From NCBI GenBank assembly GCA_016190245.1, contig JACPQY010000011.1, positions 62,001 to 126,000 on the forward strand: a stretch of DNA of 64,000 bases. Direction: 5' to 3'. The stretch comes from Nitrospirota bacterium (GTDB taxonomy: Bacteria; JACPQY01). The translations under genes and the position numbers were made by a program. Below the pieces are notes generated by a model. It did no database searches. It was not told the origin of the DNA and saw nothing but the letters and a program-made list of their open reading frames with translations. Numbering within the stretch: position 1 is the stretch's first letter; every line of letters starts with the position of its first letter. This document shows positions 1-64,000 of this stretch, one piece after another.

Positions 1-400
1 CAATCCCCGGCCGCACCGGCGCACCCAGCGGCGAGAGGCTTCCGTATCGGTGGAGCAACGCGTTGACGAGCGTGCCGCATGCCACGCCTGCGCCCGGATG
101 AACCACCATGCCGGCGGGCTTGTTGACGACCACGAGATCGTTATCCTCGTGGAGGATGTCCAGGGCGATCGCCTCCCTTCCCAGTTCGACCGCGGCCGGC
201 GGAGCCAGATCCGCGGTCACCTCGTCTCCCGGGCGAAGCCGGTAGGAGGCTTTCACCGTGTGACCTCCTACGCGGATTTCGCCTGCCTCGATCCCCTCTT
301 GGAGCCGCGACCGCGACAATTCCGGCAGGACTTGGCGCAGCCACAGGTCTAGCCGCACGGGCGGATCGGTTGGCCCCTCGAAACGGCGAACCGTCTTCAT
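1..400 (-). CDS. RluD-family pseudouridine synthase, N-terminal part (runs off window edge)
   Basis: Reverse-strand translation MKTVRRFEGPTDPPVRLDLWLRQVLPELSRSRLQEG...AIALDILHEDNDLVVVNKPAGMVVHPGAG...GTLVNALLHRYG: S4 domain followed by the RluD motif region. Confidence 0.85.
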   Translation of the reverse strand, partial: MKTVRRFEGPTDPPVRLDLWLRQVLPELSRSRLQEGIEAGEIRVGGHTVKASYRLRPGDEVTADLAPPAAVELGREAIALDILHEDNDLVVVNKPAGMVVHPGAGVACGTLVNALLHRYGSLSPLGAPVRPGI

Positions 401-452
401 CTTCACGGGGTCAATTCTGAATATTGACTTCTCGACGGATCGCTTCGCCCCC

Positions 453-1361
453 TCAGTCGATCCAAGGCGTCAGATACCGCAGGATTCGCTTCGGGGTCGA
501 ACGCCGGATCGCGGCCTTGAGTTCCTCGAGGCCCGCCCGGGCCGTTTCTTCTCCGCGGACGAGCGCGCGTTCGAGCTGTGAGAAATCGGCCCAGTGCACC
601 TCGGGCATCGTGGGACGCCACAGGAGATCGGCTTCCTCGCACAGGAGCCTCATGAGCCGTTTGCGCGCGACGAAGTTGGCGCGGTTGATGATCTCCAAGC
701 TGTGGCCCAGCTCCGTCACGCGGTCCAGTTCCTCTCCGACGTCCACGGCCAGCACGAATTCAGCGCCCAGTCGATAGGCCGGACGGATCGGCACTTGGTC
801 TATCCACCCGCCGTCCACTAGTGTGCGACCGTCCAGCCGGATCGGGGGCAGGAGCCCCGGGATCGCGGCGCTGGCCGCCACCGCCTGCCGCAACGGCCCC
901 TTCGTGAGCACCACTTCTTCGCCCTTGACGAGGTCCGTGGCCACCACCGCGAAGGGAACGCTCAAATCCTCGATCTTCACGTCCGGCAGGACGCTCGCTA
1001 TGATATCCATGTAGAGATCCTCGCGCACGTAGGACGCGCGGCGCATGGAGACAGTGTAGACGTAGCCCTTCTTCAGTGCCGCGGCTATCCCCGAGAACCG
1101 ACCGCCCTGTTCCTCCTGGAGCTGCTGCCGGAAGAATCCGATGCGGCTCTTGTAGAAAAGCGGCCCCGTGAGGAACCGCTTCACGCGTTCGGTGATCTCC
1201 GCGATGTCGTTGTGGACGATGTAAAGGGCCCCGATGATCGCGCCCATGCTCGTCCCTGTCAGGGCTTGAACCCGGATTCCGTTTTCCTTGAGCACCTTCA
1301 GGATGCCGATGTGGGCGAGGCCGCGCGCCGCGCCGCCGCCCAAGGCCAGGCCGATCTTCAT
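453..1361 (-). CDS. Patatin-like phospholipase (RssA-like)
   Basis: MKIGLALGGGAARGLAHIGIL (GGGxxRG), GTSMG (GxSxG), DGGWIDQVP (DGG). Confidence 0.9.
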   Translation of the reverse strand: MKIGLALGGGAARGLAHIGILKVLKENGIRVQALTGTSMGAIIGALYIVHNDIAEITERVKRFLTGPLFYKSRIGFFRQQLQEEQGGRFSGIAAALKKGYVYTVSMRRASYVREDLYMDIIASVLPDVKIEDLSVPFAVVATDLVKGEEVVLTKGPLRQAVAASAAIPGLLPPIRLDGRTLVDGGWIDQVPIRPAYRLGAEFVLAVDVGEELDRVTELGHSLEIINRANFVARKRLMRLLCEEADLLWRPTMPEVHWADFSQLERALVRGEETARAGLEELKAAIRRSTPKRILRYLTPWID

Positions 1362-1479
1362 GGCGACACCTTGGTGGCGGCAGTCCGCTCAGCGCGGACT
1401 CGGCGTCCTGCCTCGCGCGGCACCGCGACTGTCCTGTCGCAGGCCGCGGCGCCGCCCAAGGCCAGGCCGATCTTCATGG
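1335..1479. repeat. 29-bp direct repeat gccgcccaaggccaggccgatcttcatgg at 1335-1363 and 1451-1479
   Basis: Identical 29-mers 116 bp apart; one covers the patatin start codon. Confidence 0.9.
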
Positions 1480-1564
1480 GAACCGCTATCGGCTTTCAGC
1501 CATCAGCATTCAGCACGAACCTCGGAGCTGCAGGGCCACGAAAGGCGTTCGCAAGTCTCTTGTC

Positions 1565-1613
1565 ATGCCCGCGGAAGCGGGCATCCAGGCTGGATTCCCG
1601 TTTTCACGGGAAT
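1565..1613. repeat. Paired short inverted repeats (dRS3-like ATTCCC-N8-GGGAAT)
   Basis: ATGCCCGCGGAAGCGGGCAT (1565-1584) and ATTCCCGTTTTCACGGGAAT (1594-1613). Confidence 0.8.
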
Positions 1614-1694
1614 GACGGATGAGAGGCAAACGGGAGCGAGCCCTTCGCAAGTCGTTGCCGTCACGCTAACTCGCCGTCGGCCCACCGCTGACCA

Positions 1695-2294
1695 CTAGTC
1701 TTCCTGCAATTTCGTGTTCCAATACGCGGCGTCCACGAAGCTCAGGAAGGGAAGCCACTCCTTCTTCACAAGATGGGAAGCGTTGAACTTGGACGTGGGC
1801 CACCACGCCGGCTTTACCGGCGCCCTCACGAGCCTCATACCCGCTTCCTGCGGCGTCCGGCCTCCTTTTCGCAAGTTGCACGGGATGCAGGAGCAAACGA
1901 TGTTCTCCCACGTGGTTCTTCCCCCGCGCGACCGTGGCTTGACGTGATCGAGGGTGAGTTCGTTCTTGGGGAAGTGGGCGCCGCAATACTGACACGTGTT
2001 GCGGTCGCGCAGATAGATGTTGAAGCGGTTGAATCGCACTTCGCGGCGCGGGATGCGGCTGTAGGTCTGCAGAAGGATCACTTTCGGGATCCGGATGAAA
2101 CCCTGAATGGTCCCCAGCGCGCCGTCCCCGCGCGCCGCCGCCAGCTCCCGCCACGAGTCGAAATCGAAGATCCGAAGTTCCTCGTCCACCGCCGCGGCCG
2201 CACCCTTGTAGAGAAGCACCAGAGCCTTGCGGGCCGTCGTGACATCGATCGCCATGTACGACCGATTGAGAACGAGGACGGCGCTGCCGAGCAT
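1695..2294 (-). CDS. HNH endonuclease family protein
   Basis: RDRNTCQYCGAHFPKNELTLDHVKPRSRGGRTTWENIVCSCIPCNLRKGGRTP: HNH motif with zinc cysteines. Confidence 0.88.
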   Translation of the reverse strand: MLGSAVLVLNRSYMAIDVTTARKALVLLYKGAAAAVDEELRIFDFDSWRELAAARGDGALGTIQGFIRIPKVILLQTYSRIPRREVRFNRFNIYLRDRNTCQYCGAHFPKNELTLDHVKPRSRGGRTTWENIVCSCIPCNLRKGGRTPQEAGMRLVRAPVKPAWWPTSKFNASHLVKKEWLPFLSFVDAAYWNTKLQED

Positions 2295-2312
2295 GGCTCG
2301 TGGATCCGGAGG

Positions 2313-2660
2313 TTAGCGGCCCTTGTCCTTCTTTCGGTCGAATCGGACGGTGGCCGTCAGAGTCACTTCCATGCCATCCAGAACCTTCTTCGTTTCCTCC
2401 GCCACGTTGACGTGACGCAGGTAGTCGCCGATCTCCTTGGCCAGAAGGTTCAGGAACTCCTTCTGTGCTTTCTGAACCGATCCGACCGCCGCGCCGATGA
2501 TCTGTTGAGGCACCTTGCCCTCCCTCAGCACGCCCCGCACGGCTCCTTCCGTTGCCGAGAGTGTACCGAGCCCCACCGAGATGGCCCGCTTTAGCAGGCC
2601 ACCGGAGCGTGGAGCGGACGCGTCTCCATCTGGATCTGGTTGGCCGGTCCTCCTGGGCAT
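2313..2660 (-). CDS. Small predicted-helical protein, possibly phasin-like
   Basis: 115 aa, GLLKRAISVGLGTLSATEGAVRGVLREGKVPQQIIGAAVGSVQKAQKEFLNLLAKEIGDYL; coding-like composition. Confidence 0.45.
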   Translation of the reverse strand: MPRRTGQPDPDGDASAPRSGGLLKRAISVGLGTLSATEGAVRGVLREGKVPQQIIGAAVGSVQKAQKEFLNLLAKEIGDYLRHVNVAEETKKVLDGMEVTLTATVRFDRKKDKGR

Positions 2661-2767
2661 GACTGTCGGAATGTAGCCCCGATTCCGCTCGAATTCAAGC
2701 TCGCGGCAGTCCCCCCCCCGGCGCGTTCGGCTTCCTTTTGGCAGTGCCTTCTGGTAGTCGTCGAGGC

Positions 2768-4144
2768 ATGGAGAGCATTCTCGGGAGGCGGGCCCGCTCC
2801 CACCTCGCCCTCTGCCTCGCCGTCCTCATCGGGTTCGCGCCGGCGCGTAGAGCTTGGGCCGCGGGCTACACCGTGCCGGACACGGGCGCGCGCGCCCTCG
2901 GTCGCGGCGGCGCGTTCGTGGCGCACCCCACGGATCTCACTGCCTTCTACTACAACCCGGCGGGCCTCAATGCCGTGGAAAACGGCGCGCTCGCCGGCTT
3001 GTGGCTGATCCACACAAGAGCCTCCTTCCAACGCGCCCCCGAGGGGGGGACCACGTTCGAGAAGGAAGACAACGGCTCCGCCTTCTTCTTCACGATCCCC
3101 GCGCTCGTCGTGGCCCACGATTTCGGCGTGCCCCGCTTCAAGGCCGCGGCCGGATTCGTCACCCCCCTCAGCGGGGGATACAAGTTCGATCGCCGCGGTC
3201 CGCAGCGGTACTCCGTCATCGATTCCGAGGTCGGCGAGGCCTTCTACGGCGCGGGGGGGGCGTACGAGATCGTGCCGGGACTTTCGCTGGGCGTCGAAGC
3301 CCTCTTTACCTGGATCTACGCCCAGTTCGATCAGGCCTACACCGTGAGCCTCAATCGAGAAGACCACCCGGAGTCGGACGGTTTCTTCCACATGAACGCT
3401 GAGGCCGTGAACGTGCCCACATTCATGGTCGGTGTTCGTTACGCGCGCGGACGGCTGCACGCCGGCGCTTCCTACCAACCGCCCATCTCTCCGAAACTGA
3501 AGGGCGACGTGTCCGTCCAGCAGGACGCCGACTTCCAAACCATCCCGATCCGGATCGACGCCTCGAAGGGCATCACCGTGCCGCTCGATCTCCCCGCCCA
3601 GTTTCGGCTCGGGCTCGGCTACGAGGTGACCGCCCGCGTCTACGTCGAGGGCAACTTCACTTACACCCAGTGGGAGGATCTCCAGGAACTGGTAGCCGAC
3701 CTCGAGAGCAGCACGTTCACTCTTGCCGAGCCGATTCTCGGAATCATCGACAAGATCGACATCAACGACGTGGTCATGCCGCTCAAGTTCGAGAACTCCT
3801 ACGATGTTCGGTTGGGGGCCGACTGGCACGTTCTGCCCGCGTGGACCCTCCGGGCGGGCGGCCTCTACGAGACCTCGGCTATTCCGCCGCAGACGCAAAC
3901 CCCTTCCCTCCAAGACGCGCCTAAGCTCCTCCTGGCCACTGGCGCAACATGGTCCGTTGCTCGCTGGTCGTTCGATCTAGGCCTGGGATACCTCTTCTAC
4001 GAGGACCGCACTGTTGAAGACAGCGAGGTCGAGTGGGTCAACGCGCTGGAGGATATGAATCTGGGACCCGCCAAGTCCGTCGGCAATGGCACGTACGAGC
4101 ACGCCATCTCCAACCTCTCTCTGGCTGCAACCTATCGGTGGTAG
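2768..4144 (+). CDS. OmpP1/FadL/TodX-family outer membrane transporter
   Basis: Signal peptide then GYTVPDTGARALGRGGAFVAHPTDLTAFYYNPAGL, beta-rich, terminal aromatic YRW. Confidence 0.85.
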   Translation: MESILGRRARSHLALCLAVLIGFAPARRAWAAGYTVPDTGARALGRGGAFVAHPTDLTAFYYNPAGLNAVENGALAGLWLIHTRASFQRAPEGGTTFEKEDNGSAFFFTIPALVVAHDFGVPRFKAAAGFVTPLSGGYKFDRRGPQRYSVIDSEVGEAFYGAGGAYEIVPGLSLGVEALFTWIYAQFDQAYTVSLNREDHPESDGFFHMNAEAVNVPTFMVGVRYARGRLHAGASYQPPISPKLKGDVSVQQDADFQTIPIRIDASKGITVPLDLPAQFRLGLGYEVTARVYVEGNFTYTQWEDLQELVADLESSTFTLAEPILGIIDKIDINDVVMPLKFENSYDVRLGADWHVLPAWTLRAGGLYETSAIPPQTQTPSLQDAPKLLLATGATWSVARWSFDLGLGYLFYEDRTVEDSEVEWVNALEDMNLGPAKSVGNGTYEHAISNLSLAATYRW

Positions 4145-4227
4145 GTGGTGACACGCGTCTTGTGTCATTGCGAGGGAGCGCATCGACCGAAGAAACCTCG
4201 GACGTGCTCTATGACACAGATTGCAAA

Positions 4228-6324
4228 ATGAAGCCTGACCCCACGGTGACGTTCTGCAGGGTTTGTGAGCCGGGCTGCGGCCTGACCGTCACGCGCGATG
4301 AAGAAGGCCGCCCCACGGGCTTGAGGCCGGACCGGTCGCATCCCGGCACGCTCGGATTCGCCTGCGCTCTGGGGACGCAATTCCTCGCCACGGCCACCCA
4401 CCCCTCGCGGATACTCGCTCCGCTTCTCAGGGATGAGTCCGGCGAACTCGTCGCCGCGCGCTGGGAGGCCGCTCTCGACCAAGTCGGCCGAACCCTCGAG
4501 CGAATCCGAAAAGAGCACGGCCCCCACAGCATCGGCGTCTACATGGGTGAACCGGCAGGTTACGGCCTGATGACGCTGCTGGCCACCCCGGCGTTTGTGA
4601 AGGCCATCGGTACGCGCAACGCCTTCAGCTCCGCCCCGCAGGATTGCAACAACAAGTTCTGGGCCGCGCGCGAGATCTACGGCCACGAGGCAATCCACCC
4701 GATCCCGGACTTCGATCGCTGCGACCTCGCCGTGATCGCGGGGATGAACCCGATGGTCAGCAAGGGAAGCTATCTGTTCCTCCCCCACGGCATGGAGAAG
4801 ATCCGGGCCGTCGAGAAACGTGGGGGGCGCGTCTGGTGGATTGATCCACGGCGGACCGAGAGCGTACGATCAGTGGGACGGCACCTGCCGATTCGCCCCG
4901 GCACGGACGCGTTGCTCCTCACGTGGCTCGTCCAGCAGGTGGCACAGACACCAGGGTGGGCCGAGGCGGTGAAGATCACCCCTACGTTGAACCCTCTCCT
5001 GGCCGATCTGCCCGCCGTGTCGTTGGACGATCTGGCGCGCATGACGGATCTCGACCCCAAAGCCATTCTCTCCCTTCGGGATGACCTCCTCCAAGCACGC
5101 TCGCCCATCATCCACATGAGCGTGGGGGTCAACTTCGGGCCCTTCGGGTCGCTCTGCTACGTCCTCCTCCACGCTCTCATGCTGGGGTTGGGCAACGTGG
5201 ATCGCGACGGCGGGTGGCTGTATCACCCGTTCGGCCTTTGGCTGGGCCGGCACAGCAAACTCCTGGGGATCGGCACTCAACGCGCAAAGAGCCGGATCGG
5301 CGGCTTCGAACCCGTCCTCGATTCCCAGCCGGGCGCGATCCTCGCCGGCGAAATCCTCACACCGGGTCCGGATCGCATCCGCGCTCTGATCGTGATTGCC
5401 GGCAACCCGCTCTGGTCCATCCCCGGAGAAACGAAACTCAGAGAAGCCCTCAAGGCCCTCGACCTGCTGATCGTTATTGACCTCTTCCGCGGCCAAACGG
5501 CGGAACTGGCGCACGCGATCTTGCCCGGGCGCACTTGGCTGGAGCGGGCGGATTTTTCCACGCTCGGCACGGTGATCCAGAACCGCACGTGGCTCTCCTA
5601 CTCGGCGCCGGTGCTCGAGCCGTTGGGCGAATCGAAATCCGAATGGGAGATCCTGTTTCGCATCCTATCGGCAATGCATGTCGGCGGGCCCTTCCGAAGG
5701 CTTCTCCACGGGGCGCTCGCGCGGTGGGACCACGACCGATGGCTTGTCAGAGCCCAAGCGCTCCTTCGCCGACTTTTCGATCGCCATGGACAAGGGAAGG
5801 GCCGGGCGATCCCGGTCGCCGGTCCATCGGCACAGGGAAACGCGAGCCGGGCTTCCCTCCATCCCGATCACACACTCCACCTCTGCACCCCGAACATCCT
5901 TGCCGAGACCAAGCGGTTTGTAGCGTGGTTCAGTCAGATCCGCTCAGAAACCCCAAGCCTCCATGGAGAAGACGGCTGGATCCCCGTGAGCCTGATCGGC
6001 CGGCGCCGGTCGCTCATGTACAATAGCTGGCATGGATCGGACGGTCCCGGCGGGGGCGACGGCACCGCACTTGTCCATCCAGCCACCGCGGCCCGGATCG
6101 GCCTTGCAACGGGTCAGCTCTTGGAGCTTCGATCCAACGGCGGCGAGACGCTGAAGATGTCATGGGAAGCATCGGATGGCCTACCCGAGAGTGTCGTTTC
6201 CGTTCCCCACGGACTCACCACCATCAATGTCAATCGCCTGCTCCCCTCCGGTGCGGAGTGGGTCGAACCCCTGAGCGGCCAGCACATCATGACCGGAATT
6301 CCGGCCTCTGCTCGTCGCGCCTGA
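4228..6324 (+). CDS. Molybdopterin-dependent oxidoreductase with N-terminal 4Fe-4S motif
   Basis: FCRVCEPGCGLTVTRD...GFACALG; GMNPMVSKG, WWIDPRRTESV, C-terminal molydopterin dinucleotide-binding-like region. Confidence 0.85.
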   Translation: MKPDPTVTFCRVCEPGCGLTVTRDEEGRPTGLRPDRSHPGTLGFACALGTQFLATATHPSRILAPLLRDESGELVAARWEAALDQVGRTLERIRKEHGPHSIGVYMGEPAGYGLMTLLATPAFVKAIGTRNAFSSAPQDCNNKFWAAREIYGHEAIHPIPDFDRCDLAVIAGMNPMVSKGSYLFLPHGMEKIRAVEKRGGRVWWIDPRRTESVRSVGRHLPIRPGTDALLLTWLVQQVAQTPGWAEAVKITPTLNPLLADLPAVSLDDLARMTDLDPKAILSLRDDLLQARSPIIHMSVGVNFGPFGSLCYVLLHALMLGLGNVDRDGGWLYHPFGLWLGRHSKLLGIGTQRAKSRIGGFEPVLDSQPGAILAGEILTPGPDRIRALIVIAGNPLWSIPGETKLREALKALDLLIVIDLFRGQTAELAHAILPGRTWLERADFSTLGTVIQNRTWLSYSAPVLEPLGESKSEWEILFRILSAMHVGGPFRRLLHGALARWDHDRWLVRAQALLRRLFDRHGQGKGRAIPVAGPSAQGNASRASLHPDHTLHLCTPNILAETKRFVAWFSQIRSETPSLHGEDGWIPVSLIGRRRSLMYNSWHGSDGPGGGDGTALVHPATAARIGLATGQLLELRSNGGETLKMSWEASDGLPESVVSVPHGLTTINVNRLLPSGAEWVEPLSGQHIMTGIPASARRA

Positions 6325-6380
6325 GGCGGACTCTCCTTCGCTCCACAACCATCTCCCCGTGCCCAAACAGCCGGAGAAGC

Positions 6381-7433
6381 CTACTGCCGGGGGGGGGAGG
6401 CGTAGCGGAAGACGGGGAGAGGTTCGACGGTCGCTTCGCGGAGGCGATCGGCGGACGGACCGACGAGGACACGGGACAGATCCTCGTGTCGAGTGGTGAC
6501 GTAGGCGAGTGCGATCCACTCCGCCTCGCCCGGCAGCGGGGCCACTGAGCGCACCTCGCCGCAGGGTTTGGGATCGGTCGGTTGCAAGAAGACCGAATCG
6601 CCGTTCCGGACTTGGCCCGCCCCGGCGATCTTCAGTCGGCGCAAATGTCGTGCGGCTTGGCCGCGCTGAAGGATCCTCGTCACGAACTCCTGCCCCACGT
6701 AGCAGCCCTTATCGAAGCTGACGGCATAGTCCTCCAGACCGGTTTCGACCAGGAGGTTGGTCGCATCCATGTCCACGCCGTACCGCGGCCAGCCGGCCTC
6801 GATCCGGAGCCCCTCAAACTCTGCTTCTCCCACAGGCGAGATTCCGGGAACAAGACGGCTCAACGCGTCCAAGGCTTCCTCGGCGCGGTCACGTGACACG
6901 ACCACTTCCACGCCCGGCACGCCAAAGCGGTGGAAGCGGATGGCCTCGACTTCGATTGACCCAAGTCGCAGCCGAGTCGTCCAGACGGAGCCGCCTCCCT
7001 CCACCCCCCCACCCCTACTCTCCCCCTCCGGGGGGGAGGGGGGAAGAACGGCTTCGATGCCCACCCCCTGGAGTGAGAACACAGCCTTCGAGCCGCTCAA
7101 GTCTTCGAGTGCGACATCTTCCGAGACGATGAGCCGACCGAGCCCCTCCAGCAGGGGCGCAACGGGCGCGTAGAAACTGATGAGATCGAACCCGTCCCCC
7201 TCGCAAAGCACGAGGAAATCGGCCAGCACTTTCCCCTTGTTGGTCAGGAACGCCGAGTAGCAACCCTCCCCCGAGGCAAGATTGCTCACGTCGTTCGTCA
7301 CCATGTTCTGGAGGAACTCCCGCGCGTCCGCGCCGGTGACGCGCACGATCCCCGCCGAGGGCCAGACGTACAGTCCCCCCCCCGATGGGAGCCACACGCT
7401 CGTCGCGGGCGCTCCCTGCGACTGGCTGCTCAC
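6381..7433 (-). CDS. YgfZ/GcvT-family folate-binding protein
   Basis: VTGADAREFLQNMVTNDVSNL...; YAVSFDKGCYVGQEFVTRILQRGQAARHLRRL (KGCYxGQE signature). Confidence 0.88.
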   Translation of the reverse strand: MSSQSQGAPATSVWLPSGGGLYVWPSAGIVRVTGADAREFLQNMVTNDVSNLASGEGCYSAFLTNKGKVLADFLVLCEGDGFDLISFYAPVAPLLEGLGRLIVSEDVALEDLSGSKAVFSLQGVGIEAVLPPSPPEGESRGGGVEGGGSVWTTRLRLGSIEVEAIRFHRFGVPGVEVVVSRDRAEEALDALSRLVPGISPVGEAEFEGLRIEAGWPRYGVDMDATNLLVETGLEDYAVSFDKGCYVGQEFVTRILQRGQAARHLRRLKIAGAGQVRNGDSVFLQPTDPKPCGEVRSVAPLPGEAEWIALAYVTTRHEDLSRVLVGPSADRLREATVEPLPVFRYASPPRQ

Positions 7434-10087
7434 GCCTTCTCGACGATGGAAGAGAAGGCCTCGAGACCTCTGGTCAGATGCTCCGGCTTCCCGACCCCTT
7501 GCGCGAAGTCGTCCCTCCCCCCGCCCTTCCCTTCCACAACTTTGCAGACTTCTGCCAGCAAGCGCCGTGCAGAGAACATCCCCTGAAGATCGGGCGTCAG
7601 GGCCACTACGAGGTGCCCGCGGTCGGCCTGTCGCGTGGCGAGCAGGACGAGACCGGAACCGAGCCGCGTGCGGATCTTGTCCGAGAGGGCCCGGAGCTGG
7701 TCTGGCGTCTTCCCCTCCGCCGCAAACGCGACCACCTTCACGCTGCCGACCTCCTTTGCCGAGCCGATCGCCCGTTCCACGTCCGCATCGAGCGCGTGAG
7801 CGCGCAGGGATTCCAACTCCGACCGCAGGCGGCGGTTTTCTTCCACCAACTCGTCAATGCGCCGCGGGACCAGCGTCGTATCCTGAACATTCAAGGCCCC
7901 GGCGCTCTTCTCCAGAGCCTCCGTCAGGCGTTCCAACTCGCGCAGCACACCCTCTCCCGTCACCGCCTGAACCCTGCGGACGCCGGCCCCCACGCCTCCG
8001 GACTGCACGAACTTGAAAAGACCAATCTCGGATGTAGCTCGGACGTGCGTGCCGCCGCACAACTCGATGCTGAAATCCCCCATCTTCGTCACCCTCACGA
8101 CGTCGCCGTACTTATCACCAAAGAACATGAGGGCGCCCATCTTCTTTGCCTCGTCCATGGAAGCGCTCATGCACTCCACTGCCAGGTTCGCCCGGATCAC
8201 CGCCTGGACGCGGTCCTCGATGTGCTTCAACTCGGCCGGGGTGAGGGCCGCAAAGTGGGTGAAGTCGAATCGCAGGCGGGCGGGCTCCACAAGAGAGCCG
8301 TACTGGCGCACGTGCCGGCCCAGGGTTTCCCTCAATGCGGCGTGCATGAGGTGCGTGGCACTGTGGTTGAGCATCGTCGCGTGGCGCCGGACGGAATCCA
8401 CCACGAGATCAACCTCCGCACCCGGACGGATCTCACCCCGGGTGATCTTCACACGATGGACAATGAATCGCTCCTCGCCGGCCCCCACCGGATGCGTATC
8501 CACCACGTCGCCCTCGGCGTCGGCGGATTTCAGACGGCCGCGATCCCCGACCTGACCGCCGCCCATCGGATAGAATGGGGTGCTGTCGGTCACCACCTCC
8601 ACCGTGTCGCCCGCCTTGGCCTGCCGCGCGTCGCGACCCTTGCTCAGGAGGGCGGTGATTCGGGCCGGGTGTTCGAGACGGTCGTAGCCGACGAAGTTGG
8701 TTCGCAGTTCTCCCGCGCGGAGCAGCAGCTCGGGGGCCACACCGCCGGCGTCTCGCGCTTTCCAGGCGCTCTTCCCCATTTCCCGCTGCCGCTCCATCGA
8801 GGACTGGAAGCTCTCTTCATCCAGATGGAGGTTTTCCTCGTCCAGGATCGTCTTCGTCATGTCGAGCGGGAAACCAAAGGTATCGTAGAGGCGGAAGGCC
8901 ACGTCGCCGGGCAGCGTTGTCTTTCCCTCGGCCTTGAGGGCTTCAATCTCGACGGCCACGAGTTGGAGTCCCTGGTCCAGCGTCTCCATGAAACGCTCTT
9001 CCTCGCTCTTGATGACACTCGCGATGAGCGCCGCCTGCGGTGCCACCTCGGGGAACGCCCCTTTCATCAGGTCCACGACGCGGCCGGAAAGTTCGAACAG
9101 GTACGGCTCGTGGATGCCGAGTTTCTTGGCGTGGCGGATCGCGCGGCGCATGAGGCGGCGGAGCACGTACCCCCGCCCCTCATTGGTGGGCACCACGCCG
9201 TCTGCAACGAGAAAAGTCATCGCGCGGATGTGGTCCGCCAGGACGCGGAACGACACATCCATTTTCCCGTCGGCCCCGTAGTCGAGACCCGTGCGGCGGG
9301 CGACATCGGACAGGAGGGGGGTGAAGAGATCCGTGTCGTAGTTCGAACGCTTCTCCTGAAGGATGGCGACGAGGCGCTCGAGGCCCATGCCCGTGTCCAC
9401 GTGCTTGGCCGGGAGTTCGGTCAGCTTCCCGTCCGCCGCCCGATTGAACTGAATGAAGACCAGATTCCAAAGCTCGATGAACCGGCCGCACCCGCAGTTG
9501 GGCCCGCACGAGGGTTTGCCGCACCCCGTCTCCGCGCCCCTGTCGTAGTGGATCTCCGAGCACGGGCCGCACGGACCGGTCTCCCCCATCTCCCAGAAAT
9601 TGTCCTTCTCGCCGAAAGGCAGGACACGGCTCACGGGGACGCCCGTGACTTTCGGCCACAGCCCCGCGGCCTCCGCATCGTCCCTATACACCGAGGCCCA
9701 GAGACGATCTTTTTCGAGCCCGTACACGCGCGTGAGGAGATCCCAGCCCCACGCGATCGCCTCTTTCTTGTAGTAATCGCCGAACGACCAGTTGCCGAGC
9801 ATCTCGAAAAAGGTGTGGTGGTACGTATCCTTCCCGACGTCCTCGAGGTCGTTGTGCTTCCCGCTCACGCGCAGGCAGCGCTGGGAGTTGGCCGCGCGCC
9901 GGTAGGGCCGAGTCTCGACCCCTTGGAAGACGCCCTTGAATTGCACCATCCCCGAGTTGGTGAACAGGAGCGTGGGGTCGCCCGCGGGGATGAGAGGGAT
10001 GCTGTGCGCGTACGCGTGCCCCTGCGTCTGCGTGAAGTAGTCGATGAACGATCCACGGATTTCGGCGGAAGAGCGCGAAGTGGTCAT
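7430..10087 (-). CDS. alaS: Alanyl-tRNA synthetase
   Basis: HTFFEMLGNWSFGDYYKKEAI, RGYVLRRLMRRAIRHAKKLG, HSATHLMHAALRETLG, SIELCGGTHVRATSEIG. Confidence 0.97.
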   Translation of the reverse strand: MTTSRSSAEIRGSFIDYFTQTQGHAYAHSIPLIPAGDPTLLFTNSGMVQFKGVFQGVETRPYRRAANSQRCLRVSGKHNDLEDVGKDTYHHTFFEMLGNWSFGDYYKKEAIAWGWDLLTRVYGLEKDRLWASVYRDDAEAAGLWPKVTGVPVSRVLPFGEKDNFWEMGETGPCGPCSEIHYDRGAETGCGKPSCGPNCGCGRFIELWNLVFIQFNRAADGKLTELPAKHVDTGMGLERLVAILQEKRSNYDTDLFTPLLSDVARRTGLDYGADGKMDVSFRVLADHIRAMTFLVADGVVPTNEGRGYVLRRLMRRAIRHAKKLGIHEPYLFELSGRVVDLMKGAFPEVAPQAALIASVIKSEEERFMETLDQGLQLVAVEIEALKAEGKTTLPGDVAFRLYDTFGFPLDMTKTILDEENLHLDEESFQSSMERQREMGKSAWKARDAGGVAPELLLRAGELRTNFVGYDRLEHPARITALLSKGRDARQAKAGDTVEVVTDSTPFYPMGGGQVGDRGRLKSADAEGDVVDTHPVGAGEERFIVHRVKITRGEIRPGAEVDLVVDSVRRHATMLNHSATHLMHAALRETLGRHVRQYGSLVEPARLRFDFTHFAALTPAELKHIEDRVQAVIRANLAVECMSASMDEAKKMGALMFFGDKYGDVVRVTKMGDFSIELCGGTHVRATSEIGLFKFVQSGGVGAGVRRVQAVTGEGVLRELERLTEALEKSAGALNVQDTTLVPRRIDELVEENRRLRSELESLRAHALDADVERAIGSAKEVGSVKVVAFAAEGKTPDQLRALSDKIRTRLGSGLVLLATRQADRGHLVVALTPDLQGMFSARRLLAEVCKVVEGKGGGRDDFAQGVGKPEHLTRGLEAFSSIVEKA

Positions 10088-10155
10088 TTCGGGCTTCCTG
10101 TGGAGAGTACTCGGTTCGGCGCGATCATCGGGGGGTGGACCTTCTCGGGCAAGCG

Positions 10156-11301
10156 CTACAGATCGATCGAGACTTCCGGGTCACCCTTCCCCGACTGTTC
10201 GAAATCCTTCCACACCTGCTCTTCGCCCACGCCGCCCACGCCCTTGACGCGCAACGCGAAGTCATCGGGGTTCGTGCAGTTCCGGAGCGCCTCCTCATAC
10301 GAGATGACCTGCTTGGAGTACATCTCCATGATCGCCTGGTCGAAGGTCTGCATGCCGTAGGAGGAGTGGCCCTTTGCCACGAACTGGGGGATCTCCTTCG
10401 TACGATCCTGATTCATGACGCATTCGCGGATCGCCGAGTTGACGACCAGCACCTCGACGGCGGCGACCCGACCCTTCCCATCCGCGCGCGGGAGTAGCCG
10501 CTGCGAGATCACACCCCTGAGCACGGCGGAAAGCTGGAATCGAACCTGCTGGTGCTGGTGGAGGGGAAAGAAAGAGATGATGCGGTTCACCGTCTCGGCG
10601 GCATCGAGCGTGTGGACGGTGGAAAGGACGAGGTGACCCGTCTCCGCCGCCTGGAGTCCCACCTCCACGGTCTCCGTGTCCCGCATCTCACCCACCATGA
10701 TGACGTCCGGATCCTGCCTCAGGGCACTGCGGAGCCCGGCGGCAAACGAGGAGGTGTCCTGTCCCACCTCGCGCTGCGTTACGATGCTCTTCTTGTCCTT
10801 AAGCAGGAACTCGATGGGATCCTCGATGGTGATGACGTGGCTCGTCCGGCGGGAGTTGATGCGCTCCAGCATGGCGGCGAGGGTGGTGGACTTGCCGCTC
10901 CCGGTGGTGCCCGTGACGAGGATGAGGCCACGTTGGGCATCGGCGAGTTTCTCGACGACCTTGGGCAAACCGAGAGCGTCGATGCTGCCCACGCCGTATG
11001 GCACTACGCGCAGCGCCATTTCGATGGTGCCGCGCTGGTGGAAGATGTTGCCCCGGAATCGGCCGAGACCGGCTACGCTGATGGCAAGGTCCACCTCGTG
11101 GAGCCGTTCGAGCTTGATCTTCTGCTCGTCGGTCATCAGCTCGTACGCGCAACGCGTGAGCTCTTCCTGACTCATCACCTTGCCGTTCTTGATCGGGACG
11201 AGGCGGCCGTTGATGCGCAGGATCGGGATGCCTCCGACCTTGAAGTGGACGTCGGACGCGCCGACCTGGAGGGCGAAACGGAGATACGGCTCGAGGGTCA
11301 T
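10156..11301 (-). CDS. pilT: Type IV pilus retraction ATPase PilT
   Basis: GASDVHFKVGGIPILRINGRL, GTTGSGKSTTLAAMLE, ALRQDPDVIMVGEMRD, AIRECVMN. Confidence 0.93.
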   Translation of the reverse strand: MTLEPYLRFALQVGASDVHFKVGGIPILRINGRLVPIKNGKVMSQEELTRCAYELMTDEQKIKLERLHEVDLAISVAGLGRFRGNIFHQRGTIEMALRVVPYGVGSIDALGLPKVVEKLADAQRGLILVTGTTGSGKSTTLAAMLERINSRRTSHVITIEDPIEFLLKDKKSIVTQREVGQDTSSFAAGLRSALRQDPDVIMVGEMRDTETVEVGLQAAETGHLVLSTVHTLDAAETVNRIISFFPLHQHQQVRFQLSAVLRGVISQRLLPRADGKGRVAAVEVLVVNSAIRECVMNQDRTKEIPQFVAKGHSSYGMQTFDQAIMEMYSKQVISYEEALRNCTNPDDFALRVKGVGGVGEEQVWKDFEQSGKGDPEVSIDL

Positions 11302-11343
11302 GGAGCTGGGTCGGCCGGCACCCGCCGTGACGGGCGCAGCCGC

Positions 11344-12489
11344 CTATCGGGGCTTCGCGTGGGCGGCCTCCTTGTCTGTTCGCACGGTGGGCGGCACCGG
11401 TGCCTTCACCGCATGTCCATCTTTCCCGCCGTCCTTTGAAGCAGCCAGCGCGGCGGCCTCGGCAACGGAGGGCGCCTCGGCAGGCGCAGGCCGCTTGATC
11501 CCGGCCGCGGCCAGGACCTTCTTCTCGATCTCGCGCGTAATTTCCGGATGCTCCATGAGGAACATCCTGGCGTTCTCCCGGCCCTGTCCGAGCCGCTCCT
11601 TGCCGAACGTGTACCACGTCCCCGTCTTCTCGAGGACCTTATGTGTCACGCCCAAATCCAGCAGGTCGGCCTCGCGCGAGATGCCCTGGCCATAGAGCAG
11701 GTCGAACTCGGCCTCGCGGAAGGGCGGCGCCACCTTGTTCTTCACCACGCGCACCCGCACGCGGTTACCCACCACCTGCTCGCCCTCCTTGAGCGACTGC
11801 ACGCGGCGGATGTCCATCCGGATCGAGGCGTAGAACTTGAGCGCGTTGCCGCCCGTTGTGGTCTCTGGGTTGCCGAAGAGGACGCCGATCTTCATCCGGA
11901 TCTGGTTGATGAAAACGATGATCGAGTTGGAGCGGGAGATGGTGGCCGTGAGCTTGCGTAGCGCCTGGGACATGAGCCGCGCCTGCACGCCCATCTGGGG
12001 GTCCCCCATGTCGCCCTCGAGCTCGCTCTTGGGCACGAGCGCCGCCACGGAATCAATTACGACCACGTCCACCGCCCCGCTGCGGATCAGCGTGTCCGCG
12101 ATCTCGAGCGCCTGCTCGCCGTTGTCGGGCTGGGAGAGGAGGAGATCGTCCGTCTGCACGCCCAACTTCTTCGCGTAGCCGACATCCAGCGCATGCTCGG
12201 CATCAATGAAGGCCGCGGTCCCTCCTTCGCGCTGCGCCTCGGCAATCGCGTGGAGGGCGAGGGTCGTCTTGCCGCCGGACTCGGGACCGTACACTTCGAT
12301 CACGCGGCCGCGGGGGTAGCCCCCCACGCCCAACGCGATGTCCAGTCCGATCGCCCCGGAAGGGATGACCTGGATGTCGCGGGCCAGCGCATCCGTGCCG
12401 AGTTTCATCACGGCGCCTTTTCCGAAATTCTTCTCGATCTGGGACAACGCGAGGTCGAGTGCCCGCTTTCGTTCCTGCTTGTCGATCAT
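11344..12489 (-). CDS. recA: Recombinase RecA
   Basis: [60 protein letters not shown]. Confidence 0.98.
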
Positions 12490-12615
12490 GACTCCCCCTT
12501 TCGCCCGCCACGATGCACCGCAAAGCCTAGCACGTTCCCGCGGGGCTGACCACTTGCACCGGGAGGGGAATCCAGTGGGGGCCATTTGATCGCAACTCGC
12601 CTTCGATCTACCATC

Positions 12616-13065
12616 ATGCCCGTGTCCCAGCCCGATACCGATGCCCCAGCCGAAATCCTCCGCGGCGCCAAGACGATTGCCGTGGTCGGCCTCTCGGCGG
12701 ATCCCGAGAAGGACAGCCAGGTGATCGCACGATACCTGCGCGACCAGGGCTACCGTGTGATCGGCGTCAGCCCCAACCCCAAGCTCAGGGCCGTCTGGCC
12801 CGACTCCGTCGCGCGCCTTTCCGAGATTCGCGAGCCCGTGGACATCGTCAATCTGTTCCTCCGGTCGGAGGCGGTGGCGCCGGTCGTGGATGAAGCGATC
12901 GCGGCGGGGGCGAAGGCGATCTGGATGCAGATCGGGGTCACCAACGAGGCAGCGGGGGCCAAGGCGGAGAAAGCCGGCCTCAAGGTGGTGATGAACACCT
13001 GCATCCGGACGGCCCATTCGCTGCACGTCCGATCGCGCGCGGGCCAGCCATCTTCCCACGTATGA
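12616..13065 (+). CDS. CoA-binding (YccU-like) protein
   Basis: [37 protein letters not shown]...[13 protein letters not shown]. Confidence 0.85.
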
Positions 13066-13769
13066 GCACCCTGCCCTCCCACTCCGAGGACCTCGCCCCT
13101 TTCCTCACCCCGGGCGAGTTCGTGGACTGCGGCCACCCCGACGTGATCGCGTTCGCACGGGACGCGGCGGCCTCTGCACCCTCCGACCGGGAGAAAGCCA
13201 TCCGTCTCTTCAACGCGGTACGCGACGGCATCCGCTACGACCCCTACTCCTTCGAGGCGAATACGGAGATCTTCAAGGCGAGTACCACCCTTCGCCGCGG
13301 CGTGGGATATTGCATTCCCAAGGCGGTGCTGCTCGCTGCATCGGCGAGGGTCCTCGGCATCCCGGCACGCCTCGCGTTTGCCGACGTCCGCAACCACCTG
13401 ACCACCCCTCGACTGCGCGAGCGGATGGGCACGGATATCTTCTACTATCACGGCTTCAGCGAGCTGTACCTCGGCGAGCGGTGGATCCGTGCCACACCCA
13501 CGTTCAATCTCTCCCTCTGCGAGAAGTTCGGTGTGAAGCCGCTCGATTTCGACGGCGAGCACGACGCCCTCTTTCATCCGTTCGACAAGGAGGGCCGTCG
13601 CCACATGGAGTACCTTCGCTATCACGGCAGTTTTGCCGACCTGCCCCTGCCCATGCTCGTGGAGGGCTTTCTGCGCAACTATCCCAACTTTGCGGAACGC
13701 CTTCAGGAGACCGGGAAACAGGAGGGCGACTTCGAGAAGGAAGCCGCGACGACCTCCGACCTCGCCTGA
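13062..13769 (+). CDS. Transglutaminase-like domain protein
   Basis: [18 protein letters not shown]...[34 protein letters not shown]: Cys/His core. Confidence 0.85.
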
Positions 13770-13839
13770 GCCGAGTGGCTCGCGTCAACCGCCCCACCGC
13801 CCAGCACCGACCGACGATCAGTCAGCGTTCATCCCGGGA

Positions 13840-15813
13840 TCAATCCCGCGCTCGACGCAGCGTGGGGGGTGGAAGGAAGATCTCACCGCAGGGTGGAGTC
13901 TCCCCTCCGTACAGGGTCCACACTTGATCGTCCTGGGTCGCCCCCAGGTCGGGGCCCATCTGGAGGAAGAGCAGCCATGGGCATTCGAGGTAGTAGACCT
14001 CGAGTCCACCGCTTGCGTCGTCAACGATTCTGCCGGCCACATGGCCGACGATCTCCCATTCCGGCGGCGCAGGGAAAAGCGCGGGCGACATCGCAAACAG
14101 TGTCGGGGTCAGGGAAACCCCCTCGTGGGTGCCGAATCCAATCCCATCGTAGAGCAGATGGACATCATCTTGGGTGTCAAAAACCGTCCCTCGATTCCTG
14201 AAAAGTTCCAGTGGCGATCCGTGGAGGAGGGCATCTTCGTTCGAGAGAAAGATAGGGTCCCGGGTGTTCATCAGTTCCTTGTCCAGAACCAGGCGATCGT
14301 CCGATTTGTCTGCCGGATCCTTGCCGTAGTCCAGAAGATAGGTTCCCAAGTTGGAGTTGATCCAGATCCGATTCTGAGGATCGGCCGCGATGCCGAAGAG
14401 CTGATCCGTCCAAAGGCCTTCATCCTGGGTGAAGTTCGCAACCCAACGCACCTCGTTCGACGCCGGATCGAGTTGGAAAACACTCACGCCATCCACCCCG
14501 CGGTCCAGGTTGGGCTCCAGGTCGTACGTGGACGCCCACAAATAGCCCTTGCCGTCCACGGCAAGACCGGAGACGTTCTCATCAATGAGACCTTCCACAG
14601 GGACAGGATCTGTAGAGAGGTCCAGATCGAATGCGAGGAGTCCCGCCCCGACGCCGGAGACCACGACTTTCTTGCCTTTCCATTCGACGATCGGGAACCC
14701 GTAGAACGCCTCTCCGACCCGGCTCAGGCTTTCCGACTTGATCCGCTGCGTGTAGTCGAACTTCCGGAGGACCGTGCCTTCAGCGTCGATGACGGTCAGG
14801 AGTGGGCCCGCATAGTCCAATGAAACGTAGTTCTGGCCGAACCAGATCCGCCCCCTGCTGTCTCGAAACGGCTTGCCGGTTTGGTTCATGAGAACCTCAG
14901 AATCGTCGGGTTTCTCCCGAAGGACGAGAATCCGCTTCGCCGCGTCGTCGTCCGTCGTTCTGAGGTCCGCGCCCAGGTCGAGTCTGAGGAGCCCCTGAGT
15001 GTCGGTTCCGATCCAGAGGACGGATTCGGATTCGCGCTCGATCCACCGGGCATCGAGGTAGGGGGAGAAATAGAGGCGGAGCGGATCCAGCGGTCCTTTC
15101 TTGTCTCGCGCCGACATTTCCACCATGTGCATCTCGACAGAGAGCTTGCTCGTCTCGATCTCGAGCCTCACCGGAAGGACGGACTGGAATTCATCGTCGT
15201 CTCGGGAGGCGTTCTCCGGGGCCACCTGGGGCGGACCGAACACGAGATTGTACGGCCCGGTCGCAATAGTCGAGGTGTACGCAGAATCGAGGAACGAGGT
15301 TCGATCCACGGTGTAGGTGGTCCCGTCCAGGGTGAACGTGAGATCGAGAATCGCATCGGAACCCACCTTGTATTGGTTCTCGAACTTCACCGTGTCCAGG
15401 AGCGGCAGTGGAAGATAGCCGGCGTGCACAAGGTCCACTTCCTTCCAGGGATCCCGCAGATCCTCCCTCCAAGGGGTCCTCAGGTTGTAGGCCAGGTATC
15501 GGTCCAGGATCCATTCATTTCCGGCGATCGCGCAGACCACATCGTCGGCAAGCGAAGACGTGTCGGGGCAGATGGATCGCGGGACGAGGGGCGCGGCCGC
15601 CGGGAGGTCCAGGAGCGCGTCGGCCGAGTGGATCTCTACCGTCGCGGCCTCGATTTCGAGATCGGGTGCGGGTCCGTCACCGCAACCGGAGACGGCCAAG
15701 GAAGCCGCGAGGGCCAGGGCGCGGGTCAATCCGGCCACGGACGGCCTCGGCCGCACTCCCCGGGCCGCGTCATACTCGCCGCCCCTCTCGTAGACCGACC
15801 GTGTTTTGTCCAT
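13840..15813 (-). CDS. Predicted lipoprotein, possibly beta-propeller repeat
   Basis: LAASLAVSGCGDG lipobox; repeated DxxGxxWxxT/N-type blades (DSRGRIWFGQNYV, DGKGYLWASTYD, DPQNRIWINSNLG). Confidence 0.65.
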   Translation of the reverse strand: MDKTRSVYERGGEYDAARGVRPRPSVAGLTRALALAASLAVSGCGDGPAPDLEIEAATVEIHSADALLDLPAAAPLVPRSICPDTSSLADDVVCAIAGNEWILDRYLAYNLRTPWREDLRDPWKEVDLVHAGYLPLPLLDTVKFENQYKVGSDAILDLTFTLDGTTYTVDRTSFLDSAYTSTIATGPYNLVFGPPQVAPENASRDDDEFQSVLPVRLEIETSKLSVEMHMVEMSARDKKGPLDPLRLYFSPYLDARWIERESESVLWIGTDTQGLLRLDLGADLRTTDDDAAKRILVLREKPDDSEVLMNQTGKPFRDSRGRIWFGQNYVSLDYAGPLLTVIDAEGTVLRKFDYTQRIKSESLSRVGEAFYGFPIVEWKGKKVVVSGVGAGLLAFDLDLSTDPVPVEGLIDENVSGLAVDGKGYLWASTYDLEPNLDRGVDGVSVFQLDPASNEVRWVANFTQDEGLWTDQLFGIAADPQNRIWINSNLGTYLLDYGKDPADKSDDRLVLDKELMNTRDPIFLSNEDALLHGSPLELFRNRGTVFDTQDDVHLLYDGIGFGTHEGVSLTPTLFAMSPALFPAPPEWEIVGHVAGRIVDDASGGLEVYYLECPWLLFLQMGPDLGATQDDQVWTLYGGETPPCGEIFLPPPTLRRARD

Positions 15814-15847
15814 CGCCCTTTCCCCTCTGGCGGCTGCGCTCGGGACC

Positions 15848-17578
15848 CTACGGCCTGGGCAGCGAGGGAACCAGCGTCCCGACCAGCTCGTTCAGGTCCA
15901 CCGGATTTCCGCTCCCCTGAACGGCGATGAGCTTCTGCCGGATCCCGTCCAGCCCCGTACTCGGCGCGACCACCGAGCAGTACAGTTCCAGCGCGGCGGA
16001 GAGGTCTTCGCGCTCGGAGTCATAGAGGCTCTCGACGAAGCCGAGGAAACGATCCTCCTTCGCGCCGCTCAGCGTCCCGGCCATGCCGACCATGTAACCG
16101 GTCGGCACGAAGCACTCGTCGTGCCCCGACCATCTCTCGAATACGAGACCGAAGTGCAGGAGGGAAGGCTGAGTGTCCGGCTCCGCCGGTTTGCCCGCGC
16201 CCATGAAGCCGATCACGAACCGGTCGCGACCACTGTCGCAGGAACCGTCGCCCGAGGCGGCGCACCGGGCCTGCCGAGCGGTGGGCGCCACGAATCCGAT
16301 GTACGCCCCCACCATGGCGCTGCCGTAAACTTCCGGGTCCACCACCCAGTAGCCTCCCGTAAGCCCCGGTGAGAGGTCCGTCTCTTCGAGGTTGGCCCAC
16401 ACCCCACCCCACAGGCCCACATCGTGACTGTCGCCACTGGCCACGGGTGCCGTCAATGCATAGGCGATCCCCGTGTCGAGGCCGTCCTCTCTGAGATGGA
16501 AGCCGATCAGCGAGTATTGATCCACATCCTGACCCGCCAGGGTGGCGCCGTGGAGATACGGCTTCGTCCCGAGCAGGCTGTGGCCCACGTTCGCAAGCTC
16601 GATCCTCTCGACCGCCGTGCCGGCGAAGCGCATTTCGACGCCGATGCCCAAGAGAGTCGCTTTGCATCCGAGGACGACCGCGAAACCGTCGCGCTTGGCG
16701 AGAACCGACGTCGTCCAGGAGATCTTCGCGCCGTCGCCCGACAGGCGCAGATCGTCCGGGGTGCCGCCCGAGTCACGCTCGGCCGGGAGAGGGATGAACT
16801 GCTCGGCCCGGAAGGCGCAGGTTCGCTTGGGATCGCCCGTGATCGCCAACTCACCTGAATACTCCCGCGCCGTCTCCGGGAGCTCCGCCTCTTTCTGAGG
16901 CGGACCCCAATTCGCGAGGAAAAGATACGACGTGGTCAGCGATGGAAACTTCACACCGGCGACCGGGGGAATGGGCAACCTCACCTCTTTCGCGAACGTC
17001 AGCACGGACTCGCGTTCGGCATCCAACACCGAATGGACCGCCGCCGTCGCTTCCTGGAGGGTCGGATTCTCGGCCAACAGGGCGGCCAGGACGTCGGCCG
17101 GAGTGAGGGGCGTTGAGTCCTGAGATCCACTCGCCTCTTCGGTTGTTTCCGAGGTCTCGGATCCCGTCGTGATCTCATCAAGGCCCGGCTTCAGATCGGC
17201 TGGTACGTCGGGGCTCTCCACCACGGAGACGGAATCGGCCTGCACGTCCGCCGCTTCCGGTTCCCCGGTTGCGGGGTTCGATGAGTCCGCCTCTGCCTGA
17301 GCCGCGGGGTCGTCCACGGACGGTGCAGGCGCGACCTCGGCGCTGACCGTCTGAATTTGTACCGCCACGCCACCGGCCTCAGATCCTCGACCACCGATCA
17401 GACCGAGATTGAAAATTTCGTCCGCCGGTTCAGCCACGGCGGCCACCTGACCGGGCACGACCTCGGAAGTCGGGACCGATCCATCATCCTTCGAGCCTTG
17501 TGTGCCGCAAGCTGCGGCCAGCCAGATACCGAACATCGAGAAAGCCACTCTGGTTCTCATTGCAGTTCCCCCTTTCAT
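15848..17578 (-). CDS. Predicted lipoprotein of unknown function
   Basis: FGIWLAAACGTQGSKDDG lipobox, low-complexity Ala/Glu/Ser linker, unknown C-terminal region. Confidence 0.6.
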   Translation of the reverse strand: MKGGTAMRTRVAFSMFGIWLAAACGTQGSKDDGSVPTSEVVPGQVAAVAEPADEIFNLGLIGGRGSEAGGVAVQIQTVSAEVAPAPSVDDPAAQAEADSSNPATGEPEAADVQADSVSVVESPDVPADLKPGLDEITTGSETSETTEEASGSQDSTPLTPADVLAALLAENPTLQEATAAVHSVLDAERESVLTFAKEVRLPIPPVAGVKFPSLTTSYLFLANWGPPQKEAELPETAREYSGELAITGDPKRTCAFRAEQFIPLPAERDSGGTPDDLRLSGDGAKISWTTSVLAKRDGFAVVLGCKATLLGIGVEMRFAGTAVERIELANVGHSLLGTKPYLHGATLAGQDVDQYSLIGFHLREDGLDTGIAYALTAPVASGDSHDVGLWGGVWANLEETDLSPGLTGGYWVVDPEVYGSAMVGAYIGFVAPTARQARCAASGDGSCDSGRDRFVIGFMGAGKPAEPDTQPSLLHFGLVFERWSGHDECFVPTGYMVGMAGTLSGAKEDRFLGFVESLYDSEREDLSAALELYCSVVAPSTGLDGIRQKLIAVQGSGNPVDLNELVGTLVPSLPRP

Positions 17579-17790
17579 CCACGCTCTCTAAGCGCAGGAA
17601 GCGTGCCAAGACGGCGCGTTCCGGCAGGACCACACAACGGCTTGGAACACATGAATGTCTCAGACGGGGCTCCCGTCAAGCGGCGAGCGGGATTCCTTCG
17701 CCGCCCCTCCCGGCTGGATTCAGCCAGCCGATCGGCCGAATTCAGCCAGGAGTGGAGGTGGCTCGGCCGGCCGGCGCGTCCGAAGACGCC

Positions 17791-18615
17791 TCACGATATC
17801 GTGACGCTGCTCTTCTTTCCGAAAGGTGGATTGGTCAGGACCATCTCGTAGTGGCGACCGCCTTGGTCCGCGAGGGCATCCCGGACATCAATGGGCACCT
17901 TGTCCGCACCATTGCCTCCGATGCCGTGGAGGAGGAGATTCATGCAGCATAGACGGGCCACTCCGTCCACAAGCTCGATTCCGTAGAGCGTTCCGCTCTT
18001 GAGGCGCTTTTTCTGCTCGCGGTCGAGCGTGTGGTGTTGGGCGATGTAGTCGTGAGCCGCGAGAAGAAACCCGCCGGTTCCGCATGCGGGGTCGCAGAGG
18101 GTCATTCCGGGCTCGGGCCGCATCACGTCCACGAGGGCGGCGATGAGCGGACGCGGCGTGAAGTACTGGCCGGCGCCGCCCTTCACGTCCTCCGCGTTTT
18201 TCTGGAGAAGCCCCTCGTAAGCGTCACCTTTTACGTCGGCGGACAGGGACGACCAATTCTCCTTGTCGATCAGGTCCACGATGAGTCGCCTGAGTTTTGC
18301 GGGGTCCTGAATCTTGTTCTGGGCTTTCCGGAACACGAGTCCAAGCATGCCCTTCTCTTTTCCGAGCGATTCCAAGACGCGCCGGTAATGCGTTTCGAGT
18401 TCTTCGCCATCGCGGGCCGACAAACTCGGCCAGTCGGAGCCTTTCGGGATGGGAGAGGGCTTGTTGATCGGCGGCCGCGTCTGCTCATCCGCCATCTTGA
18501 GGAAGAGAAGGAACGTCAGTTGCTCGACGTAGTCGCCGTACGACAGCCCGTCATCCCGCAAGATGTTGCAGTAGTTCCAGAGCTTCTGGACGAGTTGTTG
18601 GGAATGGTCAGCCAT
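17791..18615 (-). pseudogene. hsdM: Type I restriction-modification DNA methyltransferase subunit M, 3'-truncated
   Basis: QKLWNYCNILRDDGLSYGDYVEQLTFLLFLKMADE, GQYFTPRPLIAALVDVM, DPACGTGGFLLAAH, NPPFGKKSSVTIS-stop at 274 aa. Confidence 0.85.
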
Positions 18616-18662
18616 GCTCCGCGATAAGTCCAGAATAAGTCAAGTATGAGTCAAGCACCCGA

Positions 18663-18881
18663 TCATTCGGCCCGAAGTTCCTTGAGATGCCGCGAAGACT
18701 CCCGGGCCTGCTCGCCGGTGTAGTACCGCGTCCGGCAATGGGAGCAGTACATGAACCGATCCTTGTGGAGCCGCCAGGTTTTCCCTTCGACGACCACCTT
18801 GCGGCAACCTATGGATTCCTTCGCCTCCCCTTTCCCGCAAACGCTGCACTTTTCGACCTTCACGACTTTCGGTCCTCTCAT
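18663..18881 (-). CDS. Small zinc-ribbon protein, weakly YgiT/MqsA N-domain-like
   Basis: 72 aa: CSVCGKGEAKESIGCRKVVVEGKTWRLHKDRFMYCSHCRTRYYTGEQARE (CxxC...CxxC). Confidence 0.6.
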   Translation of the reverse strand: MRGPKVVKVEKCSVCGKGEAKESIGCRKVVVEGKTWRLHKDRFMYCSHCRTRYYTGEQARESSRHLKELRAE

Positions 18882-18949
18882 TCTTCCGATTCTGTCGCTG
18901 ACTTTCGCATTCCGTGGAGTGGTGCCGGCGCGGCCTCCCCGCGGACCGG

Positions 18950-19342
18950 CTATTCCAAGCTGGCTGCAATCAGATGTCGAAAGATGTTGTCGCAGTACGT
19001 GTTCGCTGCCGCTGCCGCCAATCCAAGTTGGCCGTGCTTGAAGACCTCGTCGTAGTCCGCGGAACGGCGGTATTCCAACAGCTTTCGGAGGTCGCCTCCC
19101 AATTTCTGCCGATAGATCTGTCTGGATCTCGCGAATTGATCCCGGACAAAGGCGTGGACCTCTCTGTCGGGCAGAGCTACCCCACCCATGACCAAGAGGG
19201 ATCGCGAAAGGTGATAAGCTGCATAGTACGCCCTACTGATTGCGGATCTCCAGAGCGCCTCAACTTCACCGGGATCCTTCCCCACCCGCTGATTGACCAA
19301 CCAGCCTGACAATTTCCGGTACTCATCCCAGGCAAAACTCAT
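18950..19342 (-). CDS. HEPN-domain protein
   Basis: ALWRSAISRAYYAAYHLSRSLL: R-x6-H HEPN signature; ...RRSADYDEVFKHGQLGLAAAAANTYCDNIFRHL. Start ATG overlaps upstream stop (ATGA). Confidence 0.75.
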   Translation of the reverse strand: MSFAWDEYRKLSGWLVNQRVGKDPGEVEALWRSAISRAYYAAYHLSRSLLVMGGVALPDREVHAFVRDQFARSRQIYRQKLGGDLRKLLEYRRSADYDEVFKHGQLGLAAAAANTYCDNIFRHLIAASLE

Positions 19343-19896
19343 GTGAACGCCGGCAGAATGACGATCAGCCCGGAGGATGCCATCGGTTGTTTGAGCCACC
19401 ATTTGAAGTCGAACCGGTCCAGCCCTTCGATTGCGTCTTCGGGCGCCATTCCAGTTTCGACCTGTACGACCAGGTACTCCAATCCTTCTTCCTCATCCTT
19501 CGCCAGGCTCAATTGGAACCCGGTTACTTCCGGAACAAAACTACGGACCTGCTCGGGAACCTGCGCGAGCACGTCTTTCAGATCACCGTGTTCACGCAGG
19601 AAGGTCATCACGAGTCCATGGTCCAGAATGCGGTACCACTTCAGCAGGCTGGGAGAATCAACACTGGCCGCCAGGGAGGGCTGGCTGACTGCAATCGTCC
19701 ATTTGCTCCAATCGATGGAGTCCGACGTGAGTCTCAGGGTGTTGCAGACGGGCCGGGCCTGCGACTCCACAATCACTTTGGGGATACCCATTGAACCGGG
19801 ACCCAGCGAAGTGGACCCCCGCTGAGGTGGAGACCAAGGTGCCATGACGGAGGAATACTTGATGGCTGGCTCGCGGCCAGGGAGTCCGAGGTTCAT
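19339..19896 (-). CDS. Uncharacterised protein (185 aa), partner of the HEPN gene
   Basis: Start codon immediately follows the TAG of the upstream gene; stop overlaps HEPN start. Confidence 0.6.
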   Translation of the reverse strand: MNLGLPGREPAIKYSSVMAPWSPPQRGSTSLGPGSMGIPKVIVESQARPVCNTLRLTSDSIDWSKWTIAVSQPSLAASVDSPSLLKWYRILDHGLVMTFLREHGDLKDVLAQVPEQVRSFVPEVTGFQLSLAKDEEEGLEYLVVQVETGMAPEDAIEGLDRFDFKWWLKQPMASSGLIVILPAFT

Positions 19897-20640
19897 CTAC
19901 GCCGCCTTCTGCCGGCCAAATACGTCTCGGAGCCGGTCGGTTACGCATGATTCGAATGTGTCCTCGACCTGCCGATGCGCGTTCTCCACCCACGACAGCA
20001 TGGCTGACGATTCGAAGGCGGGCCTCTCGAACGAAAAGAAGTCGAGGTCGAATATCATTCCCATGTGTCCTGCTTTTGCCGCCTTCTGGCTGAGCAACTG
20101 TAAACGGAGCCGATTCCTTCCCTCATCGCATAAAAGCTCAAATCCGGCCATGAACGCAGCCACCGGGGGATGTCCCCCATAGTCAAAGTAAGGGAAGAAC
20201 CGGAGATAGTCGCCAATCCGCGCATTCTCAGGGATCTCGAAATGATTGATATAGCGAAGGGTCTGCCCTTGGATTCCCTTCGGCTGGGCGATGGTCATGT
20301 ACTCGCGCAGTGCATGCTGAATCATCGGTAAGTAGTTGACCCAACGCTCGTAGGGGTTGAGGCGGCTGACGGCCAATACGTGCGGCCCCAGAAGGATGAT
20401 GCTCTTCGCGTTAGAAGTGGAGAACCGAATGACGGGAGTTGTTCTGACCTCTTGCTCGAGGATTTCGGATTCAGACTTTATCTGCGAATCGATCCGGGTT
20501 AGATCCTGCCTTTGAGAGAACTCGGACTGGATGGCTTGATAGTACATGCCCGGAACCGTGCTGTCCCACGGGCCTGATGGGTCAAACCGAAACTCGCAGA
20601 CGGCCTCATGAAGAGGAGGGGTTACGTATTTTCCCGGCAT
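19897..20640 (-). CDS. TIGR04255-like family protein
   Basis: PPLHEAVCEFRFDPSGPWD...; LRYINHFEIPENARIGDYLRFFPYF; overall length and layout resemble the TIGR04255 family (from memory, unsearched). Confidence 0.55.
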   Translation of the reverse strand: MPGKYVTPPLHEAVCEFRFDPSGPWDSTVPGMYYQAIQSEFSQRQDLTRIDSQIKSESEILEQEVRTTPVIRFSTSNAKSIILLGPHVLAVSRLNPYERWVNYLPMIQHALREYMTIAQPKGIQGQTLRYINHFEIPENARIGDYLRFFPYFDYGGHPPVAAFMAGFELLCDEGRNRLRLQLLSQKAAKAGHMGMIFDLDFFSFERPAFESSAMLSWVENAHRQVEDTFESCVTDRLRDVFGRQKAA

Positions 20641-20708
20641 GCTCGCCCAATTCTACACCCTGAAGACGTAGAAGTACCAGTTCGAAACGAGAGCGGATTT
20701 CAAGATTC

Positions 20709-21371
20709 TCACTCGTATGCCACGAAACGCGGTGCGAGCATCTTCGCAAGCGCGGGCGTGCCGGCCTCCGGGATGAGTGGCGCAAATCCTTGAACACACG
20801 TGGGATTCCACGTGAAGAAAATCCCCGCCAATCGGTCGATCGGCTCGGATCTCAGAACGTTGATGGCCGCCTGGATTTCGGCGTCTTCAACGTTGTGGGC
20901 GCTTTCAGACCACAGGTATACGAAGAACATGCCCCTCGTACCATCGTTCTTCGATGCCTTCTTGCGAATGGCTTCAATCAACTGCGCCTGCACTTCCTTC
21001 GGATTGCCGTACTCGGGGAGCACCCCGGTTCCCCGAGCTTCGCGGAACCGCCTTTCATCATTGGCGTCTTCGTCGCGCCACCGAAATTTCTTCACCTCGA
21101 TCGCCATCTCTTCCGTTGAGAGGCGGACCATCAGATCGGGGTGTTCGCCGAATTCCAAGCGTGAAACACTTGGTAGGGAGATGAACTGAGCAGCCGCACG
21201 AATCTCCGTCGCGATATCGGCCGCGGTGTCAGGCGATTTCGCGTTTTCACGGATTTGCTCCAGCTTGCGGCCGAGGGAATCCTGATCAACGGCGCTGCTT
21301 TCGCGGAGTGCTTGCAGGCATGCCCTGAATTGTTCATCTGCGGGCAGCTCACCCGTCGTCGGCGCATTCAT
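20709..21371 (-). CDS. Predicted PD-(D/E)XK-like nuclease, coupled to hsdS
   Basis: LEFGEHPDLMVRLSTEEMAIEVKKFRW (PD-x10-ExK arrangement); ATGA overlap with hsdS stop. Confidence 0.55.
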   Translation of the reverse strand: MNAPTTGELPADEQFRACLQALRESSAVDQDSLGRKLEQIRENAKSPDTAADIATEIRAAAQFISLPSVSRLEFGEHPDLMVRLSTEEMAIEVKKFRWRDEDANDERRFREARGTGVLPEYGNPKEVQAQLIEAIRKKASKNDGTRGMFFVYLWSESAHNVEDAEIQAAINVLRSEPIDRLAGIFFTWNPTCVQGFAPLIPEAGTPALAKMLAPRFVAYE

Positions 21372-22726
21372 AGCCCGCCCGAGAACGCCGCGTGCAAGAT
21401 GGATTGGCGAAGGCGGGAGGCGCGGGAGAGGTTGGTGGCGACGACTTTTTCCAATTCCTTGACCGCGCTCAACCGGCGCTCGACTTCGGCGAAGATGCGG
21501 AGTTGCGCGGCAAGCGGCGGGATGGGTATGGGAAGGCTCTTCAGGGTCTCGATATTGATTCCGGTATACGCGATGCCCTTGGTACGTGCCAGCAACCATG
21601 CCTGGGAACGAGGAGAAGCGATGAAAATGCTCGTGGCCCGCGCAATTCCTGAGTCTACTAAGGCAAGCATTGCCACTTCACGAGAAATGTTGAAACCCGA
21701 ACACTCGCGAGGAATCACGACCACCCCGCCTAGCGTTCCGCGGACGGTTACAAGAACCTCATCGCCTTGTAAGAAAGTGCGTTTGAATCTGGCGGCGATG
21801 CGAGGAGACACGCGCTTCACATTCCCCAGGCCAAGTTGTAGGCTGCGGACGTCGCTTGATCTCAATACGGGAATGCCATTCTCGACCGAATCTCCAAGAT
21901 TGATTACACCGTACGTTATCGAACGAACTGGATCGGTCAGTTGTTCGGCTGTTGCCCACGCCCAGCCATCAGGGAGTCGGGGGAGGTTGGAGGTGTCCGG
22001 GGGCTTGGGGTCGACGTATTTCTTATTGCGACCATTTTTCTTCTGATCTTTTTCCCAGGCTTCGCGGCGGGCGGAGAGGATGCGTGCAAGGAGTTGGGCG
22101 CCGGTTTCAAAGGGGCGACCTTCCTTGCGGGCGAGTTCGGCTTCGGTGGGAACGAGTTTCCCTTCGCACGCGGCTTTGAGAACGGCGGCGCGGTAGCGTT
22201 CCAGATTGGCCTGCACGCGCTTGAGCGCGGCCACCCCCGCCTCCAGCCGGGTGAACTGTTTCTCGATCTCGGCAACGATCCGCTGCTGTTCCCTTTCCGG
22301 CGGAACCAGCACGGGAATCTGCTTCATCGGTCCCTGCGGTAGCTTCAAGCGTGTGGTTCCACTGACATAGGGGCGATAGTCGAGATTGTTCAGTTGGTAG
22401 AGGAGAAAGGAATTCAGCAGTCCCGGCTTGGCCCGGAGCACATGCGCGTGATTACTTACCCACGACTTGCCGCGAATCAGATAGGCTTTCGGTTTCGTTG
22501 GATCGAGGAACGGAGCGCCATCCTCGCCAAGAAGGACAAGTTCTTCATCGAATATAGGTGTGTCGATCCAGCCCACTTGGCCCGTCGCCCCGTAGTACGG
22601 AATCTGCCCCTGGCGTTTTTCCCGTTCCGTACTGTTGACGGGAATTCGATGTGAGTCGAGAATGTCCACTGCCTCTCTCAGTGGAACGGTGGCATGCCCA
22701 GCCTCAGTCGTGATGCCAGTGCTCAC
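21368..22726 (-). CDS. hsdS: Type I restriction-modification specificity subunit S
   Basis: Two target-recognition halves with IPVLVPPEREQQRIVAEIEKQFTRLEAGVAALKR and LPIPIPPLAAQLRIFAEVERRLSAVKELE coiled-coil motifs. Confidence 0.9.
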   Translation of the reverse strand: MSTGITTEAGHATVPLREAVDILDSHRIPVNSTEREKRQGQIPYYGATGQVGWIDTPIFDEELVLLGEDGAPFLDPTKPKAYLIRGKSWVSNHAHVLRAKPGLLNSFLLYQLNNLDYRPYVSGTTRLKLPQGPMKQIPVLVPPEREQQRIVAEIEKQFTRLEAGVAALKRVQANLERYRAAVLKAACEGKLVPTEAELARKEGRPFETGAQLLARILSARREAWEKDQKKNGRNKKYVDPKPPDTSNLPRLPDGWAWATAEQLTDPVRSITYGVINLGDSVENGIPVLRSSDVRSLQLGLGNVKRVSPRIAARFKRTFLQGDEVLVTVRGTLGGVVVIPRECSGFNISREVAMLALVDSGIARATSIFIASPRSQAWLLARTKGIAYTGINIETLKSLPIPIPPLAAQLRIFAEVERRLSAVKELEKVVATNLSRASRLRQSILHAAFSGGL

Positions 22727-25503
22727 GCCGCCAAGGCCTCGTTGAGTTCATCCAGCAGCTTCGGAAAAGATTCGCCGAAAAGCCGGTGCGCCTTGCCGAG
22801 TCCGCCGCGCTGACTGAAGGGGGAATAATCGAAATCCTGCGGCTCAATGCTCAGACTCGTGGCGATGTGGTCGCGGATGAGTTCGAGCCACGCCAGTTGC
22901 TCGTCGCTGAAAGAAGTCCCGTTGGAGATCTTGGCCAAAACCCATGTCTTGAACCGAGCGTGGACGCTCTCGGCGAACGGTTCAAGAACCGGCTGGTGGG
23001 CCAGAGAGAAGTGAACCAGCGATACGAGGTCTGCAAATCGGCCCGCTTGGGATCGTCCGCGCACTTTCGTCGGCTCGACGGCGGCGAAGGCATCCCAAAG
23101 ACGGTCCTCGGTCCACGCCGCATGGTTTTCCCGAAGCTTCCGTTCCAGATCCTTCAACATGGCCTCCGTCAGCCGGTGGCGATAGGGACGAGAATAAAGA
23201 ATCTGAAGCGCTTCGATCTCGGACTTGTGCTTCTCGATGTAATCGCGAAATGACACTGTGGTCTTCCGAGCGTTAAGATCAGACTGGGTCGTGCCTCCGG
23301 CAAAGAGAACGCGGTCCCTTGAAATCACGTCGATGACTTGGTCCGCCGTCCGATGCACTTTGATCAAGAACTGCCGTAGATCCGGATTCCCCGCGAGTGG
23401 CGCGGCAGCCGCCTGCGCAAGGCCATCGGCAGCGGCTTTCAAGGACGTGGCGGTCGGTTCCTTGTAGCCCGGCGGACCACCACCTGCCGCCGCCAGGATC
23501 TTGTCCGGATTGGCGGCGTCAAGCAGGCTACCCGCAATTTCCGAAAGCGTCCTGCCTTTCGCCGTCGCCTGCACTTCCGAAACGAGGTGATCGTCGAGTC
23601 GCTTTTCCAATCGGATCAACCGGTTGGCCAGACTTTCCAACGAATCGGCATCCCGTGCCCCCAGCGCCACGGCGTCGAGAAGTTTCTCGAATGGAACATT
23701 GGGCTTCTTCTCAAGCGGACGGGAATCGGTCTTGTCCCGTTCGCAGACCCCGACGGCATCCACGATCACGAACCGCGATTTTCTCTTAATCCCGGGATTG
23801 ACCTGCTCCATCTCCGTTTCCGAGATCACGCGCACGCCCCGACCCTTCATCTGTTCGAAGAAACTGCGCGACTTGACTGAGCGCATGAAGAAGACGATTT
23901 CCAACGGCTTGATGTCCGTCCCCGTCGCGATCATATCGACGGTGACGGCAATGCGCGGGTCGTAGCTGTTCCGGAACGTCTTGATGAGAGTTTTCGGGTC
24001 CACGCCGGTGGTGAGATACGTGATCTTCTGGCAGAAGTCGTTCCCCTTGTCGAAGACTTCGCGACAGATGCGGACGATATCCTCCGCGTGGGAATCGTCC
24101 TTCGCGTAGATCAACGTCTTGGGAACGTTCTCGCGTCCCGGAAAGATCTCAGTAAACAACTTATCCCGAAAGGTCTCGATCACGGTGCGAATCTGGTCCT
24201 CGGCAACGACTTCCCGGTCGAGCTGATTGGCCTCGTAGGTCAAGTCCTCATCGAGCTGTTCCCACCGTTTCTTGCGCGTGAGGCGGTCGCGTTTGTCGAC
24301 GTAGAATCCGGCATCCACCTTCGAGCCGCTCTCGGTAATCTGCGTCCGGATTTTGTATACATCGTAGGGCACGTTGACGCCGTCCGTTACCGCCTGCTCA
24401 TGGCCGTATTCCATCACGAGATTTTGCTTGAAGAAACCGAAGGTCTGTTTCGAGGGCGTGGCCGTGAGGCCGACGAGGGTGGCGTCGAAATATTCCAGGA
24501 CCTGGCGCCAAAGGTGGTAGATCGAGCGATGGCACTCGTCCGTGACGATGAAATCGAACGTCTCGATGGGGAATTTCGGATTGTACTCCACGGGGACGGG
24601 TTCCTTGAAGCCCGATTCCGCCGCTTCGATGCCGAGGTCGTCCAAATCGGGCGGCGGCTGCGTTTCGCCCTTCAACATGGAGTAGACGCGCTGAATGGTT
24701 CCGATCACGACGCGGGCGGAGGTGTCGAGCGTGTTCGAGGTCAGATGCTGAATGATATGTTCGTTCGGAAACTTGAGGTTGTTGACCGGGGATTCGAACT
24801 GTTGGAATTCTTTCAGGGTTTGATCGCCGAGGTTTCCCCGGTCCACCAGGAAGAGGATTCGGCGGGCGCCGGCGTATTTGACGAGACGGTAAACGAAATT
24901 GACCGCCGTGAACGTTTTCCCCGCGCCGGTGGCCATCTGGATGAGCGCCCGGGGGCGGTTCGCGGCGAAGGATCTTTCCAGATTTTCGATGGCCGTGATC
25001 TGCGCGGGCCACAGGGCCTTTTCGACCAGTGGGGGCATTTCGCGGAGCCGTTGGTGGAGTTGCTTCTCGGCTTTCACCCAGTCGAGGAGCGTTTCGGGAC
25101 GGTGAAACGCGAACACGAGGCGGCTGCGGGGCTCTGGATCGAGTCCGTTGGTGAAAAACGTTTCCATGCCGGTGCTCTCATAGGCGAATGGAAGTGGATC
25201 CCGCCACGCCTGCATGCCGGAAGGTACTCCCCTGATGTACTTCCCGGACTGTTCTTCGACGCCGCTGAGGGTGTGACCCTCCTTCTTGGCTTCAACCGTT
25301 CCGATGGCCTTGCCGTCCACGAACAAAGTGTAGTCCGGCTCGCCGGTTATCATGGAAAGATTGCAGAGGGCCACGCCACTTGAAGCGGCGAGATTCGCGC
25401 TCGACTTTTCCTGGACGGCCCACCCGCAACGCTCCAAGATCTCATCGATGTTCCCCCGAGCTTTGTCTTCGGGTGTTCTTATGCGTGGGCCTGGGGGGAT
25501 CAT
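22723..25503 (-). CDS. hsdR: Type I restriction-modification endonuclease subunit R
   Basis: PDYTLFVDGKAIGTVEAKK nuclease motif; MATGAGKTFTAVNF, TDECHRSIYHLW, VGLTATPSKQTFGFF, MKGRGVRV. Confidence 0.93.
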   Translation of the reverse strand: MIPPGPRIRTPEDKARGNIDEILERCGWAVQEKSSANLAASSGVALCNLSMITGEPDYTLFVDGKAIGTVEAKKEGHTLSGVEEQSGKYIRGVPSGMQAWRDPLPFAYESTGMETFFTNGLDPEPRSRLVFAFHRPETLLDWVKAEKQLHQRLREMPPLVEKALWPAQITAIENLERSFAANRPRALIQMATGAGKTFTAVNFVYRLVKYAGARRILFLVDRGNLGDQTLKEFQQFESPVNNLKFPNEHIIQHLTSNTLDTSARVVIGTIQRVYSMLKGETQPPPDLDDLGIEAAESGFKEPVPVEYNPKFPIETFDFIVTDECHRSIYHLWRQVLEYFDATLVGLTATPSKQTFGFFKQNLVMEYGHEQAVTDGVNVPYDVYKIRTQITESGSKVDAGFYVDKRDRLTRKKRWEQLDEDLTYEANQLDREVVAEDQIRTVIETFRDKLFTEIFPGRENVPKTLIYAKDDSHAEDIVRICREVFDKGNDFCQKITYLTTGVDPKTLIKTFRNSYDPRIAVTVDMIATGTDIKPLEIVFFMRSVKSRSFFEQMKGRGVRVISETEMEQVNPGIKRKSRFVIVDAVGVCERDKTDSRPLEKKPNVPFEKLLDAVALGARDADSLESLANRLIRLEKRLDDHLVSEVQATAKGRTLSEIAGSLLDAANPDKILAAAGGGPPGYKEPTATSLKAAADGLAQAAAAPLAGNPDLRQFLIKVHRTADQVIDVISRDRVLFAGGTTQSDLNARKTTVSFRDYIEKHKSEIEALQILYSRPYRHRLTEAMLKDLERKLRENHAAWTEDRLWDAFAAVEPTKVRGRSQAGRFADLVSLVHFSLAHQPVLEPFAESVHARFKTWVLAKISNGTSFSDEQLAWLELIRDHIATSLSIEPQDFDYSPFSQRGGLGKAHRLFGESFPKLLDELNEALAA

Positions 25504-25631
25504 AGGAGAATCACCCTGGGGGGACAAGCTTACGGGCGTGCAGGTTGGGACCCCCCACGCGCCCCTGCACAGCGACAAAGAGGGATGGAAAACAGGGGTG
25601 AGGTCGGCTAACCTTGCCAAGACACCACAGA

Positions 25632-25703
25632 GCCGGCGTAGCTCAATGGTAGAGCGAGGGTCTCATAAGCCCTAGGTCGGCCGTTCGATCCGGCCCGCCG
25701 GCA
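25632..25703 (+). tRNA. tRNA-Met (CAU anticodon)
   Basis: Acceptor GCCGGCG/CGCCGGC, D-arm GCTC..GAGC, anticodon arm AGGGT-CTCATAA-GCCCT, T-arm GGCCG-TTCGATC-CGGCC. Confidence 0.93.
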
Positions 25704-25716
25704 TTCGCAACGGAAT

Positions 25717-25734
25717 GTCGGCTATCCTGCCGAC
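25717..25734 (+). terminator. Short hairpin downstream of tRNA
   Basis: GTCGGC-TATCCT-GCCGAC perfect 6-bp stem; no T tract. Confidence 0.35.
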
Positions 25735-25972
25735 GATCAAGGTAGCGAATACCACCCGCCTCCTGTGGGTTCGCGGAGCCCGCCGGCACTTTCTCCACCG
25801 TTGAAAGTGCGGTCGGCATCACGTTCGAATTCGCGCGAGCATGCGTCTTGACAAGTTTCCCGCGCGCGCGTATCCTTCCTCGTTGACGCATCGTGTCACA
25901 AGGACGTGCCTCCGCTCCTCTCGGAAGATCCGGTAACCCGAATCCTCTCCTCACCGCCCCGCAGCCCGGCTC

Positions 25973-28102
25973 GTGAATCGCGTCCTGTTCCAAGTCCATC
26001 ACCTGCACGAACGAACGGCGCCGGCGCCCTACCAGGACTTGGTCCAACGGCTCGAGGCGATGCTCGATGCCGTTGAAGACGGCGTGCTGGCGACGGACGA
26101 CCACGGCACGGTCGAGCTCGCAAACCGCGCGGCCCAGCAGCTATGGGGATACGGAGCCGAGGAGATGGCGGGGAAATCCCTGGACGAACTCCTGGAGAAC
26201 GGCCCCGCTCACCGCCTGCCGCTTGTGGGCGGCACCGATGGTCCGGAGTTTGCCGGGCATGCCTTCGGCACTCGCCTGGAGCTTTCCGCCAGGCGGAAGT
26301 CAGGCGACGCTTTTTCCGCAGAGGTGCGCATCGTTCCATCGCCCGGCGCCTGCCCATCCTCCTACCACGTAACCGTCCGAGACCTGACGCAAGCTCGGCG
26401 CTCAACCGGCGAGCGACTTGAGGCCGAGGAGCGATACGCCCTGGCCCTTCGAGGGGCTGATGACGGGCTATGGGACTGGAACCTCATGAGCGACACGCTC
26501 TACCTTTGTCCCCGATGGAAGGCCATGCTCGGCTACGATGAAAACGAAATGGGATCCACACCCGACGAGTGGTTCAGCCGGATCCACCCTGAGGACGTCT
26601 ACTGGGTTCGGGCCGGCCTTGATGCCGCGCTCAAGGGCGGGCAACGGAATTTCGAAAGCGAATACCGGATGGTTCACAGAGACGGGTCCTTTCGATGGGT
26701 GCTCTGCCGGGGCATTGCCGTGCGCGATTCGGAGGGCCGCCCCGTGCGTGTGGTCGGTTCTCAAACCGACGTCACGTCGCGCCGCGTCCACGACCCCCTC
26801 ACCGGACTTCCCAACCGGACCCTCTTCGCCGATCGCCTCGCGCGGCTCCTCGCCCGAGGTCGTCAAGGCGAGGGGTATCCTTGTGCCGTCCTCTTCCTCG
26901 ACCTCGACCGCTTCAAGGTCGTGAACGACAGTCTGGGTCACGCCGCGGGCGACCAGCTCCTGGTCGAGATCGCCCGCCGCCTCGAAACCTGCCTGCGCCC
27001 ACACGACACCGTCGCGCGCCTCGGCGGCGACGAGTTCACCATCCTCCTCGACGACATCCGGCACGCCGGCGACGCCCTGCGCGTGGCCGAGCGGATCCAC
27101 CAAGCCTTGGCCTCGCCCTTCCGTATCGGCCCCCACGAGTTGTTCGCCTCCGCCAGCATCGGCATCGCCCTCAGCCGCGGCCGGGACGACCGGGCGGACG
27201 ACCTGATTCGCGATGCCGACACCGCCATGTACCGCGCGAAGGCCCGGGGGGGCGCCCGCCACGAAGTCTTCGACAGTCTCATGCGCGCCCGTGCGGTGGA
27301 GCGCCTCCAGACCGAAACCCAGATCCGCCGCGCCCTCGAACATCAACAGTTCGTCCTGAGATACTCCCCCGTGACCACGCTCGATACCCGGGAGTGCGCC
27401 GGCTTGCAGGCCCAACTCCACTGGCGCAATCCCGAGCGCGGGCTCCAGGCTCCAGCCGCGTTCGTGCCCATCGCGGAGGAAATTGGGTTGGCCCGCGCGA
27501 TCGGCCTGTGGAGTGTCCGCACCGCCTGCCGCCAAGCCCGGGACTGGCGATTGAATGAGGCCCCCGGCCCGGTCTTCATCAGTCTGCGCTTCTCGGGCCG
27601 GCGCTTGGCCCAGATTGATCTGGCGGAGGATCTGGACAAGATCCTTGCGGAGACCGGGATGGAGGCCAAGCTGCTGCGGTTCGAGATCTCCGAGAACATG
27701 ATCATGGAGAACCCCGATCAGGCGGCCACGATTCTCGAACGCCTCACCGAACGCGGCCTCCGGGTGATGATCGATTCCTTCGGCACCGGCTACTCCTCCC
27801 TCAGCTACCTGCACCGATTCCCCATCCAAGGATTGAAGATCGACCCCGCCCTAGTGGGACGGGTGGACATTGACGAGGAGAGCGCCGAGATGGTGAGGAC
27901 GATCGCCATGCTCGCCCGCGCCCTTTCCCTCGAGGTGGTGGCCGACGGCGTCGAGACCCAGGCGCACGCGACAAAGCTCCTCGATCTCGGCTGCCGATAC
28001 GCTCAGGGGCGGTTTTTCTCGGAGCCCTTGGATGCCCCGGCGGCCGGGGAACTGATCACCGCCTCCAGCGCATCGGTCCCTCTCGCAGGTCAGGCCGGAT
28101 AG
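25973..28102 (+). CDS. PAS-PAS-GGDEF-EAL protein; EAL domain appears degenerate
   Basis: HDPLTGLPNRTLFADRL, RPHDTVARLGGDEF (I-site plus GGDEF); EAL region reads GLQAQLHW, IDSFGTGYSSL, VADGVET. Confidence 0.92.
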   Translation: MNRVLFQVHHLHERTAPAPYQDLVQRLEAMLDAVEDGVLATDDHGTVELANRAAQQLWGYGAEEMAGKSLDELLENGPAHRLPLVGGTDGPEFAGHAFGTRLELSARRKSGDAFSAEVRIVPSPGACPSSYHVTVRDLTQARRSTGERLEAEERYALALRGADDGLWDWNLMSDTLYLCPRWKAMLGYDENEMGSTPDEWFSRIHPEDVYWVRAGLDAALKGGQRNFESEYRMVHRDGSFRWVLCRGIAVRDSEGRPVRVVGSQTDVTSRRVHDPLTGLPNRTLFADRLARLLARGRQGEGYPCAVLFLDLDRFKVVNDSLGHAAGDQLLVEIARRLETCLRPHDTVARLGGDEFTILLDDIRHAGDALRVAERIHQALASPFRIGPHELFASASIGIALSRGRDDRADDLIRDADTAMYRAKARGGARHEVFDSLMRARAVERLQTETQIRRALEHQQFVLRYSPVTTLDTRECAGLQAQLHWRNPERGLQAPAAFVPIAEEIGLARAIGLWSVRTACRQARDWRLNEAPGPVFISLRFSGRRLAQIDLAEDLDKILAETGMEAKLLRFEISENMIMENPDQAATILERLTERGLRVMIDSFGTGYSSLSYLHRFPIQGLKIDPALVGRVDIDEESAEMVRTIAMLARALSLEVVADGVETQAHATKLLDLGCRYAQGRFFSEPLDAPAAGELITASSASVPLAGQAG

Positions 28103-28123
28103 AAGCGTCCAGCGTAGGGACAC

Positions 28124-28207
28124 GGGCTGCCTGCCCGCCGACCCGTCCTCCGTCCGCCTCAGGCGGACTGCTACGGAAGCGGCGCAGGCGGGAAGCCCGC
28201 GGCTACC
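28124..28207 (+). repeat. Dispersed hairpin repeat family A, copy 1
   Basis: GGGCTGCCTGCCCGCC...GTCCGCCTCAGGCGGAC...GGCGGGAAGCCCGCGGCTACC. Confidence 0.75.
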
Positions 28208-28297
28208 AGAAACGGGGAGTCAAGGTAGGCGCACGCCATGTTGCATGCCGCGCCATCTCCGCCGCGGCGGACGCGGCGACACATGGGCAGGGAGCCC

Positions 28298-28329
28298 GTG
28301 GACCTTGCGGCTTCGAGAGCAAGGTCCAC
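28298..28329. repeat. Perfect 11-bp-stem inverted repeat
   Basis: GTGGACCTTGC-GGCTTCGAGA-GCAAGGTCCAC. Confidence 0.9.
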
Positions 28330-28402
28330 GTGCCACGAGCAGAAGGCAGCCCAGGACCTTGTTATGCGCGGGCCATCGTGGCCAGCACATACCACAGGGC
28401 TC

Positions 28403-29086
28403 TCACGCCGGCGGCTCGAAGCGGTAGCCCACGCCGCGGACGGTCTCGATCCACATGCCGCAAGGCCCCAGCCTGCGGCGCAGGTTGGCAACATGCGTAT
28501 CCACCGTCCGCGTCATCACCTCCGCGTCGATCCCCCAGACCTTATCCAGCAGGTCTTCGCGGGAATGGACGTGCCCCGGATGCGCGAGAAAGAAGGCCAG
28601 GAGTTTGAGCTCCATCGCGGTCATCTCGACCTCGTTCCCCTCGACGAGGACGCGACGATCGGGCACATCCACGCTGAGTGTACCGATCTTGAAGCGGCGC
28701 TCCTCGATCTCCGGCGCGAGTCGCCTGAGAATAGCCTGCGCGCGCAGCACCACCTCGCGCGTGTTGAAAGGCTTGGTGATGTAGTCGTCCGCCCCCTTCT
28801 CGAACGCCGCGACTTTGTCCGCCTCGGAACCGAGGGCGGTGATCATGATGATAGGGATGCGGCGCGTCTCCTCTTCGGCCCGCAAGCGGCGGCAGACCTC
28901 CGTGCCGACGAGATCGGGCAGTCCGATGTCGAGGAGGATGAGGTCCGGGCGCGTCCGCTGGGCCGACTCCATTGCCTCTCTGCCATTGCTCGCCTCGCGG
29001 ACGGAATACCCATGCTGCTCGAGGGTGCGTTTGAGCACGTCCACCACCTGAGGCTCGTCGTCCACCACGAGGATCTTGTGCGTCAC
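28403..29086 (-). CDS. OmpR/PhoB-family response regulator
   Basis: ILVVDDEPQVVDVL, LILLDIGLPDLVG, KPFNTREVVLRA; winged-helix RTVDTHVANLRRRLG...RGVGYRFEPP. Confidence 0.93.
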   Translation of the reverse strand: MTHKILVVDDEPQVVDVLKRTLEQHGYSVREASNGREAMESAQRTRPDLILLDIGLPDLVGTEVCRRLRAEEETRRIPIIMITALGSEADKVAAFEKGADDYITKPFNTREVVLRAQAILRRLAPEIEERRFKIGTLSVDVPDRRVLVEGNEVEMTAMELKLLAFFLAHPGHVHSREDLLDKVWGIDAEVMTRTVDTHVANLRRRLGPCGMWIETVRGVGYRFEPPA

Positions 29087-29153
29087 GCGCGTATCATATC
29101 ATCCGGGGATCGAGGGGTTCAAAACCAGACCGGTGCGGCTTCGCAACCCTTCT

Positions 29154-31475
29154 TCAGCGGCCCTCGTCCTCCGCCACCCCCACGCGGACCGGAGTGTACC
29201 GATCGGTCGTCGTGCCATCGCCCAGTTGACCGAAGGCGTTGAGTCCCCAGCAAACCGGCGACGCCTCCGAGGGCCCCGCGCAGGTGTGGAAGACACCCGT
29301 GGTGATCGTCCGGGTCGGTGGAGCGCCGGTGACCGGAGTGGGCGTGCTCGTCTGCTGCGGTTCGGCCACGCCGAGTTGGCCGGAGGCATTGTCGCCCCAG
29401 CAGAGAACGGACGAACGAGACCGGATCGCGCAGGTGTGGTTCTGTCCGGTCGCCACACGGATCCACTCCCCTTCCGCTTCAATCCGCGTGGGGGTGAGAA
29501 TCGGCGCCCCGCCGCCCCCGATGATCTGACCGAAATCGTCGGCCCCCCAGCACCACAGCGAGCGGTCCGTTTTCAGAGCGCAGGAGTGGTTCCAGCCGGT
29601 GGCCACGACAGCCCAGTCCCGTTCCGTTCCCACCCGCGCCGGCTCGAGCGCGTCCACGCGGCTGCCGGTCCCGAGCTGTCCGAAGGCGTTGTAGCCCCAG
29701 CACCAGACCTCGCCTTCGCGGCTGAGGGCACACGTGTGGTTCGCGCCCGTCGCCACGCCCCGCCAAACGCTCGCGGCGCCCGCGCGTGCCGGCATCAGCT
29801 CGCCACCGCGGCTGCCGGTGCCGAGCTGGCCGTACGCGTTGCCGCCCCAGCACCAGAGAGAACCGCCGCTGCGAATGCCGCAGGTGTGCCGGTCTCCGGC
29901 CTCGATCTTCTCCCAGTCCGTCGCTTCACCAATGCGGACGGGGGCGAGGCGGGTCTCTGTGCTCCCATCGCCGAGTTGGCCGAACAGGTTGTAGCCCCAG
30001 CACCAGAGCGACCCGTTTCGCCGGATCCCGCACGAGTGGAAGTAGCCGCCGGAGACCGCAGCCCAGTCGGATTCCTCACCGATCCGACCCGGAGTGCCCC
30101 GATTCGCGCGCGTGCCGTCGCCGAGTTGGCCATAGCGGTTGTCCCCCCAGGCGTAGAGGGCGCCCCCGTGCACGGCGAGGGTGTGGTACTTGCCTGCGGC
30201 CAGGCGCTCGGCCCTCGGCGCGGGAGGGGTGTGCACCACGATCTCGGGTGACTCGGGCGATCGCCCGTTCGTGTTCACGGCATAGACGCGGTACCGGTAG
30301 GTGGCCGCATCCTCGACACCCTGATCCGTGAACATCGCTTCGCCGTGGCCGACGCTGGCGACGGGCGCGAACGCCGCTTCAGATTCCGCGCGCTCGATCA
30401 CAAACCCATCCTCCTCCCCCTCCCCGGGCAGCCAGGCGAGGCGAACTTCCCAGCCATCCGTAACCGCCACCAGGGAAGTGGGCGTGACGGGCAGCGGGCA
30501 AGCGGCCAGATCATCCGCAACTCCATTGCAATCGTTGTCGATCCCATCGCCGCAGACCTCGGGAACGGCCGCGCCGACAGCGGCTGTGCATTCCACACCC
30601 ATTCCATCCGTCCGGCAGATCAACACACCTGCACGCTCGCACACCCCGAGGCCGGATCGGCAGGCGTTGCCTTTCGAAATGAATGTTTCGTCGATGGCCC
30701 CATCAAGGTCGTCATCGCGACCGTTGCAGGTCTCTTCGCGCGCGACAACCGGGGGCGGCGCCGGCGGCTCCGCAGGCGGGGAAGTCGGCGCCACAGGACC
30801 GGCGACCGGCGGCACAACCGGCACGCTCTCCGCGGTTGCCGCGGCAGGGGTCGGGTTCACGGTGATCTCCATCGTCACGGGCGCGGGAGTCTCCACGGCT
30901 GTAGGCGCCGCAATACCCCCCGGAGGGGTCGCGGAGGCGGAGACGCCTGTGGCGGCAGGCAATCCCGTCCCTCTTTTCGCCACGGGGGGAGCGGGCTCGA
31001 GGTTCATCTCGATCGTGTTCGACCCCCAGGCGATCTCGATCACATCGGTGAGGACCCAGTAGTTTTCCCGCCCGACCACCAGCGTGTAGGAACCCGGGGC
31101 GACCGACTCGAAGCGGAACGCGCCGGCATCATCGGTAACGGTCTCGGCCGCGATTTCGCCGTCGCTCTCCCGCGCGAGCCGGACCACCGCGCCTGAAACG
31201 GGGCGGCCGCTTGCGGAGTCGAGAATCTGGCCATCCACCGCCATGTCGTAGTCCCGCTCGGCGGCTGCCGGCCGAGCCAACCCTTCGAGGCGTCCCCCCT
31301 TCCCTTCGCAGCCTTCCAGCGCGGCGATCAAGATCGCGAGGATGGCTGCGAATGCCATCGGCGCGAAGCCGATCCCCCCCCCGATGGGCAGGGCCCTCAA
31401 TTGGGGCGCGAGTGTCGCCAGGTGTTCCATCCCTCGCCTCTCATCCATTCGGAGTGCATCACGATTCATGCGCAC
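29154..31475 (-). CDS. RCC1-repeat lipoprotein with MopE-type metal-binding motifs and FnIII/carboxypeptidase-regulatory-like regions
   Basis: ETCNGRDDDLDGAIDE, EVCGDGIDNDCNGVADD; at least seven ...SLWCWGxNxxGQLGDGS... repeats. Confidence 0.85.
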   Translation of the reverse strand: MRMNRDALRMDERRGMEHLATLAPQLRALPIGGGIGFAPMAFAAILAILIAALEGCEGKGGRLEGLARPAAAERDYDMAVDGQILDSASGRPVSGAVVRLARESDGEIAAETVTDDAGAFRFESVAPGSYTLVVGRENYWVLTDVIEIAWGSNTIEMNLEPAPPVAKRGTGLPAATGVSASATPPGGIAAPTAVETPAPVTMEITVNPTPAAATAESVPVVPPVAGPVAPTSPPAEPPAPPPVVAREETCNGRDDDLDGAIDETFISKGNACRSGLGVCERAGVLICRTDGMGVECTAAVGAAVPEVCGDGIDNDCNGVADDLAACPLPVTPTSLVAVTDGWEVRLAWLPGEGEEDGFVIERAESEAAFAPVASVGHGEAMFTDQGVEDAATYRYRVYAVNTNGRSPESPEIVVHTPPAPRAERLAAGKYHTLAVHGGALYAWGDNRYGQLGDGTRANRGTPGRIGEESDWAAVSGGYFHSCGIRRNGSLWCWGYNLFGQLGDGSTETRLAPVRIGEATDWEKIEAGDRHTCGIRSGGSLWCWGGNAYGQLGTGSRGGELMPARAGAASVWRGVATGANHTCALSREGEVWCWGYNAFGQLGTGSRVDALEPARVGTERDWAVVATGWNHSCALKTDRSLWCWGADDFGQIIGGGGAPILTPTRIEAEGEWIRVATGQNHTCAIRSRSSVLCWGDNASGQLGVAEPQQTSTPTPVTGAPPTRTITTGVFHTCAGPSEASPVCWGLNAFGQLGDGTTTDRYTPVRVGVAEDEGR

Positions 31476-31817
31476 ATGATGACGGAGGACGGACGCGTGA
31501 ATATGAGGCTTCTGTCACAACGCCGGAAAAAGTTATCTTTGCAACACGTGGGAATTAGCCTTGAGGAATAATGCGATGACTACTGGAGCGTTCGATGTTG
31601 ACGATGATGTAACAATTGCCGGGGCCCTATCCGGCTGTGACCTGGGAATCCCGCAACACCCTTGCCCTCCCACTATGGCCCACAACGAGTTGAGGGAATG
31701 GGTGCGAACGGGATCTCAATTCTGTCAACCTCACAACTGGTTATGGTGAATCATTAGTAGTGCCAGGACTATGGTCCTCCATTTGACACAGACCGGTTTG
31801 GGGCGTACTGTTTCCGC

Positions 31818-32879
31818 GTGGGCAGCAAGGCGCGGGCGCTGGAGTCCCCGTTTGCGCCTCCGGGGATAGCTTTTCTCTTCTTCTTGGGGTTTTCAGCGGG
31901 TTTCCATTACCTGCATGTGTCGGGCGCGTTGGCCCTGGCCGCTGCGCCGGCCGGGGCGGCGGGGTTCTTTCTCGGGATTGGCGGGGGACTCCTGGTGGCA
32001 GCCGTCTGCGCTGCGGCTGACTTTGGCTTCAGCGCGGTTTTCGATACGCCCGGTGAGATCGGCGCCAACATGGCGGCCTTTGGCGCCGCGAGCGCGGTTG
32101 CCGCCATAGCGGGTTTCCACCGACGGGTGCTCAGCCGCATCGAGGCCCGGTCGCGCGCCGAATTCGCGCGTGCCGAAAGCCGGGCCCGGGAGGCGGAGGA
32201 AATGAAGGCCCTTGCCGCCCATCTCGACAAGATGAGAGAGGAAGAGCGCGCGAAGCTGGCGCGCGACATCCACGACGATCTTGGCCAGATCCTCACGGTG
32301 CTCAAGATGGACCTCGTTCGCCTCAAGAGAAACCTCCCGCAGGAGCAGGGGCAGGAAGTGGAGGATGCGGTGCTTGCCGTGGACCGCTCGATCGAGGCCG
32401 TTCGCGCCATTGCCGGCGAACTCCGGCCGGCCATGCTGAACGACCTGGGCCTGGCCGCCGCCGTGGAGTGGCTCGTCAAGGAGTTCGGCCGGCGCACGGG
32501 GATCGAGTGCCGGGCCGAGATTGAGTCCGACGGATCGGAGGTGGGACACGACCTCGCCCTGGCCGCCTACCGGATCCTTCAGGAATCCCTGACCAACGGG
32601 GTGCGCCACGCGCACGCCTCCGAGATCACCGTCCGGCTGGGCGTGGCGCCGGCCGAGGTTCGCCTCAGCGTGTGCGACAACGGAATCGGCCCCCCCCCCA
32701 AGAACCAACACATGCCCAGTTGCCTCGGCCTGGTAAGCATGCGCGAGCGCGTTGCGGCTTTCGGCGGTTCCTTCTCGATCGGGCCGGGCCCGGACGGCGG
32801 CACGATGTTGGAGGCGCGCTTTCCGCAGCCGGCTCCGGCCGCCATCGCCGTGGAAGCCATGGCGGAGGCATCGGCGTGA
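31818..32879 (+). CDS. NarL-type sensor histidine kinase (HisKA_3)
   Basis: N-terminal TM segments; ARDIHDDLGQILTVLKMDL, ILQESLTNGVRHAHASEI, CDNGIG. Confidence 0.9.
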   Translation: MGSKARALESPFAPPGIAFLFFLGFSAGFHYLHVSGALALAAAPAGAAGFFLGIGGGLLVAAVCAAADFGFSAVFDTPGEIGANMAAFGAASAVAAIAGFHRRVLSRIEARSRAEFARAESRAREAEEMKALAAHLDKMREEERAKLARDIHDDLGQILTVLKMDLVRLKRNLPQEQGQEVEDAVLAVDRSIEAVRAIAGELRPAMLNDLGLAAAVEWLVKEFGRRTGIECRAEIESDGSEVGHDLALAAYRILQESLTNGVRHAHASEITVRLGVAPAEVRLSVCDNGIGPPPKNQHMPSCLGLVSMRERVAAFGGSFSIGPGPDGGTMLEARFPQPAPAAIAVEAMAEASA

Positions 32880-33508
32880 CCCGCGTGTTTCTGGTGGACG
32901 ACCACGCCCTCGTGCGCGAGGGGATACGGAGGATCCTGTCGGATGCCGAGGACATCACGCTGGTCGGTGAAGCGGCCACGGCCACGGAGGCCCTCGAGCG
33001 GGCCGGCGGGCTCAACGTAGACGTCGTCGTGCTGGACCTTTCCCTACCCGACCGGCACGGCCTGGAGGTCCTCAAGGATCTGCGAGCGGCCGCGCGGACT
33101 CCCTCCGTCCTCGTGCTCAGCATGCACGCAGAGCACCAGTACGCCGTGCGCGCCTTCAAAGCGGGCGCCTCGGGCTATCTGACCAAGCAGGCGGCCCCCG
33201 AGGAACTGATCGACGCGATCCGCACCATCGCTTCGGGCCGAAAGTACGTCACGCAGGCGGCCGCCCAGCGCCTCGCGGCGGCCGTGGCTGGCGACCGGCA
33301 CGCCCTGCCCCATCAGGCCCTGTCGGATCGCGAGATGGAAGTGATGATGATGCTCGTGCGCGGAAATGGGATCAGCGACATCGCCGCGCAGTTGCAACTC
33401 AGCCCCAAAACCATCACCACCCACCGGGCACGGATCCTCAGCAAGATGGGCATGAGCAACAACGCCGACCTGGTCAGGTATTCCCTGGAGCACAAACTGA
33501 TGGAGTAG
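32876..33508 (+). CDS. NarL/LuxR-family response regulator (GTG start, overlaps kinase stop)
   Basis: TRVFLVDDHALVREGIRRIL, VVVLDLSLPDRHG, LSDREMEVMMMLVRGNGISDIAAQLQLSPKTITTHRARILSKMG. Confidence 0.92.
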   Translation: MTRVFLVDDHALVREGIRRILSDAEDITLVGEAATATEALERAGGLNVDVVVLDLSLPDRHGLEVLKDLRAAARTPSVLVLSMHAEHQYAVRAFKAGASGYLTKQAAPEELIDAIRTIASGRKYVTQAAAQRLAAAVAGDRHALPHQALSDREMEVMMMLVRGNGISDIAAQLQLSPKTITTHRARILSKMGMSNNADLVRYSLEHKLME

Positions 33509-33758
33509 CGCGGCAGCAACCGTTCAGCCGCCGGCGGTAAGCTATCTGCCTCCAGACAAGGGACCGAGTAATCCGTGATGTGCAGTGTCTCTGTATCTGG
33601 GGCTGCTTGCTGATGGCTGACAGCCGAATGCTTCCGCGCCGCGGGCGGTTTGACAGGTGTGCGGCTGACAAGTAGCGTACGGCCGTGATTGCGCAGATAG
33701 GGGCGGCACCATCGCCGGTCGTCCACGGCCCCCTTGCGCTTGGCGGCAGGGGAGCCAG

Positions 33759-34343
33759 GTGATCTACGCCTCCATTGCCGTCCTCGCCCTCGCGGTGGGG
33801 ATCGTCATCGTTCTCTTCAACCGGCTCGTCATGCTGCGCAACCGGTTCAAGAACGCCTTTTCGCAGATCGAGGTGCAACTGAAGCGGCGGCACGACCTCG
33901 TGCCCAATCTCGTGGAGGCGGCCCGCGCCTACATTTCGCACGAGCGCCAGACCCTCGAGGCGGTCATCGCCGCACGCAACCGGGCTGCCGGGGCGGCCCA
34001 GGGCGCCGCAGCGGACCCCACGAACGCCCGCGCCCTCAAGGAACTCGGGGAAGCCGAGTCGGGGTTGACCGCCGCCCTCGGCCGTCTCTTCGCCCTTCAG
34101 GAAAGCTACCCCGATCTGAAAGCGAACCAGGTCATCGCGCAGCTCGTGGAGGAGCTGACGTCCACGGAGAACCGGATCGCGTTCGCGCGGCAGGCCTTCA
34201 ATGACGGCGTGATGGGGTACAACACGGCCCGCGAGGTGTTCCCGGGCAACCTGATCGCCGCGGGGTTCGGATTCGGCCCGGCCCCCCTGTTCGAGATCGA
34301 CGACCGAAAGGAGACTGAACCCGTCCGCGTCAATCTGCGGTGA
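33759..34343 (+). CDS. LemA family protein
   Basis: FNRLVMLRNRFKNAFSQIEVQLKRRHDLVPNLVEAARAY...NDGVMGYNTAREVFPGNLIA. Confidence 0.93.
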   Translation: MIYASIAVLALAVGIVIVLFNRLVMLRNRFKNAFSQIEVQLKRRHDLVPNLVEAARAYISHERQTLEAVIAARNRAAGAAQGAAADPTNARALKELGEAESGLTAALGRLFALQESYPDLKANQVIAQLVEELTSTENRIAFARQAFNDGVMGYNTAREVFPGNLIAAGFGFGPAPLFEIDDRKETEPVRVNLR

Positions 34344-36334
34344 CGATGGACTTCTTCGCGCGCCAGGATGAAGCCCGGCGCCGGATGCGCATCCTGCTCC
34401 TGCTCTTCGGCGGGGCCGTCGTCGCAATCGCTCTGGCGGCAGGGTTTGTGTTCCTGGTTGCCGTTCACGCCTTCGAACTCCTGCACGGGATCGAGGATCC
34501 CTCTGCCGGATACCCCCACGGACCCGCTTTCATGCGGACCGCCCCCCTTCTTGCCGCGATCGGGTTCACCACCGGCACGATCCTGCTCGGGACCGCCGTC
34601 GGCCTCCACCGGCTACGCGCCGGGGGCCGAACGGTCGCGGCCCTCCTCGGTGGCCGCCGCATCGAGCCGGCGACGGGGAACGCCGCGGAGCGACGGTTCG
34701 TCAACATCGCCGAGGAAATGGCCCTCGCCGCGGGGGTGCCCGTCCCGGATCTCTACGTGTTGGACGGCGAGGCCGCGCTGAACGCGCTGGCGGCGGGACG
34801 CGCGCCTGACGAGGCCGTGATCGCCGTCACCGCGCCTTGCCTCACCGAACTTCCCCGCGGCGAGTTGCAGGCCCTTCTGGCCCACGAGTTCGGGCACGTT
34901 GTCGGCGGCGACGTGAGCCTCAACCTCAAGCTCATGGGCATCCTGAACGGGCTCGTCTTTGTCGGTGTTCTGGGGAAAGGCCTTCTGCGGGCTACCCCCA
35001 CGAGCCGTTCCTTCCGGGCCTGGCCTGTCCTCTTCCCCGTCGTACTCCTCGGGACGGCGCTCACCGCGATCGGGCAAGCCGGCCTGCTCGCGGCCCGCCT
35101 CATCAAGGCCGCCATTCTCAGGAACACGGAGCACCGGGCAGACGCGTTTGCGGTGCAGTTCACGCGCGAACCATCGGGACTGCGCGACGTGCTGGCGCGG
35201 ATCCTCGTTCGGCCCCGGGGTTCCCTCATCGGCCATGCCGGCGCGGAGTACGCGAGCCACATGTTCTTCGCGGAGGCGGTGCGGGCGGAGGGAGGGCCGC
35301 TCACGTCAACCCACCCGCCGCTTGAAGAGCGGATCACCCGGATCGATCCGGCGTTCGACATCGCCAAGTTTCTGCGACCTCGGCAGTCCGCGTACCTCAA
35401 AGCTCTGATCCGCGGTCGAGTCCGAAAATCCCCCGGCGGCCGACCTCAGCCTTCGGCGCCGCGCTCCCCCGCCCCCCCCACCCTCGCGCAGCGAGTCGTG
35501 AGCGAGGTCGGGGAGCCGACGGCCGAACATCTCGCCTACGCCCGCCTCGCGTACGCGCGGCTGCCGGACACCGCCCGCCGATGGCTCCAGGTCCCCGGCG
35601 GTGCCAAGGCGGCCGTGTACGCCGCTCTCCTCGACCCCGAACCGGGCGTTCGCCGCGTGCAGTACCGTCTGCTCAAGGAAGCGGGCGAGGCGGACCTGCT
35701 GGCGGAGGTCTTCGAATTCGAGCGGCCGGTGTGGGATCTCCAATCGGAACTCAAGCTGCCGCTCCTGGACCTCGCCCTTCCCGCCCTGCGAGTCTTGTCG
35801 CCGAGAGAGCGCCGAGACTTCCTCGAAAACGTGCGCCGGCTCTCGCGGGCGGACGCGCGCACGACGCTGTTCGAATTCGTGCTCGATATCATCCTTCGTC
35901 ACAGACTCTCGCCGACACCTCCCGTGCGGCCGCCCTACCTCAGACAAAGCCTCCACCACGTCCTTCCCGAGGCCCTCATCGTGATCGCACGGCTGGCACG
36001 CGAAGGCCACCGCGAAGAGGACAAGGCGAACTCCGCGTTCGAGGCGGCGGCCGAGGCCATGGGCGTATCGCGCCACACACCTCCACTACCCGAGGCCTGC
36101 GGAAACGAGGCGATCAGCAATGCCCTCGGGAAGCTGCGCACGCTGTCTCCCACCGGGAGGAAGGAGTTTCTGCTCGCGTGCGCGACCTGTGTCCTGCACG
36201 ACCGAGTCGTTCAAGTCTCCGAGATGGAGCTGCTCAGAGCCGTCGCCGAGGCCCTAGGCTGTCCGACGCCGCCCCTGGGTGCGGGCTTGCAGCCGACTCT
36301 GCCGCGGCCGGATGAAATCCCGCAGCATGCCTGA
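34340..36334 (+). CDS. M48-family metallopeptidase (HtpX-like) with long C-terminal region
   Basis: LLAHEFGHVVGGDVSLNLKLMG (HExxH); start overlaps LemA stop. Confidence 0.9.
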   Translation: MTMDFFARQDEARRRMRILLLLFGGAVVAIALAAGFVFLVAVHAFELLHGIEDPSAGYPHGPAFMRTAPLLAAIGFTTGTILLGTAVGLHRLRAGGRTVAALLGGRRIEPATGNAAERRFVNIAEEMALAAGVPVPDLYVLDGEAALNALAAGRAPDEAVIAVTAPCLTELPRGELQALLAHEFGHVVGGDVSLNLKLMGILNGLVFVGVLGKGLLRATPTSRSFRAWPVLFPVVLLGTALTAIGQAGLLAARLIKAAILRNTEHRADAFAVQFTREPSGLRDVLARILVRPRGSLIGHAGAEYASHMFFAEAVRAEGGPLTSTHPPLEERITRIDPAFDIAKFLRPRQSAYLKALIRGRVRKSPGGRPQPSAPRSPAPPTLAQRVVSEVGEPTAEHLAYARLAYARLPDTARRWLQVPGGAKAAVYAALLDPEPGVRRVQYRLLKEAGEADLLAEVFEFERPVWDLQSELKLPLLDLALPALRVLSPRERRDFLENVRRLSRADARTTLFEFVLDIILRHRLSPTPPVRPPYLRQSLHHVLPEALIVIARLAREGHREEDKANSAFEAAAEAMGVSRHTPPLPEACGNEAISNALGKLRTLSPTGRKEFLLACATCVLHDRVVQVSEMELLRAVAEALGCPTPPLGAGLQPTLPRPDEIPQHA

Positions 36335-37508
36335 AGTGACCCCTCCATCAGCAGAACCGCCGGACGACGACGAAGGACTCCGCCTCTGCCTCCGCCGCGA
36401 CAGGCTACACGAGGGGAACACGGTTCAGTTGCTGAGGAACGGATCCGAGGCGTTTCCGGCCATGCTCCGCGCCATCGAGGACGCCCGAAGAACGATCGCC
36501 CTCGAAGCCTACATGTTCAGGTCCGATCGGACGGGCACGCGGTTCGCCGACGCTCTCGCCACCAAGGCCGGGCAGGGTTTGGTGGTGGTGCTGATCTACG
36601 ACGCCGTGGGGTCCCGCGGGGCAGATCCAGCCCTTTTCGATCGGCTCCGCCACTCCGGCGTGCGCATTCTGGAGTATCACCCGATCGCGCCGTGGCGTAG
36701 AGGTTGGGGCTGGTGGCGGCGCGACCATCGCAAGCTCCTCGTGGTGGACGGCCGAGTGGGCTTCACGGGCGGCATCAACATCTGCGACGACCATCTGGAC
36801 GCCGCGGAGGGTGGAGGCGGCTGGCGCGACACGCACCTCCGCGTGGAGGGACCCGCCGTGCACGACCTCCAGAAGCTTTTTCTCTCGACATGGCGGGATG
36901 AACGGGGTCCGCAGCTCGACGAGCGATCCTTCCTCCCCGCGCTCGACCCCTCCGCCGGCCGCGCGCGGGCCGGGGCGCTCGGCTCGCGCCGCTATCGCAG
37001 CCGCCGGGCCATCCGCTGGGCCTACGTCCACGCGATCAAGCACGCGCGGGGCTCGATCGCCATCTCAAACGCGTACTTCGTGCCGGACCGAGGCATCCTG
37101 CGCGCGTTGATCAATGCCGCGTGGCGCGGCGTGGCGGTCCGGATCCTGCTGACGGGAGCCTCAGACGTCCCCACCGTGCGGTACGCGGGCCGAGCCCGGT
37201 ATTCCCGGCTGCTCTCCACGGGCATCCGCCTCTTCGAGTGGCAAGGGTCCATCCTCCACGCGAAAACCGCTGTCATTGACGGCATGTGGAGCTCTGTCGG
37301 CTCCTACAACATGGATCACCGGAGCGTCTTTCACAACCTCGAGCTCAATGTGACCGTTCTGGACCGCGATTTCGGGGCGGACGTGGAACGCATGTTCGAG
37401 GCCGATCTGGAAAATAGCCGCGAGATCACTGCCAAGGAGTGGAAGAAACGGCCGCCGCACATCAAGGCCCTCGAAAGCGTCCTGTACGCGTTCCGGCATT
37501 GGTTGTAG
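36312..37508 (+). CDS. Cardiolipin synthase / phospholipase D-family protein
   Basis: Two HKD-type motifs: WWRRDHRKLLVVDGRVGFTGGINI and ILHAKTAVIDGMWSSVGSYNMD. Confidence 0.92.
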   Translation: MKSRSMPEVTPPSAEPPDDDEGLRLCLRRDRLHEGNTVQLLRNGSEAFPAMLRAIEDARRTIALEAYMFRSDRTGTRFADALATKAGQGLVVVLIYDAVGSRGADPALFDRLRHSGVRILEYHPIAPWRRGWGWWRRDHRKLLVVDGRVGFTGGINICDDHLDAAEGGGGWRDTHLRVEGPAVHDLQKLFLSTWRDERGPQLDERSFLPALDPSAGRARAGALGSRRYRSRRAIRWAYVHAIKHARGSIAISNAYFVPDRGILRALINAAWRGVAVRILLTGASDVPTVRYAGRARYSRLLSTGIRLFEWQGSILHAKTAVIDGMWSSVGSYNMDHRSVFHNLELNVTVLDRDFGADVERMFEADLENSREITAKEWKKRPPHIKALESVLYAFRHWL

Positions 37509-37597
37509 AAACCTGGCGGAGGACTCAGTCGGCGCGAAGCAAGCATCTCTCCCGCGAGAGTTGGACCACCCTCAAAAGCTATTCTGGGTAGCCGCAG

Positions 37598-37670
37598 CCC
37601 CTTGCCTACGAGGGCATGGGGCCATGATAGGTTGTGGCCCAGGATGGGCCACATAGAACATGGCCTTCAG
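37598..37670 (+). repeat. Dispersed hairpin repeat family B, copy 1
   Basis: ccccttgcctacgagggcatggggccatg...TGTGGCCCA-GGA-TGGGCCACA...catggcct. Confidence 0.75.
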
Positions 37671-37684
37671 GCTGCGCTCCGGAC

Positions 37685-37753
37685 GCGGGCTGCCTGCCCG
37701 CCGAAGTCCGTCCGCCGTGGCGGACTGGACAGGCGGGAAGCCCGCGCCTACCA
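37685..37753 (+). repeat. Dispersed hairpin repeat family A, copy 2
   Basis: GCGGGCTGCCTGCCCGCCGAAGTCCGTCCGCCGTGGCGGACTGGACAGGCGGGAAGCCCGCGCCTACC. Confidence 0.85.
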
Positions 37754-37802
37754 ACTACCGCCACACTGCATCCCACCTCAGCGACAGCGTCCTGCCGCCA
37801 AT

Positions 37803-39209
37803 CTACCTCACCAACAAGAATACCGGCCGCGGTCCAACCTCGATGACAGGCGGCTCGTCGCCGCCCGGGAGGCGAACCCCATCCGCACCCCTCGCCTTGA
37901 GGATCGCCTCGCGCCCCTTGATCCAGGCCGCGGGAACACGGAACGGTTGCACGGTGGCATTCGGCCGGTAGATCGCGACGATCCTGTCTCCTCGGCGCGA
38001 GAACTCGAAGGCCGACACGTCCGGCACACCCGTCTCCACTGTTCGATCGGCTACGTAGACGGTCCCATCGAGCACACCCACAAGCTCCTTCCACGCTTCG
38101 GAAGCGGGCTTCGGCGTCGCCGGTGGGCTCCGCACGGGATCCGTCCCGCCGAACATGCCGAAGTACCGCTCGCACTCGAACGTCTCCAGCGAGGCGAACG
38201 TCTCGAAATCCACGCCGTGTTCGAGCAGGACCCAAGGCACGAGCACGTCCACACCTTCCGCCGCGAGCAGCAGAGTCGCGCGAGAGAGGTAGTCCGCCTG
38301 CGTTTCCTGATCCAGTCCCGAGAACGAGCAGAATCCATACTCCGTGGCGTAGAGCGGCAGGTCCGACGCGCCATGCCGGTCCAGAACCTCGCGGATCTCG
38401 CGGACGCGCCCCCGGTAGTCCACCTTCCGATCCTCGGGAGGCGCGACGGGCGGGTAGTCGCCATAGAGGTGGATCCCAATGCCGTCCAGCATGGAAACAA
38501 GTTCGGGTTCCGCCTCGAAGACACGATCGAGGAAATCCGTTGCCGAGATGGACAGCCCCGGCACGTTCGGGGCCGGCGCGGGCGCGCCACTGACGACGAG
38601 GGCCCCGGGGTCGGACGCGCGGATCGCCCGGACGGCCTCGGATAGAACACGCGCGTAGAGTTGCGGATCCGGGCCGGAAGACCAGAAGTAGATGACGTTG
38701 GGCTCGTTCCAGATCTCCCACACGGCCACCCTTCCCCGGTAGCGCGCCGCGACGCGCGCCACAAACGCCCCGAACTCCGCGACGTCGTCCGGCGGATAGA
38801 AGCCGTGTCCGGAAATGTCCAATGTGCGGGCGGACCGATTCCACGGCACGCTCCCGATCAGCACCCCGAGCGGCACGACACCCTTCGCCGCGAGCAAGTC
38901 TAGCGAACGATCATACCAGTCGAAATCGTACTCCCCCGGCGAGACCTCCATCCGGCTCCATGGGAAAGACATCCGAACCAACCCCCCCGTCTCCCCCAGA
39001 ACGTCCGCCTCGAACGAGCGCAACGTCCACCTTCCCTCGTCGAGCCTCCCGGCCCACCACTCGATCGAACTGTTCACGCCGAATTGCAGGCGCTTCTCCG
39101 CATCCGACCCGGCGTCACACGCGACGACTGCGAGCGCCGCGACGGCCGCAAGCCCGCGCACGACCACTCGCCCACTCTTCGACCACCTCGCTTCGCAGTG
39201 TGCGCCCAC
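37803..39209 (-). CDS. Cellulase-superfamily (GH5/GH39-like TIM barrel) lipoprotein glycosidase
   Basis: ALAVVACDAG lipobox; VAVWEIWNEPNVIYFW (acid/base NE), LPLYATEYGFCS (nucleophile E). Confidence 0.8.
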   Translation of the reverse strand: MGAHCEARWSKSGRVVVRGLAAVAALAVVACDAGSDAEKRLQFGVNSSIEWWAGRLDEGRWTLRSFEADVLGETGGLVRMSFPWSRMEVSPGEYDFDWYDRSLDLLAAKGVVPLGVLIGSVPWNRSARTLDISGHGFYPPDDVAEFGAFVARVAARYRGRVAVWEIWNEPNVIYFWSSGPDPQLYARVLSEAVRAIRASDPGALVVSGAPAPAPNVPGLSISATDFLDRVFEAEPELVSMLDGIGIHLYGDYPPVAPPEDRKVDYRGRVREIREVLDRHGASDLPLYATEYGFCSFSGLDQETQADYLSRATLLLAAEGVDVLVPWVLLEHGVDFETFASLETFECERYFGMFGGTDPVRSPPATPKPASEAWKELVGVLDGTVYVADRTVETGVPDVSAFEFSRRGDRIVAIYRPNATVQPFRVPAAWIKGREAILKARGADGVRLPGGDEPPVIEVGPRPVFLLVR

Positions 39210-39292
39210 GTCTCGGATTCTCTCAGGAAGCCCGGCCCCTTCTCAAGTCATGCCTCCGAGAATCACCGACGCCCCCCGCCCCCGGGCGCTGC

Positions 39293-39332
39293 CATTACTG
39301 TACATTGGACGGCCGTCCACTGTACAGTAGTG
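39293..39332. promoter_or_regulatory. 40-bp near-perfect palindrome
   Basis: CATTACTGTACATTGGACGG/CCGTCCACTGTACAGTAGTG, 18 of 20 positions pair. Confidence 0.85.
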
Positions 39333-39392
39333 CCCGCCGGTCCGGGAGCCCCGCCGCGCTCGATCCCTGATCCGGACCACGTGCGCCCGACC

Positions 39393-39410
39393 CTTGACAT
39401 TCTGGTCAAG
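39393..39410. promoter_or_regulatory. Inverted repeat upstream of toxin-antitoxin operon (candidate operator)
   Basis: CTTGAC-ATTCTG-GTCAAG. Confidence 0.5.
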
Positions 39411-39428
39411 ATAAGTCATCATCAGGTC

Positions 39429-39698
39429 ATGAGCGCGTTGCGGGGCAACACGGTCCGGATTGCGGAGCTCAAGGCGAAACTGAGTGCTTACCTCAGAAAC
39501 GTCCGTGGCGGGCACTCGCTCACCGTCCTGGATCGCGAGACCCCCATCGCCCGAGTGGTCCCCTATGCCGAGGATCGTAGCCGGCTTGTCGTCCGAAAGT
39601 CCACGCTGAGCGCGAAAGAGATTCGTCTTCCCAGAGCTCCCACCCGCCGAACCAACAGCCTGAAGGTTCTCCTGGCCGACCGCGAGAACGGGAGGTGA
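39429..39698 (+). CDS. Phd/YefM-type antitoxin
   Basis: VRIAELKAKLSAYLRNVRGGHSLTVLDRETPIARVVPY. Confidence 0.85.
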   Translation: MSALRGNTVRIAELKAKLSAYLRNVRGGHSLTVLDRETPIARVVPYAEDRSRLVVRKSTLSAKEIRLPRAPTRRTNSLKVLLADRENGR

Positions 39699-40111
39699 AT
39701 GCCTATCTGGACTCCTCAGCCATTCTGAGGATCATTTTGCGGGAGCGGGGGCCGGTTTCCGATTGGGCGCGATTCGATGTGCGGGTGTGCAGCGACTTGG
39801 TCGAGGTCGAGTGCATGCGCGCGCTCGATCGGCTGCGGTTGCTGAGGGAACTGACTGAACCTGAATTGGTCGCAGCTAGAAGTGGGCTGTTGGCCTTCCT
39901 GTCTGGAACGGAAAGGGTAGGCATGACTCCTGCGGTTCTTCGGCGCGCGTCCGAGTCCTTTCCCGTCGTGATCGGGACATTGGACGCGATCCACCTCTCC
40001 ACTGCGCTGGCTTGGCAGGACGCCGGCTCCGAGGAGTTGGTGATGGTGACGCACGACAAGGCACTCGCGCAGGCTGCACGCGCCCAGGGGCTTCCAGTCG
40101 CAGGCGCCTGA
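39695..40111 (+). CDS. VapC-type PIN-domain toxin (GTG start)
   Basis: NAYLDSSAILRIILRERG...DLVEVECMRALDRL...IGTLDAIHLSTALAW...MVTHDKALAQAARAQGL. Confidence 0.88.
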   Translation: MNAYLDSSAILRIILRERGPVSDWARFDVRVCSDLVEVECMRALDRLRLLRELTEPELVAARSGLLAFLSGTERVGMTPAVLRRASESFPVVIGTLDAIHLSTALAWQDAGSEELVMVTHDKALAQAARAQGLPVAGA

Positions 40112-40346
40112 GCCCCAACCCCCAGAGTCAGCACCTTGCTCCAGAGGCGCTGCGCTGCCGCGCCATCGGAGCTCCATCCGGCTCCGCCCCGCCGTGCAAC
40201 GTACTACGTGGCGCCACACCGGCCCATGGATTGGCTGAAAGTCTCAAGTCCCAAGCCTGACCCCTATGACCCTACCTATGACCCTATGACCCCTGTCCTT
40301 CTCGTGCTCCGCGAGCTTGCCGAGAACTCGCCGTGAAATCCGCCGC

Positions 40347-42224
40347 CTACACGTACACCGAGGTCAATGACTGAAGGAACGGGATCCACCGGGTGGGCGT
40401 GCCGGAGGGGAGGATTTCGATCCGGCCCTGCGACTGCCCGATCTTCTCCAACAGCAGGTTCACAGCCCACTTGGCCGTGACGTTGGTCTTCTCCATGAAC
40501 ACGGCCGGATGGGGCACGAAGACCATGTCGCCGATGAAGAGCAGGTTTTCGATGGGCGACTGAATGGGCGGGCGTTTCCTCTCGTCCCCCACGTGATAGG
40601 CCGTGTAGTGTCCCCACCGATTCACGTAGTACGAACGGTAGGGCGGGATGCCGGGCATCACACCCTTCAGCTCCTCGTAGCACTGCCGCGCGATTTCTTC
40701 GTTCGTGAGATGCGAGACCGACTCGGCGTTGGCGATCTGGGTCTCGATGACCGATACGTCGCGGCCCTCGAATTCCTTCATCAGCCAACGGTGAGTCCCA
40801 TCCGCCATCTTCAGGGGAAAAGTCCAGTTGAGGGTGATCCCGAGGCGGTCGAAACCCGTGGCGAAGAAGTCCGGGACCGGCTCACCCTCTCCGTTCACGA
40901 TCTTGTCCATCCAGAACTTCGTGCCCTCGAACCACATGTTCACAACGTACACGTGCGTGGCGTGCAGGCCCAGGATATTCTGGAAATAGGGCTGATCGCC
41001 CAGCTTCGCCAGGTTGGACCTCACCCACGATTGGGCTGCGGGCACGTCCAGCGCAACCACGACATAGTCGCCCTCGAAGCTCCGCTCCGACTTCTCCTCC
41101 GCGCTCAGTTCCTGGAGCCGGTCCGCGCGGGCGCCACAGAAGGGGCACTCGCCGTATTCGTAGTCGCCGAAGATCAACTCGCCGCAGATCGCGCAGCGCC
41201 GCACGCGCCCACCGGGGAGCGCGCCCGCCGTCACGCGCCGCACCCTTCCGCCTTCGATCTCGATGTCCGTCACCTGCGTGTTGAAATGGACCTGTCCGCC
41301 CTTGCTGCGAATCAGATCCACCATGGGTTGCAGAAACGTCTCGCCAGGCGGATTCAGGAAAAGGTTGATCTTGAGATCCTCGCTCGAGCCGCGGACGAGC
41401 TGGATCAGGTTGGCCACCGTCAGGGCCGACGTCCGATCCACGTTGTCGAAGTACGCCATCTCCACCATGCTGTCGAAGAGCTTCCAGACGATCTCCCTGG
41501 ACAGGCCCAGCTTCTGTCCGTATTCCTCAAGCGTCATCCCATCGAGGTACTCGCGCTGCTTGGGATCGGCGTACTCGAAGCTCGCCATTTTCAGGAACGC
41601 CTTGGGCAGGCGGCGCCGATCTTCCCGCCCCCCGTAGTTGATTCGCGAGGCGTAGATCCCCTGTTCCAGCCAATCGTAGGGCGCGGGCCACTTCGAGTTG
41701 GGGATGGACGAGCGGCGGCCGTCTTTGTCTAGAAACGTGTAGATGGAGAGGCTGTCCGGTAGTTCCTGGAGCTTCCAACCGTACCTCCCCATGAACTCGC
41801 GCAGGTTGTTGTAGAACCCCCAGACGGCGTGGACCCCGTGCTCGCGCACGTAGCCCTTGAAACCCGGCTCGCGTTTGTAGGGATCATCCGGAGGACCGAA
41901 CTGCTTGTCGCGCCAGCTCTTCAGCTTCCCCCCGGGCGTTCCCGATTTCTCCAGGACGACGACTTTGAATCCCCTCATGGAGAGCTCGACCCCCGCCTGC
42001 AGGCCCGAGAGTCCGCCGCCGACGATCAGCACCGTTTTGCCGTTCGGCTTGAGATCGACGCGGTTGGCCGGGGCGGACGGATACATCGCATCGAGGCGCC
42101 GGTTGCGCGAGAGCGGGACCGCCGCGATGCCGCCTGCCGCCACGACTCCGGCCGCCACTCCCGCGCGCTTCAGGAAGCGCCGGCGGGTGACCGGTTTGTC
42201 CTTGGGTTCCGGTTCGTCAGGCAT
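40347..42224 (-). CDS. Tat-type FAD-dependent amine oxidase/phytoene desaturase-like oxidoreductase with inserted rubredoxin-like zinc knuckle
   Basis: TRRRFLKRAGVAAGVVAAGG Tat motif; VLIVGGGLSGLQAGVELSMRGFKVVVLEKSGTPGGKL; RRCAICGELIFGDYEYGECPFCGA. Confidence 0.85.
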   Translation of the reverse strand: MPDEPEPKDKPVTRRRFLKRAGVAAGVVAAGGIAAVPLSRNRRLDAMYPSAPANRVDLKPNGKTVLIVGGGLSGLQAGVELSMRGFKVVVLEKSGTPGGKLKSWRDKQFGPPDDPYKREPGFKGYVREHGVHAVWGFYNNLREFMGRYGWKLQELPDSLSIYTFLDKDGRRSSIPNSKWPAPYDWLEQGIYASRINYGGREDRRRLPKAFLKMASFEYADPKQREYLDGMTLEEYGQKLGLSREIVWKLFDSMVEMAYFDNVDRTSALTVANLIQLVRGSSEDLKINLFLNPPGETFLQPMVDLIRSKGGQVHFNTQVTDIEIEGGRVRRVTAGALPGGRVRRCAICGELIFGDYEYGECPFCGARADRLQELSAEEKSERSFEGDYVVVALDVPAAQSWVRSNLAKLGDQPYFQNILGLHATHVYVVNMWFEGTKFWMDKIVNGEGEPVPDFFATGFDRLGITLNWTFPLKMADGTHRWLMKEFEGRDVSVIETQIANAESVSHLTNEEIARQCYEELKGVMPGIPPYRSYYVNRWGHYTAYHVGDERKRPPIQSPIENLLFIGDMVFVPHPAVFMEKTNVTAKWAVNLLLEKIGQSQGRIEILPSGTPTRWIPFLQSLTSVYV

Positions 42225-42293
42225 GGCAGTAGGAATCGATTCCCATCGATCCGGGATCGGACGCATGAGAATGCCACGTGACATGCCCCGCAT

Positions 42294-42370
42294 CCCCTTG
42301 CCGAGGAGGGCATGGGGCCATGCAGTGTCGCCGCGCCCAGGATGGCGCGGCATGGACCATGGCCTGCGGG
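42294..42370 (+). repeat. Dispersed hairpin repeat family B, copy 2
   Basis: ccccttgccgaggagggcatggggccatg...CCGCGCC-CAGGAT-GGCGCGG...catggcct. Confidence 0.75.
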
Positions 42371-42511
42371 GCTTCATCTCGTGGCACCAGGCCCTGCGTG
42401 GCAAGGTGCCATGCGGATCGCAGCCCTTCTCCGCCGCGGCGGACTGCTTTCCACTCATGGCACCAGGGCTTCCTGCCCAGGTGCGTCCCTACACAGGTTT
42501 CCCAATGCACA

Positions 42512-43303
42512 CTAATACAACGGCTTCCGATCCGAGACCGTCCCCTCGGTCGAAAGCACCTCGCGTATCCGTTCGATCTCATCCGGACCGAAAAACTTCT
42601 TGTGATGTTCCGGGTAGACGATGCCTTCGCGCGTCTCGTAGTGCTTGAGCGGGCACCACGAGGACTCGATCTGTTCGAGGGCGAGTGAGAACCGGAGCAT
42701 CGTGTTTTTTCCGAGCCGAAGGAGGGCGCCCTGGACGGTCCCGAGGCCGGCCCCGTAGCCGTGACCGGCCAGCATCCGCCGGGCTTCACCGAATCCGACG
42801 CGGTGCATCCCGAGGGGCAGCGAGACCATGAGGTCATAGATGATTCGCTGGGAGAACTCCGCCACGACCCACAAGGCGAGCATGATCACGCCCGTGGGGG
42901 CCAGGAGCAGTTTTTTCCAGAGCGGGAGGCAACCGGAAAAGCCGGCCAGCGTATCGAGTTCCTTGTTCATCATCACGCACAGGCCGTTCGCATACCCACA
43001 GAACTGGCAATTGAAGCGATCCAGCAACGGGAGCATGTCGTACCGGAACCGGTCCAGGACTACGTAGTCCGCCCAGCGCAGCCGCTGAATCCCGAGCAGG
43101 GGCCGAAACAGCCACTGGTACAGGGCCACGGTGAAGGTGGAGTGGAAAAGGATAAGGGCGGGGATGCAGGTGTACATCGGGAGGCCGCCCAAGGCTGTCC
43201 GGATGAATCCGATGCGCTTGATGTGGCTGCCCGCGATGGGCCAGATCAGGCTGGCATCGAGCCTTGGCCGGGCCACGGATTGGGTCTTGGCCTGGGACGT
43301 CAT
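42512..43303 (-). CDS. Uncharacterised membrane-associated protein
   Basis: 263 aa; hydrophobic LLLAPTGVIMLALWVVAEF; CQFCGYANGLC cysteine motif; in line with redox genes. Confidence 0.65.
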   Translation of the reverse strand: MTSQAKTQSVARPRLDASLIWPIAGSHIKRIGFIRTALGGLPMYTCIPALILFHSTFTVALYQWLFRPLLGIQRLRWADYVVLDRFRYDMLPLLDRFNCQFCGYANGLCVMMNKELDTLAGFSGCLPLWKKLLLAPTGVIMLALWVVAEFSQRIIYDLMVSLPLGMHRVGFGEARRMLAGHGYGAGLGTVQGALLRLGKNTMLRFSLALEQIESSWCPLKHYETREGIVYPEHHKKFFGPDEIERIREVLSTEGTVSDRKPLY

Positions 43304-43420
43304 GGTTCAGGCCGGGGGCGCAGATCGTTTTGTGGAACGAGCATCCTGCGCGAGAGTCCCGCAGGCTCAAAGCCTGCTGTGCCCCGTTCCACGGGTGCCC
43401 CTACCTCGGACTCACGTTCC

Positions 43421-43490
43421 TGGTAGCCGCGGGTTTCCCGCCTGTCCAGTCCGCCACGGCGGACGGATTTCGGCGGGCAGGCAGCCCGCG
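43421..43490 (-). repeat. Dispersed hairpin repeat family A, copy 3 (inverted)
   Basis: tggtagccgcgggtttcccgcctgtccagtccgccacggcggacggatttcggcgggcaggcagcccgcg; near-identical to the reverse complement of copy 2. Confidence 0.85.
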
Positions 43491-43508
43491 CCCTCACACC
43501 AGACCCTC

Positions 43509-43832
43509 TCAGAACCGGCGCGGCCATTGAGGCTCCCCCCGATCGAGATATCGGAAAAAACGCTTGAACTGGATGAACCGGGTCACCTTGATTGAGCCGT
43601 CCAGACAGACCGCGACGCAATCACCGCAGGACATGCAGAACGGCCAATCCTTCACCACCTCGGCCTTCTTCCCCACCATCTCGATGGCCTTGGCGGCGCA
43701 GGCCGCCACGCAGAGCTTGCACCCCGAGCATGTCTCCGGATCGATCGTGATCGCCCCGAGCGTCAGATCCTCCCCGAGCTTGCGGAAGCTTTCCACTCGC
43801 CGCCTGTCTTTTCGCGTCAGATGTTCAGGCAT
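43509..43832 (-). CDS. 4Fe-4S dicluster ferredoxin-like protein
   Basis: CSGCKLCVAACAAKAIE and CMSCGDCVAVCLDGSI. Confidence 0.88.
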   Translation of the reverse strand: MPEHLTRKDRRRVESFRKLGEDLTLGAITIDPETCSGCKLCVAACAAKAIEMVGKKAEVVKDWPFCMSCGDCVAVCLDGSIKVTRFIQFKRFFRYLDRGEPQWPRRF

Positions 43833-43843
43833 GAAGCGTGACC

Positions 43844-44602
43844 TCAAAAGACCGTCCTGAACGAACCGTCCTCGCCGTACCAATCAATGGCACGGGTCTC
43901 CCGGTCCACCTCGCCGTCAGGGATGCCGCGCGGGTACCCGACGGCGATCGAGGTGACCAGCTTGTAGGGGTACCGGATCCCGAGGCGCTTCCTCCATTTG
44001 CGGTAGTATGCGAGCGGCTTGACGAAGCTGACCCAGCAGGTCCCGAGCCCGTAGCTGTGCGCCGCCAGCACCATGTTCTGGCCGGTGATGCCGATATCGA
44101 GAACCGGGAAGCCCGGCGACCTCATGTCCGCCAGCAGCACTATCACGGTGGGCGCCTTGTGCCAGACCCCCAGCTTCCCCTCGGCGATGAGTTTCATCGC
44201 GGTAAACGGGATCGGGTGGAAATTGTTCGGCGAGAGCCTCATGAGGAGCTTGGCCCTCCACTCCTTGTGTTCCGAGCCAGGCACCATGTAGTACGCGAAG
44301 CGGGTAAGCAACCGGCAGACCCTCACAACGTCCGCCTCCATCTCCGCCATCATCGCCCGGTCCTGGAGAACGATGTATTTCCACGGCTGGGCGTTGCCCG
44401 CGGAGGGCGCGAACCGCCCCGCTTCCAGGACCCTCCTCACCAGATATTCCGGGACCTGTTTCTGGAGATAGAAACGGACGCTGCGTCGGCGGCAGATGAC
44501 GCTCTCGACGAGGTTGAATTCCGCGCCCGGCTCCGGGGGATGCAGGCGGGGCTTGCCGGTCTCTTCGGCCTCTTCCGTCTCGATCGCCTCAGCCGTATCC
44601 AC
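43844..44602 (-). CDS. Nitroreductase family protein
   Basis: SVICRRRSVRFYLQKQVPEYLVRRVLEAGRFAPSAGNAQPWKYIVLQD...LGTCWVSFVKP. Confidence 0.88.
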   Translation of the reverse strand: MDTAEAIETEEAEETGKPRLHPPEPGAEFNLVESVICRRRSVRFYLQKQVPEYLVRRVLEAGRFAPSAGNAQPWKYIVLQDRAMMAEMEADVVRVCRLLTRFAYYMVPGSEHKEWRAKLLMRLSPNNFHPIPFTAMKLIAEGKLGVWHKAPTVIVLLADMRSPGFPVLDIGITGQNMVLAAHSYGLGTCWVSFVKPLAYYRKWRKRLGIRYPYKLVTSIAVGYPRGIPDGEVDRETRAIDWYGEDGSFRTVF

Positions 44603-44695
44603 GCTCTACTCTTCTTCTACTCCCCCGATCGCCCGCGGGCAACAGAAAGGGGGTCCGCTCCGCCTGAGCGCGACCCCCTTTTGCGTGAGGACACC

Positions 44696-45019
44696 TTATT
44701 TCAGGAAATCGTTCGCGATTCCGCTCACCGTCTCCACCCACTTCTGGGTCTGTTCCTTGGCGGTAGCCAGGCTGCGGTTACGCACCTTCGAGATGGATTC
44801 GTAGATGCGCCGCGCGGGGTCCACCTTCGCGCCGGTCACCTCTTCCACGCGGCAGAGGATCTTGTCCGCCGCCTCATCCACCTTCTTGCTGACGGTCTCG
44901 GCCACGTCAAACGCGCCGTCCGCCAGACTCCGCACCAATCCCCCCTTGGACTCCTCGGCCTCGGGGGACGCCGCCGACTTCGGCGCGTGCACCGTTCTCG
45001 GTCTCTTTCTCGTTGCCAT
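44696..45019 (-). CDS. Phasin-like protein, divergent from phaR-like gene
   Basis: Lys/Ala/Glu-rich predicted helix SLADGAFDVAETVSKKVDEAADKILCRVEEVTG...SLATAKEQTQKWVETVSGIANDFLK; context. Confidence 0.55.
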   Translation of the reverse strand: MATRKRPRTVHAPKSAASPEAEESKGGLVRSLADGAFDVAETVSKKVDEAADKILCRVEEVTGAKVDPARRIYESISKVRNRSLATAKEQTQKWVETVSGIANDFLK

Positions 45020-45100
45020 GTTTCTTTTTCCTTTCTTGTTCGTTTTTCACCGCCCCTCTTTCGCCTCCCCCGGCCCGGGCGGCCTCCCGTTCATCCGTGA

Positions 45101-45167
45101 TGTTGCATTGCGACAAATCTAGCATACCCCCGAAATCCTGTCAAGGGGTTCGTGTTGCGGTGCGACA
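45101..45167. promoter_or_regulatory. Two candidate PhaR operators TGTTGCATTGCGACA (45101-45115) and TGTTGCGGTGCGACA (45153-45167)
   Basis: 15-bp imperfect palindromes TGTYGC-N3-GCRACA, 52 bp apart, in the divergent promoter region. Confidence 0.6.
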
Positions 45168-45230
45168 TGGACGGCGGGACCCCTCGGCGGGCGCTTGAAA
45201 GACGCGCCGGATTGCGGTAGTGCAACCCTC

Positions 45231-45722
45231 ATGGACCCCGTCGTCTTCAAGAAGTACAAGAACAACCGGCGGTTGTACGACACGGCCCGCCGCCGCTACG
45301 TCAACCTGGACCAGATCGAGACCCTCGTCCGCCACCGGAAGAACGTGCACGTGGTGGACGCCAAGACCGGTCGCGACCTCACGAACTCGGTCCTGTTGCA
45401 GATCATTCTCAATCGGGCCCGCGCGGGTCCGGCGGCCTTCCTTCCCACGGATTTTCTCGTCCATCTCATCCAGCACCCGGGCAAGAACGTGCTGGACTTC
45501 TACCGGCAGTTCGTGAAGGTGGGAAGCGAGTACCTCACGCGCTTTCAGAAGGGGATGGGAGGGACGGCGCGTCTGATCGAGACGGCCTTCGGGGGGGGGG
45601 CGCCCCACCGGGGTCGGAAGGGCGGGGCCGGCCTCGAGGGCCTGGCCCTGCGCGAACTCCACGCCCTGAGAGAGCGCCTGACGGGGCTGGAGACGAAACT
45701 CAGGAAGCGTCGGAAAGGCTGA
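45231..45722 (+). CDS. phaR: PhaR-type polyhydroxyalkanoate synthesis regulator
   Basis: VVFKKYKNNRRLYDTARRRYVNLDQIETLVRHRKNVHVVDAKTGRDLTNSVLLQIIL (PHB/PHA accumulation regulator N-domain). Confidence 0.88.
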   Translation: MDPVVFKKYKNNRRLYDTARRRYVNLDQIETLVRHRKNVHVVDAKTGRDLTNSVLLQIILNRARAGPAAFLPTDFLVHLIQHPGKNVLDFYRQFVKVGSEYLTRFQKGMGGTARLIETAFGGGAPHRGRKGGAGLEGLALRELHALRERLTGLETKLRKRRKG

Positions 45723-47640
45723 CCCGCGGATCCGGAGACCGAGGGGCGCCTCCGACGCGGGGGACTGCGGGGCGTCCGACACCCGAGGCGGGACGCTCCT
45801 CCAGATCGAGAATCCTGAAGAGTTCGCCCCTGTCCGCCAGCGCCCGCGCCTCCAGAAACGTCTCGAGCGACATGGCGCTGAAATTGAGCGGCCTCCCCTC
45901 GCGGCTGTGGAGCACTTTCGTCGCGTCGTCGAGCTCGAGCACGTAGTGGTGCAGCGCCTCGTCGGCGACCGGCTCGCCCGAGACCGGGTCGAACCGCAAG
46001 CCGAACTCCCTCGCCAACACCTCCTGAACGTAGGGGTCGCGGAACATATCCGTGCCGGGGTAGGCCGTGGCGGTGAACATGGACCGGTTGACGCCCCCCT
46101 GCGCGCCCTCGAGCTCCGGGCTCCCCGGTGGGAGGCCGGAGGTGTGCAGTTCGAGCTGCCACCGGATGAACGCGACGGAGGTCTTGAGGTCCTCGAGAGT
46201 TTCGCCGGGGTACCCCATGATCCAGGTGCAGTTCCCGTGGATGCCGGCATCCCGGGTGCGGCGCACGCCCTCCACCATCGCTGTGGGGAAATCATGGCCG
46301 TGGATCCGCACCGCGCCGTTGGACAGGATGAAACCGCCCTTCCCCATCGCCTCGAGGACGCGCGGACTGGCGCTCTCGGCCCCGAAGCCGATGTAGACGC
46401 AGCCGGCGCGGGACATGTTTTCGACGCGGGAGGCGGGAGTCCGCCCCAAGGCGGAGAGGCGGGAGGCGTGGGGGCGGAGGTCGGCGGCCTCGTCGAGTCG
46501 GCCGTGCGTGCCCCAGTGCACGCCGAGATCGCGCACGATCGGTTCCATGACGGGCACCAGATCCCGGATGCGCCGGGGATCCACCATGAAGTTGTCGTCC
46601 GTGATCCCGACGAAATCGATCCCGTACTTTCGGGCCAAGGTCTCGATTTCGCCGGCGAGGTTTCGGGCCGAGCGCACGCCGTAGCGGCGTTCGCCCTGCG
46701 CGCCGCGGAAGCAGAACTTGCACGCGAACGGGCAGCCTCGGCTGCTCACCGTGTTCAGGCTCCGGCGTGCCGAGAACGGCGTCGCCGAACTGTTCCTCGC
46801 TCCCGCTCCCCATACGGGGTTGCTGATGTAAGTCTCCAGCACGCGCACGCCGTCCACGTCCTCTCCCAGGAGGTCCCATGCCGGGAGCGGCAACGCGTCG
46901 AGGTCTTCGGGGCGGCCCCCGTCGTAGACAAAACGCGGCCGGCCGTTCGGCGACGTGCCCACGAGATACGGACGCAGCTTGCCCGAGGCCTCCGCCGATC
47001 GGAATCCTTCCCGCCGGATCAATTTCGCGTCATAGGCCATCTTCAGGATCGCGTCGTCTCCCTCGGAGTGGCACACCGCGTCCAGCTCCGGGATCCATTC
47101 GAAGAGGGCTTCGCGGAACTCCGTGGCAAGACCGTTGCCCGTGGCGAGGATCGTGTCGGGCAGGATGCGCCGGATCACGCGCGCGATGTTCTCTTGCCAT
47201 CGAAGCGTCGTGATGAGCCCCGAGAATCCGACCAGGTCGGGCTCGCCATGCCGGCGAATGGTTCGTTGGATCAGTTGCTCGGCCTCGGCGAGGGTGAGAT
47301 AGCGCCAGCGCCTTGTGTCGGTGCGGTATGCGAGCGGCAGGCCGAGGGAATCAAGCTCCTCGTGAGTCGTGAATTGTGAATCGCGAATCGAAGGATCTCC
47401 GTGCACCACGGGGAGGCGGTAGGCGTTGAGATCAACGATGACGGGGTCGGCGCCGTACTGGCGAAGACGTGCAGCCAGCAGGGTGGGTCCCAACGGCGCA
47501 ACATTCGGGGGCGCGGCCTCCCGAAGAGGCATGTTGATCAGCATCACGCGACTACCTTCAAGGGCACCGGGCGGTAGGTCGCGCACGACATTCGCCGGGT
47601 GCACGTAGGGGCGCAGGACCGAGGGCGTGCCGGCCATCAC
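45700..47640 (-). CDS. Cobalamin-binding-type radical SAM protein
   Basis: SRGCPFACKFCFRGAQGERRYG (CxxxCxxC); N-terminal PPNVAPLGPTLLAARLRQYGADPVIVDLNAY. Confidence 0.9.
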   Translation of the reverse strand: MMAGTPSVLRPYVHPANVVRDLPPGALEGSRVMLINMPLREAAPPNVAPLGPTLLAARLRQYGADPVIVDLNAYRLPVVHGDPSIRDSQFTTHEELDSLGLPLAYRTDTRRWRYLTLAEAEQLIQRTIRRHGEPDLVGFSGLITTLRWQENIARVIRRILPDTILATGNGLATEFREALFEWIPELDAVCHSEGDDAILKMAYDAKLIRREGFRSAEASGKLRPYLVGTSPNGRPRFVYDGGRPEDLDALPLPAWDLLGEDVDGVRVLETYISNPVWGAGARNSSATPFSARRSLNTVSSRGCPFACKFCFRGAQGERRYGVRSARNLAGEIETLARKYGIDFVGITDDNFMVDPRRIRDLVPVMEPIVRDLGVHWGTHGRLDEAADLRPHASRLSALGRTPASRVENMSRAGCVYIGFGAESASPRVLEAMGKGGFILSNGAVRIHGHDFPTAMVEGVRRTRDAGIHGNCTWIMGYPGETLEDLKTSVAFIRWQLELHTSGLPPGSPELEGAQGGVNRSMFTATAYPGTDMFRDPYVQEVLAREFGLRFDPVSGEPVADEALHHYVLELDDATKVLHSREGRPLNFSAMSLETFLEARALADRGELFRILDLEERPASGVGRPAVPRVGGAPRSPDPRVSLSDAS

Positions 47641-47682
47641 CCTTTCCAGAAAGTTTCGGCGGGGGGGGGGGCTATCAGCAAG

Positions 47683-47761
47683 AGGATGGTCTCATCGGCG
47701 CAGGTGGGAACGGCATCCTTGCGTTCCCACCTGCCGTTGTCTTTACCGACAAGACCATCCT
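47683..47761. repeat. Nested inverted repeat
   Basis: Outer AGGATGGTCT/AGACCATCCT, inner perfect 13-bp GCAGGTGGGAACG/CGTTCCCACCTGC. Confidence 0.85.
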
Positions 47762-47900
47762 TTGTCCGAGGGCGATAATTACAACAGGTTGTATGGGCTG
47801 TCAAGGCCCCCCCAACATATGGTGTGGATATCTCACGTGAGCTTTTCATTTCCTCGGGGTATCTCCGCGTAGGTGCGGAACATGGTCAACTCCATACCTC

Positions 47901-49379
47901 TCAATTCCGATGAGCCTCATCCGCCCGGAAGTGCGAACCGCACGTGCGATCACGCGCAAGGGCTGCGTGCATGATCGAAAGAGCAGCGCGCCCGCAGAGT
48001 TCCAGCTCGCGTCGCGTTGCTCGCGATACCCGCGCTGCGCTGGACCCGGCCGAGAGCGCCTCAAGCCACGCGCGCACACGATGCACGCCCACATCCAGAC
48101 CGCTCCTCGTCCGGACGAGTCCCGCTGCCGAGCCGACGACTTGTTGGAGCTCCGCGACAGCGCCGCGGGTGCTGCCCTCATGGGGGTGATGTTCGTGCCA
48201 GTCGTTCAATCGGGGGGGGAGCGGGGCTCGCGTTCCCGCTCTCCTCGCGTGGCGCGCCGCGCTCTCTCCCGCTCGCTTCCCGAACACGAGACAGGCCGGG
48301 ATCATCGTGCCGCCGAGCCGATCCACGGCCTGAATGCCCCCGGCCGCCTCTCCCGCGGCGTAGAGGCCATCGATCCCGGTCCGTCCCCATTCGTCCGTCT
48401 CGATGCCGCCGTTGAAGGCGTGAACGGCATGAAAGATCTCGACCGACTCGTTCCGTCCGTGATTGAGATGAACCGTCGCCACGGGCAAGCTTGCCACCGC
48501 CACGTCGAGGTAGCCGGAGGCGTCCCGCATGCTGAACGGGAAATGGCGCGCGCGATCGGAGAAGAGGCGGTCCAAGTCGTGGCCCGGTGGAATCCACCGA
48601 TCGAGCGCAGCCTGCAGCGCCGGATCGAGAGTCGCCTCACCACGCGCGATCAGATCCACGGGGAAAAAGACCGGCCGTCGCCTGCCTCGCGTCGCGAGGA
48701 TCCATTGGGCAAACTCCAAATGCTTCAACCTCGCGCCGGCTTCTTCCGCCATCGCGTGCCCGACGCCCCTGCAGCGGGGATCCGCAAGCGTCCTCGCGTA
48801 GAGGCCGGCCGCTCCGCCCGTGGCGAGGACCACCGAGCCCGCCTGAACCGCCTCCATCTCGCCGCGGGCGCTGGATCCCACCACCCCGACGCACTGCCCA
48901 TCGTGCATCCACAAGCCCAGAGCGGTCCAGCGGTTGTGCACAGGCAACGCACGCGCGAGGGCGCGAAACACCGGGCGGAACTCCTCCACGCAAACCGCCT
49001 GCGACAACCTGCCGAAGCAGCCCCGCAGGCGCACGGGCTCTCCGGCGTGCGTGCGCAATCGGGCGCCCCACCCGATCAGTTCTTCGAGCCGAGGCCACGC
49101 CTCTGCCACAAGCACGTCCGCTCGGGCGGCGTCCGTCTCGGGCCCACCCACTCCGAGAATCTCCTCCAGCAAAGCCTCAGCGCATCGAGGGGGATCAGCC
49201 GGGAGCACGGCCTGATAGCCCCAAGCCCGATTGAGGAAGTAGAAGCTCGATCCCGTGTAGCCCGCATGACCGCTGTCCACGACCAGCACCTCCGCCCCCT
49301 CATCGCGCGCGGCCACGGCGGCTCTCAACCCGGCGGCCCCGCCACCCACAACGACCACGTCCGTTCGAACCCGTTCCAT
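47901..49379 (-). CDS. FAD-binding protein of the L-aspartate oxidase/fumarate reductase flavoprotein type
   Basis: TDVVVVGGGAAGLRAAVAARDEGAEVLVVDSG; GSVVLATGGAAGLY; TDEWGRTGIDGLYAAGEAAGGIQ. Confidence 0.85.
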   Translation of the reverse strand: MERVRTDVVVVGGGAAGLRAAVAARDEGAEVLVVDSGHAGYTGSSFYFLNRAWGYQAVLPADPPRCAEALLEEILGVGGPETDAARADVLVAEAWPRLEELIGWGARLRTHAGEPVRLRGCFGRLSQAVCVEEFRPVFRALARALPVHNRWTALGLWMHDGQCVGVVGSSARGEMEAVQAGSVVLATGGAAGLYARTLADPRCRGVGHAMAEEAGARLKHLEFAQWILATRGRRRPVFFPVDLIARGEATLDPALQAALDRWIPPGHDLDRLFSDRARHFPFSMRDASGYLDVAVASLPVATVHLNHGRNESVEIFHAVHAFNGGIETDEWGRTGIDGLYAAGEAAGGIQAVDRLGGTMIPACLVFGKRAGESAARHARRAGTRAPLPPRLNDWHEHHPHEGSTRGAVAELQQVVGSAAGLVRTRSGLDVGVHRVRAWLEALSAGSSAARVSRATRRELELCGRAALSIMHAALARDRTCGSHFRADEAHRN

Positions 49380-49613
49380 CGCGTGCAGTCCTTCTCACAT
49401 GATCATTCGGCAGCCGAACGATTCCCCTAAAGCCAGGGTGGCTGGAGGCATCTAGAGGCGAACGAAACCTGCCGAATAGCTCAGGGGGTTTCATCTTTGA
49501 CACACTCCATAGGTTGTGGAACTCTAGTGGTTGGTACAAGAGCTTGTAGGGCGTTGATGCGCTTCCTGTCGTTGCGCGAGTCTCATCCACCGGGATAGGC
49601 CCCCAGCCGTACA

Positions 49614-50690
49614 ATGGAATCGCCGATCGGCCGAGTCACGATCAAGATCGCCAACCGACTCATAGGCGACGGCGAACCCTGTTTCGTCATGGCCGAGGCC
49701 GGCAGCAACCACAACGGGAACTTCGAGCAGGCTCTCAGGTTAATCGATGCCGCCGTGGAGGCCGGGGCCGATGCGGTGAAGTTCCAGAATTTCAAGGCGG
49801 CGAGGCTCTACCCCAGAAACGCGGGCCGCTCCGACTATCTGAAACTCGAAAAAAGCATTTACGACATCATTCATGAGATGGAGATGCCGGAGAGCTGGGT
49901 TCCTCGCTTGGCCGAGTACTGCCGGGCGAGAGGGATTCTGTTTCTGTCTTCCGCTTTCGACGAAGCCTCGGTGGATCTCATCGAACCGTTCGTGCCGGCG
50001 TTCAAGATCGCGTCCTATGAAATGACCCACTACCCACTGATCGAGCACATCGTGCGCAAGGGAAAGCCGATGATCCTCTCCACCGGTTGCGCGGATCTGG
50101 TGGAAGTCGGCGATGTCGTTGACTTCATCCGTGGGCTAGGGCGAACGGATCTCATCTTGCTCCAATGCACGGCCAAGTACCCCGCGCCTGTCGAGACGCT
50201 CAATGTGCGCGCCTTGCCGGCCATCCGCGACGCAACGGGTTGCCTGGTGGGACTCTCCGACCACTCGCGCGACCCGGTGACGGGGCCGGCCGCGGCGGTG
50301 GCGCTGGGGGCGTGTGTCGTTGAAAAGCACTTCACGCTCAGCAATCGCCTGCCGGGACCGGACCACGGGTTCGCCCTCACTCCCGAGGACCTGAAACGGA
50401 TGGTTCGCGCGATCCGCGACACCGAGGCCGCCCTCGGGACGGGCGAAAAAATCCATAGCGCGGTCGAGGACGAGCTTCGACTTTTCGCCCGGCGCAGCGT
50501 CTTTGCCGTGCGGCCCGTCGCGCGCGGCGAGGCCTTTACGCGCGAGAACATCGCGGTGCTGCGAAACGGCAAGAACCGGGCCGGTCTACCGCCCTCGGAA
50601 TATCCGCGCCTGCTGGGCCGAGTGGCCGCCTGCCCCCTGGCCGAGGGGGAACCGGTATCGCGGCGGGCCGTCGTCAAGGGGAGACAATAG
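49614..50690 (+). CDS. NeuB-family sialic/nonulosonic acid synthase with SAF domain
   Basis: CFVMAEAGSNHNGNFEQALRLIDAAVEAGADAVKFQNF...LQCTAKYPAP...GLSDHSRDP...EKHFTLSNRLPGPDH; C-terminal RRSVFAVRPVARGEAFTRENIAVLR. Confidence 0.92.
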   Translation: MESPIGRVTIKIANRLIGDGEPCFVMAEAGSNHNGNFEQALRLIDAAVEAGADAVKFQNFKAARLYPRNAGRSDYLKLEKSIYDIIHEMEMPESWVPRLAEYCRARGILFLSSAFDEASVDLIEPFVPAFKIASYEMTHYPLIEHIVRKGKPMILSTGCADLVEVGDVVDFIRGLGRTDLILLQCTAKYPAPVETLNVRALPAIRDATGCLVGLSDHSRDPVTGPAAAVALGACVVEKHFTLSNRLPGPDHGFALTPEDLKRMVRAIRDTEAALGTGEKIHSAVEDELRLFARRSVFAVRPVARGEAFTRENIAVLRNGKNRAGLPPSEYPRLLGRVAACPLAEGEPVSRRAVVKGRQ

Positions 50691-50732
50691 GGGCCAACGG
50701 ACGGCCACACGCGCGTGGCCGCCGTGTAGCCT

Positions 50733-52631
50733 TCACCGGCCTACTCTGCCTCTCGCTTCCTCAGCTAGCGTTCGCCCCGCCCCGCGGAGCTCGGCCGGGA
50801 GCCAGACACAGGTTTGCACGAGGATGTCCATGAAACCCCGCAGCTTCTCGGACTGGATTTCCGAGGAGACCTGTGACGCCGAGCAGAATCTCGATGTTTC
50901 CCGGACGTGCTTCAGATGAGCCCGGCCCGCCACTGCCCGGTCTATGACAGGGTTGGATCGGAAGAAGCGTCCCAGATCGTGGAGCGTCCGACCTACCCGC
51001 AGATCCGAGGCATTGCGGCCGCCAATCCGCAAGCCTGCGCTCAGGCCCGCGCGCATCAACTCGATCTTGCCCCGCCCTGCTTCGACAGAGGACGCCGCTT
51101 CTTCAAGCCAGCATGAAAGCCCCAAGGCGGTAGGGGGTCCCACCTGGGGCGACCTCGGACCCCGCCGCCAGTGCTTCGCCGGCCTCCCCTGTAGGAAACG
51201 GAGGCTCTCCCTAAGCTCGATGGTCTCGAAGCCTCGGATGAGCGCCCCACCCCCTGATCCGTTGAAGAGACGCAGGGACCGACTATTCGCCCGCCCGAAC
51301 CTTTCGAGCCAACGCAGGCTCATGCAGAGTTGGGGGGTGCTGACCACTTCACCGCCCCTGAGCCCCCGCGCCCGCCCCAGAGGGGGATTTCGGCCCTCGA
51401 AGATCGAAGGATCCACCGGCCAGCTTACGCGGCAGCCTCTCGCGTGCGAATGTGTCCGGCTGGGGGCGTGGTCCTGACCGACCAGGACAAAGGTTTTGCA
51501 GCCCATGAGCTGTGCCAGGGATACCGCCGCGCAGGTCACCGACGCCCCGTTCTGCAACGCCCCTGCCGACTGCCCGTGACTCTCCAACACCGCGGCGAGG
51601 GGACTGCGAACGGAGAGGTAGACGAGCTTCTCACCGTGCCGCACGCCGAAGACCCGAGGACTGACATGGAGAGCCGATACGACCGATGTGCGCCTCGGAA
51701 TGGGCAAGCCTTCGTAGAAGAAAGAGACATCAATCTGGCCCTCGTCACTCAGGACAAGATCCGGCCGCACTCCTTGTTCCAGAAGGGGCTTCAGAGCCGC
51801 GTCCGCCGCGATGACGAGGGCGCGCCTCGCCGCGGTGCGGAGGGCCGAATACGAGAGGTCGAGAGAGGGGCCGGCACCGACAATGAGGCACCCCCCCCCC
51901 GTATGGCAACCCCGCAGGAGCGAGGCGGGGCCGAGTCGGGCGAGCTGCGTTGCATTCGAAAGCTCTTGGGAGACCAGCCTCCGCACGACATGAAAGGACG
52001 CCCAGAATTGGCCGAGGTCATAGACCTCCTGCATGAAAGCCTGCAGTTCCCAGCGACGGACGGTCGCATGGTAGGCCATGGGTAGAATCGGAATCCGCAC
52101 TCCGCCGCGGCTGCGGGACACGTGTGCGGCCATGAAGCCGGTGATCTCCGAGAGGTCCGAGGTCAGGACCAGCCTTCCGCCGAGCAGCGCATTCGAAAGA
52201 TCAAGGCGACCCAACAGGATGCGCAGGAGTCTCAGCTCCGGCTCATAGACGAACACGGGGCGACGGCTTTCACCAAGAATCTCCCGGAGTCCCTCTCCCA
52301 GAGCCGTCCCGTACAGAACCACACCTTCATAGGGCGCGCATTTCAATCGACCAAGATCCGCTTCCACCTCCGCGGTCGGCCCCCGTGGGCTGTGCAGCGG
52401 GACGCCATCGAGTTCCCCCGTCCAAGCGCCATCCGGTCGCAGAAAAACGCGGACCCCCTTTGTGGACGCGGTGGCCACCGAGGCCGCCAAGCGGGGGTGC
52501 GAGACTCTCAGCGCGGAGAGGTTCTTCCGGAGCCGCTCGTCGGAGTCGAGCAGTGCCGGGAATCGCCGTACGCCTGCATCCGCCGTTCCCCTCCCGCTGA
52601 AGGGGCTGGACGCGCGCCCCCCCCGGCTCAT
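50733..52631 (-). CDS. Maf/MptE-like (6-hydroxymethylpterin pyrophosphokinase MptE-like, DUF115) glycan-modification protein
   Basis: GGGCLIVGAGPSLDLSYSALRTAARRALVIAADAALKPLLEQGVRPDLVLSDE; CKTFVLVGQDHAPSRTHSHA. Confidence 0.82.
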   Translation of the reverse strand: MSRGGRASSPFSGRGTADAGVRRFPALLDSDERLRKNLSALRVSHPRLAASVATASTKGVRVFLRPDGAWTGELDGVPLHSPRGPTAEVEADLGRLKCAPYEGVVLYGTALGEGLREILGESRRPVFVYEPELRLLRILLGRLDLSNALLGGRLVLTSDLSEITGFMAAHVSRSRGGVRIPILPMAYHATVRRWELQAFMQEVYDLGQFWASFHVVRRLVSQELSNATQLARLGPASLLRGCHTGGGCLIVGAGPSLDLSYSALRTAARRALVIAADAALKPLLEQGVRPDLVLSDEGQIDVSFFYEGLPIPRRTSVVSALHVSPRVFGVRHGEKLVYLSVRSPLAAVLESHGQSAGALQNGASVTCAAVSLAQLMGCKTFVLVGQDHAPSRTHSHARGCRVSWPVDPSIFEGRNPPLGRARGLRGGEVVSTPQLCMSLRWLERFGRANSRSLRLFNGSGGGALIRGFETIELRESLRFLQGRPAKHWRRGPRSPQVGPPTALGLSCWLEEAASSVEAGRGKIELMRAGLSAGLRIGGRNASDLRVGRTLHDLGRFFRSNPVIDRAVAGRAHLKHVRETSRFCSASQVSSEIQSEKLRGFMDILVQTCVWLPAELRGAGRTLAEEARGRVGR

Positions 52632-52671
52632 CCAGGTCGTGCGGCGGCCTCGCCGCAGGCAGGGAAAGGCT

Positions 52672-54045
52672 TCATCTTTCCCCGTCGATCTCGGAGATGG
52701 CCTCCTCGTACACCTGCAAGCCTTCGAGCAGGGCATCATCCGGCATGTTCAGCGGCGGGCCCAACTTCAGAGTCCCCCGACCCGTCCGGATGCTGAACAC
52801 CCCTTTCTCAAGAGCCCTCTCGACAACGCGATCCACAAAGGGCACATCCAGTTCCTTTCCCGATTTCTGGGTGAAGTAGACCGCCCACAGCATGCCTTTT
52901 CCCATGAAGCGGCCGATGCGCTTCGGGAAGCGCTCCTTCCAACGGGCAAGCACCTCCTCGATGATCTTTCCCTTCCGGGCCGACTCCGCGACCAAGTTCT
53001 CACGTTCGAAAACCTCCAGGTTGGCCAGACCCGCCGCACACGCGATCGGGTGCCCGCCGTGGGTGCTCGTGTAGGCGGGGTCCAGGTCGATCAGGTCCCC
53101 TCGGCCCAGGACGAAAGAAAGCGGCACACTGGACGAAGTTCCTTTGCCGCAGATCACGAGGTCGGGCTCAACCCCATAGTGCTCAAAGCAGAACAACCTG
53201 CCTGTGCGACCGAATCCCGCCTGCACCTCGTCAAAAATCAGGAGGGCACCGTGGTCCCGACTGAAGCGGCGCATTTCCTGGATGTAGGCCTCCGGATAGA
53301 ATACCGCTCCCCACCCTTGGAAAGACTCCACCACGAACGCAGCGGCGCGCCTCGCATCATGTCCCTTCTTCAGGAGGCGGGCGACATCACGCCTGAAGAG
53401 CTCTGCTCCACTCGTCTGAGCAGCCCCCCTCAGCCACGGATAGGGGAATGGCATGTGAACCATGTGGGGATCGTGATGACCGATCCATGCCTTCGCGTCG
53501 TGCTGACCGCCGATCATCTGGGCACCCATGGTCTTGCCGTGGAAGTTCCCCACGGATCCGATGAGGAGCTTGCGAACCGGCTTCCGCGTGCGGCCATAGA
53601 GACGCGCGAGCTTGACGGCCCGCTCCGTCGCCTCGGTGCCGGTGGAAAAGAGCGAAGCCTTGTCCAAGTAGGGCGGTGTGAACTCGACGAGTTTCTTGAG
53701 ATAGCGCGCGCGAATCTCGGTAGGGTAGGAATAGCTGTGTAGAAGCTGTTCCGACTGCTCCTGGATGGCCTTGACGATGTGGGGATGGCCGTGCCCCGCG
53801 TTGGTCACGAAGATGGTGGAGGAAAAATCGATCCAAGCGTTGCCCCACGCGTCAAAGACCTGGTACCCCTTCGCGCGATCCCAGACAACCGGCAACTGAT
53901 CCCGCACGTTCGAAGACTCGTAGCGCGCGATCTGCTCGATGATGGGAAGAGATTCCGGCACGGGGATGGCCGTCACGATCCGCCGGTGGCGTGTGTCAAC
54001 CCGCTCCACCCTCCTCGGCGCCAGGTTGAACGAATAGGCGGTCAT
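52672..54045 (-). CDS. Class III aminotransferase
   Basis: FDAWGNAWIDFSSTIFVTNAGHGHPHIVKAI...FSTGTEATERAVKLAR...LLIFDEVQAGFGRTG...GKGTSSSVPLS. Confidence 0.93.
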   Translation of the reverse strand: MTAYSFNLAPRRVERVDTRHRRIVTAIPVPESLPIIEQIARYESSNVRDQLPVVWDRAKGYQVFDAWGNAWIDFSSTIFVTNAGHGHPHIVKAIQEQSEQLLHSYSYPTEIRARYLKKLVEFTPPYLDKASLFSTGTEATERAVKLARLYGRTRKPVRKLLIGSVGNFHGKTMGAQMIGGQHDAKAWIGHHDPHMVHMPFPYPWLRGAAQTSGAELFRRDVARLLKKGHDARRAAAFVVESFQGWGAVFYPEAYIQEMRRFSRDHGALLIFDEVQAGFGRTGRLFCFEHYGVEPDLVICGKGTSSSVPLSFVLGRGDLIDLDPAYTSTHGGHPIACAAGLANLEVFERENLVAESARKGKIIEEVLARWKERFPKRIGRFMGKGMLWAVYFTQKSGKELDVPFVDRVVERALEKGVFSIRTGRGTLKLGPPLNMPDDALLEGLQVYEEAISEIDGER

Positions 54046-54992
54046 GCCCTGCGGCCTCCTCCACCACCAGCATAGCCGAGGTCCTCGCAAAACTCATTGA
54101 ATCGGTCACGCACGGCCGGAGCCAAGTCGAAGACGTGGTCGTGGGTCACTTGGTGATACTCTTCCAGTCCGCGCATGTGCGAGCGGGATAATCCGCTGAG
54201 TTCGAGCCCGGCCCAATCTGCCAAGCGGCCCGCGACGCCTTCCACATCCCTGACGAGTTCCTCGTACTTCACTCGGCGAACACGAACGGGCTCGTTCTGA
54301 GCCCCTTCCAGCCCTGCTTGAACCATCCGGCACCAGTTGTAGGCCGCACGCGTTGCCGGGTTCCACCTCGACCAATCGGATCGGTACCGCTCCTCCACGA
54401 AGAAGGGGCAGGCATCCGGGGATTCGGAGCCCCTCCTGAACCAGGTGGTCACCCATTCCCGATAGTACGTGTCGGAATACCAAGCCCTTCGCAAACCGGA
54501 CGCGACAACGTCTCGGCCGTCGCGGATCAGGTGAATCACCTTCAGGCGAGGGAACCATTGGACCATTCGTTCCGGGATGAGATGAAGGTCGGGGTGCTTG
54601 AAAACGAAGGACCAAGAACGGCTCGATCGGAGCTGGTGGTACTCACGTCTTCGGTCGGGGAACCCCAACCTTTCGATCAGCTTGTCCCAAGACAGGTAGT
54701 TGAAACTGAAGCTGTAGCCCGGTCTGAGATTCACGCGGCGTCCAAGGAGCCGAGGATAGAACTCAACCTCGTGCAAGCAAACATCGAGGAGGAAGCGCGC
54801 GCCTGCATCCGTCATGTCGCCGGTGGCCAGCACACCGGCTGCGGCCGGCAGGCAGGGCGGCTCGTAGGCGAAGACCGTGTTCTCACAGCTACCAAGTATG
54901 CGCCCTAAGATGCCCGTCCCGGATCGAGCGGCTCCGGTGATGAGGAGCATCGGAAGATCCAGTTCCGGGTTGCCGGATGGGAGATTGTGCAT
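54042..54992 (-). CDS. Sulfotransferase family protein
   Basis: LLITGAARSGTGILGRIL (PAPS-loop-like) and PRLKVIHLIRDGRDVVAS. Confidence 0.85.
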   Translation of the reverse strand: MHNLPSGNPELDLPMLLITGAARSGTGILGRILGSCENTVFAYEPPCLPAAAGVLATGDMTDAGARFLLDVCLHEVEFYPRLLGRRVNLRPGYSFSFNYLSWDKLIERLGFPDRRREYHQLRSSRSWSFVFKHPDLHLIPERMVQWFPRLKVIHLIRDGRDVVASGLRRAWYSDTYYREWVTTWFRRGSESPDACPFFVEERYRSDWSRWNPATRAAYNWCRMVQAGLEGAQNEPVRVRRVKYEELVRDVEGVAGRLADWAGLELSGLSRSHMRGLEEYHQVTHDHVFDLAPAVRDRFNEFCEDLGYAGGGGGRRA

Positions 54993-55034
54993 GTCAAGAC
55001 GACAAGATACGCTTCGCCCGCTTCCTCCCCATCC

Positions 55035-55763
55035 TCATGAGGCTCCAGACACGTCGGATCTCGGTTCGGATGTGATCTCCTCGGCTACGCGCACAACTTC
55101 GGAGGCCTCCACCCCAACCACGTCCCCCACGCGGCGTCCGATCTCCTGGAGGAGGGCCAGATCTCGCGGATAGTCCAAGTCCAGTTTGACGCGGGTACGC
55201 AGAGGCTCCGCCACTTCGATCCGGGTCACCTTGAACTTCTGCATGTTCTTATAGAAGTATGGAAAGACGTGTTCACGATCGTGAGGTTCGGTGGCCTCCT
55301 CGTGGATCCGCTTGAGACATTCGAACCTGATGAACTCTCCGGCAAAGTCATTCTCGCGGTCCGGAAATGTCGGGTTCTTCCAGCCCACAAAGTCCATGCG
55401 TTCGCTCAGACCGTACTGGACCAGCCGGTCCATCTCCGTCCAGGCGAGAAAGACATTGTCCCCCGTCACCCGGACTACGTACGGGGACGGGTGCTCCAGC
55501 GAAGCTCGGTAGTAGCGGTCCACCAGATCGTTCTCCGACCCACGGAAGACGGCAAAACCGAGACGAGCGGCGTGTTCGGCCAGGATCGTATCCTGAGGGA
55601 GGGCGGAGGTGGCGAGGACGATCCTGTCGATCTCCCGTGCCCGAGCCAGGCGTCGCAGGACCACTTCAACGACGGGGACACCGCCGATGGGCTCGAAGCT
55701 CTTGCCCGGCCTCCGCCGAGAGCCCATCCGCGCCTGGACAATCGCCACGACACGCTCGCTCAT
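55035..55763 (-). CDS. SpsF-like cytidylyltransferase
   Basis: VVAIVQARMGSRRRPGKSFEPIGGVPVVEVVLRRLARA...RGSENDLVDRYYRA...RVTGDNVFL. Confidence 0.88.
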   Translation of the reverse strand: MSERVVAIVQARMGSRRRPGKSFEPIGGVPVVEVVLRRLARAREIDRIVLATSALPQDTILAEHAARLGFAVFRGSENDLVDRYYRASLEHPSPYVVRVTGDNVFLAWTEMDRLVQYGLSERMDFVGWKNPTFPDRENDFAGEFIRFECLKRIHEEATEPHDREHVFPYFYKNMQKFKVTRIEVAEPLRTRVKLDLDYPRDLALLQEIGRRVGDVVGVEASEVVRVAEEITSEPRSDVSGAS

Positions 55764-55799
55764 CGCTTGCCTCCCCAAGGTCCTTGCACCGGTCCCCCG

Positions 55800-57383
55800 T
55801 CAGTTCGCGGTTTGCTTTTGCGCCCTGAGATTGCGGAACACGGGTTGGGAGGGCACACCCTCCATGAAACGCTCGGGCTGACCGGATTCGATCGCCTTCT
55901 CGAGCACGTCCAGGGTTTCCTGGAAGGCGCGGACGGTGACCATGAGATCCTCATCGCTGTGGGAGTAGGAGAACCCGAGGCCGGCGTAGCAGAGGATGCC
56001 GCGCTTGAGCATCTCCTGCTGGAACAGTGCAGGCAAAATGTACGAGATCTCACCCGTCCGATCTCTGAAGATCATCTGCTGCCGTACGGGGAAACCGACG
56101 GTCTGCACGTGATCCGACAGGCCACGGTCTCGAACGAGACGGTTGAAATTGTCGAAGATGATCTTCCCCGCCTTCCAGAGTTGACGGATCACGCGGTGCT
56201 CGCGGTAGAAGTTCAGGGCTGCAGCCGCGGCCGCGAGGGTCAAGACTTCGCCCCCATAGGTGCTCGAGAAGAAGACTTTTTCGAAATGACGCATGTACTG
56301 CTCGCGACCGACCAGAACTCCGATCGGCATCCCGTTGGCGATCCCCTTGCCGAACGTGGCCAAGTCCGGTGTGACCCCGAACAGCTCCTGGGCTCCACCT
56401 TCCGCAAACCGGAAGCCGGTCAACATCTCGTCGAAGATGAGGAGCGCGCCTTCCTCCGCCGTCATCTCCCTGACGGCATCGAGGAAACCGCCAACCGGGA
56501 ACTCGTACATGGCGGGCTCCATGATCACGCAGGCGACTTCGCCCTTGTGCTTGGAGAAGATGTCCTCGAGGGATGCTGGATCGTTGTATCGGAATGGGAT
56601 CGTCATTTTCCTGACCGCCTCGGGGATGCCCCACGAGCGGTCCGTGGTGCCGATGAACCAGTCCTGCATGCCGTGGTAGCCGAGGCAGGCAACCTTATCC
56701 CGCCCTGTGATGTGCCGTGCCAGGCGGACGGCCATGGCCGTCACGTCCGAGCCGTTTTTCCCGAATCGCGCCATTTCCGCGCACGGGATTCTCTCCGTCA
56801 GCATGTCGGCCACCTTCACTTCGAGCGGGTGCATCATGGAGAACGTGATCCCGTCCGAGAGCTGGGCTTTGATCGCCTCGTCCACCGCGGGAACGGAGTA
56901 GCCCAGAGTGAGCGGAAAACAGGCGAGGCAGTAGTCGATATACTCGTTGCCGTCCACGTCCCAGACATGGGACCCCTTCCCGCGAGCCAGATACTTTGGG
57001 GAGACACCATCGACAAAGCACCCCGGCCCCTTGGAGAGGGTTTGAGTCCCGGCCGGTATGACACGGAGCGCCTTCCTCCATTGCTCTTCGGATCGCGTCA
57101 TAGGCCGACGTGTGCCGAGTCCCTGACCGGCTCCCGGCGAAAACGCGTAGGTGCCCAGCCGATAGGCCGTCGGATCGTAGAACTTGTTCTCGAAAACCCC
57201 GGACCGAACGGCACAGCATTCCCCGCAGCCGGACTTCCCGGACAAAGCCGTCCCCTCCATTGATGGACAATCCTGACACCCTTTGAGTTGCCTCGCGTTC
57301 CTGAAGTAAGCGGGCGTCCCGCTCACCTGACCCGGAGCGGGCCCACCCGCTTCGAGAGGCGATTCAGCAGACAAGGTATTCAT
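55800..57383 (-). CDS. Glutamate-1-semialdehyde-aminotransferase-like class III aminotransferase with Cys-rich N-terminal extension
   Basis: HVWDVDGNEYIDYCLACFPLTLGYSVPAVDEAI...LIFDEMLTGFRFAEGG...FGKGIANGMPIGVLVG; N-terminus GCQDCPSMEG...GCGECCAV. Confidence 0.88.
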   Translation of the reverse strand: MNTLSAESPLEAGGPAPGQVSGTPAYFRNARQLKGCQDCPSMEGTALSGKSGCGECCAVRSGVFENKFYDPTAYRLGTYAFSPGAGQGLGTRRPMTRSEEQWRKALRVIPAGTQTLSKGPGCFVDGVSPKYLARGKGSHVWDVDGNEYIDYCLACFPLTLGYSVPAVDEAIKAQLSDGITFSMMHPLEVKVADMLTERIPCAEMARFGKNGSDVTAMAVRLARHITGRDKVACLGYHGMQDWFIGTTDRSWGIPEAVRKMTIPFRYNDPASLEDIFSKHKGEVACVIMEPAMYEFPVGGFLDAVREMTAEEGALLIFDEMLTGFRFAEGGAQELFGVTPDLATFGKGIANGMPIGVLVGREQYMRHFEKVFFSSTYGGEVLTLAAAAAALNFYREHRVIRQLWKAGKIIFDNFNRLVRDRGLSDHVQTVGFPVRQQMIFRDRTGEISYILPALFQQEMLKRGILCYAGLGFSYSHSDEDLMVTVRAFQETLDVLEKAIESGQPERFMEGVPSQPVFRNLRAQKQTAN

Positions 57384-58695
57384 GGTTCACCTCCAGCACA
57401 CGTTTCCCAGTGGTCTGAGCGCTTTCACGGGCCAGGACATTGAAAACGATCTCCCACAACGGGAGATCCGGACTCTCCTCTGTCTTGACGTAGTCTCTCA
57501 TGAATCGTGCGTAGGCTTCCTGATCCACGTTGAAAACGTCATCCCACTCGATGGACTGCGGATCCTCCATGTACCACAACCGCTTGCCCAGGGCCCTGGC
57601 AAACCCATCCAGGTAGCGCCGATGGTGAGTCCGGTGGAGGTAGCGGGTCGTGAAGAGGAGCACGGGCTTTCGCGCCATGACCGCACAGCCGATCGCGGTG
57701 CTGCGGTGGGCAAGCACGAGACGGGCTTGCCTCACCAAGCGGGGAGTGGCGTTGAACACGACCTCGCGTCCACCAAACCAATCCTCTCGTGCCCGATACT
57801 CTCCTTTCGGATCCGCCGCCACCACCACCCTCAACCCCAGCCTCGACTCGACCATGTCCAGGAAACTCCGAAGAGCCGCATAGTACTCCTGGGGGCGGAT
57901 GTCGAGCCTCAGCCCCAAGGCGGTCAGGTCGGGATGCGAGGGAAGAAACTCATCCAGAAAAACCGCCTCCGTCAGCGAACCGGCGGGGTCTTGGAGGCAT
58001 GACCGAAACGCCTCGTAGTCCTGTGAATGGGCCCAGATGGCTCTCGTCGTTGGCCCAACCGGGAACTCCTGTTCGATGCTCTTCCAGCCGGCGTAGACAA
58101 CGTAGTCCGCGGGGCGAAGGCCGTCCGGAATGTCTGGCGCGCTCACGGTCCGGTGTCCGCCGGATACGCCGGCCGCCGGTTCCACCGGCAGAGGACAGTT
58201 TCGAACGTCCAGATAGGGCGTCCCCGAGCGACTCAGGCCGACGAACAGGTCATGGCTGCGCGGGCCATAGCTGACGAGAGGGACAGCCAGCCATGCATTC
58301 TTCACAGCACGCTCATAGTCCTCCGCACGCCAAGCACCCTGAACTACCTCGAGCTCAATGTCGCGGTACTGGGTGTAGTGCCCCCTCTCATGTCGCAGCA
58401 TGGGGAACAGAACATCGGCGACATCGAGGACTTTCACCCGGCAGCCCCTTTTTGCCATGTACCCGAGCCCAAATCGCACATAGTCGCGAGCCATGACCGG
58501 CAGATGGATCAGGACCACGATGAGTTTCGAGTCTCCCCGTGTTTCGGGGGCAGGACGTCCGGCTGACGTGCCCGTCGGAACCGCCGGTCCCGTCTCGACA
58601 GCAGAGGGTGCTTCGCCGCTCTCCGTACTGACGCTCACTTGAACGGAATCCCTATCTGCGGCGCGGCCTTCCGCCGCCCCGCCTCCGGGGCACAC
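57364..58695 (-). CDS. Putative surface-carbohydrate biosynthesis protein (true start probably internal)
   Basis: LIVVLIHLPVMARDYVRFGLGYMAKRGCRVKVLDV...YVVYAGWKSIEQEFPVGPTTRAIWAHSQDYEAF...RQARLVLAHRSTAIGCAVMARKPVLLF. Confidence 0.65.
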   Translation of the reverse strand: MCPGGGAAEGRAADRDSVQVSVSTESGEAPSAVETGPAVPTGTSAGRPAPETRGDSKLIVVLIHLPVMARDYVRFGLGYMAKRGCRVKVLDVADVLFPMLRHERGHYTQYRDIELEVVQGAWRAEDYERAVKNAWLAVPLVSYGPRSHDLFVGLSRSGTPYLDVRNCPLPVEPAAGVSGGHRTVSAPDIPDGLRPADYVVYAGWKSIEQEFPVGPTTRAIWAHSQDYEAFRSCLQDPAGSLTEAVFLDEFLPSHPDLTALGLRLDIRPQEYYAALRSFLDMVESRLGLRVVVAADPKGEYRAREDWFGGREVVFNATPRLVRQARLVLAHRSTAIGCAVMARKPVLLFTTRYLHRTHHRRYLDGFARALGKRLWYMEDPQSIEWDDVFNVDQEAYARFMRDYVKTEESPDLPLWEIVFNVLARESAQTTGKRVLEVNHEYLVC

Positions 58696-59171
58696 CGGGC
58701 CCGCGATCCAGCCGTTCGAAAAGCTCGTGGATGGCGCCCCCCCCCCCCGGGCGAATGCAGGACGACGGCCGCGGCGCGCTTCGCAGCCCGGGTCGCATTG
58801 GAGGGGGCCACACCAAGGCCAACGGCTGCGAGCGCGGAAGCGTCCCGATCACCGTCGCCCATGAAACAGACTCGGTCGAGCCCCACTCCCATCTCTGCTG
58901 CCAGGCTCCGGAGGGTGGGGAGCTTGTCCTTGGCGCCGACCACAAGTCGGTCGATCCCGAGGCGGCCACCAATCCACGACGCCCACGGTGTGGCCTCCCC
59001 CGTAACAAGAGCCAGGGAGATCCCGCGGCGCCGGGCAGCGGCTATGGCGTCCATGTCGACATACGAGATAAACTTCATCTCATCGCCGGCCGCGCTTACC
59101 AAGACGCGTCCATCCGTCACTACCCCATCGATATCCAGGACCACCAGTGAGACGACACCGCGGGCTCTCAA
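58635..59171 (-). CDS. KdsC-like HAD-IIIA phosphatase; C-terminus apparently frameshifted at a poly-G tract
   Basis: LVVLDIDGVVTDGRVLVSAAGDEMKFISYVDMDAIAAARRRGI...KLPTLRSLAAEMGVGLDRVCFMGDGDRD; C-terminus discussed in findings. Confidence 0.85.
   Translation of the reverse strand: MRARGVVSLVVLDIDGVVTDGRVLVSAAGDEMKFISYVDMDAIAAARRRGISLALVTGEATPWASWIGGRLGIDRLVVGAKDKLPTLRSLAAEMGVGLDRVCFMGDGDRDASALAAVGLGVAPSNATRAAKRAAAVVLHSPGGGGRHPRAFRTAGSRARCAPEAGRRKAAPQIGIPFK
58737..58748 (-). repeat. 12-nt homopolymer (G on coding strand) inside the KdsC-like gene
   Basis: cgcgcc...: 4 C at 58737-58740 plus 8 C at 58741-58748. Confidence 0.85.
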
Positions 59172-60112
59172 CTCGCGGTGCCTCCCACCCTCCTCAGCTT
59201 CCGCAAGATGGGGATTTCCGCCGGGTAGAGGCGCTTCTTCCCGTCACCCAGGGCATTCTCGATCGAGCGCACGTACTTGACCAAGATGTCGAAACCCTGC
59301 GGCTCAACCGATGCAGCTTGGTCGCTTCCCCACATCGACCGACCGAGGGTGAAGTGCCTCTCGATCATGCACGCGCCCAGCACGGCGGCGCCAATCGAAG
59401 GCGCAAGCCCAACCTCATGTCCCGAGTAACCCACCGGCACGTCGAAGATCGTGCGTAGTGCTTGGATGACCCTGAGGTTGAGCCGCTCGATCGGGGATGG
59501 ATACTCGCTCGTGCAGTGCAGGATAATCAGCTCATTCCTGCCGAGCACGTCGACCGCATGCTCCACTTGCTCGAGCGTGCTCATCCCCGTGGACAGCACG
59601 ATGGGGCGCCCCTTCGACCGCAGATGCCGAAGCAGGTTGTCGTCCGTCAGGCAGGCAGATGCAACCTTGTAGCACGGTGGGTCGTACCGATCGATGAAGT
59701 CGACCGAGTTCTCGTCCCAACACGAGGCGAACCACATGATCCCCCTCTCCCGGCAGTACCGGTCGATCTCGTTGTACTCATCGGCTCCGAACTCAAGGCC
59801 CCGCTTGAGATCGCCGTTCGTCGTTCCAAAGGGGCTTTCCCGGGGCCGGGCGAGCTCTTCCTCGGTGTAGACCACCTCGATCGTCCGTTTCTGGAATTTC
59901 ACGGCATCACACCCCGTGCGAACCGCTTCGTCAATGAGACGTTTGGCCAGCACGACGCTGCCGTTGTGATTGATCCCTATTTCGGCGACGATGAAGCAGG
60001 GGTATCCCTCCCCTACCAGCCTCGGGCCGATCTGGACAACCTTGCCCCGGTCTGTCCCCTCAGATCGGAGGGTCTCAAGGATCGCTACCTCAGCCGTTTG
60101 CCCTTGTATCAT
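59168..60112 (-). CDS. NeuB-family synthase, second copy, no evident SAF domain
   Basis: CFIVAEIGINHNGSVVLAKRLIDEAVRTGCDAVKFQKRTIEVVYTEEEL...LHCTSEYPSPIERLNL...GYSGHEVG...ERHFTL. Confidence 0.92.
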   Translation of the reverse strand: MIQGQTAEVAILETLRSEGTDRGKVVQIGPRLVGEGYPCFIVAEIGINHNGSVVLAKRLIDEAVRTGCDAVKFQKRTIEVVYTEEELARPRESPFGTTNGDLKRGLEFGADEYNEIDRYCRERGIMWFASCWDENSVDFIDRYDPPCYKVASACLTDDNLLRHLRSKGRPIVLSTGMSTLEQVEHAVDVLGRNELIILHCTSEYPSPIERLNLRVIQALRTIFDVPVGYSGHEVGLAPSIGAAVLGACMIERHFTLGRSMWGSDQAASVEPQGFDILVKYVRSIENALGDGKKRLYPAEIPILRKLRRVGGTAS

Positions 60113-60149
60113 GAACTAGCCTCCTTTCTAGAATCATTCCTGTGGCGTC

Positions 60150-60965
60150 CTACCAGCAGGTGCGTCCACCGTCGACGACAAGGTTGGCCCCCGTCATGAA
60201 CGATGAAGCATCCGAACACAGAAAAAGCATGGCTCCTTTGTACTCATCCTTTCGCGCCATCCGCCCCATCGGGATCAAGCGTGAAAGACGGCTTACGAAA
60301 ACAGAGTCCTGGCCATCGTAGGCGCCCGCCGGTGAGAGGGCATTAACCCGGATGCGTTGGGGCGCCCAGTAGGTGGCGAGGTAGCGCGTGAAAGCCAGGA
60401 GCGCGGCCTTGCACATCGAGTAAGAGACAGGCGAGTTGAAGGACATCCCCTCGTAAATCCGGTGATCCGGGCTGATGACGCCCACATCCGAGGCGAGATT
60501 CACGATGACCCCCCGCCCGGCTGCACACATCACCTTGCCGACCGCCTGAGTCACCAGTAACGTGCCCGTGAGGTTAACATCGAGAGCCCGCTTCCACGCC
60601 CCCAGCGGATACTCCTCAAAGCGGGCAAACAGCCCCTCAACGGTCTCGTTCTTGCCCGTCAGCGCCGCGTTGTTCACCAGGACATCGATCCGGCCGAAGC
60701 GTGCCTGGGTCGCCCCGATCACTTCGTCCACCTGCTCGCGGCAGGTCAGGTCCACATCAAATCCCGCCGCCGCCACGCCATACTCCCGTTCTAACCTGCG
60801 CGCCGCCACCTCGGGCTGGGCGTGGGGCAGATCCAAGAGAACGGGGGTCCCGCCGGCCTCCGCGATCGCCTCAGCATGTTGAACCCCCAGGAACCCCGCA
60901 CCTCCCGTGACAAGGGCCACACGGCCGGAGAGATCGAATCGATTTTCCACGCTTGCCCTCCCCAT
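60150..60965 (-). CDS. Short-chain dehydrogenase/reductase
   Basis: GRVALVTGGAGFLGVQHAEAIAEAGG; VLVNNAALTG; YSMCKAAL (YxxxK); C-terminal VVDGGRTCW. Confidence 0.92.
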   Translation of the reverse strand: MGRASVENRFDLSGRVALVTGGAGFLGVQHAEAIAEAGGTPVLLDLPHAQPEVAARRLEREYGVAAAGFDVDLTCREQVDEVIGATQARFGRIDVLVNNAALTGKNETVEGLFARFEEYPLGAWKRALDVNLTGTLLVTQAVGKVMCAAGRGVIVNLASDVGVISPDHRIYEGMSFNSPVSYSMCKAALLAFTRYLATYWAPQRIRVNALSPAGAYDGQDSVFVSRLSRLIPMGRMARKDEYKGAMLFLCSDASSFMTGANLVVDGGRTCW

Positions 60966-61883
60966 CTAGAGCCTCTCCGAAGCGGTACCGTCTCGAACTC
61001 GCGAGTCCACCGCCACGCAGGGCTGCACCGGTCGGATGGGGGCGACGCTTCTTGCCAAACGGTGCCCCTGTACAAACTGGAGGTATTCGCGGGCCAGCTC
61101 GCATTCTCCCACACCGGGCACTCGCGCGCCCTGGATGATGTAGTCGCCGGTGTAGCCCAACGCCTCCAGGCGCGCAAAACAAAAGGCGAAATCGGCGGCG
61201 CCCGTCCCCAACCGAACCGTCGTGCCCCTCCACGTGGAGTCCTTCACGTGCACGCTGCCGACAAACTGCCCGTACGCGTCGATTTCCTCCCGCGCGCGAA
61301 ACCCGTTCTGGATACTGTTCCCGATGTCGTAGGTCACCCTGAGGCGGGGATCGGCCACCTCATCGAGAAAGTCCCTCAGGACCGAGGGGCCGAGGGCCGT
61401 CTCCACGTGAAGCTCCATGCCTCGCGCCTGGGCCATCGGGAGCCATACCTGAAGAACTTCACGCGCCTCCCGTCTGGCCTCCCACGATCGGATGGCGTTG
61501 GCCCCCAGAAAGGGCAGTACAACCCGCACGATCCCGGCCCGTCCGCAGGCGTCCATCACCATCTCCACCGCATCCAGCATCGCCCGTCTCGCCCGCTCCG
61601 GCGTGCAGAGCAGCGGACGTTCCACCAGTAGATCCAAGCACAAGGATCTGACTTCCACACTGTGAAGGCGGGCGAGACGCAGCATTTCGGCGATTCCGGA
61701 AGACGACGTGATCGGATTGCTCTCCAGCCCCGCGGCATCGAAAAGCCATTCGATGCAGTCGAGACCCACCCGGGCTGCCTTGGGGAATTCCTCGCGCCAA
61801 CCCTCGACGGGAAAGGACTGAATCTTCCCTCCTTGGGGTGGGGAAAGCCGGCCTTGAACAATGCCAATCCTGTTTTGAGCCAT
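60966..61883 (-). CDS. Sugar phosphate isomerase/epimerase (xylose isomerase-like TIM barrel)
   Basis: IGIVQGRLSPP...DCIEWLFDAAGLESNP...VTYDIGNSIQNG...SVHVKDSTWRG. Confidence 0.85.
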   Translation of the reverse strand: MAQNRIGIVQGRLSPPQGGKIQSFPVEGWREEFPKAARVGLDCIEWLFDAAGLESNPITSSSGIAEMLRLARLHSVEVRSLCLDLLVERPLLCTPERARRAMLDAVEMVMDACGRAGIVRVVLPFLGANAIRSWEARREAREVLQVWLPMAQARGMELHVETALGPSVLRDFLDEVADPRLRVTYDIGNSIQNGFRAREEIDAYGQFVGSVHVKDSTWRGTTVRLGTGAADFAFCFARLEALGYTGDYIIQGARVPGVGECELAREYLQFVQGHRLARSVAPIRPVQPCVAVDSRVRDGTASERL

Positions 61884-62014
61884 CACCGTTCCCGAGGTTC
61901 CGGCTGTGGGAGAAGGCGCGTCACGGCATCGCCCGGTGAGGTCTTCCAACCGTTCCCCGCCGTGCCCAGGCCCACGAGGTGGCCAACGGTTCCCGCGACT
62001 TCCCCCTCGGACCT

Positions 62015-63856
62015 TCAACGGCCCAGCCTCAGGGGAAGCATCATTTCCGAGCCCACGTGGCCCGACTCCAGGATCGTCCGAATCAGCTTTCGCAACGAGC
62101 GGGCCGGTCCCGTGAAAGGCGGCCTGAACAAACCGCGGAGACGCCAGATCAGGTGATCCAGAAGCAGATCGCAGGCTTGGGCGAGCGACCTCGACGAGAC
62201 CGCAGCCGTACCCATGAGCAGAAGCAGCGGGAAGGCCCACCGCGTGAGCGGGTTCAGAAGCAAGGGAACGAAGCGGGATGTTCGAATGTTAAAGTAGCCG
62301 TCTTCAGGGAGGGCAGCGTCGAGAGTCGCGGCACGCGTGGCCGCCCTCCCCACCAGGCCCAGCGAGGACGAGGGGAGACCTTCCAAACGCTTCCCCGCGA
62401 AAGCGTAGAGCAAGTCCCGAAGGAAGTACCAAGCCACCTGCAAGAAGGGGAGCCGCCGGACGCCCAACTTTTCCTCGACGTAGCGGGCATCCACCTCGGA
62501 GGTGATTCGGTGCCGCCACGAAAGCACCTTGAGAAGCGACAAACCGGTGTAGTTCACAAAATGGTCGGCTTGGTAGGCGTCCGTATCGCTGATCCGCAGA
62601 AGGTAGGCCTCTTCCTCCTCCACGGTCTTCCCAATGAAACCCTGCTCGCGGGCGTACTCGTAGAGAGGCGTGCCGGGGAGGGCTTGGGCATAATTCACGC
62701 TGATCAGCGCACTCGGCAGAGTGCTGATCTCCAGGTAGGGCGTCACCTGCTGTAGGAAACCAATGGTCTCAGAGATGGTGGAATCCGACTCACCGGGCAT
62801 CCCGATCACGATCTGGAGAACGGTGTGCAGACCTGCCTCATGCGTCCATCGAATGGCGTTCACATTCTCAGACACCGTGGTCTTCTTCTCCATCACATCG
62901 AGGATGGTTTGGCTGCCGGATTCCACACCGTAGATCACGGCCGTGCAGCCGTGATTCTTCCACTCGAAGAGCGTTTCCAGATCCACGGTCGCCGCGCGCA
63001 CGCCCGCGGCCCTCCAAGAAATCCCCATCTCGCCCAGGCGCCTCGCCAACTCCCCGGAGCGCCTCCGATCGGACCCGAAATTCTCGTCGCCGATGCTCAC
63101 GAGTCTCACGCCATAGCGTTCCATGAGGTGGCGCACATGGTCTATGACTCGATCCACAAGCAGGAACCGATAGCCTCTTTCCCAGCGATGACAGAAAGTG
63201 CATCGGGCGACACACCCCTTGGCTGCAATTACGGTGGTCCACTTCGCTCCCTCCCTGACCTGCCGCTCCCAATCCGGCCATCTGTTCTCCTGGGAAACGT
63301 AATGAGAAAGGGAACCGTCCGCCTGGAGAATCTCGAAATCGGGGGAGGGGATTTCATCCGGACGCAGCGCCAGACCGAAGCCCGTAAAGACAAACCGCCC
63401 TTCCGGCCCCACGAAACAAATCCCCCGGGTGCTGCCCAACTTCTCGTAGTCCAGAGGTCTTTTTGCAGTGATCTCCGCCAACTCGCAGATGATCCGCTCA
63501 CCGTCTCCCACCACACAGAAGTCAACGGGGCATCGCCGAAGCAGAACCTCCGCGCTCGCCGCGAGATTGCCTCCCACGACAATGGTGGTCCGAGGTGACA
63601 TTTCGCGAACCATCGTTGTCAGGAACCGGGTGTACGCGTAGGCCGTGGAAACCACCGCGCTCACCCCCAGCAGGTCGCAAGGATTCCGGGCAAAGTAGTC
63701 TCGGATCTGTGCGGGGGCCGGCCTGCGATAGTCCAGATTGAAGAATTCCACATCGTGGCCCGATGCCCTCAAAGCCTGAACGATCGCCATGCTTCCGAGC
63801 GGTGGAAACCGCGTGGGCTGCGGCCTGATCGGCGTCGTGCAGATGCAGATCCTCAT
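62015..63856 (-). CDS. Cobalamin-binding-type radical SAM protein
   Basis: N-terminal RICICTTPIRPQPTRFPPLGSMAIVQALRASGHDVEFFNLDY; AAKGCVARCTFCHRW (CxxxCxxC); YGVESGSQTILDVMEKKTT. Confidence 0.92.
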   Translation of the reverse strand: MRICICTTPIRPQPTRFPPLGSMAIVQALRASGHDVEFFNLDYRRPAPAQIRDYFARNPCDLLGVSAVVSTAYAYTRFLTTMVREMSPRTTIVVGGNLAASAEVLLRRCPVDFCVVGDGERIICELAEITAKRPLDYEKLGSTRGICFVGPEGRFVFTGFGLALRPDEIPSPDFEILQADGSLSHYVSQENRWPDWERQVREGAKWTTVIAAKGCVARCTFCHRWERGYRFLLVDRVIDHVRHLMERYGVRLVSIGDENFGSDRRRSGELARRLGEMGISWRAAGVRAATVDLETLFEWKNHGCTAVIYGVESGSQTILDVMEKKTTVSENVNAIRWTHEAGLHTVLQIVIGMPGESDSTISETIGFLQQVTPYLEISTLPSALISVNYAQALPGTPLYEYAREQGFIGKTVEEEEAYLLRISDTDAYQADHFVNYTGLSLLKVLSWRHRITSEVDARYVEEKLGVRRLPFLQVAWYFLRDLLYAFAGKRLEGLPSSSLGLVGRAATRAATLDAALPEDGYFNIRTSRFVPLLLNPLTRWAFPLLLLMGTAAVSSRSLAQACDLLLDHLIWRLRGLFRPPFTGPARSLRKLIRTILESGHVGSEMMLPLRLGR

Positions 63857-63864
63857 CCCGGCGT

Positions 63865-64000
63865 TCAGCTCCTGGCGGCAGAATCCGGACCCGCGGGCAC
63901 CTCCGAGCCACCCTGCAGCCTTCCGTCCAGTTTGTAGTGGTCGAATACCGTATAGGCAGACCCCGACTCAGGCCCCCGAGCAGTCGCCGGCCCGGGAACC
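63865..64000 (-). CDS. C-terminal fragment of an unidentified protein (runs off window edge)
   Basis: Reverse-strand open frame ...AYTVFDHYKLDGRLQGGSEVPAGPDSAARS-stop, just upstream of the radical SAM gene. Confidence 0.4.
   Translation of the reverse strand, partial: VPGPATARGPESGSAYTVFDHYKLDGRLQGGSEVPAGPDSAARS

Follow-up and report, generated by a model that had tools for sequence, protein, structure and literature searches.

HEPN toxins, three-part toxin-antitoxin (TA) systems and HEPN genes in restriction-modification (R-M) operons are already known. PrrC is a HEPN anticodon nuclease that is encoded in the Type IC operon EcoprrI (PMC3874165). In HEPN-T proteins an aspartate replaces the classical histidine, a second conserved histidine is located upstream, and clustering with R-M genes has been noted; some HEPN families are inactive (Anantharaman et al. 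2013, PMC3710099). The active site of the retron-Kva2 HEPN protein consists of H64, R122 and Y40-42, mutants of which lose defence, and RNA fragments appear upon activation of the retron (preprint, PMC13405049).

The window, i.e. the whole 64,000-nucleotide stretch of Nitrospirota DNA analysed here, contains a Type I R-M operon with five further genes inserted. The first-pass annotation had placed hsdR, hsdS, a PD-ExK-like gene, a TIGR04255-like gene, a 185-aa gene, a HEPN gene, a CxxC gene and hsdM in this order on the minus strand, and the open reading frames, profiles and sequence bear this out. The EcoEI-like hsdR (22723-25515; all coordinates on the minus strand) has Pfam matches to EcoEI_R_C and ResIII, and hsdS (21368-22726) has two stretches of specificity domain matched by PF01420. 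These are followed by the gene of a PD-(D/E)xK-like protein of 220 aa (20709-21371) with the motif E..PDL..EVK, a TIGR04255 family gene (19897-20640; 247 aa, NCBIfam E-value 5e-35), the gene of the 185-aa predicted antitoxin, hereafter MID (19339-19896), delineated by family alignment and a structure model, and the gene of a predicted HEPN-T RNase toxin (18950-19342), recognised by a family profile and the invariant residues Y39, H63, R92 and Y97. A gene for a CxxC..CxxC protein of 72 aa (18663-18881) and a truncated hsdM of 274 aa (17791-18615) complete the operon. TIGR04255, MID and HEPN, in this order, are referred to as the trio; the PD-ExK and CxxC genes lie outside it. The TAG|ATG junction between TIGR04255 and MID and the ATGA overlaps of MID with HEPN and of hsdS with PD-ExK were read directly in the sequence. 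The overlap of hsdR with hsdS, earlier given as ATGA, is actually GTGA, and the start codon of hsdS is GTG. The conserved start of HEPN is the ATG at 19342; a longer open reading frame from 19402 is merely mechanical.

The stretch of about 17800-25700 forms a single low-GC island, with a GC content of 0.545-0.61 compared to 0.65-0.69 further out, and one end of it adjoins a tRNA-Met gene (25632-25703). A search for flanking repeats of an integrated element around the island revealed none that was convincing. The truncation of hsdM had escaped the first-pass annotation. The N6_Mtase profile match reaches only position 138 of 311, and the reading frame stops after NPPFGKKSSVTIS, i.e. just past the NPPF motif. 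The second half of the gene was not found in the rest of the genome assembly, which is 85% complete. A functional Type I R-M system requires a full-length HsdM, and with hsdM truncated the system of the window is therefore probably inactive. The cut could be due either to decay of the island at that edge or to a wrong assembly there.

Among the 383 genomes searched, TIGR04255 was present in 50 and MID in 18, and in the MID-bearing genomes the usual neighbours of MID are TIGR04255, immediately before it, and a HEPN gene, immediately after it. A genome-wide scan with a three-sequence TIGR04255 alignment as the seed yielded 56 loci. TIGR04255–MID–HEPN was observed on one strand and in the same order in 36 fetched loci including the window, i.e. 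in 35 distinct ones as L051 and L099 are one contig; three of the 36 copies (L057, L105 and L146) are partial or split. The genes mostly overlap or abut, and the loci are spread over at least 13 phyla (13 named), the archaeon Methanosaeta included. A Thermus plasmid, pTB1 of Thermus brockianus (L032), carries the trio as well; the same stretch of pTB1 also has a VapC-type pair, an argonaute PAZ-domain protein and cas6. The MID–HEPN pair was seen without TIGR04255 in L058, L060 and L065, and TIGR04255 is therefore the least obligatory member of the trio. Broken copies (L057, L062 and L135) are what would be expected of an element that is gained and lost. In L061, a single frame (2773-3288) fuses the start of TIGR04255 to MID, and no HEPN gene was found downstream; this could be a natural fusion or the result of an internal deletion. 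In two Clostridia MAGs (L103 and L104) the HEPN trio is located between phosphoglycerate kinase- and triosephosphate isomerase-like genes, identified by eye, with no R-M genes near. The first-pass annotation had named recurrence of the trio in defence islands with conserved order as its test. Recurrence and order were confirmed at about 35 distinct loci, more than expected by chance, but outside R-M few of these loci are in what can be recognised as a defence island. We conclude that the trio is a horizontally mobile cassette, and an autonomous one since most copies have no adjacent R-M gene.

The reading that we favour, and hold to be rather probable, is that TIGR04255–MID–HEPN is a self-contained, mobile TA-type cassette that R-M operons have captured on repeated occasions. 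In nearly all loci the MID and HEPN genes overlap or abut with MID first, which is the gene layout of Type II TA systems, and from its position, this overlap and the analogy MID is predicted to be the antitoxin. In the AlphaFold2 model of MID, about 80 residues at the N-terminus are disordered, and a small alpha/beta domain, modelled with confidence, follows. Profile searches with MID (Pfam, NCBIfam, PADLOC) and a fold search with its small domain gave no match, and no similarity to known antitoxins was found by either profile or fold. The TIGR04255 protein belongs to its family with 121.5 bits against an NCBIfam cut-off of 30, and the match covers model positions 2-251 of 252. It was modelled by AlphaFold2 as a two-lobed alpha/beta fold (pLDDT 89.7, pTM 0.87), for which no usable match was found in the PDB (the best being TBP-like with a TM of about 0.27); the best viral model was an unnamed protein (TM 0.50-0.59). 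None of the trio proteins had a convincing match in PADLOC. A search for a TIGR04255-docking motif common to MID and the PIN-partner proteins gave no significant result (best E-value 0.014). When compared with phages, the TIGR04255 protein of L054 had no match, and for that of Klebsiella the sole match was a prophage-like Acinetobacter record; a search of E. coli genomes did not recover the Klebsiella cassette. The TIGR04255 proteins of L093 and L094, from an archaeal-labelled and a Nitrospirae MAG, respectively, are 97% identical, reflecting either a recent transfer or a binning error.

In five genomes (L092, L100, L101, L102 and L107), the trio stands within a Type III system as a contiguous Mod–TIGR04255–MID–HEPN–Res arrangement of overlapping genes, Res being interrupted by the contig end in L102; in the two loci tested, L092 and L107, Mod matched PF01555 and Res PF04851. 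Res was found on the sequenced side in L096 and L131, and Mod–TIGR04255 at contig ends in L116 and L138. L135 is a decayed version of the Type III arrangement, and in L081 the trio adjoins a Type ISP enzyme. With the Type I operon of the window, the R-M partners are thus of unrelated types (I, III and ISP). These genomes contain 261 PF01555 genes in about 94 Mb, and a PF01555 gene was located directly upstream in 5 of 34 cases (P about 4e-8 if these are independent, 1e-4 for three), with a chance expectation of about 0.1 in 34 on the assumption of about one gene per kb. The link to R-M is therefore a recurrent one, as had been suspected from the window. R-M adjacency undergoes up to 9 changes on the TIGR04255 tree. 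At most trio loci no R-M gene was recognised next to the cassette; R-M genes were detected with seed profiles, so that the count of adjacent ones is a lower bound. The mod gene of L107 (6941-9994, 1018 aa) contains DUF559 and a below-cut-off intein-splicing match; this is possibly an intein with a homing nuclease in a restriction methylase.

The contiguous, overlapping Type III arrangement, the up to nine separate adjacency changes and the precedent of PrrC (PMC3874165; PMC3710099) would also agree with a coupling in which the R-M complex restrains the HEPN RNase and phage inhibition of restriction frees it, the cassette being an R-M accessory. We regard this as unlikely, as most trio loci are without an adjacent R-M gene, the R-M partners belong to unrelated types, and in the window the trio is intact beside a truncated hsdM. 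The open trio next to a broken hsdM argues against restraint by HsdM here. Due to the same truncation, it is unlikely that the trio is triggered by the Type I complex in this genome, which the first-pass annotation had considered.

The HEPN protein consists of a single domain of about 130 aa. Alone, the window protein scores below the Pfam cut-off, and Pfam HEPN matches 7 of 14 family members with E-values up to 0.1. At the family level the assignment survives: a profile of 31 members matched solved HEPN structures (9xbd with an E-value of 1e-9, 2hsb with 0.04) and the HEPN protein of retron-Kva2 at 2.5e-4. The R-x6-H (R37..H44) that had been taken for the catalytic site does not hold, as H44 is present in 1 of 31 members, the window protein itself, and position 44 is a cysteine in 26. 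On the other hand, R37, Y39, H63, R92 and Y97 are invariant in 31/31 and D96 is found in 29/31. Instead of the canonical Rx4-6H motif, the family has R92-x3-D96-Y97, and the alternative HEPN-T site, a basic residue plus a second conserved histidine upstream, is present as R92 and H63 in all 31. Judged from the alignment, H63 and R92, not R-x6-H, are the residues predicted to bear on activity. Together with Y39/Y40 they correspond to H64, R122 and Y40-42 of retron-Kva2; H64 aligned to the invariant histidine within the scored alignment, and R92 matches R122 via the common R-x3-D-Y motif in an unscored alignment segment. As the residues are invariant and match both the retron-Kva2 active site and the HEPN-T pattern, HEPN is likely an active RNase. 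The missing canonical motif and the existence of inactive HEPN families (PMC3710099) might instead suggest an RNA-binding protein, with the trio regulating neighbouring genes. Such a non-catalytic role is improbable, given that H63, R92, Y39 and Y97 are invariant in every member as for an active site and that defence by the related HEPN of retron-Kva2 depends on the corresponding residues (PMC13405049).

Searches with PD-ExK against Pfam, NCBIfam, PADLOC and the PDB returned no profile match; the basis of the assignment is the motif E..PDL..(A/I)E(V/I)(K/R) common to three homologues, and two standalone homologues share the motif of the window protein. Of 382 other genomes, 2 have a PD-ExK homologue, in neither case near R-M genes. 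The CxxC protein resembles the N-terminus of MqsA-type antitoxins (TIGR03830 with an E-value of 7e-5, below the cut-off) and has a weak homologue in 1 of the 382 genomes. Neither gene was seen beside the trio at other loci. Only the trio travels together, and its cassette does not include the PD-ExK and CxxC genes. The location of the inserted genes on one strand with short spacers, without a good match in a minus-strand promoter scan inside the insert, and within a single low-GC island would fit the original proposal that all five and hsdRSM form one defence system, which we dismiss as highly improbable because homologues of PD-ExK and CxxC are few, none of them was seen together with the trio, and hsdM is broken.

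In the self-contained TA-type cassette that we favour, HEPN would be the toxin, an RNase with a non-canonical HEPN-T site (H63, R92, Y39/Y40), and it would probably cleave tRNA or some other RNA of translation. MID, whose gene is directly 5' of HEPN and translationally coupled to it, would be the antitoxin that holds the toxin silent. The TIGR04255 protein, common to cassettes with PIN and zeta toxins, would be the third component and would probably fold, hold or release the antitoxin, or sense the trigger. Infection or loss of the antitoxin would release the toxin. Within an R-M operon, the cassette would be co-expressed with restriction and could serve as a suicidal fallback to it, much as PrrC backs up restriction in EcoprrI (PMC3874165). 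Here the trio probably acts alone, since it is still open whereas one half of hsdM is gone from the hsd operon.

Where MID is absent, TIGR04255 genes come first in a three-gene layout of this kind, and other gene pairs follow them. The third gene encodes a PIN protein in six loci (L087, L090, L094, L095, L121 and L130; Pfam), a zeta toxin in a TIGR04255 cassette on a Vibrio plasmid, and in other cassettes families without a named function, such as DUF7689 in L071. PIN and zeta are proven families of toxins, and the short second gene of some PIN cassettes is located where a VapB antitoxin gene would be expected. The third gene of L072, L074, L088 and L125 belongs to an unknown family ending PPYREHLSQAFARFFMRVGLP, a candidate new toxin family. 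In seven loci (L134, L136, L137, L139, L141, L142 and L077) the second gene is HEAT-like and the third gene, an unknown one, starts near ITRAKW; the cassette of L077 is inserted in a Type III system, with mod on one side and res on the other. In the cyanobacterium Iningainema (L133, 10001-14491), the third gene of a TIGR04255 cassette of another class is followed after 2 bp by a Type I hsdM. On the TIGR04255 tree, many inner branches of which are weakly supported, the class of the third gene changes 8 times compared with 28 when shuffled, and one PIN group is placed among HEPN cassettes. The change count indicates that partners are mostly inherited and sometimes swapped. We tentatively suggest, as a real possibility somewhat short of probable, that TIGR04255 defines an undescribed superfamily of cassettes with a variable antitoxin and an exchangeable HEPN, PIN, zeta or unknown toxin, which serve as R-M plug-in suicide modules with TIGR04255 as their common regulator or sensor.

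The NCBI name of the TIGR04255 family says only "sporadic", and in the 5.39 million open-access papers searched we found no mention of it, nor any account of it as the gene that cassettes of this kind have in common. The family now gains a likely role and testable partners. The Type III and Type I operons would be a tangible example of DNA restriction combined with RNase-based suicide in one package, and the toxin slot appears to be swapped among HEPN, PIN and zeta proteins. Among the third genes, the families of the DUF7689, 'ITRAKW' and 'PPYREHLSQAF' types are candidate new toxins.

In comparison with known systems, the trio HEPN resembles HEPN-T proteins (PF05168, AF0298/UPF0332 type) and the HEPN of retron-Kva2 (type IX) in profile fold, in the aspartate replacing the classical histidine, in the second histidine upstream and in R-x3-D-Y; the clustering with R-M genes has likewise been reported for HEPN-T (PMC3710099). 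However, its partners are MID and TIGR04255, where the known systems have a nucleotidyltransferase or a reverse transcriptase with msDNA. As in MNT–HEPN type II TA systems, a partner gene precedes the HEPN toxin, but the adjacent minimal nucleotidyltransferase is absent; MID was rejected as an MNT as it had no nucleotidyltransferase family match and no such fold among its best matches. With TAC systems the trio shares three genes, predicted here to encode an RNase toxin, an antitoxin and a shared third protein, and the long disordered segment of MID could in principle be bound by a chaperone, as in TAC. The order third component–antitoxin–toxin is, however, the reverse of higB-higA-secB (PMC9098466), and a SecB-like TIGR04255 was rejected, with no SecB among PDB-sequence profile matches up to an E-value of 1 or among the 50 best folds. 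Like PrrC in EcoprrI, the predicted HEPN RNase gene lies inside a restriction operon in the window and in the five Type III loci. In PrrC, an N-terminal ABC NTPase is fused to HEPN, whereas the trio HEPN is small, has no ABC domain and is accompanied by separate partner genes, and the trio occurs mostly without R-M genes and, besides Type I, with Type III and ISP systems.
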